A stretch of DNA of 64,000 nt, taken from the NCBI RefSeq assembly GCF_006016075.1, contig NZ_CP040093.1:310001-374000 (forward strand). Direction: 5' to 3'. Within the stretch, counting starts at the first letter, position 1. Every line of letters begins with the position of its first letter. A program made the translations under genes and the position numbers. Source of the stretch: Caloramator sp. E03 (GTDB lineage Bacteria; Bacillota; Clostridia; Clostridiales; Caloramatoraceae). Below the pieces are notes generated by a model. The model saw only the letters and a list, made by a program, of their open reading frames with translations. It did not search any database and was not told the origin of the DNA. Positions 1-64,000 of this stretch are shown piece by piece.

Positions 1-905
1 CACTTTATTTCTTTATTTATCTTGGCATTATTTAGTGTTACGGTATTTATTCTCTCCATCAAACTTTTAAATTCAAGTTCAGAAAATAACTGCTTTATCT
101 GTAAAACATCATAGTCTTTCGTTCTTATTTTATTCAGATCAATATCAATAGGTACATCTCTATTTATTGTTGCAAGCCTTTTACTTAAAAAAGCCTGTTC
201 TTTATGCTGCATAAGAGTTTCTTTTAGCTTTTTACCATTTATATTTTCAACATTATTAAACACATTTTCAATAGTTTTATATTCGTGTAGCAGTTTTAAG
301 GCAGTTTTTTCTCCAACACCAGGAACACCTGGAATATTATCTGAAGAATCTCCCATAAGTCCTTTTAAATCTATAATTCCTTTAGGTTCGAGCCCGTATT
401 TTTCCATTATAAACTCTTTATCGCAAATATCCGTTTCAGAGATACCTTTTTTAGTTATCACAACCTTTGTATAGTCAGATACAAGTTGAAGGGCATCTCT
501 GTCTCCTGTATATATAATAACCTCAAGATTTTCACTTTCAAATCTTTTAGATATTGTTCCAATTATATCATCAGCCTCATAACCTTCTAGTTCAAATATT
601 CCTATGTTAAAAGCATTAAGAAGCCTTTTTACTGGTTCAAACTGCTTTGATAGCTCCTCTGGCATCTTCTTTCTTCCAGCTTTATATTCTTCATATTCTT
701 TGTGCCTAAAGGTTACTTTTGATTTATCAAAGGCTACAGCTATATAATCCGGCTTTATTTCATCATAGATTTTTAAAAGCATCGTAGTAAATCCAAATAC
801 CGCTCCTGTCGGCTCCCCCTTTGAAGTTGTCATAGGAGGGAGAGCATAGAATGCTCTATTTAATAAGCTATTTCCATCTAATATTACAAGTTTTTCCTTA
901 TTCAC
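1..905 (-). CDS. polA: DNA polymerase I, N-terminal part (runs off the left edge)
   Basis: This is the 5'-3' exonuclease domain of DNA polymerase I, used in repair and Okazaki fragment maturation. About 301 residues are present; the polymerase part lies beyond the left edge. The reading frame opens with GTG at 905, after an AGGAGA ribosome site. Seen motifs are VILDGNSLLNRAF-type near the start, GDRDALQLV, and GLMGDSSDNIPGVPGVGEKT, the helix-hairpin-helix signature of FEN/PolA nucleases. The acidic metal-binding residues of these motifs are intact. Family assignment is secure; the full length cannot be seen. Confidence 0.95.
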   Translation of the reverse strand, partial: MNKEKLVILDGNSLLNRAFYALPPMTTSKGEPTGAVFGFTTMLLKIYDEIKPDYIAVAFDKSKVTFRHKEYEEYKAGRKKMPEELSKQFEPVKRLLNAFNIGIFELEGYEADDIIGTISKRFESENLEVIIYTGDRDALQLVSDYTKVVITKKGISETDICDKEFIMEKYGLEPKGIIDLKGLMGDSSDNIPGVPGVGEKTALKLLHEYKTIENVFNNVENINGKKLKETLMQHKEQAFLSKRLATINRDVPIDIDLNKIRTKDYDVLQIKQLFSELEFKSLMERINTVTLNNAKINKEIK

Positions 906-990
906 TATAATCTCTCCTAACATTAGAAAAATAAAAACAACTTTACATATTAATTATATATAAAAAAAATAATATATAAAAGGACAATAA

Positions 991-1012
991 AAAATAGCCC
1001 GAAGGCTATTTT
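991..1012 (-). terminator. Rho-independent terminator of the sigma/anti-sigma operon
   Basis: A 9-bp stem (AAAATAGCC / GGCTATTTT) closes a four-base loop that reads TTCG on the minus strand and is followed by a T-rich tract. The stop codon of the anti-sigma-like gene lies inside the stem. Confidence 0.8.
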
Positions 1013-1905
1013 ATTACAATTTTAATAAAATAATATTCTTTATTTTGGCTGTAGCTATTTATTCCCGAAATACCTGTATTACTATACATTGATGATTGAC
1101 TGTTTATCATATCATATAAAACACTAAAATCCTGCCTTTGAATTCTATATATGCTATTCTTTGTATCTATCAGTACTATATTAGGATTGTTATATATAAA
1201 GGATAAAACGCTTCCCTGATTTTTATCAACCGTTGCTATATAATCAACTGGAATTGAAGTTGCAATTAATGTAGTAAATAAGGAGCTTTTTGATACACCA
1301 CTATCAGTACCTGTGCTTTGCAAAGAAAATAATGCTTCATCTGAATTTGAATTATCCTGAACACTTTGACTATCTTCTGAAGTTATCGTATATATATTAC
1401 CACTTCCAACATCGCTAACAACAGATTTTTCAACTTTTTTATTATCTAATGCTATTAATGTTTTTGTAGTCTTTGTAGTTTTTTTAGAAGTCTTTGCTCT
1501 ATTACTTGTTGTATTATTTTGTTTTTCACTTACAAGAGAAGTTGCATTACTATTTTCCTTTGCTACAATATTATTGGTTTTTATATGACTACTATCATCT
1601 TTTATTTCACTATTAGATACATTTAATTCAATATTGCTCTTTACAGTTTCATTTTCAGATTTTTGAGGAGATTTCAATGTATCCTTAATTCCAGTAATTG
1701 AAATTATAAAAACAAGTATCGCAGCTGCAATTGAAGAAAAGGTTTTATACCACAGATTTCTTCTCCTTACTTTTTCATTTCTTATTGTTTTCATAATGCT
1801 TCCATGAAGTTCATCAGGTACTTCAATTTCAAGCTGGGAAAGCATTCCTGCTTCAATGTCATATTCTTTTTGCTTAATTTTATTAACATATTCATGATAC
1901 TTCAT
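1006..1905 (-). CDS. Probable membrane anti-sigma factor
   Basis: A 299-residue single-pass membrane protein starting one base after the stop of the ECF sigma gene. That position is the usual one for a cognate anti-sigma factor. Residues 1-52 are a charged cytoplasmic segment that includes VPDELHGSIMKTIRNEK, of the kind seen in clostridial anti-sigma proteins. One membrane helix follows (about 53-73). A long Ser/Thr/Asn-rich external linker leads to a folded C-terminal part (about 205-299). I see no HxxxCxxC zinc motif, so it is not a classic ZAS anti-sigma. The role is inferred from context and topology; the external signal is unknown. Confidence 0.65.
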   Translation of the reverse strand: MKYHEYVNKIKQKEYDIEAGMLSQLEIEVPDELHGSIMKTIRNEKVRRRNLWYKTFSSIAAAILVFIISITGIKDTLKSPQKSENETVKSNIELNVSNSEIKDDSSHIKTNNIVAKENSNATSLVSEKQNNTTSNRAKTSKKTTKTTKTLIALDNKKVEKSVVSDVGSGNIYTITSEDSQSVQDNSNSDEALFSLQSTGTDSGVSKSSLFTTLIATSIPVDYIATVDKNQGSVLSFIYNNPNIVLIDTKNSIYRIQRQDFSVLYDMINSQSSMYSNTGISGINSYSQNKEYYFIKIVIK

Positions 1906-1906
1906 T

Positions 1907-2455
1907 TCAGCACCCCCTTACTATACCACATTTTATAAGTTCATTTCTAAGGCTTTCCCTTGCCCTGTTTAGCCTTGATTTAACAGTTCCTACTTCAATA
2001 CCTAATACATCTGCTATCTCCTGATAGGATAAACCGCTTATATCCCTTAAAATAATTATAGTTCTAAAATCATTGCTAAGTCTTAATATGCAATTTTTAA
2101 TATCATGCTGCAATTCTCTATTTTCAATTACATTCTCAACTTTACTTTCTATATGACCTTCTGAATTTAAAATATCTTCAAAGGAAAGTTCTTCCTTTCT
2201 TCTCTTTATGTAATCCATACATGTATTATATGTAATCCTGTACACCCAGGTCGAAAACTTGCTTTCCCCTTTAAATTTTTGAATTGATCTATATATCTTA
2301 AGGCTTACCTCCTGTGATGCATCCTTTGCATCTTCCATATTTTTCAACATATAATAACACAGGTTATAAATCTTTTTTTCATAGCTTAATATTAAAGTTT
2401 CAAAAGCTTCTATATCGTTCTGCTGGCATCTATATATAAGTTCTCTCTCTTCCAT
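1907..2455 (-). CDS. ECF-type RNA polymerase sigma factor
   Basis: A 182-residue sigma-70 family protein of the extracytoplasmic-function class. Region 2 contains DASQEVSLKIYRSIQKFKG and FSTWVYRITYNTCMDYIKRR (-10 recognition and core binding). Region 4 contains the helix-turn-helix LSYQEIADVLGIEVGTVKSRL (about 145-165) for -35 recognition. Regions 1 and 3 are absent, as expected for the class. The ribosome site GGGGGTAGGG overlaps the stop of the upstream 183-residue gene, so the two are translationally close. It probably drives its own operon in response to an envelope signal relayed by the downstream anti-sigma-like protein. Confidence 0.92.
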   Translation of the reverse strand: MEERELIYRCQQNDIEAFETLILSYEKKIYNLCYYMLKNMEDAKDASQEVSLKIYRSIQKFKGESKFSTWVYRITYNTCMDYIKRRKEELSFEDILNSEGHIESKVENVIENRELQHDIKNCILRLSNDFRTIIILRDISGLSYQEIADVLGIEVGTVKSRLNRARESLRNELIKCGIVRGC

Positions 2456-2459
2456 ATCC

Positions 2460-3011
2460 CTACCCCCTTACTACTATGCCCACATAAATGTCATAGGAGT
2501 TTTTTGTTTTCTCTATTAGATAACCAGAGAATTTCTTAAAAAATTCTGTTATAAATTCAAAGATAATTACACTATTGCTAATAACTCCATGGGTGGGGAT
2601 TATGTATAAATTCTTAAATATATTCTTTATATTGTTTTTACATAAATCAATATATCCTACAATTGAAGATTTTAATTTAAAATAAACATGAATAACTTTA
2701 AAGTTAACCATACTACTATCAATTATATTTATAATATTTATTGTCCTATTTATTATTTTGACGATTAATTCTTTTAAAAGTTCCATACATATCGTATCAA
2801 TTAAAACTCCTATTGAAATTTTCCTATTACTTGAATTTTCATAAATATAATTTATATTATTAATTTTATTTATAATCCTTTGACTTCTTTTAAGCTTCTT
2901 ATCTTTTATATCTATATCAATCACATTCTTAAAAAGAAAAATATTAAAAAATTCAATAAGAGCTCTCCCCATGGATTTGCCGGCATCAAGTAACCATATC
3001 AAAAACATCAC
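2460..3011 (-). CDS. Unknown protein, first gene of the sigma operon
   Basis: A 183-residue Ile/Asn/Lys-rich protein that I do not recognise. It starts MMFLIWLLDAGKSMGRAL, a short hydrophobic stretch followed by charged sequence, and has hydrophobic patches near residues 60-90 and 140-165. Its stop (TAG) overlaps the ribosome site of the ECF sigma gene, so it is the first gene of that operon. Its first 17 codons and upstream region lie inside the 152-bp direct repeat created by the IS insertion and are repeated at 5069-5220. It could be a regulator or sensor tied to the sigma factor, but nothing in the sequence shows that. Confidence 0.55.
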   Translation of the reverse strand: MMFLIWLLDAGKSMGRALIEFFNIFLFKNVIDIDIKDKKLKRSQRIINKINNINYIYENSSNRKISIGVLIDTICMELLKELIVKIINRTINIINIIDSSMVNFKVIHVYFKLKSSIVGYIDLCKNNIKNIFKNLYIIPTHGVISNSVIIFEFITEFFKKFSGYLIEKTKNSYDIYVGIVVRG

Positions 3012-3111
3012 CCCTAAAAATCAAAACAAAGTTTTCTTATTTATTTTATCATATAATAAGACTAACATCATTAGATAATTATATGCAATTTTGTACAATT
3101 GCTGATATAAT
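2960..3111. repeat. Left 152-bp target duplication of IS copy 1
   Basis: Direct repeat matching 5069-5220, flanking the IS. It begins GAGCTCTCC and ends GATATAAT, and covers the start of the 183-residue gene plus its upstream region. The first G could instead belong to the IS end, giving 151 bp. Confidence 0.93.
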
Positions 3112-3136
3112 CTCATCTTTGACAGTTGCGAGAAGC

Positions 3137-3181
3137 AAAAAGCCTGTAGAACCATTGAATATCAAGGGCTCTCAGGCTTTT
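3137..3181. terminator. Bidirectional hairpin inside the left IS end, copy 1
   Basis: AAAAAGCCTG and CAGGCTTTT pair across a ~27-nt loop, with T-rich flanks on both strands. It would end transposase transcription on the minus strand and could also stop incoming plus-strand transcription from the abutting TATAAT promoter. Confidence 0.6.
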
Positions 3182-3210
3182 ATACTTTTCAAAAAAGTGA
3201 ACAATGTTTT

Positions 3211-4941
3211 TTATTTTTTCGTGTCTTTAAAAATTTTCTTCATTTGTTTCATATTAATTATTTGATAATCCGTTCTAAAGCCAAATTTGTCATGTAAATC
3301 ATCTGTAAAATCAGTCCTTGTATATATTGGAATATAGCCCTCATTCTTAATCTCATAAAAATTCATTTCTCTAAGTCCTGATATAATATCGCTACACGTA
3401 TATTTTTCTGAAAGCTTTTTTTCTAATAGCCTATATATCATCAGGGAAATGAAACAAGTTGTAAAATGCGCTTTTATTCTATCATCTCTTCTTAAATATA
3501 CTGGTCTTGCCTTAAACTCTGATTTCATAATACGGAAGGACTCTTCTATTTCCCAACGCCTTCTATTAATTTTTATAATTGCGGCAGCATCATCACTTAT
3601 ATTTGTACATACTGCGTAAAAACCATCATACATTGCCTCTTGTGCTATTAAATCAGCATTAATGCTGTATAATTCTTTTTCAGCTACTTCACCGTCAGGT
3701 GTGTAGTGAGTCTTTGAAATAAAGCGTTTGTAATCATTAGCATTACATTTCTTCAATTTTGTAGGATTGGTATCAATAACCTCTTGAGCTCTCTCTATTT
3801 GGTTACCTCTTATAGTTCTTTGATAGTTTCTATATTTCAAGGAAAATGTTACAATAAGTTTTTGTTCAAGCCCGTCTTCTTTTATCCAGCGTTCCTTATA
3901 AAAAATTTTATTAATATCTGCTTCTTCGTTAATTTCGTTTAAATTATATACTTTGTCTGAATCGCTAAGATGCCATCCTTTGGGGTCTAACGCCCATTCT
4001 TTTAAATGTGATTTTAATTTTTTAATAGATTGTGTAGTAATAAAAGCTCGATTTTGTATATTATTAAATTTTCTATTAGCTGTAGATGCAAGCCCTGCAT
4101 CTGTACAAATGATAAATTTTGAAAGCCCAAATTCGGATATAATTTTTTGCTCTAAAGGTTTTAAAGTTACTTGTTCATTAGTATTACCTTTGTTTATACA
4201 AAATGCAAGGGGGATGCCGTCTCCATCCATGAAAAGTCCCATTTGAACAATTGGATTGGGTCTATGTTCCTTCGATACTCCATACTGTTTTAATCCTTCT
4301 TCCTGTTCAATTTCAAAGAAATAGTTGGTGCAGTCATAATAGAGAACTCCTTTATTACGATTGCAAACTTTAAGACTGTTCTTATATAATTCTGACTGAA
4401 TAAAATCTGTTTCTTCTGAAATTACTTCTAAAGCTCTATAAATATGCTGAAGCTCAAAATCAGGCTGCTCAATAAATTTTTTTGATAGTTCGTATGTAGC
4501 AAGCTTAGATGATGGATAAATAATTCTTGCATAAATTAATCTTGATAGTATTGAATTTAGATTAAAATTAAATTTATGTTTATCCGAAATATTTTTACAG
4601 ATATTTTGCAGCCCAAGCTCGTTATATATTTTTTGTAAAAACAAGTAACTACCATTAAAAGTATGCTGTTCGTCTTTGTTAATTTGTTTAACAGGCGAGT
4701 ATTTTACTAATATTTCTCTTTTCTCTTCTTTTTCTTTTCTATTTAACTCTTCAACGTACCTCTTCCCCCATTCTATAGGGTCTTGTCCGTTTAGTTTTTT
4801 TAAAAGTTCATCATAAGTGCCAAGCTTCTCAACTACTTTTGAAGTACGATTGCCTTTTTCATAAACAGATTTAACTACGTATAAGGATGCTGCATTTTTT
4901 GATTTAACAATTTGTAATCTCATTTTTTCACATCTCTTCAT
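3211..4941 (-). CDS. IS1634-family DDE transposase, copy 1
   Basis: A 576-residue transposase of the IS4-like IS1634 family that cuts and pastes the element through its terminal repeats. Visible catalytic landmarks are YYDCTNYFF (first Asp), IICTDAGLAS (second Asp), and RRRWEIEESFRIMKSEF, the W-x-I-E-x-x-F-R pattern carrying the Glu. The protein is identical to the copy at 30820-32550. Upstream on the minus strand lies a TATAAT -10 and a directly repeated ACACATTGT (about 4970-4990), a possible promoter and transposase-binding site. Start is taken at 4941; an ATG six codons further in is also possible. Confidence 0.95.
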   Translation of the reverse strand: MKRCEKMRLQIVKSKNAASLYVVKSVYEKGNRTSKVVEKLGTYDELLKKLNGQDPIEWGKRYVEELNRKEKEEKREILVKYSPVKQINKDEQHTFNGSYLFLQKIYNELGLQNICKNISDKHKFNFNLNSILSRLIYARIIYPSSKLATYELSKKFIEQPDFELQHIYRALEVISEETDFIQSELYKNSLKVCNRNKGVLYYDCTNYFFEIEQEEGLKQYGVSKEHRPNPIVQMGLFMDGDGIPLAFCINKGNTNEQVTLKPLEQKIISEFGLSKFIICTDAGLASTANRKFNNIQNRAFITTQSIKKLKSHLKEWALDPKGWHLSDSDKVYNLNEINEEADINKIFYKERWIKEDGLEQKLIVTFSLKYRNYQRTIRGNQIERAQEVIDTNPTKLKKCNANDYKRFISKTHYTPDGEVAEKELYSINADLIAQEAMYDGFYAVCTNISDDAAAIIKINRRRWEIEESFRIMKSEFKARPVYLRRDDRIKAHFTTCFISLMIYRLLEKKLSEKYTCSDIISGLREMNFYEIKNEGYIPIYTRTDFTDDLHDKFGFRTDYQIINMKQMKKIFKDTKK

Positions 4942-5068
4942 ATATTTATATCTATATTATAACACATTGTTACACATTGTGCACTATAAAAATTTAAAAT
5001 TTGACAAAAAAATAAGCCTATATCAAGGCTTTAAGGCACTTTTTTTGTCTTGCAACTGTCAAAGACCC

Positions 5069-5220
5069 GAGCTCTCCCCATGGATTTGCCGGCATCAAGT
5101 AACCATATCAAAAACATCACCCCTAAAAATCAAAACAAAGTTTTCTTATTTATTTTATCATATAATAAGACTAACATCATTAGATAATTATATGCAATTT
5201 TGTACAATTGCTGATATAAT
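5069..5220. repeat. Right 152-bp target duplication of IS copy 1
   Basis: Second copy of the direct repeat at 2960-3111. On the minus strand it carries an orphan start (ATG at 5120) with 17 codons of the unknown sigma-operon protein. These now read into the IS right end and stop after about 29 codons. On the plus strand it ends in the -10 box that serves the next gene. Confidence 0.93.
5212..5220 (+). promoter_or_regulatory. Extended -10 promoter element before the small membrane protein gene
   Basis: TGATATAAT is a perfect extended -10 (TGnTATAAT). No good -35 lies 16-18 bp upstream, which extended -10 promoters can tolerate. It precedes the gene at 5259 and marks the exact right end of the target duplication. 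Confidence 0.6.
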
Positions 5221-5258
5221 ATATATAGTTTTATTTAATAATGAAAGGAGGTAATATT

Positions 5259-5588
5259 ATGTTTTGGAAACAATTGCTTATTGTATTTGGGCTTGCCACA
5301 TTTTCTTTAGTTATATTCTATTACATAAGAGCAACCATACTATTAAAATACAAAATTAACAAGAATTATTTTCTTGTACTTTTAATAATTATATTTATTC
5401 TTCCGCTAATTTTTCAAAAACAATTTACGTCATCAATTTGGATTCAATATTTGCAAATCTTATTAGTGTCTTTATCTTTTCTTTCATATATGGAAATTGT
5501 AAAAATAAACAAAGCCGAAAAGAATAAACCAATAATAGGTAGGCCTAAAGCAAAACCTTCAAGAGCAAAAAATAAAGATGTGAAATAG
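5259..5588 (+). CDS. Small unknown membrane protein
   Basis: A 109-residue protein with three predicted membrane helices (roughly residues 4-27, 34-50 and 60-80) and a short basic tail ending RAKNKDVK. The start at 5259 is preferred over an in-frame ATG at 5241 because AAAGGAGG sits at the right distance before 5259. I recognise no family. It stands alone, with an extended -10 upstream and a terminator directly after it. Its promoter region was duplicated rather than destroyed by the adjacent IS insertion. Confidence 0.65.
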   Translation: MFWKQLLIVFGLATFSLVIFYYIRATILLKYKINKNYFLVLLIIIFILPLIFQKQFTSSIWIQYLQILLVSLSFLSYMEIVKINKAEKNKPIIGRPKAKPSRAKNKDVK

Positions 5589-5610
5589 ACTTCTTTTATA
5601 GAAGTCTTTT
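5587..5610 (+). terminator. Terminator of the small membrane protein gene
   Basis: AGACTTC / GAAGTCT hairpin followed by TTTT, starting in the stop codon region of the gene. Confidence 0.75.
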
Positions 5611-5618
5611 CCATTATA

Positions 5619-5647
5619 TTGACATAATCTTATTATTGTGATATTAT
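5619..5647 (+). promoter_or_regulatory. Promoter of tRNA-Leu
   Basis: TTGACA at 5619-5624, a 17-bp spacer and TATTAT at 5642-5647, ending 12 bp before the tRNA. Confidence 0.75.
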
Positions 5648-5659
5648 GATATTGTTCTT

Positions 5660-5746
5660 GCCGAAGTGGTGGAACTGGCAGACGCGCCGGACTCAAAATC
5701 CGGTGGAGTAAAATCCGTGCGGGTTCGACCCCCGCCTTCGGCACCA
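5660..5746 (+). tRNA. tRNA-Leu (anticodon CAA)
   Basis: The acceptor stem GCCGAAG/CTTCGGC, an anticodon arm with loop CTCAAAA (anticodon CAA, reading UUG), a long variable arm typical of leucine tRNAs, a GGTTCGACC T-arm and an encoded CCA end are all visible. Confidence 0.96.
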
Positions 5747-5747
5747 A

Positions 5748-5788
5748 AAGTAAAGGTTTCTCTTAATTGAGAAGCCTTTACTTTTTTT
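5748..5788 (+). terminator. Terminator of tRNA-Leu
   Basis: A 15-bp near-perfect stem (AAGTAAAGGTTTCTC / GAGAAGCCTTTACTT) followed by seven T. The 230 bp from here to the next gene are very AT-rich; I see no gene there. Confidence 0.9.
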
Positions 5789-6020
5789 ATAAAAATTTAA
5801 TTATAATTTAAATAAAATAGCTCAATAATAGGTAAATCCCAATATATAACATTTAATTGTGTTTTTCTTTTTAACTATTATGTTTTATAATTAAAATATA
5901 GAATATATTTTATAATCATAATTTAATTAATTTTTAGTTATTATTTTTTATTTTATAACATTAACCACTATAATTATTTCCTCTATTACATTCAAATAAA
6001 TCTTAGGGGGTAGTAATAGA

Positions 6021-6971
6021 ATGAGAAAAATACTTGTAACTGGTGCTTTAGGGCAAATAGGTACTGAACTTGTACTATATCTTAGAGAAATATACGGAAA
6101 TTTAAACATAATAGCAAGTGACATTGCCCCTAAAGGACCTGAAAAGGTTCTCAAAGCAGGACCTTTTGAAATCGTGAACGTACTTGATGCAAAACGAATA
6201 AATGAAGTTGTTGAAAAATATAAACCTGATGTTATTATCCACCTTGCAGCAATATTATCAGCAGTAGGAGAGAATAATCCAGCTCTTGCATGGAACGTAA
6301 ATATGTATGGGCTTTATAATGTACTTGAAGTTGCTAAATCAAATGGTTGTGCAGTATTTACTCCAAGTTCAATAGCTGCCTTTGGGCCTTCAACTCCAAA
6401 AGATAAAACTCCACAGGATACTATTCAAAGACCTACAACTATGTATGGAGTAACAAAAGTAGCTGGAGAATTATTGTGTGATTATTACTTCTATAAATAC
6501 GGTGTTGATACAAGAGGCGTAAGATTTCCGGGGCTTATATCCTACGAGGCCCTTCCAGGTGGAGGAACAACAGATTATGCTGTTCACATATACTATGAAG
6601 CAGTAAAAAACAAAAAATATACATGCTATATAAAAGAAGGAACATATATGGATATGATGTATATGCCAGATGCACTTAATGCTGTAGTAACCCTTTTGGA
6701 AGCTAACCCTGATAAGTTAATTCACAGAAATGCCTTTAACATTACAGCAATGAGCTTTGCACCTGAAGATATATACGCCGAAATTAAAAAGATAATACCT
6801 GAATTTACAATGGACTACAATATTGATCCTATAAAACAGAAAATTGCTGAGTCTTGGCCAAATTCCCTTGATGATACTGCCGCAAGAGAAGAATGGGGAT
6901 GGAAGCCAAAGTATGACCTTCCTCTTATGACAAAGGATATGATAGAAAAACTTAGCATAAAATTAAAGTAG
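6021..6971 (+). CDS. L-threonine 3-dehydrogenase, SDR (epimerase-like) type
   Basis: A 316-residue NAD-dependent short-chain dehydrogenase. The Rossmann motif GALGQIG is at residues 8-14, and the catalytic Tyr-x-x-x-Lys is YGVTK near residue 142. The stretch GLISYEALPGGGTTDYAV is characteristic of the UDP-galactose-epimerase-like threonine dehydrogenases, which oxidise threonine to 2-amino-3-ketobutyrate in the cytoplasm. A GGGGG ribosome site precedes ATG. It stands alone. A general nucleotide-sugar epimerase is the alternative, but the mid-protein signature argues against it. Confidence 0.85.
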   Translation: MRKILVTGALGQIGTELVLYLREIYGNLNIIASDIAPKGPEKVLKAGPFEIVNVLDAKRINEVVEKYKPDVIIHLAAILSAVGENNPALAWNVNMYGLYNVLEVAKSNGCAVFTPSSIAAFGPSTPKDKTPQDTIQRPTTMYGVTKVAGELLCDYYFYKYGVDTRGVRFPGLISYEALPGGGTTDYAVHIYYEAVKNKKYTCYIKEGTYMDMMYMPDALNAVVTLLEANPDKLIHRNAFNITAMSFAPEDIYAEIKKIIPEFTMDYNIDPIKQKIAESWPNSLDDTAAREEWGWKPKYDLPLMTKDMIEKLSIKLK

Positions 6972-6990
6972 GAGATAATCTCCTACTTTT
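6967..6990. terminator. Bidirectional terminator between tdh-like and M18 peptidase genes
   Basis: AGTAGGAGA / TCTCCTACT hairpin followed by TTTT on the plus strand. It overlaps both stop codon regions of the convergent genes. Confidence 0.8.
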
Positions 6991-8392
6991 TGCTTGTAAA
7001 AAAAGCTCTGCAAGCTCTGTAGAGCTCGTATATATCTGCCTTACTTGTAATTTCAAATGGAGAGTGCATACCAATTATCGGTAAAGAAATATCTCCAGCT
7101 TCAGCACCATATTGCCCAAGTATATAGGATATAGTTTCACTTCCTCCCCCATCTACTTTTCCAAACTCTGCATGCTGCCATATTATATCGTTTTCGTAAA
7201 AAATACTCCTTAAATAATTTAAAAATTCTGGACTCGCATCATTAGTTTCAATTTTTCCTTTAACACCGTTATATTTATTTATTACAACACCACATCCAAG
7301 ATAGGCAGTATTATTTACATCAAACACTGAACTATAATTAGGATCATAAGCACATATACCATCGACAGAAAGCATTTTTGAATTCTTTAATGTTTCAAGA
7401 AGCTTTAATCCATTATAACCACAGGTTAAATCTAATATTTCAGATACAACCTGTTCAAAGAATTTAGAATGAGCACCTGTGCTTCCAAAGTTGCCCGTTT
7501 CTTCTTTGTCCACTAAAAGTACCGCATTTGTTTTATAGCTATCCTTAACTTTTAACAAGGCACTAAATGATGTAAAAACCCCTGCTCTATCATCCTGTCC
7601 ATAAGCCATTATCATACTTTTATCAAGACCTGAATCCCTTGCAATTCCTGAAGGTACTGCTTCAAGTTCTGCAAAAACTAAATCCTCTTCATTAATCTCA
7701 TATTTTTCATTTAAAATATTTAAAATGTTATGTTTTACTTTTTCATCAACAGGGAAATCACTAGGTATGCTACCAAATACTATGTTCAAATCCTCTCCAT
7801 TAATACCTGTTAATAGGTTCTTTTGCATCTGCTCCTCTGATAAATGTATTAGTAAATCGCTAATATAAAAAACAGGGTCTTTATTTTCTTCTCCAATGTT
7901 TATCTCTATTATTCCCCCATCTTTTTTTATTACAATACCATGAAGTGCTAAAGGTAATGTTGTCCATTGATATTTTTTTATTGAGCCATAATAATGGGTA
8001 TCAAGTAATACATATCCTCTGTCCTCATATAAAGGCTTTGGCTTTATATCAAGCCTTGGACAATCAGTATGGGCTGCAATTAGATTAAAACCTTTAGTCA
8101 TGATTTCATAACCAATTACAAAAAAAGCGGCTCCCTTGCCCCTATTTATTTTATAAACTTTATCTCCTTCTTTAAGTTTTCTACCCGTAGAAATTACTTC
8201 ATCAAGGTCCATAAAGCCATGTCTCTTTGCAACTTCTATACAATAGTTTATAGTTTCCCTTTCCGTTTTAACCTTAGACATGAAATCTTTAAATTCATCT
8301 GTAAAATAATATAATTCCTTATCATTTATCCTTTGCTTCCAAAGGCACTTTCTAACCATTTTTAGATCATTATAATCTTTAAATCCCATCAT
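6983..8392 (-). CDS. M18-family zinc aminopeptidase
   Basis: A 469-residue cytoplasmic metallo-aminopeptidase of family M18 (aspartyl aminopeptidase / aminopeptidase I). Metal-binding stretches are recognisable: AAHTDCPRLDIKP (His and Asp), AYGQDDRAGVF (bridging Asp), LLVDKEETGNFGSTG (catalytic Glu pair), and GMHSPFEITSKAD near the C-terminus (final His). Length is normal. The start follows GGGGGATA. It lies 12 bp after the CorA-like gene and probably belongs to the minus-strand run from 10.8 kb. Confidence 0.9.
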   Translation of the reverse strand: MMGFKDYNDLKMVRKCLWKQRINDKELYYFTDEFKDFMSKVKTERETINYCIEVAKRHGFMDLDEVISTGRKLKEGDKVYKINRGKGAAFFVIGYEIMTKGFNLIAAHTDCPRLDIKPKPLYEDRGYVLLDTHYYGSIKKYQWTTLPLALHGIVIKKDGGIIEINIGEENKDPVFYISDLLIHLSEEQMQKNLLTGINGEDLNIVFGSIPSDFPVDEKVKHNILNILNEKYEINEEDLVFAELEAVPSGIARDSGLDKSMIMAYGQDDRAGVFTSFSALLKVKDSYKTNAVLLVDKEETGNFGSTGAHSKFFEQVVSEILDLTCGYNGLKLLETLKNSKMLSVDGICAYDPNYSSVFDVNNTAYLGCGVVINKYNGVKGKIETNDASPEFLNYLRSIFYENDIIWQHAEFGKVDGGGSETISYILGQYGAEAGDISLPIIGMHSPFEITSKADIYELYRACRAFFTSKK

Positions 8393-8404
8393 TATCCCCC
8401 ATAT

Positions 8405-9349
8405 TTATAACCATTTTTTTCTTTTAAAATAAACAAAGAGGCAAATAGATACAAAAGCCATAAGAAATAAAGAATAAAAATAACCAAACTTCCAAGAGTA
8501 TTCAGGTATTTTAAAATTCATACCATATATTCCTGTAATTAAAGTAAGTGGTGAAAAAAATATTGCTATAATAGTAAAAAGTTTCATAAGACTATTAGTC
8601 TTATTGGCAAGTTCAGCTTCAAAGGCTTCCCTTACAAGTACAATATACTGTATTAAACTCTCTAAAGAAAACATAAGTTTATCAATCTTTAAATTTATCT
8701 GGTTAAAATATTTGATACATACTTTTTCAATTATATTGTTTTCATTGCAAAGAAGGTTATCCCCTATATATCTTAAAGGTGCAACACATCTTCTTAATGT
8801 ATGAACCTGATGCCTTAAATGCAAAAATGCCTGTAAAAAGGAGCCTTCAGGATTTTTCATCATCTGTATTTCAAGTGCATCTGCTGTATTTTCAAGTTTA
8901 CTTATAATCTCATAGTCGTTTAATATTAATCTATCTAAAATATAATACAGAAATTTGGAAGGAGATCTGTCCTTTGAAAAGAATAAGCTATTTTTATAGT
9001 TTAATATTTCTTCCTTAAGTTCCTTTAGTATCTTTACATCATTTTTGGAAACCGTTATAATGTAATTTTTGCCAAGATATATGTTAAATTCATCAGGCTT
9101 TACTACTCCATTCTCATATTTTAATGAGTTTAAAACAAGAAATGTATAATTATCATAAAAATCCACCTTTGCAAACTGACTTATGCTTTCACATTCACAT
9201 AAGGTATCATATTCAAATGAAAAAAGGCTTTGATTTATTTCCCTTAATTCCTTCGGATTTAAATCAATCCAGTAAAAGCATTTATCATCAAAATTAATAT
9301 TTTTGTAATCGATCTCATTAATTTCCTCATCAATTGAATATACATTCAT
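8405..9349 (-). CDS. CorA-family magnesium/divalent cation channel
   Basis: A 314-residue protein with a long cytoplasmic alpha/beta and coiled N-terminal domain and two C-terminal membrane helices. The pore signature GMN is present (ITGIYGMNF, about residue 278) at the end of the first helix, and the second helix ends in basic KRKKWL. It should form a pentameric Mg2+ channel. Its start overlaps the stop of the folate cyclo-ligase gene by one base (TAATG), so the two are translationally coupled. Confidence 0.92.
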   Translation of the reverse strand: MNVYSIDEEINEIDYKNINFDDKCFYWIDLNPKELREINQSLFSFEYDTLCECESISQFAKVDFYDNYTFLVLNSLKYENGVVKPDEFNIYLGKNYIITVSKNDVKILKELKEEILNYKNSLFFSKDRSPSKFLYYILDRLILNDYEIISKLENTADALEIQMMKNPEGSFLQAFLHLRHQVHTLRRCVAPLRYIGDNLLCNENNIIEKVCIKYFNQINLKIDKLMFSLESLIQYIVLVREAFEAELANKTNSLMKLFTIIAIFFSPLTLITGIYGMNFKIPEYSWKFGYFYSLFLMAFVSICLFVYFKRKKWL

Positions 9350-9909
9350 TAAATATCACCAATTTTAATTATTCCCTTTTCAGTTACCAAATAATCCATT
9401 TTTATATCATGTTCATCATGAAATACATCATCAATTAATTGAAAGCCATAACATACACCTATTTTTATTCCATCATAGTCCTTTAAATACCTATCATAAT
9501 ATCCAGCTCCATATCCTATCCTGAATCCTTTATAATCAAAAGCAACTCCTGGAACAAAAACAATATCTATATCGTTTTTATCTATAATCTTAGTATCATT
9601 AGGCTCTAATGTACCATAAGTACCAATAGAAAGCCCATTCATATCATTTATAGAACAGGCAATGATTTGCCCTATATCCTTTAAAGTCTTTGGCAAAGCT
9701 ACCACTTTTAAATCCTCTAATGCCTTTATTATTATCTTTTTAGTTCTAACCTCACTTTTTATGCTGCTATAAAGCATTACAACTTTCGAATCTTTAAATA
9801 TCTGCCAATCAAATATATTATCAGTTATTTTAGTACTAATCTCATCTAAAATTTTTTCATCATAGCTGTTCCTTAATAATATCATATTCTTTCTTATTTC
9901 TTTTTTCAT
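9349..9909 (-). CDS. 5-formyltetrahydrofolate cyclo-ligase
   Basis: A ~186-residue enzyme that converts 5-formyl-THF to 5,10-methenyl-THF with ATP. Diagnostic motifs are FVPGVAFDYKGFRIGYGAGYYDRYL near the C-terminal third (given here as two halves, VPGVAFD and RIGYGAGYYDRYL) and an N-terminal basic segment, KKEIRKNM. The start at 9909 is preferred because GGAGAAG lies before it; ATG at 9924 has no ribosome site. It sits between a DUF896 gene and corA on one strand. Confidence 0.9.
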   Translation of the reverse strand: MKKEIRKNMILLRNSYDEKILDEISTKITDNIFDWQIFKDSKVVMLYSSIKSEVRTKKIIIKALEDLKVVALPKTLKDIGQIIACSINDMNGLSIGTYGTLEPNDTKIIDKNDIDIVFVPGVAFDYKGFRIGYGAGYYDRYLKDYDGIKIGVCYGFQLIDDVFHDEHDIKMDYLVTEKGIIKIGDI

Positions 9910-9926
9910 ATATGACTTCTCCATGC

Positions 9927-10154
9927 TTAGTGTTTGTGCTCATCGCAGCCACACTTTTTTTGTATATTATGTTTATATCCCTTTTCATCAACTATCTTTA
10001 TATTCTCAAGTTGAGCTCTTAAATTCTCTTTAACTGCCTCTACATATAACCTTCTTAGCATTTGCTGTTCAATTTTTTCTTCTTCAGTCAATCCTTCATT
10101 AACCTGTTTTTTATAAAGCTCGTTTATTCTTTGAATTTGTTCCTTTGTTATCAT
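9927..10154 (-). CDS. DUF896 (YnzC/UPF0291) small protein
   Basis: A 75-residue protein with the DUF896 pattern: ITKEQIQRINELYKKQ, an acidic EGLTEEEKIEQQ segment, then RRLYVEAVKENLRAQLENI. It ends in a Cys/His tail, KKCGCDEHKH, that could bind metal. The family is conserved in Firmicutes and is of uncertain function (B. subtilis YnzC is linked to the SOS region). It is packed between the TVP38-like gene and the folate gene. Confidence 0.88.
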   Translation of the reverse strand: MITKEQIQRINELYKKQVNEGLTEEEKIEQQMLRRLYVEAVKENLRAQLENIKIVDEKGYKHNIQKKCGCDEHKH

Positions 10155-10158
10155 AATA

Positions 10159-10800
10159 TCATCCTCTCTTTAAAACATATTTATATATTAAAGGTATTAA
10201 CGAAACTATTATAACCAAACATAATGATAAAATAAACTTTTTTGAATGTATATTAATAAGGTTACTTCCAAGATATGTATAAACGAATGCTCCTGGTAAG
10301 CTACCGATAAATGTTCCAAATATAAAGCTTGATAATTTAACATTAGAAAGTCCCGAAACATAGCTTATGGCATCAAAAGGGAATATAGGTATCATCCTTA
10401 ATGTAGCAATATATAAGGCACCTTTTCCCTTTAATTTTTCTTCAATTGGCTTTATCTTATCTCCAAATAGTTTAATTAAATAATCACTTCCAAAACACCT
10501 GGATATTTCAAAAGCAAGTATACCACTTAAAGTTACTCCAACACAGGTTAATATAGAGCCCCAAAATGCACCAAATGTTATACCTGAAGCAATAGCAAAA
10601 ACTCCTGCAGGAAGAAGAAATAATGAGCGTATTAGGCTCAAAATCAAATATAAGATTATAGCATATTTCCCATAAGATTTCATAAAGTCCCTGAAATATT
10701 CCGGGCTTTTTGTAATATATACTATATCTTTTCTAAAGTAAAGTATAACTATAATTAGAATGCATAATAATAATATAGTTATTGGCCTTTTTTTTAACAT
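10159..10800 (-). CDS. TVP38/TMEM64-family membrane protein
   Basis: A 213-residue integral membrane protein of the TVP38/TMEM64 (DedA-related, VTT domain) family. The conserved core runs through ASGITFGAFWGSILTCVGVT, FEISRCFGSD, RMIPIFPFDAISYVSGLS and a later GSLPGAFVYTYLGS. About six membrane helices are predicted, with an N-terminal anchor. Related proteins act in lipid scrambling or transport at membranes; the exact substrate here is unknown. Confidence 0.88.
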   Translation of the reverse strand: MLKKRPITILLLCILIIVILYFRKDIVYITKSPEYFRDFMKSYGKYAIILYLILSLIRSLFLLPAGVFAIASGITFGAFWGSILTCVGVTLSGILAFEISRCFGSDYLIKLFGDKIKPIEEKLKGKGALYIATLRMIPIFPFDAISYVSGLSNVKLSSFIFGTFIGSLPGAFVYTYLGSNLINIHSKKFILSLCLVIIVSLIPLIYKYVLKRG

Positions 10801-10846
10801 CTAATCATCCCCAAAGAATTTTATACTATATTATGCATTTTAACAA

Positions 10847-11398
10847 TTACTTATTTAAAAAAATCACCTTAAGAGGTGTATAAATCCTTTTACCGTTTAT
10901 TTGTTCACTTTTCATAATAACAATCTTGTCAAATAAAATTTCTTTATTAAATAGAGATATTGCCTTATCACATAGATTTTGAAAAGATACTTTAAGCTCT
11001 ACATCTTGAGCTATTGTAACATGAGGTATGTATTTGTTTTCTGATTTAAATCCATATTTAGAAGTTATCTCGTCCACAATATAATATAAGTTTTGAATGC
11101 TCTCTAAAGGTTCTTTTGCTTTTATAAAAACTGTTCTTATAATTTTGTTAATTCCGAAGGCTCCTATTCCACTAAAATTCAACTTAAAACTTTTAAAGTC
11201 TTTGAGTTTTTTATTCAAATCCTCATATATCAATTCTATAGTTTTTAAATCTGTTTCTCCTAAAAATTTCAATGTTAGATGGAAATTATCTATATATTTA
11301 AACCTGCCTGAAAAACTGTTGTCCTTAATAAACTTTTGAATTTTCACTATCTCATCCTTTGTATCTTTATCAAATTCAAGTGTAATAAATGTTCTCAT
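10847..11398 (-). CDS. thpR: RNA 2',3'-cyclic phosphodiesterase (ThpR/LigT family)
   Basis: A 183-residue 2H phosphoesterase. The two HxT motifs are FHLTLKFLGE (about residue 41) and HVTIAQ (about 125), the paired catalytic histidines of LigT-like enzymes. It hydrolyses 2',3'-cyclic phosphate RNA ends. The ATG at 11398 has AAAGGTGGT ahead of it and is preferred to an upstream in-frame TTG. Confidence 0.9.
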   Translation of the reverse strand: MRTFITLEFDKDTKDEIVKIQKFIKDNSFSGRFKYIDNFHLTLKFLGETDLKTIELIYEDLNKKLKDFKSFKLNFSGIGAFGINKIIRTVFIKAKEPLESIQNLYYIVDEITSKYGFKSENKYIPHVTIAQDVELKVSFQNLCDKAISLFNKEILFDKIVIMKSEQINGKRIYTPLKVIFLNK

Positions 11399-11516
11399 AT
11401 TAATACCACCTTTCAAAATCCTTAAATTTTAAGTTATCAGAAAAAGTTATAATTTACAACTAAAAATTAACCCCAAAGCTATTCTTTATTGTTATTAATA
11501 ACATTTATATTTATTT

Positions 11517-11580
11517 AAAAAATGAGCCTACATACTTCTTAAGCTCTATAGAAAATCAGTTAAGACGTATATAGACTCTA
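11517..11580 (-). terminator. Long imperfect hairpin terminator of glpX-like gene
   Basis: GAGCCTACATACTTCTTAA at 11524-11542 pairs, with a few mismatches, with TTAAGACGTATATAGACTC at 11560-11578. On the minus strand it is followed by six T. The ~180-bp gap between genes holds nothing else that I can see. Confidence 0.75.
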
Positions 11581-11595
11581 ACCTACTTTATAATT

Positions 11596-12576
11596 TTATA
11601 AATCCTCTCTTATATTTATTAAACTGCTATTTAACTTATGAATTGCATCCACAAAACGTACAACACCCGTTTCATATCTCATAACAACAGAATGAGTTTT
11701 AACTATATCTTGCTTATAGGTAATTCCTTTTAATATGTCACAATCAGTTATTGCCGTTGCTGCAAAATATACATCATTTGTAGTTATAAGTTCTCCTATA
11801 CCTAACACCTTGTTTACATCCTCTATTCCTGCTCTTTTACACATAGCTACTTGCTTTTCGTTTTCTGGTAATAGCTTTACCTGCATCTCTCCATCAAGGC
11901 ACTTTAAAGCTGCTGCTGCAAGCACTCCCTCTGGTGCTCCTCCTATTCCAATTAACATATCAACACCAGTATCTTCAAAGGCTGTTGCAAGAGCAGCTGC
12001 CACGTCTCCTTCTTTAAATAGTTTTACTCTTACTCCTATTTCTCTTGCTTGTTTTATCAAATTTTCATGCCTTGGCCTGTCCTGTATCATCACAGTAATC
12101 TCAGCTATATCCTTATTTACTGCCTCTGCTACGTTATATATATTTTCTTTTAAGGATGCATTGATATCTATAACACCTTTCGCTTTTGGCCCTACTGCAA
12201 TTTTTTGCATATAAATCTGAGGTGCTTTAAAAATACCTCCTTTTTTTGCAACAGCAACTACAGAAATAGCATTAGAACTTCCTTTTGCAACGAGTATTGA
12301 ACCATCTAAAGGATCCATTGCTATGTCATACTCCTCTTGTCCATCTTCCCACATACCTACTTTTTCTCCGATATAAAGTATAGCATTTTTTTCAAGCTCA
12401 CATTCTCCAATAACCACTCTTCCTTTAATGGGTAACAATTCAAAGGCATGTCTTACTCCATCAACTGCTGCTCTTTCTATAAGCTCAACGCTTCCTCTTC
12501 CAAGATATTTTGAGCAAGATAAAGCTGCTGCCTCTGTAACCCTTACGATACCCATTGCAATATCAAATCGTTCCAT
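11596..12576 (-). CDS. Divergent class II fructose-1,6-bisphosphatase (GlpX-like)
   Basis: A 326-residue GlpX-family protein. Most family blocks are present: RVTEAAALSCSKYLGRG, IGECELEKNAILYIGEK, DIAMDPLDGS, DRPRHENLI, GIGGAPEGVLAAAALK. Against my recollection of E. coli GlpX, Lys29 is Val and metal-ligand Asp33 is Glu, the usual GEGExDEAP block is GECELEKNA, and DPIEGT is DPLDGS. The acidic residues matching Glu57, Asp85 and Glu213 remain. It may be a working FBPase, or a paralogue acting on another sugar bisphosphate. It is monocistronic, with a strong terminator. Confidence 0.8.
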   Translation of the reverse strand: MERFDIAMGIVRVTEAAALSCSKYLGRGSVELIERAAVDGVRHAFELLPIKGRVVIGECELEKNAILYIGEKVGMWEDGQEEYDIAMDPLDGSILVAKGSSNAISVVAVAKKGGIFKAPQIYMQKIAVGPKAKGVIDINASLKENIYNVAEAVNKDIAEITVMIQDRPRHENLIKQAREIGVRVKLFKEGDVAAALATAFEDTGVDMLIGIGGAPEGVLAAAALKCLDGEMQVKLLPENEKQVAMCKRAGIEDVNKVLGIGELITTNDVYFAATAITDCDILKGITYKQDIVKTHSVVMRYETGVVRFVDAIHKLNSSLINIREDL

Positions 12577-12655
12577 ACAAAAACCTCCAAAAATTGATTC
12601 TTCAAAATATTATAACATATAATATTTTCTATTTAAATATTGTCATATACAAAAT

Positions 12656-12681
12656 AAGCAAGTAGAGTAATCTACTTGCTT
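12656..12681 (-). terminator. Terminator of the holin-like gene
   Basis: A perfect 11-bp stem (AAGCAAGTAGA / TCTACTTGCTT) followed by ATTTTG on the minus strand. Confidence 0.8.
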
Positions 12682-12688
12682 AATAATG

Positions 12689-13048
12689 TTACATTATCCT
12701 TGTAGGTATTATCATATCGATTAATCCGATAACCAATGCAGCCAATATTGCTCCCCATACACTTACAGCAACTCCTTTAACAACAAACTGGGTTAGATAT
12801 ATGATGAGTGCTGAAACCAAAAAGCCAACCAAACCTTTTCCAAAAGGCGAAGCATTAAAGTTAAATAAAGCTGCTATAAGGTAATCAAGAAGTGCTATAA
12901 CTATTGCTGCTAAAATAGCTGTTCCCATTCCAGCAACAAAAAACCCAGGAACTAAAAAACTAGTTATTAGCAGAACAATAGCAGCAACAAAAAATCTTAT
13001 AATAACTCCCAAAAAACTGTGATGCCTTTCGTTAGAAGTATCAGCCAA
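12689..13048 (-). CDS. Small four-helix membrane protein, phage-holin-4 superfamily type
   Basis: A 119-residue, very hydrophobic protein with four predicted helices (about 14-34, 38-60, 68-90, 96-115) and the Gly/Ala-rich pattern of PF04020 (phage holin family 4-like, a common Firmicutes housekeeping membrane protein). PFGKGLVGFLVSALIIY is typical. No phage genes are nearby, so a lytic role is unlikely. An AGGTGAA-type ribosome site precedes ATG. Confidence 0.7.
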   Translation of the reverse strand: MADTSNERHHSFLGVIIRFFVAAIVLLITSFLVPGFFVAGMGTAILAAIVIALLDYLIAALFNFNASPFGKGLVGFLVSALIIYLTQFVVKGVAVSVWGAILAALVIGLIDMIIPTRIM

Positions 13049-13140
13049 TTAAAATTCACCTCCAAAGATAGTATTTACTATAAAAATAAAAATATGCCCA
13101 AAAAATAATAAAAAATCTATCCTGAATAGGATAGATTTAC

Positions 13141-13215
13141 TGGTAGTCCTAAGGGGACTCGAACCCCTGTTACCGCCGTGAGAGGGCGGCGTCCTAACCG
13201 CTAGACCATAGGACC
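13141..13215 (-). tRNA. tRNA-Glu (anticodon CTC), copy 1
   Basis: On the minus strand GGTCCTA pairs with TAGGACT-type acceptor bases. The anticodon loop CTCTCAC gives anticodon CTC (Glu, GAG). The T-arm is GGTTCGAGT and CCA is encoded. Confidence 0.95.
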
Positions 13216-13224
13216 ATATTAAAT

Positions 13225-13299
13225 TGGTAGTCCTAAGGGGATTCGAACCCCTGTTACCGCCGTGAGAGGGCGGTGTCCTAACCACTAGACCATAGGACC
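13225..13299 (-). tRNA. tRNA-Glu (anticodon CTC), copy 2
   Basis: Same length and anticodon as the neighbouring copy 9 bp away, differing at a few paired positions (for example T for C in the D-arm and in the first anticodon-stem pair). Probably co-transcribed with it. Confidence 0.95.
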
Positions 13300-13351
13300 A
13301 CTGACAAATATTAGTTTATCATATTTTAATATAATGTCAATAGCAGAATAT

Positions 13352-13535
13352 AAAAAAACTCCCAATATGCCGCTGCCTGTTAATTTCATACCCGCACTCT
13401 CTGCAGGTGGGTGCCCTACGAAGTACCTCTGCAGTTCTACCATTGCAGACATTGCATCATTACCTCGACGCGGACTCCCTTATTAAATCTGTCGGTTGAA
13501 ATTACAGGTCTGACGAACATCTCAGGATTTATCGT
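13352..13535 (-). ncRNA. ssrS: 6S RNA (RNA polymerase-binding regulatory RNA)
   Basis: About 184 nt on the minus strand. The 5' arm contains ATCCTGAGATGTTCGTCAG, closely matching the CTGAGATGTTCG start of E. coli 6S RNA. The 3' arm contains GGCAGCGGCATATTGGGAG, matching its GGCGGCAT end. The two arms pair, leaving a large central bubble as in 6S RNA, which mimics an open promoter and sequesters housekeeping RNA polymerase. The 3' end runs into seven T. Confidence 0.88.
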
Positions 13536-13541
13536 AAGTTT

Positions 13542-13570
13542 ATTATAACAAAATAAATTTATTATGTTAA
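13542..13570 (-). promoter_or_regulatory. Promoter of 6S RNA
   Basis: Minus strand: TTAACA at 13565-13570, a 17-bp spacer, TATAAT at 13542-13547, placing the start near 13535. Confidence 0.8.
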
Positions 13571-13622
13571 GAGAAATATAAAACCAATTTTCTCAATAAT
13601 TACCCAAGGGGGAGAGGGTAGC

Positions 13623-14051
13623 TTATTTATATATATCTATAAGCAATCCTTTTATCTCTTCAATTTTATCTGCAAGCTCAATTGTATCTTTTTGATTTTC
13701 TATAAGTTCCTTAGTTATTTCATCAAGCTTTTTATTTATTATTTCAATTCTAACCCTTATTCCATAATTAAAAGGTCCTGCCTCTTTTTTTAATATGTAA
13801 ACATTTTTAACTACATAAGATAAATACTCCTGTATCTTTGATTTATATTCTTTTGCATCCTCTAAACTTCTTGTTGAAATAAGTTTTTTACCAAGCTTTT
13901 CTATATCATTAAGCAATTCTAAAAGCCTTTGCTCAGCTTGATCCTTATTTGCCATGTCAAGAGCAAGTGAAAATGATTCTGTTTTTATATTTCTACTTAT
14001 TGTAGAGGTTTTATTTATATTCGTAGTATTCTTGGTCTTATTTACCTTCAT
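13623..14051 (-). CDS. YaaR-family (DUF327) protein
   Basis: A 142-residue, mostly helical, charged protein of the DUF327/YaaR family. Conserved parts are LLNDIEKLGKKLISTRSLED, YKSKIQEYLSYVVKNVY and KIEEIKGLLIDIYK. The function in Firmicutes is unknown; homologues often sit near DNA-replication genes, which is not the case here. It is monocistronic with its own AT-rich upstream region. Confidence 0.85.
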   Translation of the reverse strand: MKVNKTKNTTNINKTSTISRNIKTESFSLALDMANKDQAEQRLLELLNDIEKLGKKLISTRSLEDAKEYKSKIQEYLSYVVKNVYILKKEAGPFNYGIRVRIEIINKKLDEITKELIENQKDTIELADKIEEIKGLLIDIYK

Positions 14052-14135
14052 AAGAATCCTCCAACCTTTTTAGCTTATTATTATATATCGTACAAAAACT
14101 TATTTTCTTAATAAAAAAGAGGCCCAGACCTTCCT

Positions 14136-15710
14136 TTATCTTGCAGTCTGTGCTACTTCATTATAATTTATATTATTATCATATTTTTTATAGTTATTTT
14201 CAAATTTTTCTAAAAGTAGCCTTGCAGTTTCATTATATTTTTGTTTATCTCTCCAAGTATTTATAGGATTTAATATTTCCGATGGTACATCTTTACATGT
14301 TTTTGGTATTAGTAGATTAAACACAGGATGAACCTCAAATTCTGCCTTTTCAAGTTCGCCACTTATAGCAGCCCTTACCATATTTCTTGTATATGATAAT
14401 TTTATCCTTTCTCCCACTCCATAAGGACCTTTTATCCATCCAGTATTTATCAAATATACATTTACATTGTGTTTTTCTATTTTTTCTCCAAGCATTTTAG
14501 CATAGTATAAAGGATTTAAAAGCATGAAAGGCTCTCCATAGCAAGCTGAAAAGGTAGCCTGTGGATCTTTTATTCCTCTTTCTGTTCCAGCTATTTTGCT
14601 GGTATATCCTGATATAAAGTGGTACATTGCTTGATGCTTAGATAGTTTTGATATAGGTGGAAGCACTCCAAAGGCATCAGCTGTAAGAAAAAGTATTGTT
14701 TTAGGATGCCCCCCTATTCCTTCCTTAACACAATTTGGTATATAATCTATTGGATATGCTGCTCTTGTATTTTCGGTATATCTATTGTCGGTAAAAACTT
14801 CTCTTCCTTCACTATCAAGCACAACATTCTCTAAAATAGTACCAAATCTTATTGCATCCCAAATTTGGGGTTCATTCTCCTTGGAAAGGTTTATACACTT
14901 GGCATAGCACCCTCCCTCAAAGTTAAACACTCCATCTTCTGACCATCCATGTTCATCATCACCTATAAGCCTTCTTTCAGAATCTGCTGAAAGTGTAGTT
15001 TTACCAGTTCCTGATAGTCCAAAGAATAAAGCAACATCATTGTTTTTTCCAACATTTGCAGAACAGTGCATAGATAATATTCCATACTTTGGCATAAAAT
15101 AGTTCATTATAGAAAATATTGATTTTTTAATTTCACCACAATACATTGTACCGCCAATAATAATTACTTTCCTTACAATATTAATAATAATAAATGCCTC
15201 AGAGTTTGTTTTATCTGCTATAATATCAGCTTTAAATCCCGGTGCACAAACAACAGTAAAATCTGGATCAAAATTTTCAAGCTCCCTTTGAGTAGGCCTT
15301 ATAAAAAGTTGATGAGCAAACAAATTTTGAAATGCAAACTCATTTATAAACCTTACAGCCATTGAATATCTTTTATCTGCTCCAACAAATCCATCAAATA
15401 CATAAACATCCTTATTTTGAAAGTATGCCATCAATTTTGCATATAATGTTTCAAATTTTGATTCATCAATTGGTATGTTAGAATTACCCCAATATATATC
15501 ATCTCTTACTTGTGCTTGATCTACAATAAATCTATCTTTAGGTGAACGCCCTGTATATTTTCCAGTATTTACATTTAAAGCTCCTGATATTGTAAGATTC
15601 CCTTCTCCTTTTAATATTGATTGCTCAATTAATTTACATGCTGGAAGATTTCTATAAATATTTCTTATATTTATCAATCCAATTCTATTTAAATATTTTT
15701 CAATTTCCAT
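14136..15710 (-). CDS. pckA: Phosphoenolpyruvate carboxykinase (ATP)
   Basis: A 524-residue ATP-dependent PEPCK that interconverts oxaloacetate and PEP. The kinase-1a P-loop GLSGTGKTTLS, the metal-binding kinase-2 segment GDDEHGWSEDGVFNFEGGCY, ADKRYSMAVRFINEFAF (substrate side) and IKGPYGVGERIKLSYTR (adenine binding) are all intact. Length is normal for the family. It stands alone, between a DUF327 gene and RNase HI. A weak G/C hairpin plus T-run lies just after its stop (about 14107-14130). Confidence 0.95.
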   Translation of the reverse strand: MEIEKYLNRIGLINIRNIYRNLPACKLIEQSILKGEGNLTISGALNVNTGKYTGRSPKDRFIVDQAQVRDDIYWGNSNIPIDESKFETLYAKLMAYFQNKDVYVFDGFVGADKRYSMAVRFINEFAFQNLFAHQLFIRPTQRELENFDPDFTVVCAPGFKADIIADKTNSEAFIIINIVRKVIIIGGTMYCGEIKKSIFSIMNYFMPKYGILSMHCSANVGKNNDVALFFGLSGTGKTTLSADSERRLIGDDEHGWSEDGVFNFEGGCYAKCINLSKENEPQIWDAIRFGTILENVVLDSEGREVFTDNRYTENTRAAYPIDYIPNCVKEGIGGHPKTILFLTADAFGVLPPISKLSKHQAMYHFISGYTSKIAGTERGIKDPQATFSACYGEPFMLLNPLYYAKMLGEKIEKHNVNVYLINTGWIKGPYGVGERIKLSYTRNMVRAAISGELEKAEFEVHPVFNLLIPKTCKDVPSEILNPINTWRDKQKYNETARLLLEKFENNYKKYDNNINYNEVAQTAR

Positions 15711-15806
15711 ATAAATCTCTTCCCTTCATATTTTTCTAATTATATTTTACATCATTGAAGGGATTATTTCAAATTTGAATATTTATGATGCTATTCTTTC
15801 ATTTGT

Positions 15807-16268
15807 CTATATATTATTCTCTTTTTCCAATTCATCCATTGCAATGTTTGCAAGTTCATCACACCTATTATTCAACTCATCATCAGAATGTCCCTCAACT
15901 TTTATAAACCTTACTTTATGATAATTAGTAAGTTCTATTAGTTTCTCCCAAAGTTCTTTATTCTTTACTTTATTTTTCCCACTTGTCACCCAACCATTTC
16001 TTTGCCATTTTTCAATCCATCCGTTATTAAAAGCATTTACTACATAAGCAGAGTCACTGTATAAATCAACTTCGCAAGGTTCCTTTAACATTAAAAGAGC
16101 ATCAATAACTGCTGTAAGCTCCATTATATTATTCGTAGTATTTTTAAAACCCTTTTTTACTTCTTTTAAATGATCCTTATATTTTAAGATTATTCCATAT
16201 CCACCAATGGCATTATCTTTGCCGTTACCCCTACAACCGCCATCCGCATAGATTATAACCTTTTTCAT
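15807..16268 (-). CDS. rnhA: Ribonuclease HI
   Basis: A 153-residue RNase H that cleaves RNA in RNA:DNA hybrids. The DEDD catalytic residues are recognisable: [10 protein letters not shown] (first Asp), [12 protein letters not shown] (Glu), [14 protein letters not shown] (Asp), and [19 protein letters not shown] (His loop and last Asp). [12 protein letters not shown] is the substrate-handle region. Length is standard. Confidence 0.95.
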
Positions 16269-16446
16269 AACACTATCTCCTTTTTATTGTGATTTAAATA
16301 TAATTATACCAATTTTTCTATCAATATATATATATCTTCACTGTAATAACATTAAATAACATGGAAATATATATGTAAATAATTTTACAATAACAATAAA
16401 ACAAATATAATATATATTATGTATACTAAATAAAGGAGGGGATTAT

Positions 16447-18192
16447 ATGAAGAATATTAAGAAAAAAGGTATACTAATTCCCTTTGTTCTTATTATATTA
16501 ATTGCCGGCATTTTCTTTAATTACAAGCACTCTTTAAATAGCAAAAAAATTATTCAATACAAACAGTTCTTAGAAGAAATTGATAAAGGAAACGTAACTG
16601 ATGTTTATATATCAAATAGCGAAAATATAAAGATAATATTAAAGAACAATAAGATATATTACACTCAAAACCCAAGAACTGATACTTTTAAAGAATCTCT
16701 CCTACTTAAAGGAATAAATGTACATGAAGGAGATTCTTCAGGACTTAGCCAAATTATACCTCTTTCACTTTTCTCTTTTCTTATGATATCCGCAACTTTA
16801 TATTTTATCTCTTCAAGGGGAAAAAATGTTTCTGGAGCCTTTAAGCTTTCATCAATTGATGCAGAACCAGAAAAAACTACAAATATAACCTTTAATGATA
16901 TAGCAGGAAATGAAGAAGCAAAGGAAAGTATAAAGGAACTTGTTGACTTCATTAAACACCCAGAAAAGTATTCAAAATATAATGCAAGAATGCCAAGAGG
17001 GGTTATACTATATGGGCCTCCAGGAACAGGAAAAACACTCATCGCAAAAGCTCTTGCAGGAGAAGCTAATGTTCCTTTCTTTGCAGTAAACGGTTCCGAT
17101 TTTGTACAAATATATGTAGGAGTTGGTGCTGGAAGAATTAGAGATTTATTTAAAAAAGCACGAGATAAAGGTAAAGCTGTTATATTCATCGATGAAATTG
17201 ATGCTATAGGTAAAAAAAGGGATGCAAGAGGTGATGGAGGTTCTGATGAAAGGGATCAAACTTTAAATGCACTTCTTGCAGAGATGTCTGGTTTTAAAGA
17301 CAGCCAAGGAATTATTGTAATGGCTGCAACAAATAGACTTGATACTTTAGATGAAGCTCTATTACGTCCTGGAAGATTTGACAGGCACATAGAAGTAGGC
17401 CTTCCTGATGTTACGGCAAGATATAAAATACTAAAACTTCATAGTAAAAATAAACCTTTAGCTGAAGATGTAGATCTTTATTCAGTAGCCCAAATGACAG
17501 TTTATTTTTCAGGTGCTAAGCTTGAAAACCTCATGAATGAAGCTTCAATACTTGCTGCTAAAGAAAGTTCTGATTATATAACTATGGAACACATAGATAA
17601 GGCCTTTGGAATTGTAATTGCTGGTGCAGAGAAAAAAGACAGAAGCTTTTTAAAGGATGAAGATAAAAAGATAACTGCTTATCATGAAGCAGGACATGCA
17701 CTTATATCAAAACTTGTTTGCCCTGAAAATATTGTAAAAAGAGTAACTATAATTCCAAGCACTAAGGGTGCTGGTGGATATACACTAAATATATCCCCTG
17801 ATAGAATTTATCAAACAAAAGGCAGCCTTTTAAATAACATTAAAATAGCCCTTGGTGGAAGGGCTGCTGAAGAGATAATTTTTGGAAAAGAAAACATCAC
17901 TACAGGTGCTTATAAAGATTTAGAAAATGCCACAAACACATTAATATTAATGGCAAAATACTACGGTATGTTTAACAATACAGGTCTCTTAAACTACGAT
18001 TTACTCGAAAGGGAAGGTGTAAATAATTCCCAGGAAATACTAAAAATATGCCGCGAAACTATTTCAAATTTATACAATGAAGTAATCGATATTCTTAATA
18101 AGAACAAAGAAAAGCTTGATAAAATTGCTTTTGAACTTTTAGAAAAAGAAACTATTGATAGCTATGACATTGAAAGAATAGTTGCAGCATAA
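16447..18192 (+). CDS. FtsH-family membrane AAA metalloprotease (paralogue)
   Basis: A 581-residue FtsH-type protease. Two membrane helices (about 8-25 and 97-117) flank a small external domain. The AAA domain has Walker A GPPGTGKT at about 190, Walker [12 protein letters not shown] and the second region of homology [14 protein letters not shown]. The zinc protease motif HEAGH is at about 413, with the downstream Asp in YKDLENAT. It degrades membrane and regulatory proteins. It differs from housekeeping FtsH in the pore loop ([15 protein letters not shown] rather than EMFVGVGASRVRDLF) and has a shorter protease tail, so it is probably a second copy. RBS AAAGGAGGGG. Confidence 0.9.
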
Positions 18193-18217
18193 AATCAAAA
18201 GCTGTAGTTTACTTTTT

Positions 18218-18263
18218 AAGCCTGTGAACTTTTATGTCTTAACAAAAGTTCACAGGCTTTTTA
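18218..18263 (+). terminator. Terminator of the ftsH-like gene
   Basis: AAGCCTGTGAACTTTT / AAAAGTTCACAGGCTT, a 16-bp near-perfect stem, followed by TTT. Confidence 0.9.
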
Positions 18264-18337
18264 TGTAGTTGTCTTTATATTTATTTTAATAATTAAATCA
18301 AATTTTAAGTTTACTCAGAATAAAAAATATAAATTCA

Positions 18338-19296
18338 TTAAAGTTTTTTTAATTTAGATATAAAAAAGCCTTCCATATCCTTAGAAGGCATTATTTTAAT
18401 CATACCTTCTTTTTTTTCATCAACAAAATTATTTACTTTAAAATCAATATCAATCTTATCTAACTTTAACCCTAAATTTGTACAAGCATATTCTACTATT
18501 TTTTCGTTTTCCTCATAATTCAACGTACAAGTTGAATATACAAGAGTTCCTCCCTTTTTAAGTACCCTTGCACCACTTTCAATTAGCTTTTTTTGAAGGT
18601 TAGAAAGCCTATTCACTTCCCTTAAAGACCATCCTTTATATGTTAAAGGCTCATTATAGATAAATCTTCCCTCACCACTACAAGGAGTATCAAGAAGTAC
18701 CTTATCAAATTCCTCTTCATATTCATCCTTAATCTTTTCCCCTCTTCCAATCCGTATTTCAACTATATTTACTCCTTGCATTGAAAGATTATACTTTAAT
18801 CTTTCAGCCCTTATTTTATCAACCTCATTAGCAAGTATGAATCCTTCATTTCCCATCAAACAAGCCATCTTGGATTGCTTCTTTCCCATCAACAAGCATG
18901 CTGGGTTGTTTTACTTCCAGGGGCTGCTGCCATATCAAGAACTCTATCTCCATTTTTAGGATTTAATATAATAGGAGGGATCATGCTCGATAGGCTTTGA
19001 AGGTAAATGTATCCTTTTTTATATATATCAAGTTCACTAATCTGCTTTTCATTAGCATTTTTTATTATAAAAGCATCTTCATACCACATAACCCTTTCAA
19101 ACTTAATATTTAGATTTCTAAAATCCTTCATAAGGCTTTGTCTATCATATTTTAAAGTATTTACCCTAAGGGTTGTATACCTTGTATTTGCCATACCTGA
19201 TAAAATTCTATCAGCAGTTATTGGTGAAAACTGATTATAGAGTCTTTCTATAAAATCATTAGGCAGTCTTTTTTTAACCTCTCCTATTGAAGCCAT
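18338..19296 (-). pseudogene. RsmF/RsmB-like (NOL1/NOP2/Sun) rRNA m5C methyltransferase, frame-broken
   Basis: An SAM-dependent RNA cytosine-C5 methyltransferase of ~310 residues that reads in two pieces. The N-terminal half (start 19296, RBS AAAGGAG) ends just after the SAM motif DMAAAPGSKTTQ. The C-terminal half carries DTPCSGEG and VYSTCTLNYEENE, the two catalytic cysteines. Between them, about 31 extra bases form an imperfect tandem copy of the next ~33 bases (18868-18903), shifting the frame. The extra copy lacks single bases in runs, which looks like read or assembly error. With it removed the enzyme is complete. Confidence 0.8.
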
Positions 19297-19446
19297 TAAC
19301 ATTCTCCTTTCGATGGTTGTTCTTTATTATTATAAAAAACTAAAGGACAACTTTAAAGCTTTTATAAATATATTTTCTTGAATTTAAACAATTATAATAC
19401 TAAAATATAATATAACATGATATTAAAACATAAAGGAGAAAAAGCA

Positions 19447-20687
19447 ATGTCATATATTTTTGATTGGAAAGAGGATAGAAATTTAACACTTCTTGTTGAT
19501 TTTTATGAAATTACAATGGCCAATGGATATTTAAGAAATGGTATTGGAAATAAAATAGCATATTTTGATATGTTCTTTAGAAAGGTTCCAGATAACGGTG
19601 GTTTTTGCATTATGGCTGGTTTACAGCAGCTTATTGAATACATGAGAAACATAAAATTTACATCAGACGACATAGATTATTTGAGAAGCAAAAACATCTT
19701 TGATGAAGAATTTTTAGATTATCTTAAAAATTTTAAATTTGAATGTGATGTTTGGGCAATTCCTGAAGGAACGCCTGTATTCCCCAATGAGCCGTTAATA
19801 ATAGTAAGGGGACCCATTATGCAAGCCCAATTCCTTGAAACGATGATTCTTCTTACAATAAATCATCAAACTTTAATTGCAACAAAAGCAAACAGAATAG
19901 TACGGGCAGCTCAAGGAAAGCCTGTTCTTGAATTTGGTTCAAGGAGAGCTCAAGGCTATGATGGTGCAATATTCGGTGCAAGAGCTGCATATATAGGTGG
20001 ATGTTGCTCAACTGCATGTACTATTGCAGAAAAACTCTTTGGAATACCTGCAGTTGGTACAATGGCTCATAGCTGGGTTCAAATGTTTGATAGTGAAATC
20101 GAAGCTTTTAGAGCTTGGGCAAGAGCTTATCCCGACAATTGCCTTCTATTAGTTGATACCTATAACGTATTAAAATCAGGAATACCTAATGCTATAAAAG
20201 TTTTTAAAGAAGAACTTCTCCCTAAAGGTATAAGACCAAAAGGTATAAGAATAGATAGTGGTGATATAAAATATTTAACCGAAAAAGCAAGAAAGATGCT
20301 TGATGATGCAGGTTTTAGTGACTGTAGTATAGTTATTTCCAATTCACTCGATGAATATATAATAAGAGATGTTCTATCCCAAGGTGCTAAAATTGATAGT
20401 TTTGGAGTAGGAGAAAGGCTTATTACTGCTAAATCTGAACCAGTGTTTGGTGGAGTATATAAGCTTGTTGCTGTAGAAGATAATGGTAAAATAATTCCCA
20501 AAATTAAAATTAGCGAAAATGCAGAAAAAATAACAAATCCTGGATTCAAGCAGATATATAGGCTTTTTGATAAAGCTACAAACAAGCAATAGCAGATATT
20601 ATAACCTTTGCAAATGAGATTATTGACGAAGGAAAACCTCTTAAAATATTTGATCCTGTTTATACCTGGAAGAAAAAAGGACCATAG
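19447..20687 (+). pseudogene. pncB: Nicotinate phosphoribosyltransferase, frameshifted and C-terminally short
   Basis: This NAD-salvage enzyme converts nicotinate and PRPP to NaMN. Family blocks are LLVDFYEITMANGYL, LEFGSRRAQGYDGA and RIDSGDIKYL. Start 19447 (AAAGGAG upstream) is preferred to an upstream ATG. A missing base near 20585 (AAGCAAT, expected AAGGCAAT) gives a stop at 20592. The other frame continues AIADIITFANEIIDEGKPLK to YTWKKKGP and stops at 20685-20687. Firmicutes homologues usually run ~70 residues beyond YTWKKK, so the true C-terminus also seems absent. The end overlaps the opposite gene by 28 bp. Confidence 0.82.
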
Positions 20688-21796
20688 GTAGAAATAAACT
20701 TTATTAGTTTTTTTTCAATATTGTCATAGTCATTTCTTTTACGAATGTCAAGTCCAATTATTTCAAGTTCTAATTTTATATCTGAAATACTTTCATTATA
20801 AATTGCTTTAAAAATATTTTGTCCAAAGTCATTAGTAGAATATGTAAATACATTATTTTCATCTTGAGTAACATCTAAAAGTCCCATTCCTTTAAAACAT
20901 ATATCAACAAAATATTGACTAAAGGGCATAGATTCAGCCTTAGCAATTCTAAAAACATCCTTTGACATCTCTATCAATATTTCGTCTTGATTTACATTTA
21001 ACAGTTCATTAATATCTACTATTAGCTCTTTTTTATCTTTAAAGATAGATGCAAAAGTTGAAACTACGTCCCTAAAATTTAAATCTATGTCAATATCATC
21101 AATCTTTAAAAAGTTCCAATTAACATAATAGAGTAAAAGATTCAAAATAGCTGCATACCTTTCTTCCGCTGGCAGCCTTGATAGGCATCTTCCCTTTTTA
21201 GTAGCTTCATAATGACTATTTTTCTGTTCTAAAAGCTTTAAATAACATAATATTGATTTTAAAACATCAACATTTTCATTTTTTTCACTTATTGGAACAT
21301 CATTAAGTATTCTGTCTATTAAATCAATTGTTTCAAAATCATATACATTTACATCCTCAACAATTCTTACAACTGAAGAAGCAAACCTGTTTGTTGTTAT
21401 TTCTTTTATAAATTCCTTTGAATCATCCTTTCTCCCTGTTAATCTGTCATATTTATCAAGATAATAATTTACATCTGAAAACATCTTTTTATAATAGGCT
21501 ATTTTACCGCCCTTTATGAATTTATTGACTTTTAGAAATTCAGTTAGAACCATCATAGCATCTAGCATTTTAGATATTCCATCTCTTCCACCAAATTCAC
21601 TGTCTATCATAGTAATCATGTCTGTAAACTCTTCAAAGCAAAATGAATCAATTGTTTCAAGGGATTCTTGAAAGAAAAACAAAACTTTATTTATTAAAAG
21701 TTTAACTACTTTTAAGTTGAAGTCTATAGTATCTTTGTCATAGCCTACATCCCTCATATATTTTTCAAAAGCCATTAGCTTTTCTTTGTCTGTCAC
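20660..21796 (-). CDS. Unknown acidic protein
   Basis: A 378-residue, soluble, Asp/Glu/Lys-rich protein with no membrane helix or motif I recognise. It is predicted mostly helical. A conserved-looking block is KKGRCLSRLPAEERYAAILNLLLYYVNWNFL near the middle (here named by its parts KGRCLSRLPAEERY and LLLYYVNWNF). It is separated from the sensory cluster by a terminator, so it is its own unit. Its last codons (GPFFFQV) are the antisense of the pncB YTWKKK segment, exactly where pncB loses homology. Its 3' end may therefore also be truncated or chimeric. Confidence 0.5.
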   Translation of the reverse strand: MTDKEKLMAFEKYMRDVGYDKDTIDFNLKVVKLLINKVLFFFQESLETIDSFCFEEFTDMITMIDSEFGGRDGISKMLDAMMVLTEFLKVNKFIKGGKIAYYKKMFSDVNYYLDKYDRLTGRKDDSKEFIKEITTNRFASSVVRIVEDVNVYDFETIDLIDRILNDVPISEKNENVDVLKSILCYLKLLEQKNSHYEATKKGRCLSRLPAEERYAAILNLLLYYVNWNFLKIDDIDIDLNFRDVVSTFASIFKDKKELIVDINELLNVNQDEILIEMSKDVFRIAKAESMPFSQYFVDICFKGMGLLDVTQDENNVFTYSTNDFGQNIFKAIYNESISDIKLELEIIGLDIRKRNDYDNIEKKLIKFISTYGPFFFQV

Positions 21797-21865
21797 TTAT
21801 AACACCACCTATATAATATTCCTTTATCATTATTGACAAAAATGATAATTTTTAATCGTGGTGCA

Positions 21866-21899
21866 CAAAAAAAACAGCCTATAAAAATTACTGGCTGTT
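21866..21899 (-). terminator. Terminator of the PHP/hydrogenase-like cluster
   Basis: AACAGCC / GGCTGTT stem with a 13-nt loop, followed on the minus strand by eight T. Confidence 0.82.
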
Positions 21900-21906
21900 A
21901 ATAGCT

Positions 21907-22611
21907 TCATAATATATCAATAATATTAGAAATTGTAAATTCATCAACATCAATATAAGACTCTCTTTCAAGTATATCCAAAAGATAATGAGCATCAGAG
22001 GATTTTATAAAGTTATAAGTGGGTTTTATTAAATTTGCCTCCTTTAGTTTCATTAATCCTTCGGATTTATAATACTCTAATGTTTTTATAGGAAGATTTT
22101 CCGGTATAAATCCAAGATTTAATATAACACTATTGGAATTCCTATCTATATGTGCTGGAATAAAAGCCCCATTTAATTCTTTAGTTATGCAACAGGCTTC
22201 ATCAAAGGACATATCAGCAGATATTAAAAGCATTCTTTCGTTTATTCCAATAATATTGTCATTACTATCGTATATTATCTGCCTTCCAAATATATCAGAC
22301 TTATTTTTTATTGGTGGAAGAGAGCTATAAACCTTTTCTTGAAAAACAATAGCTGATTCAATATCTTTAAAAAGGCACAAAGCATGTACATCTTCTCTTG
22401 TTTGTATCTCCATTCCAGGGATAACAATTAACCCTAATTTTTGTCCTAATTCCATACAGGCTTTAGCATTTTCACAGCTATTATGATCAGTTATAGCAAT
22501 AGCATCAAGGCCTTTTAATTTTGCCATATTTACAATATTATTAGGCGTCATGTCCTCATCTCCACATGGAGATAAAGCAGTATGAATGTGCAAATCTATA
22601 TATATTCGCAT
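21907..22611 (-). CDS. PHP-domain metal-dependent phosphoesterase
   Basis: A 234-residue PHP (polymerase and histidinol phosphatase) protein. Metal-binding motifs are DLHIHTALSPCGDEDMTP, ITDHNSCEN, PGMEIQTRED and KSSDAHYL. It is of the TrpH/YciV-like class, which hydrolyses phosphate esters or nucleotides; the substrate here is unknown. It is the last gene of a five-gene minus-strand cluster with two DRTGG proteins, an HATPase and a hydrogenase-like protein. This arrangement is recurrent in clostridia, often near redox enzymes. Confidence 0.85.
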   Translation of the reverse strand: MRIYIDLHIHTALSPCGDEDMTPNNIVNMAKLKGLDAIAITDHNSCENAKACMELGQKLGLIVIPGMEIQTREDVHALCLFKDIESAIVFQEKVYSSLPPIKNKSDIFGRQIIYDSNDNIIGINERMLLISADMSFDEACCITKELNGAFIPAHIDRNSNSVILNLGFIPENLPIKTLEYYKSEGLMKLKEANLIKPTYNFIKSSDAHYLLDILERESYIDVDEFTISNIIDIL

Positions 22612-22612
22612 A

Positions 22613-22945
22613 TTAAACTCCCATACTATTAAGTTTTAAGCAGAGCTGATATGAATTAACACCTGCTTGAAGTATAGGTATTGCTTCCTGGTTTGATTTT
22701 TCAATAGTCACACCTTCAATTTCAATATTTTCAGGTACAATTATGCAGGATAACTCCAGCAAAGATGCAACAGCAACAATATTGGGATGTATTTGAACTG
22801 TAATCCATACATTGCCTTTTGATGCATGAGACATCACCCAGCTCAAAAGGTCACAACAATATACACCTCTTACTTCCCTATCTAAACCATCCTCTCCTGA
22901 AACAACTTTTAAATTCAATTTTTCTACTATATCCTTAACCTTCAT
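22613..22945 (-). CDS. DRTGG-domain protein
   Basis: A 110-residue stand-alone DRTGG domain (MKVKDIVEKLNLKVVSGEDG, then RGVYCCDLLSWVMSHASKGN and IIVPENIEIE). DRTGG domains occur in regulatory and nucleotide-binding proteins. It overlaps the hydrogenase-like gene by 11 bp, so translation is coupled. A paralogue lies at 24701-24976, at the head of the same cluster. The role is probably ligand sensing, but that is inference. Confidence 0.83.
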   Translation of the reverse strand: MKVKDIVEKLNLKVVSGEDGLDREVRGVYCCDLLSWVMSHASKGNVWITVQIHPNIVAVASLLELSCIIVPENIEIEGVTIEKSNQEAIPILQAGVNSYQLCLKLNSMGV

Positions 22946-24189
22946 AGTTTTTCACTCCTTTTTTAAGCATAATACATTCTTCAACCTTAGAGAAGCCTCT
23001 AACAACATCCTCAGCGAAGGCTTTACATGATGGTGATCCGCATTGTCCACAATCAATTCCAGGAAGCATATTTATTATTTCATTCATATATTTCATCTTT
23101 TTTACAGCACTTTCAAAATCATCAGCAAGCTTTAACCCCTTTGAGGTTTTTATATATCCGTCACTTAAAAACTCATTTTTATAGTGTTCACTTATTTTAC
23201 TCATTCTATTTGTAAAATTAAGCTGACTACTAAACTTTTTTAAAACTCTCTTTGCATTAAAAGGATTATCCACAAGGAGTATACCTCCAAGGCACCCTTC
23301 TGTACAAGCATGAGCCTCTATAAATTCAACATCATCAAACTTTCCCTTTTCAATATCATCAAGTACCCTTATAACGTTTTTAACCCCATCAACATCTATA
23401 TGCTCTTTAAAATGCATTGAGGTACTTTGACCTCCAACAGTTGCCCATCTGAGCCCAGAATAAGACATCGCTACAGTACCATTTGTTTCAATATTCTTAT
23501 TATTTTTGCTAATATACCTTAATATCTTGGAATATACATCAGATATTGCTATTGCACCATTTATTTGTGATTTGGTATTCTTTTGAATATTTTTTACCTT
23601 AGTAATCCATCCAACACAAGGTGTTAAAAAAAATACTCCTACCTCTTCATCTTTAAAGCCCATCTTTCTATATTTTTCTCTTATCAATATTGCTGCCACT
23701 TCAATTGGAGTTAAAACTTTTATTACATGTTCCATAAGCTCAGGATAGCTTGCATTTATAAGTCTTACAACACTTGGACAAAATGGAGATATTGCTGGCT
23801 TTCTAACGTTTTCAATTTCCTTTCTTGTAATTTCGGTAACTATTTCACAAGCATAAGTAATATCATATACTTCATCAAAGCCAAGGCTTTTTATAGCCTC
23901 ATTTACTATATTTGGATTTATATAATCTCCAAATTGTGTATATATCGTTACTGAAGGTATTACTTTTTACTTTAAATTCATCTATAGAATCTATAGTATC
24001 CTTTTGTGCAACATGAGCATTATAAGGACATACTCTTATGCATTCTCCACAGTCAATACATCTATCAGTATAAATAACGGCCTTAGAATTTTTAACTCTT
24101 ACTGCTTCAACAGGACAACTCATCATACATTTAGTACAGCCTTTACAGTTTTCTTCTATCAATTTTACTGAATGGTATAAACCTTTCAT
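22935..24189 (-). pseudogene. [FeFe]-hydrogenase-like protein, sensory type, frameshifted as given
   Basis: Order: two 4Fe-4S ferredoxin motifs (CKGCTKCMMSCP, CIDCGECIRVCP), an H-cluster domain, and a C-terminal 4Fe-4S motif (GIDCGQCGSPSCKAF). The H-cluster loops are SPFCPSCVRLI, FFLTPCVGWITK and EAHACTEGCLGG. All four cluster cysteines are kept, but the proton-shuttle Cys (TSCCP) is Phe and the PCxxK lysine is Trp. That suggests a slow or sensory enzyme. An extra A in a run of five (23964-23968) breaks the frame; one base fewer restores a ~417-residue protein. Start 24189 follows TAGGGTG. Confidence 0.8.
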
Positions 24190-24198
24190 TTAATCACC

Positions 24199-24627
24199 CT
24201 ATTCAATATTTATTGTCATCTTTACAATCGTATATTCTCCTTTTACAGATTCGATAACAAACTCATCACTGCTTCTTTTCATATTAGGTAGACCCATTCC
24301 TCCACCAAATCCCATCTCACGGGCTTCTTCAGAAGCCGTAGAGTATCCTTCCTTCATTGCAAGGTCAATATCCTCAATTCCAGGTCCCTTATCCCTTGCA
24401 GTAATTTCAATTTTATTTTTATAAATAGCTACTTCAATTTCTCCTCCATAGCTGTGAATAACTATATTCATTTCTGCTTCATAGCATCCTACACAAGCTC
24501 TCCTTACAATGCTGCTATCTATCCCAAGCTGCATTAAAGCCTTTTTAAGGTTACTTGAAGCCTCTCCACCCCTAATATAATCTCCACTTATAATATCATA
24601 GTGGAGCTTTATAAACTCTTGTTGCAT
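24199..24627 (-). CDS. Anti-sigma-type histidine-kinase-like ATPase (HATPase_c_2)
   Basis: A 142-residue GHKL ATPase domain of the RsbT/SpoIIAB type. N-box AEMNIVIHSYGGEIE, G1 DKGPGIEDID and G2 GFGGGMGLPNMKR are present. It lacks a phosphoacceptor His, so it acts either as a serine kinase or as a switch protein. It sits between DRTGG-1 and the hydrogenase-like gene, consistent with relaying a redox or hydrogen signal. The partner is not visible in this window. Confidence 0.85.
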   Translation of the reverse strand: MQQEFIKLHYDIISGDYIRGGEASSNLKKALMQLGIDSSIVRRACVGCYEAEMNIVIHSYGGEIEVAIYKNKIEITARDKGPGIEDIDLAMKEGYSTASEEAREMGFGGGMGLPNMKRSSDEFVIESVKGEYTIVKMTINIE

Positions 24628-24700
24628 TTATTGATTTCAGCTCCTTTTAAACCATTTACATATAAAATACCACATGCATTGAACATTATATGTTTAGTTG

Positions 24701-24976
24701 TCATAACACAGATATCTTTCTCTTTTGCAAGTTTATAACACTTTCATCAGGACTTTTTCCCCTAACATATACTATACATTTTATATCCATCATTTCAGCA
24801 GTTCTTACAGCTTGTATATTAGTAAGACCAGTTAAAAGAATAGTATCTTTATTTACAAGAGATAAAACGTCACTCATAAGATCACATCCAAAAGCATAAC
24901 CCACATCATAATCAAGCTTTTCATGTCCACAGAGTACTTCTGCATTTAGCAATTCTGCTATATCTTTTAATTTCAT
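24701..24976 (-). CDS. DRTGG-domain protein, first gene of the sensory cluster
   Basis: A 91-residue DRTGG domain (MKLKDIAELLNAEVLCGHEK, AFGCDLMSDVLSLVNKDTIL). The start at 24976 is chosen because GGGGGTTTAATA lies directly before that ATG; an upstream in-frame start has no ribosome site. It is a paralogue of the protein at 22613-22945. The two may form a heterodimer or two successive sensors in one operon. Confidence 0.82.
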   Translation of the reverse strand: MKLKDIAELLNAEVLCGHEKLDYDVGYAFGCDLMSDVLSLVNKDTILLTGLTNIQAVRTAEMMDIKCIVYVRGKSPDESVINLQKRKISVL

Positions 24977-25100
24977 TATTAAACCCCCGATTTTAAATTT
25001 ATTTTTATAATTATTATAATAATCTTTATATACAGTCAATTCAAGTTAATATTGTTCAAAATTTTATTATTTTAAATAGTAATTTTAGTATATATAAAAT

Positions 25101-25135
25101 AAGATGCCTGCAATACAAATATCAACAGGCATCTT
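25101..25135 (-). terminator. Terminator of asnA
   Basis: A perfect 10-bp stem AAGATGCCTG / CAGGCATCTT, followed by ATTTT on the minus strand. Confidence 0.85.
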
Positions 25136-25432
25136 AATATCACTATTGTTAAAGTAAAAATATATTATTTTTTGTACATTCTTCTACCATCCAATCAGGC
25201 CATATTGCCGCCTGAACTTCTCCTATATGTGCTTTCCTTAAAAAGAACATGCATATCCTTGATTGACCAATTCCTCCACCAACTGTATAAGGTAGTTCCC
25301 CATTTAAAAGCATTTTGTGGAAAAGTAATTCCTTTCTATCTTCACATCCGCTTATCTTAAGCTGTTTTTCTAAAGCCTCCTCATCAACCCTTATTCCCAT
25401 AGAAGATAACTCATAAGCAATTTCAAGAACAG

Positions 25433-25937
25433 GATTCCAGAATATTATATCTCCATTTAATGTCCAATCATCATAGTCAGGAGACCTTCCATCATGTTTT
25501 ATTCCGGATTTTAACTCTCCTCCTATCTGCATTATAAATACAGCTCCTTTTTCTTTTGCAATAGCATTTTCCCTTTCCTTTGGAGTAAGTTTTGGATACA
25601 TATCTTCAAGTTCTTGAGTTGTTATAAAGCTTATTTTTTCTGGGAGTACCTTTGATATCTGAGGATAAAGTTTTGTAACATAGTCTTCTGTAGCTTTAAA
25701 TACACTATAAATATCTTGAACTATTTCCTTTAGTTTTTCTACATTCCTTTCCTCTTTTTTAATTACTTTTTCCCAATCCCATTGATCAACGTAAACTGAA
25801 TGAAGGTTATCAAGATCTTCATCCCTTCTTATAGCATTCATATCAGTATAAAGCCCTTCTCCAACTTTAAACCCATACCTTTTAAGTGCTAAACGCTTCC
25901 ATTTTGCAAGGGAATGAACTATCTGAACATCCCTTGA
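25433..25937. repeat. Internal tandem repeat of asnA, downstream copy
   Basis: 505 bp, repeated at 25936-26439 with a single one-base difference. The copies share the two bases GA at the junction. Confidence 0.93.
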
Positions 25938-26439
25938 TTCCAGAATATTATATCTCCATTTAATGTCCAATCATCATAGTCAGGAGACCTTCCATCATGT
26001 TTTATTCCGGATTTTAACTCTCCTCCTATCTGCATTATAAATACAGCTCCTTTTTCTTTTGCAATAGCATTTTCCCTTTCCTTTGGAGTAAGTTTTGGAT
26101 ACATATCTTCAAGTTCTTGAGTTGTTATAAAGCTTATTTTTCTGGGAGTACCTTTGATATCTGAGGATAAAGTTTTGTAACATAGTCTTCTGTAGCTTTA
26201 AATACACTATAAATATCTTGAACTATTTCCTTTAGTTTTTCTACATTCCTTTCCTCTTTTTTAATTACTTTTTCCCAATCCCATTGATCAACGTAAACTG
26301 AATGAAGGTTATCAAGATCTTCATCCCTTCTTATAGCATTCATATCAGTATAAAGCCCTTCTCCAACTTTAAACCCATACCTTTTAAGTGCTAAACGCTT
26401 CCATTTTGCAAGGGAATGAACTATCTGAACATCCCTTGA
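25936..26439. repeat. Internal tandem repeat of asnA, upstream copy
   Basis: 504 bp; matches 25433-25937 except for one T missing from a run of six. Confidence 0.93.
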
Positions 26440-26744
26440 GCCTATAGCTTTAACATCAAAGGATACAGGTCTTTCATATCCATTAAGGTTGTCATTGATA
26501 CCTGTTTCCGGTCTTACAAATAGCGGAGCTGATACTCTTGTAAGATTAAGCTTTTTAGCAAGTTCAATTTGAAAGAAATCCTTTATTTTCTTTATTGCTA
26601 TTTCAGTTTCCTTTATATCAAGTAATGGTTTATATTCTTTTGGTATAATTAGGCTTTTTAGCATATCACTCATATATATTCCTCCTATAAATTTATATTT
26701 ATTTGCAATATGTTCATTTTTATTCAAAGCATGGCCATGCAATA

Positions 26745-27032
26745 ATAAAAAAATAAAACCTTTCATCCAAGGGACGAAAGGTTAATTTCCGCGGTGCCAC
26801 CCAAATTAGCATAAAAGCTCACTCAATCAGTACGGAATATACAATATTCGATACTGTCCAATCTATAACGGTTTGGCTCCGTCTAAGTCTACTCTTAGGC
26901 ATACATCCTAATTTTGGTTAGATACTCCGGGATGTTCTTCAGTACAGCCTTTGTGTTGATCTTCCACCATCATCAACTCGCTATAACTATCTCTGTACTT
27001 ACTCTTCCCTTCACTGTATTTGCCTTTATTTA
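26745..27032 (-). promoter_or_regulatory. T-box riboswitch (tRNA-Asn) controlling asnA
   Basis: A minus-strand leader with the T-box sequence GGGTGGCACCGCGG (about 26789-26802) followed by a terminator hairpin AACCTTTCGTCCC...GGATGAAAGGTT and T-run. Stem I has GGGA/TCCC and GTACAG/CTGTAC pairing around a loop containing GAACA. The codon AAC (26934-26936) is the likely specifier, matching asparagine. Uncharged tRNA-Asn would switch asnA on. Confidence 0.92.
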
Positions 27033-27038
27033 TTAATA

Positions 27039-27067
27039 ATTATACATAGCCTACTATTCCTTGTCAA
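27039..27067 (-). promoter_or_regulatory. Consensus promoter of the asnA T-box leader
   Basis: TTGACA (27062-27067), a 17-bp spacer and TATAAT (27039-27044) on the minus strand, a perfect sigma-A consensus. The remaining ~160 bp to the next gene are AT-rich with no gene seen. Confidence 0.88.
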
Positions 27068-27229
27068 GCAAAATTCTAAAAAAATAGTAAAAAAATTTAA
27101 ACAAGATTTATATGATGTTCCTACCATATAATATCGCAACAATATATTAATAAGAATAATCTATTGTTTCCTTTTACACTACTCCTATTACAAATACTTT
27201 CTTTTTTCTCAAATAAACCATTCCTTATA

Positions 27230-27952
27230 TTACCTGCACCAATTGATAAATTCCTCAAATATCCTTAACATAACCGGATGTTTTTTTATCATTATTTCCG
27301 GATGCCACTGAACAGCCATAATAGGCTTTGTTTTGTGCTCAATAGCTTCAACAACACCATCAGATGAAGTCGCAGATACAATAAAATTATCTGGTACTAC
27401 TTTAGCAGCTTGATGATGAAAGCTGTTAACAAGAAGCCTATCCTTTTCAAATATTTTAAATAATCGTGTCCCTGGAACTATATCCACATAATGTCCTATA
27501 TCATTTATACTTGCTCTTTGCATGTGATTTATATAAAATGTATTGTTATCACTTAAATCCTGATATAGTTTTCCTCCAAAGGCAACTGTAATAACCTGTT
27601 GACCCCTGCTTATACCAAGGATTGGCATATCCTTTTCAATTGCAGCTTTAACAATGAAAAGCTCACATAGATCTCTTGGAGTGTATGTAAACCCTACATA
27701 CTTACTAGGTTCCTCTCCATAATAAATAGGATTTACATCAAACCCTCCCGACAACACTATCCCATCGAGTGAATCCATAATCTTTAAAATGTCCTCTTCT
27801 TTATTAATAATTGGAATAATAACAGGTACTCCACCTGCTTCAAGAACAGCATCTACAAATTCCTTAGATATAAAATATCTCTCCTGCCCTAATGACATTC
27901 CTTTTTCAGAAATCATATAATCCCCTGTTATTCCTATAAAAGGCTTACCCAT
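27230..27952 (-). CDS. C26-type (gamma-Glu-GABA hydrolase/PuuD-like) protein lacking the Cys nucleophile
   Basis: A 240-residue class I glutamine-amidotransferase-like protein. GIVLSGGFDVNPIYYGE, the nucleophile-elbow region ILGISRGQQVITVAFGG, VNSFHHQAAK and MAVQWHPE match the peptidase C26 family, which hydrolyses gamma-glutamyl compounds. The elbow is normally GICRG; here residue 115 is Ser (codon AGC). The His and Glu of WHPE remain. It may be inactive, a binding protein or a serine variant; a TGC-to-AGC sequencing error is possible but is not an indel. Monocistronic, RBS GAGGTGA. Confidence 0.85.
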   Translation of the reverse strand: MGKPFIGITGDYMISEKGMSLGQERYFISKEFVDAVLEAGGVPVIIPIINKEEDILKIMDSLDGIVLSGGFDVNPIYYGEEPSKYVGFTYTPRDLCELFIVKAAIEKDMPILGISRGQQVITVAFGGKLYQDLSDNNTFYINHMQRASINDIGHYVDIVPGTRLFKIFEKDRLLVNSFHHQAAKVVPDNFIVSATSSDGVVEAIEHKTKPIMAVQWHPEIMIKKHPVMLRIFEEFINWCR

Positions 27953-28108
27953 AAAATCACCTCGATTTACTTCTAATTTATAATTAAAAATGATAAAATA
28001 ATTTTATTAAGTATATTTCCGTATTCTCTTAAAATTAATTATAATGTTTTTAATTTTAACATACAATAATTTGGCTTTTAAAGCAAAAAATTTTAGGGAG
28101 TTGGTATT

Positions 28109-29263
28109 TTGAAAAAAGTATATCTTGATAATTCTGCTACATCCTTTCCCAAAGCACCTAATGTTTCCAAAAGCATTTGCAATTATATAGAAAGTATAGG
28201 TGGAAACGTTGGAAGAGGTACATACCAATCCTCCTATACCGCAGGACATGTTGTTTACGAAACAAGAGAACTTTTATGTCAGCTATTCAATTTTAATAAA
28301 CCTTTAAACGTTGTATTTACAATGAATATAACAGTAAGCCTCAATATCCTTTTAAAAGGGTTTTTAAAACAAAATGACCATGTTATTGTTTCTTCTATGG
28401 AACATAACGCAATAATGAGACCATTAACCTCCCTATTAAAAGAAGGAATAACCTTTGATAAAGTTCAGTGTGATGTTCATGGAAGATTAAACCCTTTTGA
28501 TATTGAAAAATACATTAAACCTAATACAAAACTTATTGTTATGACCCACGCTTCAAACGTATGTGGTACAATATTGCCAATTGAAGAGGTAGGTAAAATA
28601 TGCAAAAGGCATGGAATACATTTTATACTTGATTCTGCTCAAAGTGCAGGAGTACTCCCAATAGACTTTAATAAATTAAATCTTAGTGCATTAGCATTTA
28701 CAGGCCATAAAGGACTTTTAGGACCTCAAGGTGTAGGAGGCTTTATAATAAAAGATGATTTTGTTAATAAAGTTACCCCATTAATTGAAGGTGGAACTGG
28801 GAGTTTATCTGAATCAGAAGTTCAGCCTGATTACATGCCTGATAAATTTGAATCTGGAACTTTAAATATACCTAACATATTTGGACTTAATGCTTCATTA
28901 AAATTTATAAAATCAATAGGGATTGACGCAATACACGAAAAAGAAATGGAACTTACAAAGCACTTTATTGAGGGTATAAAAAATATTGATGGCATAAGAC
29001 TTTGTGGTCTTGACAGTATTGAAGGAAGAACAGCAGCCATCTCCCTGGACTTTACTAATCATGACAATTCCGAAGTAGCATTTATGTTAGATAAGGAATT
29101 TGGTATTATGACAAGGGTTGGTCTTCATTGTGCACCATCAGCCCATAAAACATTAAAAACCTTCCCTAAGGGAACAGTCAGATTCTCTCCAGGGTATTTT
29201 ACTTCCATGGAAGATATAAACTATACAATAGATTCCATATATAAAGTAATAAAGATGTTATAA
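28109..29263 (+). CDS. Class V aminotransferase / cysteine desulfurase-like protein
   Basis: A 384-residue PLP enzyme of the cysteine desulfurase family branch (am_tr_V_EF2568 type). Seen: YLDNSATSFPKAP at the start, SSMEHNAIMRPL, DSAQSAGVLPID (PLP-binding Asp and His region), TGHKGLLGPQGVGG (PLP Lys) and RVGLHCAPSAHKTL (candidate persulfide Cys). It begins with TTG after AGGGAGTTGG. The substrate is not certain: cysteine or selenocysteine is likely. No Fe-S scaffold gene is adjacent. Confidence 0.85.
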   Translation: MKKVYLDNSATSFPKAPNVSKSICNYIESIGGNVGRGTYQSSYTAGHVVYETRELLCQLFNFNKPLNVVFTMNITVSLNILLKGFLKQNDHVIVSSMEHNAIMRPLTSLLKEGITFDKVQCDVHGRLNPFDIEKYIKPNTKLIVMTHASNVCGTILPIEEVGKICKRHGIHFILDSAQSAGVLPIDFNKLNLSALAFTGHKGLLGPQGVGGFIIKDDFVNKVTPLIEGGTGSLSESEVQPDYMPDKFESGTLNIPNIFGLNASLKFIKSIGIDAIHEKEMELTKHFIEGIKNIDGIRLCGLDSIEGRTAAISLDFTNHDNSEVAFMLDKEFGIMTRVGLHCAPSAHKTLKTFPKGTVRFSPGYFTSMEDINYTIDSIYKVIKML

Positions 29264-29288
29264 GGCAGGCTAATACCTGCCTTATAAC
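29257..29288. terminator. Bidirectional hairpin between convergent genes
   Basis: A 13-bp perfect stem GTTATAAGGCAGG / CCTGCCTTATAAC with a six-base loop. The following T-tracts are weak. Confidence 0.65.
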
Positions 29289-29289
29289 A

Positions 29290-30468
29290 TTAATTTTCAA
29301 AGGTTCCCCTTATCTTTAATTCTTTATTCTGCATCATCACTTGACCTTTTGCAATTACTGTATCTATATCTAAAGTTTCCTTATCAACAAGTACTATATC
29401 TGCATCAAATCCCTTTTCAATTCTTCCTTTATTTTTTAATTTTAATAAAAATGCTGGATTAGATGTTATAACCCTTATTGCCTTTTCAAATGGAACATTA
29501 TCTTCAATTATTGCATCCCTAACTTCATAATAAAGAGATGTAACTTTTCCTATTCCAAGTCCTATAAACTCTTTCTTATCATTAAACATAGGCAAACTTC
29601 CTTGCCCATCAGAGGTAAAGGTTATATGATTAATATCTACTCCTTCTTCAATACACAATTTTAAAGCCTTACTTGCTTTAACTTCTCCTTTTTCCCAAAA
29701 AACTGAGTCTGAACTGGTTGTAAAATCTATAAATCCCCCTGCTTTTGCAAATTTTATTCCTTCATTAAGTAGCTGTTCATTTCTATTTATATGGGTAGGC
29801 AAAAATTGAGTGTATGGTATTTCAGTTTTTATAACAATCTCATGTAAATAATTAAGCATCCTTCCTCCTTCACCGAGATGAAAATTTACAATCCCAGCCT
29901 TCCCAGATAGTATACCTGCAACTCTTGCATCTGCAACAAGTTGCATTATCATATCGATGGTTGGCTGTGATGATCTGTGATCTGAAATAGCAATCTCACC
30001 TGCTCCTATAACCTTATCAATTAGCATTATATCCTTCATAACACTTCCTGTTATAGTAGTTATAGGAACCCTATAAGAACCTGTATAGATATAAGCAGTT
30101 ATGCCTTCCTCTTCAAGCCCCCTTGCCTTTGCCAAAAGCCCCTCCATACTCCTTGTTATCCCATCGGTTCCAAGGCATCCTACTACTGTTGTTATGCCTC
30201 CGATTATTAAATCTGAAAGCATAATCTCTGGTGTTCTTGTTTTATATCCTCCCTCCCCTCCTCCTCCTGATATGTGGACATGAGAATCTATAAAACCTGG
30301 GACTGCTATTTTATTTGTCCCGTCTATTATTTCTAATTCAACCTCAGCAATTTTATCTATATCAATAAATTTTGATACTGCACCTATCTTATCACAGATT
30401 ATAAGTATATCTCCCTCTCCTAAATAATCTGGAGAAAAAATTTTTACTCCTTTTATAAGCTTTATCAT
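29290..30468 (-). CDS. iadA: Isoaspartyl dipeptidase (beta-aspartyl-peptidase)
   Basis: A 392-residue amidohydrolase-superfamily enzyme that cleaves isoaspartyl dipeptides from damaged proteins. The metal motif PGFIDSHVHISGGGGEGGY and the later HLGEGGRML, THINRNEQLL and TSDGQGSLP blocks match IadA. Start 30468 is preferred (GGAAGGGATATTG before ATG) over an ATG eleven codons upstream. It is alone on its strand. The ~115 bp upstream of the start reach the second IS target duplication. Confidence 0.92.
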   Translation of the reverse strand: MIKLIKGVKIFSPDYLGEGDILIICDKIGAVSKFIDIDKIAEVELEIIDGTNKIAVPGFIDSHVHISGGGGEGGYKTRTPEIMLSDLIIGGITTVVGCLGTDGITRSMEGLLAKARGLEEEGITAYIYTGSYRVPITTITGSVMKDIMLIDKVIGAGEIAISDHRSSQPTIDMIMQLVADARVAGILSGKAGIVNFHLGEGGRMLNYLHEIVIKTEIPYTQFLPTHINRNEQLLNEGIKFAKAGGFIDFTTSSDSVFWEKGEVKASKALKLCIEEGVDINHITFTSDGQGSLPMFNDKKEFIGLGIGKVTSLYYEVRDAIIEDNVPFEKAIRVITSNPAFLLKLKNKGRIEKGFDADIVLVDKETLDIDTVIAKGQVMMQNKELKIRGTFEN

Positions 30469-30584
30469 CAATATCCCTTCCTTGTATATCTTATAATTCA
30501 ATAATATTTTTCATATATTTTATTATTCCATATTTTCAAAGCCATTAACAGCAGCTATATTAATATTTTCAAATTGTCAACAAA

Positions 30585-30720
30585 GCCTTTTTGTTTTAGG
30601 ACTTTGCAACAGCTTGATTAATATTTCTTCTTTATAATTATATCTTTAGTATTTTATTTTTACTTTTCTTTAAGTAATAGTTCAAACATTATTGATTTAT
30701 TTTTATATTTAATGTATAAT
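30585..30720. repeat. Left 136-bp target duplication of IS copy 2
   Basis: Direct repeat matching 32678-32813. It ends in TTGATT-17-TATAAT, a full copy of the argS leader promoter that now faces the IS. Confidence 0.93.
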
Positions 30721-30745
30721 CTCATCTTTGACAGTTGCGAGAAGC

Positions 30746-30790
30746 AAAAAGCCTGTAGAACCATTGAATATCAAGGGCTCTCAGGCTTTT
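30746..30790. terminator. Bidirectional hairpin inside the left IS end, copy 2
   Basis: Same AAAAAGCCTG / CAGGCTTTT hairpin as in copy 1. It lies 26 bp after the orphan argS promoter and could stop its transcript before it opposes the transposase gene. Confidence 0.6.
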
Positions 30791-30819
30791 ATACTTTTCA
30801 AAAAAGTGAACAATGTTTT

Positions 30820-32550
30820 TTATTTTTTCGTGTCTTTAAAAATTTTCTTCATTTGTTTCATATTAATTATTTGATAATCCGTTCTAAAGCCAAATTTGTC
30901 ATGTAAATCATCTGTAAAATCAGTCCTTGTATATATTGGAATATAGCCCTCATTCTTAATCTCATAAAAATTCATTTCTCTAAGTCCTGATATAATATCG
31001 CTACACGTATATTTTTCTGAAAGCTTTTTTTCTAATAGCCTATATATCATCAGGGAAATGAAACAAGTTGTAAAATGCGCTTTTATTCTATCATCTCTTC
31101 TTAAATATACTGGTCTTGCCTTAAACTCTGATTTCATAATACGGAAGGACTCTTCTATTTCCCAACGCCTTCTATTAATTTTTATAATTGCGGCAGCATC
31201 ATCACTTATATTTGTACATACTGCGTAAAAACCATCATACATTGCCTCTTGTGCTATTAAATCAGCATTAATGCTGTATAATTCTTTTTCAGCTACTTCA
31301 CCGTCAGGTGTGTAGTGAGTCTTTGAAATAAAGCGTTTGTAATCATTAGCATTACATTTCTTCAATTTTGTAGGATTGGTATCAATAACCTCTTGAGCTC
31401 TCTCTATTTGGTTACCTCTTATAGTTCTTTGATAGTTTCTATATTTCAAGGAAAATGTTACAATAAGTTTTTGTTCAAGCCCGTCTTCTTTTATCCAGCG
31501 TTCCTTATAAAAAATTTTATTAATATCTGCTTCTTCGTTAATTTCGTTTAAATTATATACTTTGTCTGAATCGCTAAGATGCCATCCTTTGGGGTCTAAC
31601 GCCCATTCTTTTAAATGTGATTTTAATTTTTTAATAGATTGTGTAGTAATAAAAGCTCGATTTTGTATATTATTAAATTTTCTATTAGCTGTAGATGCAA
31701 GCCCTGCATCTGTACAAATGATAAATTTTGAAAGCCCAAATTCGGATATAATTTTTTGCTCTAAAGGTTTTAAAGTTACTTGTTCATTAGTATTACCTTT
31801 GTTTATACAAAATGCAAGGGGGATGCCGTCTCCATCCATGAAAAGTCCCATTTGAACAATTGGATTGGGTCTATGTTCCTTCGATACTCCATACTGTTTT
31901 AATCCTTCTTCCTGTTCAATTTCAAAGAAATAGTTGGTGCAGTCATAATAGAGAACTCCTTTATTACGATTGCAAACTTTAAGACTGTTCTTATATAATT
32001 CTGACTGAATAAAATCTGTTTCTTCTGAAATTACTTCTAAAGCTCTATAAATATGCTGAAGCTCAAAATCAGGCTGCTCAATAAATTTTTTTGATAGTTC
32101 GTATGTAGCAAGCTTAGATGATGGATAAATAATTCTTGCATAAATTAATCTTGATAGTATTGAATTTAGATTAAAATTAAATTTATGTTTATCCGAAATA
32201 TTTTTACAGATATTTTGCAGCCCAAGCTCGTTATATATTTTTTGTAAAAACAAGTAACTACCATTAAAAGTATGCTGTTCGTCTTTGTTAATTTGTTTAA
32301 CAGGCGAGTATTTTACTAATATTTCTCTTTTCTCTTCTTTTTCTTTTCTATTTAACTCTTCAACGTACCTCTTCCCCCATTCTATAGGGTCTTGTCCGTT
32401 TAGTTTTTTTAAAAGTTCATCATAAGTGCCAAGCTTCTCAACTACTTTTGAAGTACGATTGCCTTTTTCATAAACAGATTTAACTACGTATAAGGATGCT
32501 GCATTTTTTGATTTAACAATTTGTAATCTCATTTTTTCACATCTCTTCAT
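30820..32550 (-). CDS. IS1634-family DDE transposase, copy 2
   Basis: A 576-residue protein with sequence identical to the transposase at 3211-4941, with the same D-D-E landmarks (YYDCTNYFF, IICTDAGLAS, WEIEESFRIMK). Both copies appear intact, so either could be the active source of transposase. Confidence 0.95.
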   Translation of the reverse strand: MKRCEKMRLQIVKSKNAASLYVVKSVYEKGNRTSKVVEKLGTYDELLKKLNGQDPIEWGKRYVEELNRKEKEEKREILVKYSPVKQINKDEQHTFNGSYLFLQKIYNELGLQNICKNISDKHKFNFNLNSILSRLIYARIIYPSSKLATYELSKKFIEQPDFELQHIYRALEVISEETDFIQSELYKNSLKVCNRNKGVLYYDCTNYFFEIEQEEGLKQYGVSKEHRPNPIVQMGLFMDGDGIPLAFCINKGNTNEQVTLKPLEQKIISEFGLSKFIICTDAGLASTANRKFNNIQNRAFITTQSIKKLKSHLKEWALDPKGWHLSDSDKVYNLNEINEEADINKIFYKERWIKEDGLEQKLIVTFSLKYRNYQRTIRGNQIERAQEVIDTNPTKLKKCNANDYKRFISKTHYTPDGEVAEKELYSINADLIAQEAMYDGFYAVCTNISDDAAAIIKINRRRWEIEESFRIMKSEFKARPVYLRRDDRIKAHFTTCFISLMIYRLLEKKLSEKYTCSDIISGLREMNFYEIKNEGYIPIYTRTDFTDDLHDKFGFRTDYQIINMKQMKKIFKDTKK

Positions 32551-32677
32551 ATATTTATATCTATATTATAACACATTGTTACACATTGTGCACTATAAAA
32601 ATTTAAAATTTGACAAAAAAATAAGCCTATATCAAGGCTTTAAGGCACTTTTTTTGTCTTGCAACTGTCAAAGACCC

Positions 32678-32813
32678 GCCTTTTTGTTTTAGGACTTTGC
32701 AACAGCTTGATTAATATTTCTTCTTTATAATTATATCTTTAGTATTTTATTTTTACTTTTCTTTAAGTAATAGTTCAAACATTATTGATTTATTTTTATA
32801 TTTAATGTATAAT
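32678..32813. repeat. Right 136-bp target duplication of IS copy 2
   Basis: Direct repeat of 30585-30720. It supplies the working promoter for the argS T-box leader. Confidence 0.93.
32785..32813 (+). promoter_or_regulatory. Promoter of the argS T-box leader
   Basis: TTGATT (32785-32790), a 17-bp spacer and TATAAT (32808-32813). An exact copy lies on the other side of the IS at 30692-30720. Confidence 0.85.
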
Positions 32814-32819
32814 ATTTAG

Positions 32820-33054
32820 CAAAATTATACTAAAGTCGATGATGGGGAGGAGTACCATTGTGACGGCTTTAAGCGAGCAGAGGAGGGTGTAAGCTCTGTA
32901 GCCTTAGCCTTGGGAAAAGAGCCCTTAAGACGCTGCCGGAAAGTGCACTGCATCAGTATGGTAAGCCCCTTAAAAGGGTTATAATATCAAGTGGGCAAAT
33001 GCCAATTAGAGTGGTACCGCGGTTAAACCGTCTCTTTTTAGAGACGGTTTTTTA
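32820..33054 (+). promoter_or_regulatory. T-box riboswitch controlling argS
   Basis: Leader with the T-box sequence AGAGTGGTACCGCGG (about 33008-33022) and a terminator ACCGTCTC/GAGACGGT followed by six T. Stem I carries the AGGAGTA element after GGGG. I could not resolve the specifier codon with confidence; arginine is inferred from the downstream gene. Confidence 0.88.
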
Positions 33055-33104
33055 TTTATTATTCTTTTGAATATTTAAACACCTAAAATATAAGGAGGTA
33101 TACC

Positions 33105-34796
33105 ATGAACTATAAAAGAATAATTGCAGAAAAAATAAACGAAAAAACTAACATTGGAATTGAAACTATAGAAAGACTTATTGAAATCCCTCCAAAGCCC
33201 GAAATGGGTGATTATGCTTTTCCCTGTTTTCAGCTTGCAAAAACAATGAAAAAAGCTCCAAATATTATTGCTCAAGAATTAAAAGTGAGCATAAACAATG
33301 ACTATCTTGAAAAGATTGAAAGTGTAGGAGGATACTTAAACTTTTTTATTGACAAAAGTGCATATACAAAGCATGTATTTGATTTAATTTTATCCGAAAG
33401 AGATAAATACGGATCTTCTGATATTGGAAAGGGTAAAAACGTTGTTGTTGAGTACTCTTCCCCTAACATTGCAAAGCCGTTCCATGTAGGACATCTATAT
33501 TCAACAGCAATTGGAAATGCACTTTATAAAATGATGAAATTTGAAGGATATAATACTATAGGAGTAAATCACCTTGGAGATTGGGGAACACAATTTGGTA
33601 AATTAATAGTTGCTTATAAAAGGTGGGTTGATGAAGAAGCCCTTGAAAAGGAACCTATAAAAGAGCTTCTTAGAATTTACGTTAAATTTCATGATGAGGC
33701 TGAAAAGGATCCATCCCTTGAAGATCTTGCAAGGATGCATTTTAAAAACCTCGAAGATGGCTGTAAAGAAGAAACTGAGCTATGGGAAAGGATGAAGGAT
33801 CTAAGCCTTAAAGAGTTTAACAAAATATACGATATGTTGAATATAAAATTTGATTCCCTTGCAGGTGAAAGTTTTTATAGTGATAAGATGGATGCTGTTG
33901 TTGATGAAATTCAAAGTAAAGGACTTCTTACTGAAAGTAATGGTGCTCTTGTTGTAAATCTTGATGAATATAATATCCCTCCTTGTATAATAAAAAAATC
34001 CGATGGTGCAACTATATATGCAACAAGAGATTTAGCTGCAGCAATCTATAGAAAGAAAACCTACGACTTTTATAAAAATATATATGTCGTTGGTTCTCCT
34101 CAAGCTCTTCACTTTAAACAGATATTTACAACATTAAAGCTTATGGGACATGAGTGGGCTAATGACTGTGTTCATGTTGGCTTTGGTCTTGTTAAATTTG
34201 CAGATAAAAAACTATCAACAAGAAAAGGAGATGTAATATTCCTTGAGGATTTATTAAATGAAGCCGTATCCCGTACATTAGAGCTTATTACTCAAAAAAA
34301 TGCAAACCTTGAAAACAAAGAAGAGATTGCTAAAAAGGTAGGTATAGGTGCTGTTGTGTTTGCTTATTTAAAGAATAATCGTGAAAGGGATATAATGTTC
34401 AGCTTTGATGATATGCTAAACTTTGATGGAGAAACAGGGCCTTATGTTCAGTACACTTACGCCCGTGGTAAAAGCATATTAAGAAAGGCAGAAGGCTTTG
34501 AAGCTGTTCCAGACTATAGCAAACTTAATTCAACTGATGAATTTGAGCTTATTAAACTTCTTTCAGGATTTAATGAAGCAATATTATCTGCTATAAGCAA
34601 ATATGAGCCTTCAATACTTACAAGACATATAATCGATATAGCTAAAACCTTCAATAAAATATATAACCTCTATCCAATACTATCCTGTGAAGACGAGTCT
34701 TTAAAAGCTGCAAGATTAAAGCTTGTTGAAGCTACAACAATTGTAATTAAAAATGGTCTTTCTCTTCTTGGAATCGATGTAGTAGAAAAGATGTAA
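33105..34796 (+). CDS. argS: Arginyl-tRNA synthetase
   Basis: A 563-residue class I synthetase charging tRNA-Arg. The HIGH-like motif is [14 protein letters not shown] (about 118-131), followed by [13 protein letters not shown]. The KMSKS-like motif is [24 protein letters not shown] precedes the C-terminal anticodon-binding helical domain. The N-terminal Add-1 domain spans about residues 1-85. RBS AAGGAGG. Expression is set by the T-box leader, whose promoter survived the upstream IS insertion through target duplication. Confidence 0.97.
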
Positions 34797-34818
34797 AAAG
34801 AGCCTTAGGGCTCTTTTT
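34795..34818. terminator. Bidirectional terminator between argS and livF
   Basis: AAAAAGAGCC / GGGCTCTTTTT with a three-base loop, flanked by T-runs on both strands. Confidence 0.9.
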
Positions 34819-35530
34819 ATTTCGTACTCTGTCCAAGATATGCTTTTTTTACATCTTCATTTTCTAAAAGTTCTCTTCCTTTTCCCTCCATAGTTATTCT
34901 TCCTGTTTCAAGTACATAAGCATAATCTGCAATATGAAGGGCTGCATTTGCATTTTGCTCAATTAAAAGTATAGTAACACCTTGTTTATTTATTTCCTTT
35001 ATTATTTCAAATATTTCTTTTACTATTAAAGGTGCAAGTCCAAGGGATGGTTCATCCATCATCATAAGTTTAGGTCTTGACATTAAGGCCCTTCCTACAG
35101 CAAGCATCTGCTGTTCTCCTCCAGATAGTGTTCCTGCAAGCTGCCAGGTTCTCTCCTTTAACCTTGGAAACAAGCTGAATACCCACTCCATATCCTCTTT
35201 TATCTTATTCTGGTCTTTCCTCGTAAAAGCTCCTATCTTTAGGTTTTCCAATACAGTTAAATCTGGAAATACTCTCCTTCCCTCAGGTACAAGCACTATT
35301 CCTTCCTTGACCATATCCTTAGTTTGGAGAGTTAACAAATCCTTTCCTAAATAATTTACCTTCCCAGATTTGGCTTTTACAAGTCCCACTATAGATCTTA
35401 AAGTAGTACTTTTACCTGCTCCATTGGCTCCTATTAAAGTAACTATTTTACCCTGATCTACATTAAAGCTAATTCCTTTTAAAGCTTCAATTCCTCCATA
35501 GCATACAACAAGGTTTTCAACACTAAGCAT
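34817..35530 (-). CDS. livF: Branched-chain amino acid ABC transporter ATPase LivF
   Basis: A 237-residue ABC ATPase. Walker A GANGAGKST, signature LSGGEQQMLAVGRAL, Walker B LMMMDEPSLGL and the switch His in IEQNANAALH are present. EGRRVFPDLTVLENL is typical of LivF. It energises uptake of Leu/Ile/Val with LivG at the cytoplasmic face. The ATG at 35530 follows GGGGGTGA; a GTG two codons upstream is possible. It overlaps livG by 8 bp and is last in the operon. Confidence 0.93.
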   Translation of the reverse strand: MLSVENLVVCYGGIEALKGISFNVDQGKIVTLIGANGAGKSTTLRSIVGLVKAKSGKVNYLGKDLLTLQTKDMVKEGIVLVPEGRRVFPDLTVLENLKIGAFTRKDQNKIKEDMEWVFSLFPRLKERTWQLAGTLSGGEQQMLAVGRALMSRPKLMMMDEPSLGLAPLIVKEIFEIIKEINKQGVTILLIEQNANAALHIADYAYVLETGRITMEGKGRELLENEDVKKAYLGQSTK

Positions 35531-36293
35531 CTTCACTCACCCCCAAGTAAGCCTCAATAACTTTAGGATTATTCTGTATCTCATTAGGGCTTCCTTCTGC
35601 AATAGTTAAGCCATAATCAAGCACATAAACCCTATTTGAAATTCCCATAACAACCTGCATGTGGTGTTCAATCATAAATATTGTTAAATCAAATTCATTT
35701 CTGATATCCTTTATAAATTCAGTTAAATCTTCAGTTTCTTTAGGGTTCATACCAGCTGCAGGTTCATCAAGAAGAAGTATTTTGGGCTTAGTTGCAAGTG
35801 CTCTTGCAATTTCAAGCCTTCTCTGTTTACCATAAGGAAGAGAAGATGCCTTTTCATCCTTTAAATCAGCAAGTCCTACTCTTTCAAGAAGCATTAAAGA
35901 GTATTCAATCATTTCTCTTTCTTCATTTTTATATTTTGACAATTTTACTATTGCTTCTATAAAATTAGATTTAATCCTAAGGTGATTTGCTATAAGAACA
36001 TTGTCAAGAACACTTAAATCCTTAAAAAGCCTTATATTTTGAAAAGTTCTTGCAATACCAAATGAGGTTATCCTATCAGGCTTAAGTCCTGTTATATCCT
36101 TATCCTTTAAAAAAATCTTTCCTTCTGTTGGCTTATAAACTCCTGTAATCATATTGAATACAGTAGTTTTTCCTGCTCCATTAGGCCCAATTAGCGCAAC
36201 GATTTCTCCATTATTAAGCTCCAAATTAAAATCCTTTACTGCAGTAACTCCTCCAAATTTCATAGTTATATTATTTGTTTTAAGCATATTCAT
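35523..36293 (-). CDS. livG: Branched-chain amino acid ABC transporter ATPase LivG
   Basis: A 256-residue ABC ATPase. Walker [10 protein letters not shown], the LivG-type signature [15 protein letters not shown], Walker [13 protein letters not shown] and IEHHMQVVM are seen. Start 36293 is chosen because GGAGGTATACAGCA precedes it and its ATG overlaps the livM stop (ATGA). A longer frame upstream would run into livM and has no ribosome site. Confidence 0.93.
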
Positions 36294-37360
36294 TGCTGTA
36301 TACCTCCTTTTGAAAGAGGTTTCTTTGAAAATCTCTTTAATACAACCTCCCATGTTAATTCTTTAGCACCCATAAGACCATTCCTAAAGAACAATATAAC
36401 CACCATTAAAAGCAGTGAAAATATAACCATTCTAAGTCCAGGTATACCTTTTATTGTTACAAAACCTAAATTGATTCTCTCATCAAGAAATCTTAAGACT
36501 TCCATTGATATTGTTATTATGAAAGAAGATACAATTGTACCTGTTATACTTCCCATACCTCCAAGGACTATTATAAGTAGTATATTATAGGTCAAAAAGA
36601 ACCTAAACATTAGAGGATCTATTGTTCCAATTAAATTTCCTAAAAGTCCTCCTCCAATCCCTGCAAAAAAAGCTCCCATTGTAAAGGCAAGTATTTTGTG
36701 CTTAAAAAGATTAATTCCCATATTTTCAGCAGCTATTTCATCTTCCCTTATTGCTTTTAACGCTCTTCCATAACTACTATTTATAAGGGAGACAATTATT
36801 ATTAGGGTTAAAATTGCAATACCAAAACTCCAGTAGAGATTAGTTTTATTTGGAATATCCTTTAATCCTAATGCTCCATTTGTAAGCCTTTGGGTATTTG
36901 TAAATATAACCCTTATAATTTCTGAAAAGCCAAGGGTTGCAATTGCAAGATAGTCCCCTTTAAGCCTCAAAACCGGTGCTCCTATTAAAAAAGCAACTAT
37001 TGCTGCCAAAGCCCCTCCCAAAAGTAGTGATGGTAAGAAAGGCCAAACTATTTTATCAAGTGGAGATATTAAGGGAACCATGAAAAAGTTCTTTTCTTTT
37101 ACAGCAATTGGCATAGTTAAAAGAGCCGTAGTATATGCACCAATTGCCATAAATCCAGCATGTCCTAATGAAAAAAGCCCTGTAAATCCATTTATAAGGT
37201 TTAAGCTAAGTCCTAAAATTGTATATATAGCACAGAGATTTAGTATTCTTAACTTATATTCATCAAGGTTTTCTTGTGCAATTATAATAATTACAGTTAA
37301 AATCAAAAGCAATAGAATATTTAATTTCATGTTATTAGACAATTTAAATTTCTTATTCAT
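36290..37360 (-). CDS. livM: Branched-chain amino acid ABC transporter permease LivM
   Basis: A 356-residue integral membrane permease with about nine helices. [26 protein letters not shown] and [18 protein letters not shown] (given by parts [14 protein letters not shown] and [12 protein letters not shown]) are family hallmarks. The coupling segment is [20 protein letters not shown]. It pairs with LivH to form the channel. Starts after GGAGAAGG, two bases from the livH stop; its end overlaps livG. Confidence 0.93.
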
Positions 37361-37362
37361 AG

Positions 37363-38256
37363 TTACACCTTCTCCGCTATTTTTTCTCCCATAATACCAG
37401 TTGGCTTAAAAAGAAGAATTAATATCAAAAGAATAAAAGCAAAGGCATCTCTGTACCCTGTTAGGCTTTGTAAAAAAGCAACAAGAAGTATTTCACCAAT
37501 TCCAAGTAAAAAACCACCTATAACAGCTCCTTTTATGTTTCCAATTCCACCAATTACAGCTGCTATAAAGCATTTAAGCCCAGGCATTACTCCCATTAGA
37601 GGCTGAATCTGCGGGAATTTCAAAGACCACATAAGACCTCCAATAGCAGCAAGCATAGAACCTATACCAAAGGTAAAGGATATAGTATTGTTAACATCAA
37701 CTCCCATAAGCTGCGCCGTCTCCTGATCCTTTGATACAGCTCTCATTGCCATACCACTCTTTGTGTTGTTGACAAGATAAGAAAGCAAAACCAAAAGTAT
37801 TATAGTTACAACCGGTATTATAAAGGTAAGCCTTTGAATTGATATATTTCCAATTCTAACCATATCCGCAAACACATTAGGAGTAGGAAAAGGTTTTGGC
37901 TTTCCATTAAATAAAACTATACAGAGATTTTCAAGCAAATAAGAAACACCTATTGCAGAAATTAATATTGAAATCTTAGGAGATGTTCTTAATGGTTTAT
38001 AGGCTATCCTTTCAACTCCAATTCCAAGAATACCAGTTAAGATAATTGCAATAATAAAGGAAATATACCATGGCATTTCAAAAGTCATAATCCCAAAAAA
38101 TGCAAAATAAGTTGCCATCATAAATATATCCCCATGGGCAAAGTTTATTAACCTTAAAATTCCATAAACCATAGTATAACCTATCGCTATGAGTGCATAT
38201 AAACTTCCAAGGGATATTCCATTTGCAAGATGCTGTAAAAACATTTCAAAGGTCAT
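37363..38256 (-). CDS. livH: Branched-chain amino acid ABC transporter permease LivH
   Basis: A 297-residue permease with about eight helices. GSLYALIAIGYTMVYGILRLINFAHGD is the family's N-terminal signature (parts GYTMVYGILRLINFAHGD), and GMAMRAVSKDQETAQLMGVD is the ATPase-coupling loop. Start 38256 follows GGTGGTGAG and is preferred over a TTG five codons upstream. The gene lies downstream of a hairpin that may reduce read-through from livK. Confidence 0.93.
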   Translation of the reverse strand: MTFEMFLQHLANGISLGSLYALIAIGYTMVYGILRLINFAHGDIFMMATYFAFFGIMTFEMPWYISFIIAIILTGILGIGVERIAYKPLRTSPKISILISAIGVSYLLENLCIVLFNGKPKPFPTPNVFADMVRIGNISIQRLTFIIPVVTIILLVLLSYLVNNTKSGMAMRAVSKDQETAQLMGVDVNNTISFTFGIGSMLAAIGGLMWSLKFPQIQPLMGVMPGLKCFIAAVIGGIGNIKGAVIGGFLLGIGEILLVAFLQSLTGYRDAFAFILLILILLFKPTGIMGEKIAEKV

Positions 38257-38285
38257 ATACTCACCACCCAATGTTATTATTATTT

Positions 38286-38320
38286 AAAAATACGCTCCCT
38301 CCCTTAAGAGGAAGCGTATT
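38286..38320 (-). terminator. Hairpin between livK and livH, probable partial terminator
   Basis: AATACGCTTCCTC / GGAGGGAGCGTATT followed by TTTTT on the minus strand. This placement would give more binding protein than permease, as in many ABC operons. Confidence 0.8.
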
Positions 38321-38327
38321 TGAATAA

Positions 38328-39509
38328 TCATTTATTTGGTTCTATAGTATCAAGATATGTGAACTTACCATCTTTTACAGTTTTAATAACTGCATTCTTT
38401 ACTGCATCTCCGTTTTCATCAAGAGTAATCTTTCCTGCTGCGCCTTCAAAATCCTTTGTCTTTGCAATTTCATCCCTAACCTTTACTGGATCAGTAGTAC
38501 CTGCTCTTTTAATTGCATCAAGAGCGAGAATATAAGCATCATATCCAAGAGCAGCAACTGCTGCTGGTTCATGATTATATTTCTTTCTAAAAGCTTCAAG
38601 GAACTTCTCTGATTCTTTAGTTATTGGCTTTTCAGAAGTAAAGAATGTTGAAAAAGTTGCTCCCTCTACAGCTTCCTTTCCTATTGTTACAAACTCTGGT
38701 GTTTCCCAAGTATCTCCTCCTATAAAAGGAGTTTTTATTCCAAGCTGTCTTGCCTGTTTAATTATTAAAGCAGATTCAGTAAAGTTGCCTGGTGCAAAAA
38801 TAACATCTGGATTTGCAGCTTTAATATTTGTAAGCTGGGCTGAAAAATCCTGATCTCCTGTATTATAATTTGAAACCGCTACTATACAGTTTGGATCTCC
38901 AGTTAATTCTTTAAAAGCATCAGTAAAATATTTTGCAAGTCCAATAGCATAATCATTTGAAACTTCCTGAATTATAGCAGCCTTCTTAGCACCAAGTTTT
39001 GAATATGCATAATTAGCCATAACTGTGCCTTGGAAAGGATCTATAAAACATACTCTAAAATAATAATCATTACCCTTAGTTACAAGAGGATTTGTACATG
39101 ATGTACCTATAGCAGGAATCTGTGCTTTTCTAACTGTATCACCAGCTGCCATTGAAAGAGAGCTTCCCCAGCTTCCAAGTATTACTGTAACTTTTTCCTG
39201 CTGGGTTAATCTTGCTGCTGCATTTGCAGCTTCAACCTTGTCCGATTTATTATCAACAAGTACAAGCTCTACTTTTTTCCCAAGAACTTCTGGATATAGC
39301 TCATTAGCAAGTTTTATTCCTTCAATTTCAAGAGCACCGCCAGCAGCATTAGCACCTGTCATTGGTTCAAATACACCTATTTTAATAACATCTGAATTAG
39401 TACCTCCTGTATTGTTTGAAGAATTTTGCTGCTCCTTTTTACCACACCCTGCAAAAAGTAGAGTAAAAGTTAAAATAGTAATCAAGACGATAGAAAGTTT
39501 TTTCTTCAA
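38328..39509 (-). CDS. livK: Branched-chain amino acid-binding lipoprotein LivK
   Basis: A ~393-residue periplasmic-binding-fold type I protein with a lipoprotein signal (hydrophobic run then LLFAGCGKKE lipobox, Cys near residue 21). IGVFEPMTGANAAGGALEIEG begins the mature fold (parts IGVFEPMTGANAAGG). LGSWGSSLSMAAGDTVRKAQ and GGDTWETPEF follow. It captures Leu/Ile/Val or related ligands outside the membrane. The TTG at 39509 is chosen: AAGGGGGAATGCAA precedes it, and the signal peptide then starts LKKKLS. First gene of the liv operon. Confidence 0.92.
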   Translation of the reverse strand: MKKKLSIVLITILTFTLLFAGCGKKEQQNSSNNTGGTNSDVIKIGVFEPMTGANAAGGALEIEGIKLANELYPEVLGKKVELVLVDNKSDKVEAANAAARLTQQEKVTVILGSWGSSLSMAAGDTVRKAQIPAIGTSCTNPLVTKGNDYYFRVCFIDPFQGTVMANYAYSKLGAKKAAIIQEVSNDYAIGLAKYFTDAFKELTGDPNCIVAVSNYNTGDQDFSAQLTNIKAANPDVIFAPGNFTESALIIKQARQLGIKTPFIGGDTWETPEFVTIGKEAVEGATFSTFFTSEKPITKESEKFLEAFRKKYNHEPAAVAALGYDAYILALDAIKRAGTTDPVKVRDEIAKTKDFEGAAGKITLDENGDAVKNAVIKTVKDGKFTYLDTIEPNK

Positions 39510-39537
39510 ATTGCATTCCCCCTTAAATTGTTTTTCT

Positions 39538-39572
39538 AGTACGGACATATATTCAAAAATGTACTCCGTACT
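39538..39572. other. Inverted repeat in the livK 5' untranslated region
   Basis: AGTACGGA (39538-39545) and TCCGTACT (39565-39572) are perfect 8-base arms about 30 bp before the livK start. It could be an operator or a leader hairpin. No T-run follows. The rest of the ~390-bp gap up to 39960 is AT-rich and I see no gene in it. Confidence 0.5.
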
Positions 39573-39960
39573 TATAATCCACGTATGTATTTTTAAAAAT
39601 TATACTATGCATTAAAACTATTATCAATACCTATTTTTATATAAAAAATTTTTGTAATTTTCTATATTTTGCATTTTGAACGTCTATATTTTTTATTTAT
39701 TTTATGTTTTTATATCATTATGCTATTATATTGAATTATTTTTTGCTATAATATTTCATGCGTTGCAAACATATTAAAAACTTAATACATTAATTTATAT
39801 CTATAATTTATGCATTAACTTTTTATATTTTTTCATTCAATTTATATCTTTGTGTGTGATTTGCGTACATAATATTTTATAAAAATGTATAACAACCATT
39901 TGGTATTTAAAAACAATATTTTATTTGATAAAATTAAACTTGGAAAGGAGCGTGGGGGAA

Positions 39961-40776
39961 ATGCTAGTTAAAGATTGGAAGGAATTTTTAATCCCTTACG
40001 AACAGGCAGTTGAGGAACTTAAGGTTAAATTTAAAAGTATCAGAAAGCAGTACAGAAGTAAAAACGAATATTCTCCAATAGAATTCGTTACAGGAAGAGT
40101 AAAGGAGATATCGAGTATACTTGAAAAGGCTAAGAAACTGGATATACCCTTGAACAAAATATCTGATGAAATGGAAGATATAGCTGGCATAAGAATTATG
40201 TGCCAATTTGTTGAAGACATTTATAAGGTAGTACAAATAATACACCAAAGAGATGGAAGAGACCTTAAAATAGTCTATGAAAAAGACTATGTTAAAAATA
40301 AAAAAGAAAGTGGTTACAGAAGCTATCATATAATAATAAAATATCCCATTCAGACAACAGAGGGAGAATTGGAAATTCTTGCAGAAATACAAATACGTAC
40401 CCTTGCTATGAATTTTTGGGCAACAGCAGAGCATTCTTTAAACTATAAGTATAAGCAGAGCATTCCAGATGAAATTAAAGAAAGGCTTAAAAAGTCTGCA
40501 GAGCTTGCCTTTTTATTAGATCAGGAAATGTCTTCAATAAAAGAAGAAATTATAGAAGCCCAGAAAATGTTTGAAACAAAATCAAGCATAATATCAGATA
40601 TACTTGATAATATAATAACTCTATACTCACTTGGTAAAGTTTCAGAATCAAAAGATCTTCAGGATAAATTTAATAAACTTTTAGAATATGGTGATATGGC
40701 TGAGCTCAAAGCTCTTTTAGATGAATCTAACGATAAAGTACAGTTTTGTAGAATCAACTTATTTCAGCTTGAATAG
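39961..40776 (+). CDS. Small (p)ppGpp synthetase, RelQ/YjbM type
   Basis: A 271-residue single-domain alarmone synthetase without the HD hydrolase domain of Rel. Synthetase blocks are VTGRVKEISSILEKAK, MEDIAGIRIMCQFVEDIY, ESGYRSYHIIIKYP (Tyr stacking on the nucleotide) and LAEIQIRTLAMNFWATAEH (catalytic Glu in EIQIRT). It makes ppGpp or related alarmones from ATP and GDP/GTP. The ATG at 39961 is preferred; an in-frame GTG at 39952 sits too close to AGGAG. Confidence 0.9.
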   Translation: MLVKDWKEFLIPYEQAVEELKVKFKSIRKQYRSKNEYSPIEFVTGRVKEISSILEKAKKLDIPLNKISDEMEDIAGIRIMCQFVEDIYKVVQIIHQRDGRDLKIVYEKDYVKNKKESGYRSYHIIIKYPIQTTEGELEILAEIQIRTLAMNFWATAEHSLNYKYKQSIPDEIKERLKKSAELAFLLDQEMSSIKEEIIEAQKMFETKSSIISDILDNIITLYSLGKVSESKDLQDKFNKLLEYGDMAELKALLDESNDKVQFCRINLFQLE

Positions 40777-40791
40777 ATTTTAAATAAACCT

Positions 40792-40820
40792 TTGACAAAT
40801 AGGTTTTACTATCATAAACT
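40792..40820 (+). promoter_or_regulatory. Promoter of the Fur/PerR-like regulator gene
   Basis: TTGACA (40792-40797), a 17-bp spacer, TAAACT (40815-40820). Confidence 0.75.
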
Positions 40821-40833
40821 ATTACTGAGTAAT
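40821..40833 (+). promoter_or_regulatory. Possible operator of the Fur/PerR-like regulator
   Basis: ATTAC-TGA-GTAAT is a perfect 13-bp palindrome just after the -10 box. It lies in an AT-rich stretch (ending ATTATTATTAATTA) reminiscent of Fur/Per boxes. Autoregulation is inferred from position only. Confidence 0.45.
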
Positions 40834-40856
40834 TATTATTAATTAGGATGGTTGCT

Positions 40857-41273
40857 ATGGAGAATTTAATGCAAATTTTCAAAGATAAAAATTTAAAATT
40901 AACCCCGCAAAGATATGCAATATACAAATACTTACTATCAGTCAAGACTCATCCATCTGCCGAAATGATATATAATGCATTAAAAAAAAGCTACCCTACA
41001 ATGAGCCTTGCAACTGTATATAAGACTTTAAAAACTCTTAATGAAATAGGTCTTGTTCAAGAGATTAACGTTGGGGAAGATAACTTTAGATACGATGCAA
41101 ATGTCAATAATCACCCTCACATAGTTTGTTTAAACTGTGGCAAAGTAGACGATATAGAAAAAGCTAATTTTGATATGGTTAAAGAAGAAGCATCAAAGTA
41201 TACTAATTATGATATTAATAGTTATAAAATATATTTTTACGGCATTTGCCCAAAATGCAAAAAAGGAAGGTAA
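40857..41273 (+). CDS. Fur-family metalloregulator, PerR-like
   Basis: A 138-residue regulator. The winged helix includes LKLTPQRYAIYKYL and MSLATVYKTLKTLNEIGLV. The metal-binding core is NNHPHIVCLNCGKVDDIE, with the structural zinc cysteines CLNC and CPKC near the C-terminus. Lack of the HHHxH-rich Fur segment and the HPHIVC block favour PerR over Fur, so peroxide sensing is likely. The start at 40857 is chosen for its AGGATGG site. Targets are not visible nearby. Confidence 0.85.
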   Translation: MENLMQIFKDKNLKLTPQRYAIYKYLLSVKTHPSAEMIYNALKKSYPTMSLATVYKTLKTLNEIGLVQEINVGEDNFRYDANVNNHPHIVCLNCGKVDDIEKANFDMVKEEASKYTNYDINSYKIYFYGICPKCKKGR

Positions 41274-41287
41274 TTCCTTCCTTTTTA
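41260..41287. terminator. Bidirectional terminator between perR-like and SBP genes
   Basis: AAAAGGAAGG / CCTTCCTTTT with a five-base loop and T-runs on both strands. Confidence 0.88.
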
Positions 41288-42550
41288 TTTTTTAAATGCT
41301 GATTTTAATGCCCTGCTCCATGCTTCATTAGGTTGAACTCTTCCTTCAATTATATCCTGAAGTATTGTAACAGTTGATTGTGCAATTTTAGGTTCCATAT
41401 TATCAAGTATCATTATAGAATTATCGTCAGTTTCATCAAGATGGGATAGTATACGCCTTTTAATAGCATCTTCACTTGAATTCGCCGATTTTACAGAAGA
41501 AATATAGCCTTTATCTGTAAAAAACTTTTGTGCATCTTCACTAAACAAAAACTCTAAAAATTTTTTAGCCTCCTCTTGATTTTTGCCCTTTGAAGGAATC
41601 ACTAAAACCTGTCCTGCAGTAGCACTATATTTTGTAACATACTGTTGCGTCATTATAACAGGTTTTTCAAAAACCTGATATGTAAACCCAGCTGGTTTTG
41701 TTTGTTCTAATGCATCTATTGCCCAAGAACCCATAGGTAAGATAGCAGCTTTACCCGTTACAAACTCCTCAAGGCTTTTCTTATAGTTTATATCTATGCT
41801 TTCTTTAGGAATGCAACTACCGGATAACTTTCCAAATATACCAAATGCATCCTTCATATTAGTTATTTTTTCATAGGATTTTATATCAGATCCATAATTT
41901 GATGTTAACTCTTTCGTGCCTGTTGTCTGTGCTAATATAGCTCCAAACAATGAAGCAACTGTCCAACCATCCATTGCACCTATCCCAATTGGGGTTATCT
42001 TCTTAGCTTTTAACTTATTTGACACATCAATAAGTTGCTTTAAATCCTCAGGTTCTTTAAGATTATATTTGTTAAACATAGTTGAATTATAAAACCATTC
42101 AAATGTCATTGGCATATCCCCTATGCCATAGTTTTTGTCATTGTATTCCCCATAAGCAAGGCATATCTTATACAGTTTCCTGTTAAGTTGCTTTTCATCT
42201 ATAAAATCAGTAATATCCAAAAGTTGTCCTGATTTTGCAAACTCTATAACCAGATTTCTTTTGATACCTATAATATCTATATCTTCTTTTTGAGCTATAG
42301 CTTCTTTAATCATATTTTCATCGTTAAAGCTATATAATATTTCTACTTTTATATTGTTTATTTTTTCAAATTCCTTCGCTATCTGTTTATATGCATCTCC
42401 TTGATTTTTCTCATCGTACATTATAGCTATCTTTAAAGACTTGTTTGAACTTTTGTCTTCATTTTTATTTTTTCCACCCAAAGAGCAACTTTGAAGTATA
42501 AGAGTTAAAAACATCATTCCTGATATTACTATACAAATAAACTTTTTCAT
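41285..42550 (-). CDS. Family 1 extracellular solute-binding lipoprotein (orphan)
   Basis: A 421-residue sugar-type ABC binding protein. The signal is MKKFICIVISGMMFLTLILQ followed by the lipobox Cys (LQSCSLGG). The mature part shows the SBP_bac_1 pattern: LKIAIMYDEKNQGDAYKQIA, GAMDGWTVASLFGA, FVTGKAAILPMGSWAID (typical of maltose/sugar binders), and NQEEAKKFLEFLFSEDAQKFF. No permease or ATPase gene is adjacent. It must work with a transporter elsewhere or act as a sensor subunit. Confidence 0.85.
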   Translation of the reverse strand: MKKFICIVISGMMFLTLILQSCSLGGKNKNEDKSSNKSLKIAIMYDEKNQGDAYKQIAKEFEKINNIKVEILYSFNDENMIKEAIAQKEDIDIIGIKRNLVIEFAKSGQLLDITDFIDEKQLNRKLYKICLAYGEYNDKNYGIGDMPMTFEWFYNSTMFNKYNLKEPEDLKQLIDVSNKLKAKKITPIGIGAMDGWTVASLFGAILAQTTGTKELTSNYGSDIKSYEKITNMKDAFGIFGKLSGSCIPKESIDINYKKSLEEFVTGKAAILPMGSWAIDALEQTKPAGFTYQVFEKPVIMTQQYVTKYSATAGQVLVIPSKGKNQEEAKKFLEFLFSEDAQKFFTDKGYISSVKSANSSEDAIKRRILSHLDETDDNSIMILDNMEPKIAQSTVTILQDIIEGRVQPNEAWSRALKSAFKK

Positions 42551-42696
42551 AGTATTCCTCCATATTACATTAGATTAGCTTATTATCTATTATAACTAAA
42601 GTATCATTAATAGCAAAGGTTAAACAATTCCTTTAATTTTATTTTTCCACAAATATTTTTTTATAATCAATCATATAATTTAATGGAGGTGGAATA

Positions 42697-43596
42697 ATGA
42701 AATTAAGAGTATATATATTCAAAAAGAAACAACTAATTACAGCTGCTATTATACTTTCAATACTCATTATAGGCGCTATACTGCTGATAAGCTATAAAAC
42801 AAGGCAAACTTTAAATACAATAGATACTACTAAAAGTACAATATATGCTGATATAAATAATGATGGAAAGAACGATTCGATAATTATAAATACAGATAAG
42901 AAAACAGGAAAATATATAGTTGATGTAATATCAAGTGACGGAAATGGTTATAGCCTTGAACCTGATGCAACTATTAAATCCCTTGGATATTATTCAAGTT
43001 GGTGGCCTTTAAAGATAACAATTTTAGATATAAATAATGATAAAGATTCAGAGATAATACTTCAATCCTCTGATGAAAAAGGTCCTATTATCCATATATT
43101 TAAGTGTATAAACGGAAAAGCAGAAAGGCTTGCATCAGGAAGATATTCTATCTTTGGTACTATAAAATCTCCTGAAGATAATGCAAATATTATAGTCTTG
43201 GGTAATGTAAAAAATTCCAGTGTCGACTTCAAATTTCTTACAACTAAATTTGGAAAACTTTCTCCTCAAATAGTTCCAACAGCCTTTACATTAGGTAAGA
43301 ATACCTTATACTCATTAATTAATTTTATTCAAAAGGAAGATATTGAAACAAGCAATGTAAATATAGAAAATAAGCTTGTATCTAAAATATCAAAGGGTTC
43401 CTTTTTAGATGCAAAGCTAACAGAAGCCAAGTATACGAAATATAATATACCTTCCGAATGTATATATTTAATTCGAACAACTAATTCTGTTAGTAATGAA
43501 AAAGAAAGCATCACTTATAAAGCAAGGTTCTCTCTTACAAAGTATGATAATAAAAATCCTGAATATAGGATAACTCAACTTGATATAGTTAAATGA
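42697..43596 (+). CDS. Membrane-anchored FG-GAP/VCBS-like protein
   Basis: A 299-residue protein with one N-terminal membrane helix (about 11-33) and an extracellular domain. Two Asp/Asn-rich calcium-loop-like motifs, DINNDGKNDSI (about 50) and DINNDKDSEI (about 112), resemble FG-GAP/VCBS repeats of beta-propellers. No catalytic motif is visible. RBS TGGAGGTGG. The role is unknown; surface binding or envelope sensing is possible. Confidence 0.6.
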   Translation: MKLRVYIFKKKQLITAAIILSILIIGAILLISYKTRQTLNTIDTTKSTIYADINNDGKNDSIIINTDKKTGKYIVDVISSDGNGYSLEPDATIKSLGYYSSWWPLKITILDINNDKDSEIILQSSDEKGPIIHIFKCINGKAERLASGRYSIFGTIKSPEDNANIIVLGNVKNSSVDFKFLTTKFGKLSPQIVPTAFTLGKNTLYSLINFIQKEDIETSNVNIENKLVSKISKGSFLDAKLTEAKYTKYNIPSECIYLIRTTNSVSNEKESITYKARFSLTKYDNKNPEYRITQLDIVK

Positions 43597-43603
43597 TAAT
43601 ATA

Positions 43604-43638
43604 AACTGCAGATACAAGATATGTATTTGCAGTTTTTT
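43604..43638 (+). terminator. Terminator of the FG-GAP-like gene
   Basis: AACTGCAGATAC / GTATTTGCAGTT with one mismatch, followed by TTTTTT. Confidence 0.88.
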
Positions 43639-43649
43639 AAAACAAAATT

Positions 43650-43732
43650 GGGCCGGTTAGCCGGCCCTTAAGGGGGATGGGGGGTTCTGTTATTGGAAAC
43701 TTTCGTTTCCATCTCAAGGTGGGTTCCTTGAG
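43650..43732. other. Compact GC-rich region with three hairpins, possible structured RNA
   Basis: In an otherwise very AT-rich 380-bp gap are three perfect hairpins: GGGCCGG/CCGGCCC (43650-43667), GGAAAC/GTTTCC (43695-43710) and CTCAAGG/CCTTGAG (43713-43732). A G-run, GGGGGATGGGGGG, separates the first two. On the minus strand the order ends with the GC-rich hairpin and a T-rich tract, as for a terminated small RNA. On the plus strand it would be a leader of the 44-kb operon. I cannot assign a family. Confidence 0.5.
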
Positions 43733-44018
43733 CTTCCATTATTAATATTTCCATTGATATTTTTTCTATACAGTTTTAATGAAAAAAATTTAATAAAAAA
43801 TTTCGACATTTTTCATCACATCATAAATATTTACTATTATATTTTAAATTCATTTCTTTTTTTATCTAATATTCCCTTCAATATAATCTTCTCAAGATAT
43901 TGTATAATACTATTTCTATTTTGTGCTTATCTTATTTTTTATCTTCCAATATGTCATGTAGAAAAGAATTTAAAAAAAATATATAATATCCATATAAATT
44001 ATTTTGAAGGTGATAGCT

Positions 44019-47000
44019 ATGCAAAGGCAAACTGATAAAACATTGGAATATGCAAAAAAAATTACAAAAGAACTTTCAAACAAAAAATGGATTGAAAAAA
44101 ACTCAATAAACGAAAAAATAGCAAAAGGAATAGTTCAAAATTCTTCATTTAAAAAGAATATAGCAAACATAATAGAAAAAAATGATTTTAGCTGCCGTGC
44201 TGCTTTTAATATCTGTAAAGATATATTCAATAGTATACATGATGATTATTCAGAAGAGAAATGGCTTAAAATAATATATCAGTATTCTCTTTCAAAAGCC
44301 TTTCCTAACGTTGTGGATTTGAAAATAAACAATGAAATAAAGCAAGCCTGTGAAATTTATTTAAAGATATTAAGAAATATTTCTGAATTTCAAAAATGTT
44401 CTAAAGATAATACCTGGCAGAGCAAGTATCCACTTTATTTTCTCACTAAAGAAGAAATAAACTCCCTCGAAAATCCTTTAGAATACAATAAATTTATTAA
44501 AGCCTTTAATAATGATTGTATATATGAAACTATGAAGCTAAGTCAAGAAGTTTTAGGATACAATACCCTTGACCATATATGTGGGGTTCATCATATAGCT
44601 TTAAACCTTGCAAGACAGCTAAAAAAACTTAATTTGCCTGTAGATTTGGGGAGAGTTTCAGGAGGTGCGGCAGGTCACGACATAGGCAAATACGGATGCA
44701 GGGAATGGGAATCAAAAAGAGTTCCTTACCTTCACTACTATTATACGGATATTTGGTTTAAAAAGCACGATATACAATATATAGGTCACATAGCACATAA
44801 CCATTCAACATGGGATCTTGAACTTGAAAATCTACCTATAGAATCTTTGCTTTTAATATATTCAGACTTTCGTGTTAAAAACAATGCAGAAAATGTTTTA
44901 AAACCAAAAATGCATATTTTTTCTTTACAGGAATCATTCGAAATAATAATGAACAAACTTGACAACCTTGATGATGCTAAAATGAAAAGATATCAAAAAG
45001 TATATTCAAAGCTAAAAGACTTTGAAGATTATATGTTGAGCCTTGGAGTTGATGTGAATAATTTTATAAATATTAACTTAAGCATTCCTTACGAAAATAC
45101 AAACTTCTCCTTAATGCATGGTAAAGAAATAATAGATAGCTATAAAAATTTATCAATAAAACACAATATAAACTTAATGCATCTTTTAAGAGATGAATAC
45201 TCTCTAAATAAAATACTTGAACTTGCAAGGAGTCAGGAAAATTGGAAAAATTTAAGAAAATATATAAATGCCTTTGAAGAATATTCAACCTATCTTACCC
45301 AAAAGCAAAAACTGATTACATTAAAATTCCTATATGATGAGCTGATTCACCCTGAGGATGATATAAGAAAGCAATGTGCAGCTTTGATTGGAAAGCTTAT
45401 TGGAACATTTGATGAAGAATATAGAAAGGAAATACCTGAAGATGCAACATTAAATTCTCAAAGCATCCGAGGATATGAACTCTTTAACAAATATCTTGAG
45501 ATGTTAGTAAACCCAAGCCATAAAATTATCCCCCTTCACAGGGAATGGATTGGCTATAGCATAATAACTGTTGTAATGTCCCTTTTTTCAAACTGTAAAT
45601 TTAATCAAACAGAAGGCTATAGGAATGTACTCCTTAGCTTTTATAAAAAATATATAAATAAGGATGATAGAATACAGCTATATCTTTTAGAAGCTGCAAG
45701 GCATATTCCTATATCCGATGGGAGTGAAAACATACATATACTCTTTGAATATATCTCCCATTTGATAAAAAGCCAAAACTTATCTTTAAGGCTCTCTGCA
45801 CTTGAAGCCTCCTACTGTATAATACCCTACTTATACGGTGAGAATAAACAAAAGTTTACAGAACTTGTTTCTCAAAGCATAAATGAAATTATGGATTCAA
45901 TATCTACTCCTTCAGAAAAATACTTATTATATAAACTTTCTAAGATTATTAATCTTAAAATAAATTTTAAAAATCCAGTAGCACAATTACAGGAAGATAC
46001 ATCTCAATCCTCTGACATATTCTTAAGCAACTTAAAGACTGCAACCAATTGGATTGTAAAAAGAGTTCAAATTGAAATGCAGCTTAAATATGCCCTTAGC
46101 AACTATAAAACAGTAGGGCTTTATACTGCCCTTCACTTTTGTAATATATTAAAAGTTAGTGCTTACGAATACGTTAGAAATAGAGCTGGGGAATCCTTAA
46201 TAAAAGTAATACCCTACCTTTCACCTGAACAGAGAAATGACGTTGCAATAGAACTTTTAAGAGCCCTTGAACTTGAAGGATATCAGTTTACAGAATATAT
46301 ACCAAAGTATCTTGGCATAGTAATTCTCTATCTTGAGCCAATTGAACTTGATGAGTTGATTGATGACCTTCAAGAAAAAATAAAACAATCAAGCCCAGAG
46401 TTATGTTCATTACTTTTAAAAACAATAGGTATAGCAATTGCCAACTACTCAAAATACAAGAGCTTTTCATCAGAGAGTGAAGATAAATATAACAAAAGGC
46501 TTATAAAACTTTTAGGGATACTTTTAAACGGTCTTGTTAACTATAATGTAGAAGTAAAACAGTATGCATTTAGTGTAATAGGCAAGGATATATTTGGAAG
46601 TTCTTCATTAAGCTCTGATGAAAAAGTTAATATTTTTAAACTTATTGCAAAGAAAGTTCTTACTTTGATTAAAGATGATATGAAGGATGATCTTCAGCTT
46701 TTAACTAACGCTGCAACTTTGAACCACATATATAGATTTATATCCGATTATACTTTCTTAAAGGGACAAATTGAGCTTCCCTATCCTGAGAAAGTTGCCT
46801 TCTTCCCTGGCACCTTTGACCCATTTTCATTGAGCCATAAAGAAATATCAAAATCAATAAGGGACTTAGGCTTTGAAGTATATCTTCAAATAGATGAGTT
46901 TTCTTGGTCAAAGCAAACACTACCAAACCTTATAAGGCGAAGCATCACTAATATGTCTGTAGCCGATGAATTAAACATCTTCCTCTATCCTGAGGATATG

Positions 47001-48920
47001 CCAGTTAATATTGCAAACCCGGAAGATATCGAAAAGCTCAAAAAAAGTTTCCCTTTTTCAAAGGTATACCTTGTAGCTGGAAGTGATGTACTTCTAAATG
47101 CTTCAAGCTATAAAATGCCTGATGTTAAAAACTCAATATTCGAGCTATCTCATATAGTCTTTGATAGAAAAAACCAGCATGTTTCTTCAGAAAGTGATAT
47201 TAAATTTTTAAGTACCATAAATAAAATAAAAGGCGAGGTCATAAGGCTTTCTTTACCTGCTAAATATGAAGACATAAGTTCATCTCAAATAAGAAGCAAT
47301 ATAGACGAAAACCGTGATGTTTCAAGCCTTTTAGATCCTTTAGTACAAAATTTCATATACGAAAATGGATTTTATAAAAGAGAGCCACAATATAAATCTA
47401 TTGTAAAGACAATATCAATAGAATTTGAAATAATAGAGAACTTAAATGATGATATTTTAAAAATCCTCTGCAAGTTTTTCGATTCAAATATACAATTGGC
47501 TTTAAAAAAGCTTTCAGAACTTAAAAATAAGGAATCTGCAAGGCTTATTATTGCAAAGGAAGCTAAAAATAACAAAATATTAGGTTTTTCAGCTTTCCAT
47601 TGGGTAAGGTTCAGCTCCCTTTTTCATGAGCTTAAAAACTCTTACGCTACAGAATATATAAGAAATAACGCTGCAGGAAGAATAATATTCATAGATGGTA
47701 TTTTTGTATTTCAAAATCAAAACCATGAAAGCCTTGAGCAGATAATACTAACTGAAACGTTATCATACTGCCTTGCAAAGGACTATGATTATGCTGTCTA
47801 TAAAAACATATTAGATTTTTATAATTCGAAAACTATATACGATATATTAGAAAGTCAAGGGTTTTTAAAGATTTTAAATGATGATATTTTAGCACCAATA
47901 TACGTTGTAAATATGAGCAACCCTTGTACTTTAAACCTTGATGCTGAAACTATGCTAAAAGAACCTTTTAAAAGCAATTCATTAGTAAAACAAACAATAA
48001 TAAAGGCAAGAAAAAAACTGCAAAAAGCATTATCTTCCCTTTATCCTGGGAATCTTGTATTGTCTTTCGATATAAATATGCTCCATGAAAATATTGTAAA
48101 AAGAATATGTACAGAAAATAATGTACCAACACAGGTTATAGAGCCTCAAAGTTTAGGCCCTGCAATGTGCGTACCTTTTGGAAATATATTGAGCAGAAAC
48201 ATAGTCCCAAATACCGTTACAAAGGCTCTTCATACAGAAAAGTTCTTTGCTCCTGATATGAAAAGTTTTACAATAGGGGCATATCCTTATTACCTTCAGC
48301 TTGAAGATCAAGTAAAAGTGCTACGCTCATTTAACAGGCCCGTAATACTTGTTGACGATCTTTTAAATAAAGGCTATAGAATGAAAGTGCTTGATCCTAT
48401 TTTAAACAAGGAAAAAATAAAGGTTCAAAAGATAATAGTAGGAATACTCTCTGGAAGAGGAAAAGAACTTATGGACATACAAAACAGAGAAGTTGATAGT
48501 GCATATTTTCTCCCCAAACTTAGACATTGGTTCAATGAAAGTGCACTCTATCCTTTTATAGGAGGAGACACTCTTTGGAGAGGAGTATATCCAATAAGGA
48601 ACCTTGTACCTTCTATTAACCTTATACTTCCCTACACCTCTCCATCCTTTATAAGGGAAGCAAGCAAAAATTCAATATATAATCTTTCATCAGTATGTAT
48701 TGAAAACGCACTTGATATTCTAAAAGCAATAGAAAAAGAATATCAATCAGTAAATGAAAGAACACTGACATTATTATCCCTTGGAGAAGTATTTGTGTCT
48801 CCAAGATGTCCTGATCACGGAATCAATATGCAATATAACTTAAGCCTTAGCCCTTCAAACTACCTTTTAAACGACTTTGAACTTTTAAAAAGAATAGAAA
48901 ATATAATTAATAGACAATAG
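44019..48920 (+). CDS. Giant fusion: HD - helical repeats - NadD-like nucleotidyltransferase - GNAT-like - PRTase-like
   Basis: About 1633 residues; ATG at 44019 follows GAAGGTGA. Domains seen: HD phosphohydrolase at ~180-295 (DHICGVHH, AAGHDIGK, HIAHNHS, YSDFR); an alpha-helical HEAT-like region at ~380-900; a nucleotidyltransferase at ~922-1120 (FFPGTFDPFSLSHKE, YLVAGSDVL, SSSQIR), whose HxGH motif is SLSH, with the first His lost; a GNAT-like region at ~1125-1310 (RIIFIDGIFV, DILESQGF); and a PRTase-like region at ~1320-1633 with the PRPP-loop motif VILVDDLLNKGYR at ~1441. Combined activities suggest nucleotide or NAD-type cofactor turnover. The function is unknown; it is co-directional and tightly spaced with the next two genes. 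Confidence 0.8.
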   Translation: MQRQTDKTLEYAKKITKELSNKKWIEKNSINEKIAKGIVQNSSFKKNIANIIEKNDFSCRAAFNICKDIFNSIHDDYSEEKWLKIIYQYSLSKAFPNVVDLKINNEIKQACEIYLKILRNISEFQKCSKDNTWQSKYPLYFLTKEEINSLENPLEYNKFIKAFNNDCIYETMKLSQEVLGYNTLDHICGVHHIALNLARQLKKLNLPVDLGRVSGGAAGHDIGKYGCREWESKRVPYLHYYYTDIWFKKHDIQYIGHIAHNHSTWDLELENLPIESLLLIYSDFRVKNNAENVLKPKMHIFSLQESFEIIMNKLDNLDDAKMKRYQKVYSKLKDFEDYMLSLGVDVNNFININLSIPYENTNFSLMHGKEIIDSYKNLSIKHNINLMHLLRDEYSLNKILELARSQENWKNLRKYINAFEEYSTYLTQKQKLITLKFLYDELIHPEDDIRKQCAALIGKLIGTFDEEYRKEIPEDATLNSQSIRGYELFNKYLEMLVNPSHKIIPLHREWIGYSIITVVMSLFSNCKFNQTEGYRNVLLSFYKKYINKDDRIQLYLLEAARHIPISDGSENIHILFEYISHLIKSQNLSLRLSALEASYCIIPYLYGENKQKFTELVSQSINEIMDSISTPSEKYLLYKLSKIINLKINFKNPVAQLQEDTSQSSDIFLSNLKTATNWIVKRVQIEMQLKYALSNYKTVGLYTALHFCNILKVSAYEYVRNRAGESLIKVIPYLSPEQRNDVAIELLRALELEGYQFTEYIPKYLGIVILYLEPIELDELIDDLQEKIKQSSPELCSLLLKTIGIAIANYSKYKSFSSESEDKYNKRLIKLLGILLNGLVNYNVEVKQYAFSVIGKDIFGSSSLSSDEKVNIFKLIAKKVLTLIKDDMKDDLQLLTNAATLNHIYRFISDYTFLKGQIELPYPEKVAFFPGTFDPFSLSHKEISKSIRDLGFEVYLQIDEFSWSKQTLPNLIRRSITNMSVADELNIFLYPEDMPVNIANPEDIEKLKKSFPFSKVYLVAGSDVLLNASSYKMPDVKNSIFELSHIVFDRKNQHVSSESDIKFLSTINKIKGEVIRLSLPAKYEDISSSQIRSNIDENRDVSSLLDPLVQNFIYENGFYKREPQYKSIVKTISIEFEIIENLNDDILKILCKFFDSNIQLALKKLSELKNKESARLIIAKEAKNNKILGFSAFHWVRFSSLFHELKNSYATEYIRNNAAGRIIFIDGIFVFQNQNHESLEQIILTETLSYCLAKDYDYAVYKNILDFYNSKTIYDILESQGFLKILNDDILAPIYVVNMSNPCTLNLDAETMLKEPFKSNSLVKQTIIKARKKLQKALSSLYPGNLVLSFDINMLHENIVKRICTENNVPTQVIEPQSLGPAMCVPFGNILSRNIVPNTVTKALHTEKFFAPDMKSFTIGAYPYYLQLEDQVKVLRSFNRPVILVDDLLNKGYRMKVLDPILNKEKIKVQKIIVGILSGRGKELMDIQNREVDSAYFLPKLRHWFNESALYPFIGGDTLWRGVYPIRNLVPSINLILPYTSPSFIREASKNSIYNLSSVCIENALDILKAIEKEYQSVNERTLTLLSLGEVFVSPRCPDHGINMQYNLSLSPSNYLLNDFELLKRIENIINRQ

Positions 48921-48929
48921 AGGTGAAAT

Positions 48930-50164
48930 ATGAATTACTATAGATATAAAAACGAGATAATAATATCCAATGAAAAGTTAAATTTTGAAGAAGTTACTGA
49001 AAAGGAAGTTTTATTAAAGGATAAAATATATGCTGCTCTCTTTATGCCTCCTCTTTATTCAAAAAAAACATTTTGTGTATCAGATGAAGATATGCTTTTT
49101 CAGTCAAAGGAAAGCATAGATATAGTTAAAAAGAATTTTAAAAGCTATGATATTCCAAACTTTATTAAAGAAAAAATTAATAAAAGAAAAGTACAAGGAA
49201 TAAATCTCAACAGCCCCAATTGGGAGGATGTTTTAAGCTATAATATGCCTTCAAAGTGGAGAGTAAATATTGCAGGTCTTGGAGATGTTGGTGGAATGCT
49301 CCTTTGTGGCCTTAAGCTCCTTGGAAAAGATATTATAAGCAGCATAGGGATATATGACATAGATGATAATAAAGTAAAACGATATGTTTATGAGACTAAT
49401 GAAATACTATCATCAGCTGATAATAATTTAAGTCCATTTATAAATGCAGTAAATATTGATGAAATTTTCAATTGTGATATTTTTATATTCTGTGTTACTG
49501 CTGGGATTCCTAAGATTGATGAAAACTGCATTGATGTTAGAATGGCGCAATATGAAAAAAATCTAAAGATTATAAAAGAATATGCAAAAAAGGCTCGTGA
49601 AGTTAACTTTAAAGGCATATTTGCAGTAGTTTCAGATCCTGTTGACCTTCTTTGCAAAGCAGTCTTTAAATTTAGCAATATAAATGATAAAGGTGAATTA
49701 GATCTTTTAGGTCTTGCCCCTGAAAGAATAAGAGGCTACGGATTGGGAGTCATGAATGCCAGAGCAGCTTTTTATGCAAATGATATAGGTCTTGGAGAAA
49801 AATATTTAAAGGAAGGTAGGGTATTTGGTCCTCATGGAGAAGGATTAATCGTTGCAAACAGCATTAAAGATTACGATGATAGTATTTCTATCTATCTCAC
49901 TGAAAAAACAAAAAAGCTAATTTAGATGTAAGAGAAATTGGTTATAAGCCCTACATAGCTCCTGCCCTATCCTCTGGAGCTCTATCTATAATCTCAACAT
50001 TGAAGGGAGAATGGAATTACAGCTGTGTGTTTTTAGATGGGGTTTATATGGGTATTAAAAACAGACTTCTTCCTTGTGGAGTTGAAATCGAAAGACTTAA
50101 TATTCCTGATATATTATTTGAAAGAATAAAAAAAGCCTTTGAGGAGCTTAAAAATTATGAATGA
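48930..50164 (+). pseudogene. LDH/MDH-like Rossmann protein, frameshifted as given
   Basis: An NAD-dependent lactate/malate-dehydrogenase-type fold with a ~110-residue extra N-terminal part. Seen: IAGLGDVGG (~116), VVSDPVDLL, LGLAPERIRGYGLGVMNARA and VFGPHGEGLIVAN, where His matches the catalytic His. The frame stops at 49925. One more A in the run at 49910-49915 restores ANLDVREIGYKPYIAPALSSG and continues to 50164, giving ~410 residues. It begins 10 bp after the giant fusion (RBS AGAGGTGA). Its substrate need not be lactate: the substrate-binding Arg motifs are not clearly kept. Confidence 0.75.
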
Positions 50165-51200
50165 TATATATGTATTACTTCCAAAGTTTATATCAAAAGA
50201 ACTTAATATGATGGTTGAGGCTACTTTAGATAATAATAAAGCAGTTTTTATTAAAGATTACGATGAAAGCTATGATTTTAAAAACAAAAAAATACTAATA
50301 GCACTTGAACTTGATAAAGCAGGATACTGCCTATCAATTGATAGCATTATCTCAAAAATATATGAAAAAGACATCAACGCTTTCCAAGGGTCAAAAGCTG
50401 CTCTATTAGTTCATAGCTGCAGTGAACTATATACAAAAAGTACTTCATCAAATATTATATTTCTTTTAAATCAAGCAGGCTGTAGTTTCATTGGGCATCC
50501 AGTTGTTGAGGCAACTGCTTCCCTTTCAAACTTTTTAACATGGCAAAAGACTTTGAATATGAATCTCTTAGATATTTGCCTTAAAATGTGCAGCCAACTT
50601 GGTAAAAGACTCTTAGAAGATGATATTAAAAATAAAAAATGCCCTAAAATACTTGTACTTCATTCCAGCTCTCATACTACTTCAAATACCTTAACCCTTT
50701 GGAATATGATAAAAAAGCATCTTAAAGGATATGATATAAAAGAAATTCACGTTGAAAATGGAACTATACAGGATTGTAAAGGCTGTTCCTTTAAAACTTG
50801 TATACACTACAGCAAGCAAAGCAGCTGCTTTTATGGAGGGTTTGTTGTAGAAGAAGTTTTTCCTGCAATTGAAAGCTGTGACGCGATTGTTTGGATATGC
50901 CCAAATTACAATGATTCTATATCAGCAAATCTTATGGCAGTTATAAACAGAATAACTGCACTTTATAGAAAAATATCATTTTATGATAAAAGCCTTTTCT
51001 CGGTAATAGTGTCTGGTAACTCTGGCAGTGATAGCGTCGCAAAGCAGCTTATTGATGCTTTAAATATAAATAAAGGGTTCCGTCTCCCTCCAAAGTTTTG
51101 CATAATGGCAACTGCTAACGATCCAGGTTCTATCAAAAAAGTAGAAAATATAGAAATTAAAGTAAAAGAATTCGCAAAAATCATTAAGGAAAACCTATAA
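50157..51200 (+). CDS. NADPH-dependent FMN reductase-like flavoprotein with N-terminal extension
   Basis: About 347 residues. The C-terminal half (from ~160) is a flavodoxin-like FMN_red domain: KILVLHSSSHTTSNTL (phosphate-binding loop), a Cys cluster in QDCKGCSFKTC, and AIVWICPNYNDSISANL. The N-terminal ~155 residues look like a second, diverged module (LLVHSCSELYTKSTSSN, FIGHPVVEATASL). Start 50157 (RBS GAGGAG) overlaps the restored LDH-like stop by 8 bp, so the two are translationally coupled. It likely supplies reduced flavin or performs a reduction in the three-gene pathway. Confidence 0.75.
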   Translation: MNDIYVLLPKFISKELNMMVEATLDNNKAVFIKDYDESYDFKNKKILIALELDKAGYCLSIDSIISKIYEKDINAFQGSKAALLVHSCSELYTKSTSSNIIFLLNQAGCSFIGHPVVEATASLSNFLTWQKTLNMNLLDICLKMCSQLGKRLLEDDIKNKKCPKILVLHSSSHTTSNTLTLWNMIKKHLKGYDIKEIHVENGTIQDCKGCSFKTCIHYSKQSSCFYGGFVVEEVFPAIESCDAIVWICPNYNDSISANLMAVINRITALYRKISFYDKSLFSVIVSGNSGSDSVAKQLIDALNINKGFRLPPKFCIMATANDPGSIKKVENIEIKVKEFAKIIKENL

Positions 51201-51228
51201 AAAGCCATAACCATTAAGGTTTGGCTTT

Positions 51229-51229
<1 letters not shown>
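51199..51229. terminator. Bidirectional terminator between the FMN-reductase-like gene and pyrR
   Basis: AAAAGCC...GGCTTTT with an inner ACC/GGT pairing. Confidence 0.75.
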
Positions 51230-51783
<554 letters not shown>

Positions 51784-51825
51784 CTAAAACTTTTAATTAA
51801 AATATAATGGATACAAAAGATAAAA

Positions 51826-52740
51826 TCAACTATTCCTAAGCTTTTTAATAAGTTCATTAAAATAATCCGGCAGTGGTGCCGAAAACTCCATATACTCTCC
51901 CTTTGTTGGATGAATAAAACCTAATGTCATAGCATGAAGGGCTTGCCCTTTAAGCTTATATTTCTGTTTTTTATAGCCATATACAGGATCTCCAACAAGA
52001 GGATGACCAATATGCGCTAAATGAACTCTTATCTGGTGTGTTCTTCCAGTTTCAAGCTTTGCTTGAATCAAAGTATTTTCCTTATATCTCTCAATAACTT
52101 TAAAATGAGTAACTGCATTCCTTCCACCATTTTTTACAACGGCCATTTTCTTTCTTTCAACAGGATGCCTACCTATTGGAAGATTTATTACCCCACTATC
52201 ATTCTTTATTATTCCTTCAACCAATGCAACATATATTCTATTTACACTGTGCTCTTTTATCTGTTCTGCTAATTTTTTATGAGCGATATCATTTTTAGCT
52301 ATAACTAAAACTCCTGATGTATCCTTATCTATTCTATGAACAATTCCCGGTCTTATTTCTCCGTTAATACCTGATAAATTGCTACACCTTGCAAGTAGAG
52401 CATTAACAAGTGTTCCAGTATAATTTCCAGCTGCAGGATGAACTACCATACCCTGAGGTTTGTTTACAACCGCAATATCCTCATCCTCATAAAGTATTTC
52501 AATATCTATATCCTCTGGCACAATATCTATTTTAACAGGATCTGGTATTTCAATCTCTATCTTATCTCCTGCCTTTACTTTATAGTTGCTTTTTATCTTT
52601 TTCCCTTCAACAAGAATCTTACCTTCATCTATAAGCTTTTGTACCTGTGTTCTTGATACATCTTCTATCTTTTTACTTATATAAATATCTATCCTTTTAT
52701 CTGCATCTTCAAAATCGACTTCTAAATTTATCAACTTCAT
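51826..52740 (-). CDS. RluD-family 23S rRNA pseudouridine synthase
   Basis: A 304-residue enzyme: an N-terminal S4 RNA-binding domain (RIDIYISKKIEDVSRTQVQKL region) and a catalytic domain with the RluA-type motif RPGIVHRIDKDTSGVLVIAK (catalytic Asp in RIDKDTSG). LETGRTHQIRVHLAHIGHPLVGD follows (parts GRTHQIRVHL, HPLVGDPVYG). Start 52740 follows GGAGTGATGAT; a longer frame overlapping lspA has no ribosome site. Usually paired with lspA in Firmicutes, as here. Confidence 0.93.
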   Translation of the reverse strand: MKLINLEVDFEDADKRIDIYISKKIEDVSRTQVQKLIDEGKILVEGKKIKSNYKVKAGDKIEIEIPDPVKIDIVPEDIDIEILYEDEDIAVVNKPQGMVVHPAAGNYTGTLVNALLARCSNLSGINGEIRPGIVHRIDKDTSGVLVIAKNDIAHKKLAEQIKEHSVNRIYVALVEGIIKNDSGVINLPIGRHPVERKKMAVVKNGGRNAVTHFKVIERYKENTLIQAKLETGRTHQIRVHLAHIGHPLVGDPVYGYKKQKYKLKGQALHAMTLGFIHPTKGEYMEFSAPLPDYFNELIKKLRNS

Positions 52741-52753
52741 ATCATCACTCCAA

Positions 52754-53200
52754 CTATTCCTTAACAAATATGATTATAATTGAGAGCATTATCGTACCAC
52801 ATACAACTAATATATCAGCAAAATTAAATACAGGCCAATCAAATATATTCTTAATATAAAAATGGATAAAATCAATAACATATCCCTTCATTATCCTGTC
52901 TATAAGGTTTCCTATAGCTCCTGAAATAATTAGTATCAAGCTTAACTTAATATATTTAGATAAGCCTTTATTCTTTAAAAGATAGTAAAGCATTAAAGCT
53001 ATAACTACAGAAGTTAGCCCAACTAAAAAGAACTTTTTATTTTTAAATATTCCAAATGCCGCACCTCTATTTTCAAGGTATGTTAATGAAAGATATCCTG
53101 TAATCAAATTTATATTGCCATCAGGATATAAATTAAGCTTTGCAAGAAGTTTTGTAAGCTGGTCTATAAAAACAAGTAATAAAATCCAAAAAACTTCCAT
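52754..53200 (-). CDS. lspA: Lipoprotein signal peptidase (SPase II)
   Basis: A 148-residue membrane aspartyl protease with four helices, removing signal peptides of prolipoproteins such as LivK and the SBP in this window. Conserved parts are IDQLTKLLAK, YLENRGAAFGIF, GAIGNLIDRIMKGYVIDFI (first catalytic Asp) and VFNFADILVVCG (second). It ends 13 bp before the rluD-like start and forms an operon with it. Confidence 0.95.
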   Translation of the reverse strand: MEVFWILLLVFIDQLTKLLAKLNLYPDGNINLITGYLSLTYLENRGAAFGIFKNKKFFLVGLTSVVIALMLYYLLKNKGLSKYIKLSLILIISGAIGNLIDRIMKGYVIDFIHFYIKNIFDWPVFNFADILVVCGTIMLSIIIIFVKE

Positions 53201-53383
53201 GGTAATCCCCCTTATCTGCTGCTACTTATTTTATCATAAAATAAGACTTGCAAATATGCAAGCCATACATTTACAAATATAGCCTCTAAACTATTAAATC
53301 AAATTCTAGTTTCTATTTCTTCCTATAACTTTTTATGCGTAATTTATATATGTTGAAAATCTATATTTTATTATATAAATATA

Positions 53384-54031
53384 TTATGGAAGTTGCTTTC
53401 TATACTGCTCATTAGATATGTTATCAGTAGGTTCAACAATACCTCCATCGGCCTTAGTCTCACTTTTGGACGTAAATTCTCCTTTTAAATCATCAAAGTT
53501 TCTTATTATGCCTGGTCTTTTTTCATATTGAGCTACATCCTGCCAGGCATCTTCATCATCATACATTATATCGTTTTCCATATCAGCACTTATGTCCATA
53601 AAGCTCCTTCCAAAAGGTTTTAAAACCTCTTCCTCAACTGGCCTATCATACTTATAAGTCTTGTAGTTTGCTTTCTTGCTCTCACATTCAACACAGGTAG
53701 TGGCATAAGGCATAAAATCAAGCCTTTCTTTAGGAATGTCAGAGCCACAAATTTCACATTTACCATAACTCCCATTTTCAATTCGGCTTAAAGCATTTTC
53801 TATGCGACTAATTATTTCCTTTTCATTATCTAAAAGAGCATATCTTCTCTCCTTTTCAAACATCTCAGAACCAAAATCTGCAGGGTGGTTATCAATTAAA
53901 GACAACTCCTCTACCTCTTCCCTTTGATTTTCAGCCATTCCATTTTTTAAAATAGAATCTATTGTTTCTAAAACCCTATTCTTCTCTTCTAATAACTTGT
54001 TTTTATAATATAATAGCATTTGGCTTTCCAT
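53384..54031 (-). CDS. TraR/DksA-type zinc-finger protein, YteA sporulation family
   Basis: A 215-residue protein: an N-terminal coiled segment (LLYYKNKLLEEKNRVLETID), a conserved EELSLIDNHPADFGSEMFEKE block, then the C4 finger YGKCEICGSDIPKERLDFMP...CVEC. Length and the acidic tail match the Bacillus YteA family found in spore formers. It may bind RNA polymerase like DksA, but that is untested. It lies 10 bp after a DUF5665 gene. Confidence 0.85.
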   Translation of the reverse strand: MESQMLLYYKNKLLEEKNRVLETIDSILKNGMAENQREEVEELSLIDNHPADFGSEMFEKERRYALLDNEKEIISRIENALSRIENGSYGKCEICGSDIPKERLDFMPYATTCVECESKKANYKTYKYDRPVEEEVLKPFGRSFMDISADMENDIMYDDEDAWQDVAQYEKRPGIIRNFDDLKGEFTSKSETKADGGIVEPTDNISNEQYRKQLP

Positions 54032-54041
54032 AGTAATCCTC

Positions 54042-54344
54042 CTATCTAATACTTGATTGAACTAACTTTACAACTTCTGATACAAACCCTCCTATTATAG
54101 GCAAGTTAAGCATAACAAGCCTTTGAAGTGAATATAGCACTATTGCACCAAGTATAGTAAAACCTATCGCAATCCCAAAACCTCTTGAAATCCCTCCAAG
54201 GAAGTTTAATATAATTATCCTTGTAGGATTTTGCATGAGATCTACATAGTTTCCAATTTTAGCCCTTTCAAGTTGCATACCTATATTTCTAATAAGTTCT
54301 TCATATTTTTCTATATCTTTTTTATCCTCAAAGCCTTTATCCAC
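54042..54344 (-). CDS. DUF5665-like small membrane protein
   Basis: A 100-residue protein with an N-terminal helical charged part (ERAKIGNYVDLMQNPTRI) and two membrane helices (about 48-70, 76-94). The segment NPTRIIILNFLGGISRGFGIAIGFT is typical of a family conserved in clostridia (DUF5665). Function unknown. It is transcribed just before the yteA-like gene. RBS AGGAGGC. Confidence 0.75.
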   Translation of the reverse strand: MDKGFEDKKDIEKYEELIRNIGMQLERAKIGNYVDLMQNPTRIIILNFLGGISRGFGIAIGFTILGAIVLYSLQRLVMLNLPIIGGFVSEVVKLVQSSIR

Positions 54345-54403
54345 AGTATTGCCTCCTTTTATTTTATTTTACCTATATAGTTAATAAATTATTATGATTT
54401 TAC

Positions 54404-54466
54404 TAAAAGAGCCCATATACTGCTTAGTTGATTTTTAGTATTCATTTAATAAGCAGTATATGAGCC
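54404..54466 (-). terminator. Long hairpin terminator of aroB
   Basis: GAGCCCATATACTGCTTA / TAAGCAGTATATGAGCC, a 16-17-bp stem with a 22-nt loop, followed by TTTTAG on the minus strand. It resembles the hairpin at 11524-11578 in size and outer bases. Confidence 0.8.
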
Positions 54467-54479
54467 TTATTTGTATTAA

Positions 54480-55553
54480 TCAAACAATTTTAATTGTATT
54501 AAATTCATTTAAACAATTATAGATAAAATCATATTTTAAATTGTCTATAATAATTGCATTTCCTATTTTACTAGGTAATACAAACTTTACTTCATTAGAT
54601 GTTTTTTTCTTGTCATTTTTAACATATTCTAAAATATTTTCCACATCCATAGTACACTTTACAGGAAGACCAAAAAAGCTAAGTATAGATATTAGCTTAT
54701 AATATATTTTTTCATCAATAAGATTTAGTTTCAAAGCTATATAGGATTCTATTGCCATTCCTACGGATATAGCTTCGCCATGGGTAAACTTAAAATTAGA
54801 GGCACTTTCAATTCCATGACCTATAGTATGACCAAAATTTAATATAAGTCTTTTATCTTTATCGAACTCATCTTCTTCTACTATATTGCCTTTTATTTTC
54901 ACACATTCTGAAACTATATGAATTAGTTTATCAGATTCTCTTTCTAATATAGCTTTTTTATTTATTTCTATATAATTAAAAAAATCTTTGTTACATATAA
55001 AGCCGTATTTTATAACTTCTGCTAAACCATTAATATATTCCCTTTCACTTAAAGTCTTTATAAAGTTAACATCAATATATACAAAAGAAGGCTGATAAAT
55101 ACACCCTATAATATTTTTTATATTTTTAAAGTTATATCCATTTTTCCCTCCAATACTGCTATCACATTGAGCTACAAGAGTTGTTGGAATATGGACTATT
55201 TTCAATCCTCTCATAAAAGTAGAAGCTACAAAACCTGCTAGATCTCCGACAACTCCACCTCCAATAGCTATAACAGCTGTTTTTCTATTTACGTTCTTCT
55301 TTATCATTTCTTCATATATTTGTGAAATTACATCATAAGTCTTACTCTCTTCTCCTGGCTCTATTATATATATTCCTACAGCTTTATCTTTAAGCAGATC
55401 AATATACCTTCTATGAAGGTTATAAATATTTTCATCAGTTACTATAAAGCAGCTTTTTATTTTATGTATTTCCAGCTGGAATATAAGATTTTGGTGGCTT
55501 GATGTTATAATTGCACTATATTCTTTAGATGTTTTTATTTTTATCTCCTTCAT
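54480..55553 (-). CDS. aroB: 3-dehydroquinate synthase
   Basis: A 357-residue NAD- and zinc-dependent enzyme that closes DAHP to 3-dehydroquinate in the shikimate pathway. Seen: GEESKTYDVISQIYEEM, AIGGGVVGDLAGFVASTFMRG (parts GGGVVGDLAGFVAS, IPTTLVAQCDSSIGGK), LAEVIKYGFI (metal Glu), and LNFGHTIGHGIE (metal His). Start 55553 follows AAAAGGAG. No other aro genes are adjacent. The ~200 bp before it hold only AT-rich sequence and the ileS terminator. Confidence 0.95.
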   Translation of the reverse strand: MKEIKIKTSKEYSAIITSSHQNLIFQLEIHKIKSCFIVTDENIYNLHRRYIDLLKDKAVGIYIIEPGEESKTYDVISQIYEEMIKKNVNRKTAVIAIGGGVVGDLAGFVASTFMRGLKIVHIPTTLVAQCDSSIGGKNGYNFKNIKNIIGCIYQPSFVYIDVNFIKTLSEREYINGLAEVIKYGFICNKDFFNYIEINKKAILERESDKLIHIVSECVKIKGNIVEEDEFDKDKRLILNFGHTIGHGIESASNFKFTHGEAISVGMAIESYIALKLNLIDEKIYYKLISILSFFGLPVKCTMDVENILEYVKNDKKKTSNEVKFVLPSKIGNAIIIDNLKYDFIYNCLNEFNTIKIV

Positions 55554-55736
55554 AGAAAAAACTCCTTTTATAGAATTTACTATCCATATTATAGCAAAGT
55601 AAATTATTTTTAACACATTAAAGTTAATTATTTATCAAAACATATTAAAATATGAATTTAAGCATAAAAAAAGTCAGAGACTGCTACTTTAATAAAAATT
55701 CATATAGTTTTTTCCAAGATTAGAAATCAAAACTAT

Positions 55737-55768
55737 AAATAAAGCCAGCCTAAGGCTGGCTTTATTTA
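55737..55768 (-). terminator. Terminator of ileS
   Basis: ATAAAGCCAGCC / GGCTGGCTTTAT, a 12-bp perfect stem with a TTA loop, overlapping the ileS stop region. Confidence 0.82.
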
Positions 55769-58552
55769 TATATTTGCTGCACATTTTGCACAGATTGTCG
55801 GATGTTCTGGGTTTTGTCCCACAGTTTCACTATATGTCCAACATCTTTCACACTTTTGTCCTGGAGCTTGGGATACAAATACTGCAAGATCTTTATTCTG
55901 TTCTGATAAATAAGTACCTTCTGGAAGATTATTCACTCCTTTATGAAGTTCTACCTTAGAAACTATAAACACAGTTTCTAAATAGTTTCCAACTTCCTTA
56001 AGGAATTCGTAGGTTTCACCTTCTGCATAAATATCTACCTTTGCATTTAATGAATGGCCTATAACCTTATTTGCTCTTGCTATTTCAAGAGCTTTTGAAA
56101 CTTCTGTTCTAATGTCCAGTATATTATCCCATCTGTTTTCAAGCTCTTTATCTACATATTTTTCTAAAACTTCAGGCCAATCAGATAAAAACACGCTTTC
56201 ATATTTATCCTTGCTATCATGTGGCATTGAGCTCCATATTTCCTCTGCTGTAAAGGAAAGTATTGGTGAAATCATCTTAACAAGAGCTTTGAGTATTGTA
56301 TACATTACAGTTTGCGCTGCTCTTCTTTCTTTTGAATCAGCTTTAAATGTATAAAGTCTATCCTTAATTATATCGAGATAGAAATTACTCATATCAACTA
56401 CACAGAAGTTGTGTATAGCATGATACATAATGTGGAACTCATATCTGTCATAAGCCTCTGTTACTTCTTTTATAAGATGTTGCAATTTAAGTAGAGCCCA
56501 TTTATCAAGTTCATTCATTTCCAGATAATCTATCATATCTGTATCAGGATTAAAATCATATAGATTTCCCATTATATACCTTGCAGTATTCCTTATCTTC
56601 CTATAAACTTCAGATAACTGCTTTAGTATATCCTTTGATATTCTAACATCGTTTTTATAATCTGCTGATGATACCCAAAGCCTTAAAATATCAGCACCGA
56701 ATTCATTTATAACATCCATTGGATCAATCCCGTTTCCAAGGGATTTTGACATCTTCTTTCCTTCTCCATCAACAACCATACCATGGGTTATAACTATTTT
56801 ATAAGGTGCTTTACCTCTTGTTGCAACAGCTGTAAGCAGTGACGACTGGAACCAACCTCTATATTGATCGTTCCCTTCAAGATACATGTCTGAAGGCCAA
56901 TCAAGTTCCTCTCTTGTATCTAATACTCCTGCGTGGCTTGATCCAGAATCAAACCATACGTCCATAATATCTGTTTCCTTTGTAAACTCGCTGCATCCAC
57001 ATTCGCATTTTGTTCCTTCAGGTAAAAGTTCCTCAGCTGAAAGCTCATACCATGCATCAGAGCCTTTTTCACTGAATATTTCAGCCACCCTGCTTATTGT
57101 TTGCTTTGTAATAAGCTCTTTTCCACAATCTTTGCAGTAGAATATAGGAATCGGAACACCCCAAATTCTCTGTCTTGATATACACCAGTCAGCTCTTTCA
57201 GCAACCATATTAGAAATTCTTTCTTCACCCCATGCTGGTAGCCATTCTACTTCCTTTATTGCATTAATAGCCTCATCCTTAAAGTCTTCAACAGATGCAA
57301 ACCACTGTTCAGTAGCTCTAAACAGTATAGGATTTTTACATCTCCAGCAGTGTGGATAGGAGTGAGTTATCTTTTCATCAGCAAGAAGTGCCCCTTCATT
57401 TTTTAAATCTTCAAAAATTACCTTATTACCCTCTTTATATGTCAATCCTTCGTATTTTCCAGCTTCCTTTGTAAATCTTCCTCTTCCATCTACAGGATTT
57501 AAAACTTCAAGGTTGTATTTTTGTCCTATTATAAAGTCTTCTTCACCATGACCTGGAGCTGTGTGTACACATCCAGTACCAGACTCTAAGGTTACATGCT
57601 CTCCAACTATTATAACTGAATCCCTATCATATAAAGGATGCTTTGCAACCTGTCCTTCAAGCTCACTTCCTTTAAATGATGCTATTATCTCTTCCCCTTC
57701 GAGTTTTGCAACCTTTTTTAAGTTATCAAGAAGTTCTTTTGCAACTATATATACTTCATTATCAAATTTAGCAAGAACATATTCAAAGTCAGGACCAAGA
57801 CATATTGCAAGGTTTGCTGGTATAGTCCAAGTTGTAGTAGTCCAGATAACATAATAAATATTATTTAAATCAACATTAAGATTTTTAAATAATCCTTTAT
57901 CATCTTTAACTCTGAATTTAACATATATTGAATTTGAGGTTTCATCGGCATATTCAATTTCAGCTTCTGCAAGGGCAGTTTCGCAGGATGGGCACCAGTA
58001 AACAGGTTTTAATCCCTTATATATATACCCCTTCTCTGCCATCTTCCCAAATACTTCTATTTGTTTTGCTTCAAACTTTGGCTCAAGAGTAAGGTAAGGG
58101 TTATCCCAATCTCCTGTTACACCAAGCCTTTTGAATTGTTCCTTTTGCTTTGCAACCTGATCAAGAGCATATTCTTTACATATCTTTCTGAACTTTAAAG
58201 GTCCAACCTCATGGGCTTTAATTCCAAGCTTTTTAATTGCTTGAAGCTCGATAGGAAGACCGTGTGTATCCCATCCGGGAACATAAGGTGTATAATAGCC
58301 TCTTATTGCTTTGTATTTATTGATTATATCTTTTAAAACCTTATTTAATGTATGACCAAGATGTATATCACCATTTGCATAAGGAGGTCCGTCATGCAAA
58401 ATAAAGGATTTTTGACCTTTATTCTTCTCTAACGTTTTTTCATATATCTTATTTTCCTCCCAAAATTTTAAGATTCCTGGTTCTTTTTGTGGCAGATTTG
58501 CCCTCATTGCAAAATCAGTTTTTGGTAGATTTAGCGTTTTACTGTAGTCCAT
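55766..58552 (-). CDS. ileS: Isoleucyl-tRNA synthetase
   Basis: A 928-residue class I synthetase. HIGH motif DGPPYANGDIHLGHTLNK (about 56), a CP1 editing domain with TTTTWTIPANLAI and SGTGCVHTAPGHGEEDF, KMSKS motif GKKMSKSLGN (about 596), and a C-terminal zinc finger CERCWTYSE...CAKC. Start 58552 follows GGAGGGATAAATATA; an upstream extension would lie in the T-box terminator. The zinc finger and length mark the bacterial type rather than the mupirocin-resistant eukaryotic-like type. Controlled by the T-box upstream. Confidence 0.97.
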   Translation of the reverse strand: MDYSKTLNLPKTDFAMRANLPQKEPGILKFWEENKIYEKTLEKNKGQKSFILHDGPPYANGDIHLGHTLNKVLKDIINKYKAIRGYYTPYVPGWDTHGLPIELQAIKKLGIKAHEVGPLKFRKICKEYALDQVAKQKEQFKRLGVTGDWDNPYLTLEPKFEAKQIEVFGKMAEKGYIYKGLKPVYWCPSCETALAEAEIEYADETSNSIYVKFRVKDDKGLFKNLNVDLNNIYYVIWTTTTWTIPANLAICLGPDFEYVLAKFDNEVYIVAKELLDNLKKVAKLEGEEIIASFKGSELEGQVAKHPLYDRDSVIIVGEHVTLESGTGCVHTAPGHGEEDFIIGQKYNLEVLNPVDGRGRFTKEAGKYEGLTYKEGNKVIFEDLKNEGALLADEKITHSYPHCWRCKNPILFRATEQWFASVEDFKDEAINAIKEVEWLPAWGEERISNMVAERADWCISRQRIWGVPIPIFYCKDCGKELITKQTISRVAEIFSEKGSDAWYELSAEELLPEGTKCECGCSEFTKETDIMDVWFDSGSSHAGVLDTREELDWPSDMYLEGNDQYRGWFQSSLLTAVATRGKAPYKIVITHGMVVDGEGKKMSKSLGNGIDPMDVINEFGADILRLWVSSADYKNDVRISKDILKQLSEVYRKIRNTARYIMGNLYDFNPDTDMIDYLEMNELDKWALLKLQHLIKEVTEAYDRYEFHIMYHAIHNFCVVDMSNFYLDIIKDRLYTFKADSKERRAAQTVMYTILKALVKMISPILSFTAEEIWSSMPHDSKDKYESVFLSDWPEVLEKYVDKELENRWDNILDIRTEVSKALEIARANKVIGHSLNAKVDIYAEGETYEFLKEVGNYLETVFIVSKVELHKGVNNLPEGTYLSEQNKDLAVFVSQAPGQKCERCWTYSETVGQNPEHPTICAKCAANI

Positions 58553-58592
58553 TATATTTATCCCTCCTGAGTAAATTGTTACAAAAATAAAA

Positions 58593-58815
58593 AAACAGAC
58601 TCCTCCCTGGGGCGAGAAGTCTGTCGCGGTACCACCCATATTTATAACTCAATTAGATAACGGCAATAAATGTGCCGGCACAGCTTACTAAAAATTCAGC
58701 CTGCAACTTAGGGGCGATTTTCAACATATATATAGCCTACAGGCTTTCACCTAACCCTGCTCTCTTTAAGGCATCAAGATGTTTACTCTTCCCCGTCATA
58801 GTTTTTCAACATTAT
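58593..58815 (-). promoter_or_regulatory. T-box riboswitch (tRNA-Ile) controlling ileS
   Basis: Minus-strand leader with T-box GGGTGGTACCGCGAC (about 58622-58636) and terminator ACAGACTTCTC...GAGGAGTCTGT plus seven T. Stem I GGGG/CCCC closes a loop containing TTGAAAATCG. The codon ATC (58716-58718) is the probable specifier. Confidence 0.93.
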
Positions 58816-58820
58816 GCAAT

Positions 58821-58849
58821 AATATACTACAAATAAATAAATATGTCAA
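58821..58849 (-). promoter_or_regulatory. Promoter of the ileS T-box leader
   Basis: Minus strand TTGACA (58844-58849), a 17-bp spacer, TATATT (58821-58826), lying just after the divIVA-like stop. Confidence 0.85.
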
Positions 58850-58855
58850 TATGTA

Positions 58856-59320
58856 CTATCTTTTTGCAAGTAAATCAACTTCTGATTTTTCTAAAGTTTC
58901 AAGCTGAGCCTCAAGTAATGCTTTAAATCTTGATTTAAACATATTATATTCCTGTTTTAAAATCTCATATTCCTTATTTATTTGAAGTACATTCTGCTGA
59001 GCTTTGTTTATAATATCTGTTGCCTGTTCCTGAGCATTTTTTATTATAAGCTCTGATTCCTTTTTTGCAGCTTCCTTTGCCTGATCTGCAGCTCCTTGGG
59101 CTAAAATCAAAGTACTTTGAAGAGTTGTCTCTATATTTGAATACTGTTCAATTTTTTCATTAAGCGCAGCTATCTTTTCTTTTTGTGTCATACATTCTTT
59201 ATATAGCTTTTCATAATCTTCTAATATCTGGTCCAAAAAATCATCGACCTCATCTATATCATAGCCTCTAAATACCTTTTTAAACTCCTTGTTGCTTATT
59301 TCATTAGGTGTAATAGTCAT
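58856..59320 (-). CDS. divIVA: DivIVA-domain cell division/polarity protein
   Basis: A 154-residue protein. The N-terminal membrane-binding DivIVA domain (TPNEISNKEFKKVFRGYDID, then EVDDFLDQILEDYEKLYKE) is followed by a long coiled coil with Ala/Glu/Gln heptads (about 35-150). It recognises curved membrane at poles and septa and organises division proteins. Last of the yggS-sepF-yggT-ylmH-divIVA series, a conserved Firmicutes order, and upstream of ileS as usual. Confidence 0.93.
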   Translation of the reverse strand: MTITPNEISNKEFKKVFRGYDIDEVDDFLDQILEDYEKLYKECMTQKEKIAALNEKIEQYSNIETTLQSTLILAQGAADQAKEAAKKESELIIKNAQEQATDIINKAQQNVLQINKEYEILKQEYNMFKSRFKALLEAQLETLEKSEVDLLAKR

Positions 59321-59332
59321 GGCTTTAACCTC

Positions 59333-60100
59333 CTATACAAACTTTTTTATGATTAAAGTTATTCTATCCTTTTTAGTTGTTCCTGTTATTTTATCTATTA
59401 AAAATCTTCCATAACCTTTAACCGATATTAAATCCCCTTCTTTAACTTTTTTCGAAGCATCATCACATATTAAATAATTTAACTTCACACTTCCATTTTT
59501 GATAAAAATAGAAGATTTTTCCCTTGATAAGTTAATAGCTCCTGAAACTATTGCATCAAGCCTCATAGAGGCTACATTCACAGCTTTTTCGCTAAACTGC
59601 TGCACTCTTTCTCTTGCATCTTCGTAATCTATCTTTTTAATCTTTACACCTGTATGCCTTATCTTGTTTAGATTTATAACTATATAATCACTTATGTCCT
59701 TGAGAACATAGATTTCAGCACCATCTTCATATAAATTTATATCCCCTATTTTTTCCCTTTTTATTCCAAGAGAAAGTATAGCTCCCAAAAAATCCCTATG
59801 TGTCAGATTTTCAAACTTAAAATTGCAGCTTATTTTTATAACATCAACAGGATTATAATCTATATCTTCATAACAGCTTATAACTCCAACAGCCCTTTCA
59901 AAATCACCTTTTCCTCCAATAAAAGAAACATGCAGTCCTTCCTCATTACATAGCTGCTTTAAAAACTCCTGACTATCTGGAAATAAAAAATCTGTATAAA
60001 TATCCTTAAAACTTTTCTTTGCTCTTTTTACCTTATCTAAAAGTTCCATATAAATCTGTTTATTCTCCGAAGTATTAGCAATGTACTTTTCTATATCCAT
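59333..60100 (-). CDS. YlmH-type S4 RNA-binding protein
   Basis: A 255-residue protein of the YlmH family: a central alpha/beta region (HVSFIGGKGDFERAVGVI, THRDFLGAILSLGIKREKIGD) and a C-terminal S4 RNA-binding domain (MRLDAIVSGAINLSREKSS through VKEGDLISVKGYGRF). It binds ribosomal RNA; recent work on Bacillus YlmH links it to ribosome-associated quality control. It lies between yggT and divIVA in the division cluster. Confidence 0.9.
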   Translation of the reverse strand: MDIEKYIANTSENKQIYMELLDKVKRAKKSFKDIYTDFLFPDSQEFLKQLCNEEGLHVSFIGGKGDFERAVGVISCYEDIDYNPVDVIKISCNFKFENLTHRDFLGAILSLGIKREKIGDINLYEDGAEIYVLKDISDYIVINLNKIRHTGVKIKKIDYEDARERVQQFSEKAVNVASMRLDAIVSGAINLSREKSSIFIKNGSVKLNYLICDDASKKVKEGDLISVKGYGRFLIDKITGTTKKDRITLIIKKFV

Positions 60101-60114
60101 ATCTTCACCTTAAC

Positions 60115-60390
60115 TTAATATATTGTAAGCAAAATATTTATAATAAGTTTTTTTAATATATCGAGTAGGAAAATTGCTATAGCTGGTGAAAAATCTATTG
60201 GCAGGTTTGGAATTATAGATTTTTGAATCCTATAACATGGATCTAATATAGGATTTACAATAGACCTAATAAGTCTAATAAATTCATTACTTCTTAGAGG
60301 AGCCATAAAGGATAAAATAACATCAATTATAATCAATATTTCTATAACGTTAATTAATTTACTTATAGCAGATATTAATATATACTGCAA
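60115..60390 (-). CDS. YggT-family membrane protein
   Basis: A 91-residue protein with two membrane helices (about 10-30, 65-88). YggT signature: IRLIRSIVNPILDPCYRIQKSIIP, with PxDFSP-type IDFSPAIAIFLLDILKKLI. Conserved in the division cluster; proposed role in membrane or FtsZ-associated function, not established. Twelve bases from sepF. Confidence 0.9.
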   Translation of the reverse strand: MQYILISAISKLINVIEILIIIDVILSFMAPLRSNEFIRLIRSIVNPILDPCYRIQKSIIPNLPIDFSPAIAIFLLDILKKLIINILLTIY

Positions 60391-60401
60391 TTTTACTCCT
60401 C

Positions 60402-60866
60402 CTATCTATCATTTAAAGAAAAAAAGCTATTCTTATTTATCTCATTTTTAAATTCATTAGAAACTTCAACATTTTCAGGTGCAAATATGTATATTGATTT
60501 AGCTATCTGTTCAAAGGAGCCATTTAAAGCATAACAAGCCCCAACAATGTAATCTATCATCCTCTGCGCCTTTTTAGATTCAATATCCTGCATATTAATA
60601 ACAACAGTTCTTCTTGATTTAACTGCATCTATTATTTCCATTATATCTTGAAATTCAATAGGTTTTTTCAAAAGTATTTTTGGTAGTATGTTGTTGTTTT
60701 TTATGCTAACTATTTTATTCTTTTTAGAATTTACCATATATAAATCTTCTTCTATATTTTCATCATCCTCAATTTCCTTATCCTCTTGCTCTTCTTCATA
60801 ATCAGTAAGACCAATAGCCCCCATCATCTTATTTAGTGGCTTTAAAAAATTACCTGACATAATCAT
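60402..60866 (-). CDS. sepF: Cell division protein SepF
   Basis: A 154-residue FtsZ-binding membrane anchor. The amphipathic N-terminus (NFLKPLNKMMGAIGLTDYEEE) targets membrane. An acidic linker precedes the C-terminal SepF/DUF552 domain (FQDIMEIIDAVKSRRTVVIN, then KAQRMIDYIVGACYALNGSF and IYIFAPENVEVS). It bundles FtsZ at the septum and lies 5 bp after yggS. Confidence 0.94.
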   Translation of the reverse strand: MIMSGNFLKPLNKMMGAIGLTDYEEEQEDKEIEDDENIEEDLYMVNSKKNKIVSIKNNNILPKILLKKPIEFQDIMEIIDAVKSRRTVVINMQDIESKKAQRMIDYIVGACYALNGSFEQIAKSIYIFAPENVEVSNEFKNEINKNSFFSLNDR

Positions 60867-60871
60867 CCCTC

Positions 60872-61558
60872 CTAATATTTTCTTTCACCAAAAATTCCAG
60901 TACCTATTCTAACTATATTGGCTCCTTCTTCAATTGCTATTTCAAAATCTCCTGTCATTCCCATTGAAAGATATTTAATGTCTATATTATCACCTTTTAT
61001 CATCTTTAATCCTTCAAATAATTCTTTCATCCTCTTAAAATAATTCCTTGTTACATCATCATTATCGGTCTTTGGAGGTATAGTCATTATACCCGAGATT
61101 AAAATATTTTTATAGCCTTTAAGCTTTTCAATAAAAGTCCCAAGCTCTTCTTCATATATTCCTGACTTTGATTCTTCCTTTCCTATATTTATTTGAATGA
61201 GAACCGGCATTACTATATCTTTCTTTTCTGACCTTTTGTTTATTTCTTCTGCAAGTTCTATACTATCTAAGGAATGTATCATTTCAACTTTATCAATTAT
61301 ATATTTAACTTTATTTCTTTGAAGATGACCAATCAAATGCCATTTTACATCTTTAACATAATCATACTTTGCTAATATCTCTTGAACCTTGTTCTCCCCA
61401 AAGGTTTTAATTCCTAAATCCCTTGCTTTTATGATATCATCTACGCTTTGAGTTTTACTTACTGCAAGTAGTAGTATATCTTTAGGATTTCTTCCAACCT
61501 TTTTTGCTGCTTTCTCTATTCTATCTTTAATTGAATTTATGTTATCAGCCATGCCCAT
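60872..61558 (-). CDS. YggS/PLPBP-family PLP-binding protein
   Basis: A 228-residue PLP homeostasis protein with an alanine-racemase-like barrel. The PLP Lys lies in ILLLAVSKTQ. GENKVQEILAKYDYVKDVKWHLIGHLQRNK is the family core (parts FGENKVQEI, WHLIGHLQRNK), and LSMGMTGDFEIAIEEGANIVRIG binds phosphate. It buffers PLP and affects amino-acid pools. Start 61558 follows GAGGTGATAGT. First gene of the division cluster. Confidence 0.92.
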   Translation of the reverse strand: MGMADNINSIKDRIEKAAKKVGRNPKDILLLAVSKTQSVDDIIKARDLGIKTFGENKVQEILAKYDYVKDVKWHLIGHLQRNKVKYIIDKVEMIHSLDSIELAEEINKRSEKKDIVMPVLIQINIGKEESKSGIYEEELGTFIEKLKGYKNILISGIMTIPPKTDNDDVTRNYFKRMKELFEGLKMIKGDNIDIKYLSMGMTGDFEIAIEEGANIVRIGTGIFGERKY

Positions 61559-61737
61559 ACTATCACCTCTTATCATGCTTAAAATAAAACTTAGACTCAT
61601 TTACTAGTAAAAAAACTATTATTATAATTCTTCATTTATTTTTAATATCCTCTATGTTTTTATTATATTTTATACCAATATTATACTAAAAAAAGGATAA
61701 TATATCAATTATATAGGAAAGCAAAGGAGATTTGAGG

Positions 61738-61780
61738 ACTTTAAAGGAAAGAAGATTCCTTTAAGTTTAATCATGATTAA
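61738..61780. other. Hairpin and perfect palindrome upstream of the small-ORF locus
   Basis: TTAAAGGAA / TTCCTTTAA (61741-61764) form a 9-bp hairpin. Two bases later comes the perfect 14-bp palindrome TTAATCATGATTAA (61767-61780). The palindrome could be a repressor site. No known operator is assigned. Confidence 0.45.
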
Positions 61781-61895
61781 TCAAATTTTGAAAAATTTTA
61801 TACTGATTTATCAAATTTGTACTATTATTAGTTTTATGATAATATATAATCACAAAGATAATAATTATTGTTTTAGTTTGTTAGGAGGTTTTAAA

Positions 61896-62142
61896 ATGTT
61901 GTCCGATAATGGGGTATCCCACAAACGGATATTCCACAAAAATGATGAATCTTTTACCTAGAGCCGACATCACAGATGCAACCAAACCAAATATTGAGAA
62001 AGGGGAGGATATTATGGATATCGGCAATATTAAAATGGTAAAAGAGAATTTGATTGAAATAAAAGAAGTTAACAATAAAGAAAAAAAGCAGGTTGAAACA
62101 AAACACGGTTGCATAAAAATGAATGACTATTTCTCATTCTAA
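61896..62142 (+). CDS. Small-ORF locus next to spoIVA, possibly one 81-residue protein split by an extra G
   Basis: ATG at 61896 has an excellent GTTAGGAGG site but reads only 21 codons (MLSDNGVSHKRIFHKNDESF). Another frame, open through 62142, ends KHGCIKMNDYFSF and contains an ATG at 62014 with GGGGAGG (42 codons). If the GGGG at about 61911-61914 were GGG, both join as one 81-residue protein beginning MLSDNGYPTNGYSTKMMNLL. The product is highly charged with a single Cys. Unknown family. Convergent with spoIVA, so a sporulation role is possible but unproven. Confidence 0.5.
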
Positions 62143-62143
62143 C

Positions 62144-62173
62144 AACAAAGCCCCGAAAATTCGGGGCTTTGTT
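62144..62173. terminator. Bidirectional terminator between the small-ORF locus and spoIVA
   Basis: AACAAAGCCCCGA / TCGGGGCTTTGTT, a 13-bp perfect stem with an AAAT loop. Confidence 0.88.
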
Positions 62174-62176
62174 ATT

Positions 62177-63658
62177 TTATAGTATAATGCAAATCATTCC
62201 TCCATTGCCTTCATTTATAATTTTTTGTATGGTCTTTTGTAGTTTTTCCTGTACATCCTCTGGCATCTTGAATAATTTATTTTGTAATCCTTCTTTTACA
62301 AGTTCCTCAAGGGTTCTGCCAAACATGTTAGATTGCCATATCTTTTGCGGTTCATTTTCAAATTCTTCTAGCATAGCCTTAACAAGCTCCTCTCCCTGTT
62401 TGTCAGTTCCTAAAATTGGTGATACCTCTGTTTGTACATCTGCCCTTATAATATGAAGCGATGGAGCACTTGCTTTAAGTTTTAAGCCATACCTGTTACC
62501 TTGTTTTATTACTTCTGGCTCCTCAAGCCTTAGTTCATCTATTTGAGGAGGTACAAGCCCATAGCCTGTTTCCCTTACGTCTTTTAAGGCCTCCGAAATC
62601 CTATCATATTCTCTTTTTGCTACAGTTAAATCTTTCATTAAACTCAAAAGTTCATATTCTCCTTCTATATTATAACCTGATATCTCGCCTAAAACTCTAA
62701 AGAAAAGTCCATCTTTAACCTTCATAGTTACATTTGCTCTTCCATCACCTAAATTAATTTCATCAAGTTTTACATCTCCAACAAACTCATACTGTTTATA
62801 TCCATTTACAGCAGGTTTTATATCCCTTAATTTTTCAAGGGAGTTAACTGAATTTCTTATTGCAACTATAAAATTCTTTTTGAGCCAATGCTCATTTGCA
62901 AGGGACTCAACCCATGACGGAAGTTTTATTCCTATTTCTCTTATTGGGAACTCATAAAGTACCTTCTCAAGTATATTGTGTATATCCTCTATTTTCATGT
63001 TAAGTGCATCAACAATATAAACTGGTATACCATATTTTTCTTCCATACTTTTTCTAATAGTTATTGTTTCCGGATTATATGGATGTACAGAGTTTAATAG
63101 TATTATGAAAGGCTTATTAATCTGCTTTAACTCATTTATTACCTTCTCCTCAGGCTCTAAATAATTTTCCCTTGGTATATCTGTTATTGAACCATCAGTT
63201 GTAACAACAAGACCTATTGTTGAATGTTCATTTATCACTTTTCTCGTACCAATCTCTGCAGCTTCAATAAAAGGTATCTCCTCTTCAAACCAAGGAGTTT
63301 TAACCATCCTTGGCTGATCATTTTCAATATGCCCAGTAGCACCATTTACCATATACCCTACACAGTCTACCATTCTAACTCTCATCTTTGCCTTATCGTT
63401 AAGCTCAATTTCAACTGCTTCTTCATTTGGAATGAATTTTGGTTCAACAGTAGTAATAGTCCTTCCTGATCCACTTTGAGGCAGTGTATCCTTAGCCCTC
63501 TCCTTTTTATAATTATTACTTATATTCGGTATTACAAGTAATTCCATAAACCTTCTAATAAATGTAGATTTACCTGTCCTTACTGGTCCAACTACTCCTA
63601 CGTATATATCTCCTTGGGTTCTTTCTGCTATATCACGGTATATATCAAATTCTTCCAC
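62177..63658 (-). CDS. spoIVA: Stage IV sporulation protein A (spore coat basement ATPase)
   Basis: A 493-residue ATPase that polymerises on the forespore to anchor the coat. Walker A is in GVVGPVRTGKSTFIRRFMEL (about 22-41). GSGRTITTVEPKFIPNE and DCVGYMVNGATGH (Walker B region) are family-specific. The C-terminus, SNMFGRTLEELVKEGLQNKL to NEGNGGMICIIL, is the SpoVM-binding end. It starts with GTG after AGGAGGTAGGG. Strong marker that the organism forms endospores. Confidence 0.97.
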   Translation of the reverse strand: MEEFDIYRDIAERTQGDIYVGVVGPVRTGKSTFIRRFMELLVIPNISNNYKKERAKDTLPQSGSGRTITTVEPKFIPNEEAVEIELNDKAKMRVRMVDCVGYMVNGATGHIENDQPRMVKTPWFEEEIPFIEAAEIGTRKVINEHSTIGLVVTTDGSITDIPRENYLEPEEKVINELKQINKPFIILLNSVHPYNPETITIRKSMEEKYGIPVYIVDALNMKIEDIHNILEKVLYEFPIREIGIKLPSWVESLANEHWLKKNFIVAIRNSVNSLEKLRDIKPAVNGYKQYEFVGDVKLDEINLGDGRANVTMKVKDGLFFRVLGEISGYNIEGEYELLSLMKDLTVAKREYDRISEALKDVRETGYGLVPPQIDELRLEEPEVIKQGNRYGLKLKASAPSLHIIRADVQTEVSPILGTDKQGEELVKAMLEEFENEPQKIWQSNMFGRTLEELVKEGLQNKLFKMPEDVQEKLQKTIQKIINEGNGGMICIIL

Positions 63659-63814
63659 AGCCCTACCTCCTATTTATATTTATCTTTTTTATATATATTG
63701 TCTGTCCATTTTTTTTAGAACAAAAAGTTTATTCAAATCACTTGCAGTTGATGTTTAATACTTCTGTAACAACAATTCCATTTTATACATATAGTAATTT
63801 TAGAGGTGATTTTT

Positions 63815-64000
63815 TTGTTAATTGCTGATTGTGTTTTTGAAGGTGGAGGAATAAAAGGAATTGGATTAGTAGGTGCTGTATGTTATTTGGAAGAAAAAGG
63901 CTACAAATGGAATAAACTTGCAGGTACGTCAGCCGGAGCAATAGTTGCTTCACTGTTATCAGCTAACTACTCAGGAAATGAAATTAAAAAAATGATATTT
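63815..64000 (+). CDS. Patatin-like phospholipase, N-terminal part (runs off the right edge)
   Basis: The first 62 codons of a patatin-family lipid acyl hydrolase. The oxyanion motif EGGGIKGIG (about 10-18) and the nucleophile elbow GTSAGAIVA (catalytic Ser, about residue 42) are both visible. It starts with TTG after GAGGTGA; no ATG is available nearby. The catalytic Asp and any C-terminal domain lie beyond the edge. The 155-bp gap from spoIVA holds both promoters, but I cannot place them with confidence. Confidence 0.88.
   Translation, partial: MLIADCVFEGGGIKGIGLVGAVCYLEEKGYKWNKLAGTSAGAIVASLLSANYSGNEIKKMIF

Follow-up and report, generated by a model that had tools for sequence, protein, structure and literature searches.

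A group D hydrogenase-like module in Caloramator

The window, a 64,000-nucleotide stretch of the Caloramator sp. E03 genome, contains at positions 21907 to 24976 of its minus strand a tightly packed gene cluster in the order DRTGG, HATPase, [FeFe] hydrogenase, DRTGG, and PHP. On balance, we favor reading this locus as a conserved group D sensory module in its Caloramator form, in which a kinase and a phosphoesterase would form an H2- or redox-gated switch acting via DRTGG proteins. The content, order, strand, and packing of the cluster agree with the original prediction. The module comprises the following parts:

24704 to 24976, minus strand: DRTGG1, the first small regulatory protein, 91 aa (Pfam DRTGG, 25.5 bits; cut-off, 25.2)
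24199 to 24627, minus strand: HATP1, a SpoIIAB/RsbW-like kinase, 142 aa (HATPase_c_2, 36.4 bits; 6e-9)
23899 to 24189, minus strand: N-terminal ferredoxin part of HydS with two 4Fe-4S motifs (Fer4, 49.1 bits; 3.8e-13)
22935 to 23966, minus strand: HydS H-domain and C-terminal Cx2Cx4Cx16C motif, a 343-aa open frame (Fe_hyd_lg_C, 89.7 bits; 2.9e-25)
22613 to 22945, minus strand: DRTGG2, the second small regulatory protein, 110 aa (Pfam DRTGG, 25.3 bits; cut-off, 25.2)
21907 to 22611, minus strand: PHP-domain phosphoesterase, 234 aa (PHP, 43.2 bits; cut-off, 26.4; 7e-11)

The genome also encodes a HydF maturase (587 bits) and a hydABC operon, the latter 27 kb from the module and overlooked earlier. 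A promoter and terminator scan of positions 21750 to 25300 returned 23 promoter-like sequences (20.3 expected) and 2 terminator-like sequences (1.1 expected), and is uninformative because these counts are near expectation.

Frame breaks in HydS and DRTGG1

The single hydrogenase-like protein of the original prediction, which missed the frame breaks, is encoded here in two pieces. The ferredoxin part (23899 to 24189) and the H-domain frame (approximately 23966 to 22935) lie in different frames, matching C. quimbayensis HydS at 74% (tblastn, residues 1 to 90) and 81% identity, respectively. One open reading frame (ORF) covers the HydS profile in all 91 other loci; in G016, a relative outside this 91-locus census, the match is confined to query residues 2 to 154. 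DRTGG1 is interrupted as well. Its ORF from position 24976 encodes 91 aa, compared to 122 to 123 aa in two Caloramator relatives; the frame changes within positions 24716 to 24761, and homology continues in another frame to approximately 24612, giving a two-frame match to the 123-aa protein of C. quimbayensis.

These breaks reflect either assembly indels or recent decay, and the relatives are intact. We regard it as unlikely that the breaks are real and that HydS and DRTGG1 are pseudogenes in this strain. Two breaks fall inside one cluster and adjacent genes are shortened as well, as decay would predict, but frame splits affect 5 of the 13 proteins matched in the syntenic stretch, those of unrelated genes included, which fits assembly indels. 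Moreover, the H-domain keeps its identity to the relative across almost its full length without a further stop. Programmed frameshifting was rejected as the source of the split HydS, because HydS is a single ORF in 91/91 other loci and other genes of the region are split too.

HydS class and active-site residues

The window hydrogenase fits group D (M2e) HydS of the TamHydS type, which has been published as a putative H2 sensor; the H2 or redox sensing suggested in the original prediction is thus supported by a protein of a kind already proposed in print as a sensor. It combines a 2x[4Fe-4S] N-terminal domain with a four-cysteine H-domain, as in group D, though in two frames. Pfam detects the C-terminal FeS domain (50.1 bits; 2.2e-13) and no PAS domain. 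In a tree of 38 hand-picked rows, built without named reference sequences and with a bootstrap that is not fully settled, the group D rows, including the window sequence, form one side of a branch apart from groups A and C (support, 100/99).

The residues predicted to be kept or lost are borne out. All four H-cluster cysteines are present, the column of the proton-shuttle Cys (C299 of the group A enzyme CpI) holds Phe, the K358 column holds Trp, and the extra C-terminal Cx2Cx4Cx16C motif is found. We take K358 to be the conserved loop-2 Lys position. Calling the H-cluster itself non-standard was an overstatement, as its surroundings are unusual but its ligands are standard. All four cysteines of the C-terminal motif recur in 91/91 relatives, none of which has Cys in the aligned C299 column. 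At M353, the window has Thr, and the 91 relatives have Thr (55), Ser (35), or Ala (1). Of the group D proton-pathway residues, in columns inferred from TamHydS numbering, E289 and D265 are kept in the window, and the E252 column holds Gln, as in 17/91 relatives (Glu in 72/91).

The comparison with TamHydS of Thermoanaerobacter mathranii (group D/M2e) draws on five sources (PMC6984386, PMC8163306, PMC11803613, PMC10407848, and PMC13104023). As described there, TamHydS has low activity and changes structure on H2 (PMC13104023). Both proteins have the same domain order, the exact C-terminal Cx2Cx4Cx16C motif, Ser/Thr at the M353 position, a flanking histidine-kinase-like ATPase, and a bifurcating hydrogenase in the genome, and both lack the proton-shuttle Cys. 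Window HydS differs from TamHydS in having Phe rather than Ala at C299, His rather than Leu at M497, Trp at K358, and Gln at the column equated with E252 by numbering. It is also frame-broken as given, with hydABC 27 kb away.

Group C (M2f) proteins such as TmHydS, including the phosphatase-linked HydDB class C3 (PMC5037454), share the F-domain, the H-domain, and the C-terminal Fe-S motif. However, group C HydS carries a PAS domain and group D does not; DRTGG2 stands, or is fused, in the place of PAS, and the two groups occupy separate tree branches. The window genome additionally has a group C HydS with PAS and an adjoining SpoIIE phosphatase (L117).

Conservation and fusions of the module

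Conservation of the gene set exceeds what was originally supposed. HydS was found in 123 of the 243 genomes sampled from the class, about half, and co-occurs almost perfectly with its partners. HydS and PHP are both present in 120 genomes, HydS alone in 3, PHP alone in 1, and neither in 119; for HydS and the kinase, these numbers are 120, 3, 2, and 118. A lack of co-occurrence, named in the original prediction as grounds for abandoning it, is therefore not what the genomes contain. All five genes occur in the same order at 77 of the 91 inspected loci, and at 6 more with two genes fused.

Natural fusions tie neighboring members together, joining DRTGG1 to the kinase (L071, L076, L078, and L100), the kinase to HydS (L104), HydS to DRTGG2 (L085 and L086), and PHP to a second HATPase, HATP2 (L087 and L096). 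Yet fusions arising by chance would also join adjacent genes, as these do. The kinase-HydS fusion supports the predicted signaling through the HATPase. Some loci, like the frame breaks above, speak against the favored reading: PHP is absent from L039, L080, and G149, the four partners lie beside rnf without hydS in G232 and G279, and three partners are recognized in G244, in whose genome no HydS was found.

No further widely shared neighbor was detected, the largest extra family being present at 13 loci, and neither a STAS protein nor a sigma factor was seen among the 14 most shared extra neighbor families, whose sequences were judged by eye. A SpoIIE/PP2C phosphatase, prompted as a candidate by L026, was rejected as a core member. 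It is present in 46/123 HydS genomes versus 26/120 others (Fisher P = 0.008; 243 genomes), a weak association, and lies within the fetched stretch at 1/91 loci.

The linkage to catalytic hydrogenases raised in the original prediction is common. The module usually lies near hydABC (at 62/91 loci, the fetched stretch includes a hydB match) and sometimes beside rnf. A second HATPase sits within the hyd operon. The partner genes are linked constantly to hydS and frequently to hydABC; this pattern, together with the HATPase of the hyd operon, would also suit a role for the kinase, DRTGG, and PHP proteins in building or repairing HydS or HydABC rather than in signaling. We consider such a role very improbable. 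TamHydS takes up its cofactor without the module partners, both in Escherichia coli and in vitro (PMC6984386 and PMC8163306), and in G232 and G279 the four partners precede rnf without hydS.

Kinase, DRTGG, and PHP proteins

The catalytic Glu/Asn and the G boxes of the kinase are invariant (82/82 relatives), and the fold of the C. quimbayensis kinase matches SpoIIAB (1til; Foldseek E value, 2.4e-9). HATP1 nevertheless stays under the curated cut-offs for SpoIIAB (TIGR01925, 54 bits; cut-off, 135) and RsbW (25 bits; cut-off, 145), and a PDB sequence search with the kinase gave no match at an E value of 0.01. It therefore appears to work like this family without being a member. The HATPase fold and the catalytic residues are those of SpoIIAB/RsbW partner-switching kinases, but the partners here are DRTGG and PHP proteins, with no STAS antagonist or sigma factor recognized among the shared neighbors.

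Both DRTGG proteins barely exceed the Pfam cut-off (E values of 1.4e-5 and 1.2e-5), and the DRTGG2 model (pLDDT, 93) has a regulatory-domain fold shared with DRTGG and HPr-kinase N-terminal domains (Z scores of 15.1 for 2ioj, 13.4 for 3l31, and 12.9 for 1ko7). Unlike these, the module proteins are free-standing, approximately 110 to 120 aa long, and fused to HydS or the kinase in relatives. They also carry an invariant Asp-x-x-Ser (D33/S36 in 79/79 DRTGG1 and D32/S35 in 82/82 DRTGG2 sequences). That this Ser accepts a phosphate is a guess; it may be structural, because 2ioj also has Ser in the same stretch. The PHP protein, above its Pfam cut-off, has nine His/Asp/Glu positions, presumably the metal ligands, that are invariant in 82/82 relatives.

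The original prediction had the DRTGG and PHP proteins making or breaking a small ligand. In a fuller version, HydS would control a pathway in which PHP breaks, and the HATPase or DRTGG proteins make or bind, a nucleotide-like messenger that tunes HydABC. PHP family members hydrolyze nucleotides, and sub-cut-off NCBIfam matches point to a nucleoside-bisphosphate phosphatase and RNase RNM; DRTGG is joined with CBS domains in a pyrophosphatase (3l2b/3l31), and in L095 the kinase carries a fused CBS pair. On the other hand, DRTGG2 is small, with a regulatory fold, and in two relatives forms one protein with HydS. The conserved set holds no synthase-like gene, even the largest extra neighbor family being limited to 13 loci, and some otherwise complete clusters lack PHP (L039). 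We judge this pathway improbable. PHP could equally be a protein phosphatase.

Proposed working of the switch

Building on the gene set, its conservation and fusions, the folds, and the intact kinase and PHP active-site residues, we infer that H2 is the signal and HydABC/Rnf the output, and likewise what the kinase phosphorylates and what PHP acts on. HydS, a poor catalyst, would change shape when H2 reaches the H-cluster and/or electrons reach the N-terminal clusters. DRTGG2, which follows the C-terminal Fe-S domain in HydS fusions, may read this change, by analogy with the supposed role of PAS in group C HydS. With ties to both HydS and DRTGG1, the SpoIIAB-like kinase would then be switched and phosphorylate a partner; the simplest candidate is a DRTGG protein, modified at the invariant Asp-x-x-Ser. 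The PHP enzyme would remove the mark. The output would tune the bifurcating HydABC, or Rnf, usually encoded with the module, and is expected to act by contact or modification, because no DNA-binding domain was recognized in any of the five proteins.

Significance

The original observation is thus partly confirmed and its interpretation partly supported. HydS itself has been described before; we found no account of the complete module, of its fusions, or of its link to rnf in the open literature searched, although older papers may cover part of the gene order. Signal transduction by group D HydS without a PAS domain is posed as a question (PMC8163306), and knowledge of TamHydS protein interactions in the native host is described as limited (PMC13104023). 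The conserved set and its fusions name candidate partners, namely, DRTGG2 and the kinase for HydS and DRTGG1 for the kinase. More speculatively, and with considerable doubt, group D HydS may feed an undescribed phospho-switch in which a SpoIIAB-like kinase and a PHP phosphatase act on DRTGG proteins and no STAS protein, sigma factor, or response regulator takes part. Such a switch might directly set HydABC and Rnf activity and thereby let anaerobes keep H2, NADH, and ferredoxin in balance posttranslationally, and the sensor of the Caloramator lineage might be the one whose active site drifted furthest from catalysis. Since HydS occurs in 123/243 genomes, in many cases next to the two principal ferredoxin/NAD machines of fermenters and acetogens, the module bears on the control of H2 yield.

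Gene content and conservation of the module

The host genome of the window is a single contig of 2.98 Mb, and the closest named relatives found are Caloramator quimbayensis (HydS identity, 81%) and a Caloramator MAG (79%). The module lies as follows:

24976 to 21907, minus strand: genes for DRTGG1, HATP1, the hydrogenase-like protein (HydS), DRTGG2 and PHP; neighbours overlap or almost touch

The five-gene content and tight packing of the original prediction hold, and Pfam backs each gene, with the DRTGG1 and DRTGG2 matches both only just above the cut-off. DRTGG2 of C. quimbayensis was modelled with AlphaFold2 (six rows including that of the window; pLDDT, 93), and the model matches the DRTGG protein 2ioj (Z, 15.1; 2.0 Å over 109 residues). 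Elsewhere in the window, a 576-aa ORF at 30820-32550 contains a DDE transposase domain (Pfam DDE_Tnp_1, 40.3 bits).

Conservation was assessed at 91 loci, namely 40 + 40 chosen by hand from a class and a phylum sample and 11 relatives. The choice was spread across genera and sought room on the contig, with contig ends kept in; L007 and L008 (copies of L106 and L121) and the window itself were left out. All five genes occur in 77 of the 91 loci, and six further loci carry the five with two of them fused (L071, L076, L078, L100, L085, and L086). Among the remaining eight (L039, L080, L093, L075, L079, L056, L094, and L104), PHP was not found at L039 and L080, DRTGG1 was not found at L093, and HydS stands alone at L056. 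Gaps between genes fall within -200 to +100 bases at the four successive junctions in 79/81, 83/88, 78/86, and 79/82 cases. At L075 and L079, HATP1-HydS adjoins a group C-like second hydrogenase, which bears a chemotaxis (MCP) domain at L075, the one of the two scanned.

The genes also co-occur across genomes. Profile searches of 243 class genomes (completeness, at least 90%) matched HydS in 123, PHP in 121, and HATP1 in 122. HydS and PHP are both present in 120 and both absent from 119 (HydS only, 3; PHP only, 1), and the corresponding numbers for HydS and HATP1 are 120 and 118 (HydS only, 3; HATP1 only, 2). Six rows have HydS only: G079 and G280 stop at a contig edge; the coordinates put G100 and G178 at the start of a contig; G149 has a different gene at the expected PHP position; and in G090 no PHP was seen at the locus (L039). 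In the phylum sample, which overlaps the class sample, HydS is found in 103 of 249 genomes.

Identity of the hydrogenase

The window hydrogenase shows the tested features of a group D (M2e) HydS. In the tree, its H-domain falls on the D side (support, 100/99), in a six-row clade with five relatives (100/100). At the columns of C299, M353, K358 (CpI numbering), E252 (TamHydS, column inferred from the published numbering), and M497 (CpI), the window HydS carries Phe, Thr, Trp, Gln, and His in place of the Cys, Met, Lys, Val, and Met found in HydA of the same genome. Among 91 other HydS, the commonest residues at C299 are Ala (56) and Ser (18); M353 is mostly Thr (55) or Ser (35), the E252-equated column Glu (72) or Gln (17), and M497 is mixed (Leu, 38; Gln, 20; others). 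The loop-2 Lys, originally described as lacking, is indeed missing in the window lineage (Trp in the window), but its loss is a lineage feature and not a group D trait, since the K358 column is Lys in 74 of the 91 (Trp, 10; Arg, 5; Gln, 2).

Frame breaks in the window

The hydrogenase had been predicted as a single gene. Its domains are present, but not in one open frame: the 2x[4Fe-4S] part (23899-24189) is out of frame with the H-domain part (22935-~23966), a break that was missed, as was an interruption of the DRTGG1 frame within 24716-24761. One ORF covers HydS in 91/91 other loci; in G016, a genome outside this census, the HydS match is partial only. Thirteen proteins of the syntenic stretch of C. 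quimbayensis match the window, and the matches of 5 are spread over two or more frames: AsnA (where part of the sequence is repeated), DRTGG1, HydS, and two proteins named by eye from their sequence, nicotinate phosphoribosyltransferase-like and RNA methyltransferase-like. A sixth protein is cut short at 20678, which is also the end point of the phosphoribosyltransferase match. These multi-frame matches and the joint truncation make assembly indels a more probable cause than decay confined to this operon.

The asparagine-synthetase-like gene (AsnA; 25149-26766) is broken into three pieces that overlap, each in a different frame and with part of the sequence repeated, whereas two Caloramator relatives have it as a single ORF of 340 aa; its split may be either an assembly artefact or a partial duplication. 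At ~20678, the convergent genes for the nicotinate phosphoribosyltransferase-like protein and a 451-aa protein lose their ends relative to C. quimbayensis, as though a short segment had dropped out. The D-2-hydroxyacid-dehydrogenase-like gene located between AsnA and a peptidase-like gene in C. quimbayensis (L007:3395-4363) has no match in the window.

Fusions and conserved residues

Several loci join module genes in a single open frame. DRTGG1-HATP1 is fused at L071, L076, L078, and L100, with both parts identified by in-house profiles only at L071 and L078, and the DRTGG part so identified at L100 (91 bits), where Pfam gives just HATPase. HATP1-HydS is fused at L104 (HATP1, 173 bits, residues 9-143; HydS, 487 bits, 153-586), HydS-DRTGG2 at L085 and L086, and PHP-HATP2, the latter a second HATPase, at L087 and L096; a CBS pair precedes HATP1 at L095. 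In the HydS-DRTGG2 fusions, DRTGG2 comes after the C-terminal Fe-S motif of HydS, a place occupied by a PAS domain in the group C-type hydrogenase of the window genome. DRTGG2 may thus read HydS, the best clue being its PAS position in the fusions. The group C-type [FeFe]-hydrogenase (L117:10394-13275) is adjoined by a SpoIIE-type phosphatase, a family also found directly upstream of the group D module at L026. HydDB describes group C3 as phosphatase-linked (PMC5037454).

In its fold, HATP1 matches SpoIIAB and RsbW best (C. quimbayensis model, three rows; mean pLDDT, 80). Across 82 relatives, a set whose length filter excluded most of the fused copies, HATP1 has an invariant catalytic Glu, an invariant catalytic Asn, and invariant G1/G2 boxes, and PHP has nine invariant His/Asp/Glu (82/82 each); catalytic roles are assigned as in the respective families. 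DRTGG1 keeps D33 and S36 in 79/79, and DRTGG2 keeps D32 and S35 in 82/82. From this fold and these residues, HATP1 is read as a putative kinase, PHP as a putative phosphoesterase, and DRTGG1 and DRTGG2 as candidate substrates. S35 starts a helix following a strand in the DRTGG2 model, and the invariant DRTGG Ser may be structural rather than a phospho-acceptor.

Genomic neighbourhood and relation to known systems

In the literature, group D hydrogenase genes are described as lying close to kinases and bifurcating hydrogenases (PMC3561251, PMC3608648). The genes usually following the module are HydC-HATP2-HydD-HydB-HydA, and 62 of the 91 loci have a hydB match in the sequence fetched around them, in some cases cut or on the opposite strand. 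In the window genome, the hyd operon, HATP2 included, lies at about 299434-304457, on the same strand as the module and 27 kb off; among the 10 further loci inspected from the family of the window (L106-L112, L119-L121), hyd genes are in the stretch only at L110. A Rex-like redox repressor gene occurs within the fetched stretch at 8 of 91 loci (L071, L073, L074, L076, L078, L082, L090, and L092; Pfam check at L071 only).

The module is absent from the titles of the open-access papers found to name the DRTGG domain, and no description of its full gene set, its fusions, or its rnf link was found in the open-access papers searched; an earlier description of the gene order may exist, as the search covered open-access papers only. 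The locus can be placed in an established hydrogenase group, as a sequence variant within a conserved gene module, whose function beyond the published sensor proposal we infer.

At L055, L095, and L097, rnf genes come immediately after the module (RnfC by Pfam at L055 and L097). Two genomes, G232 and G279, have DRTGG1-HATP1-DRTGG2-PHP-HATP2 before rnf without hydS (L122, L123), and a lone hydS elsewhere, next to an atypical operon that includes RnfD-type and NqrF-like genes (L056, L124). A third, G244, has HATP1-DRTGG2-PHP, hyd genes, and then rnf (L125); no HydS was found in the genome search and no HydA was recognised among the hyd genes. Because these three sets stand before rnf without hydS, the module partners can exist apart from HydS. 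What the neighbours have in common is ferredoxin/NAD(H) exchange.
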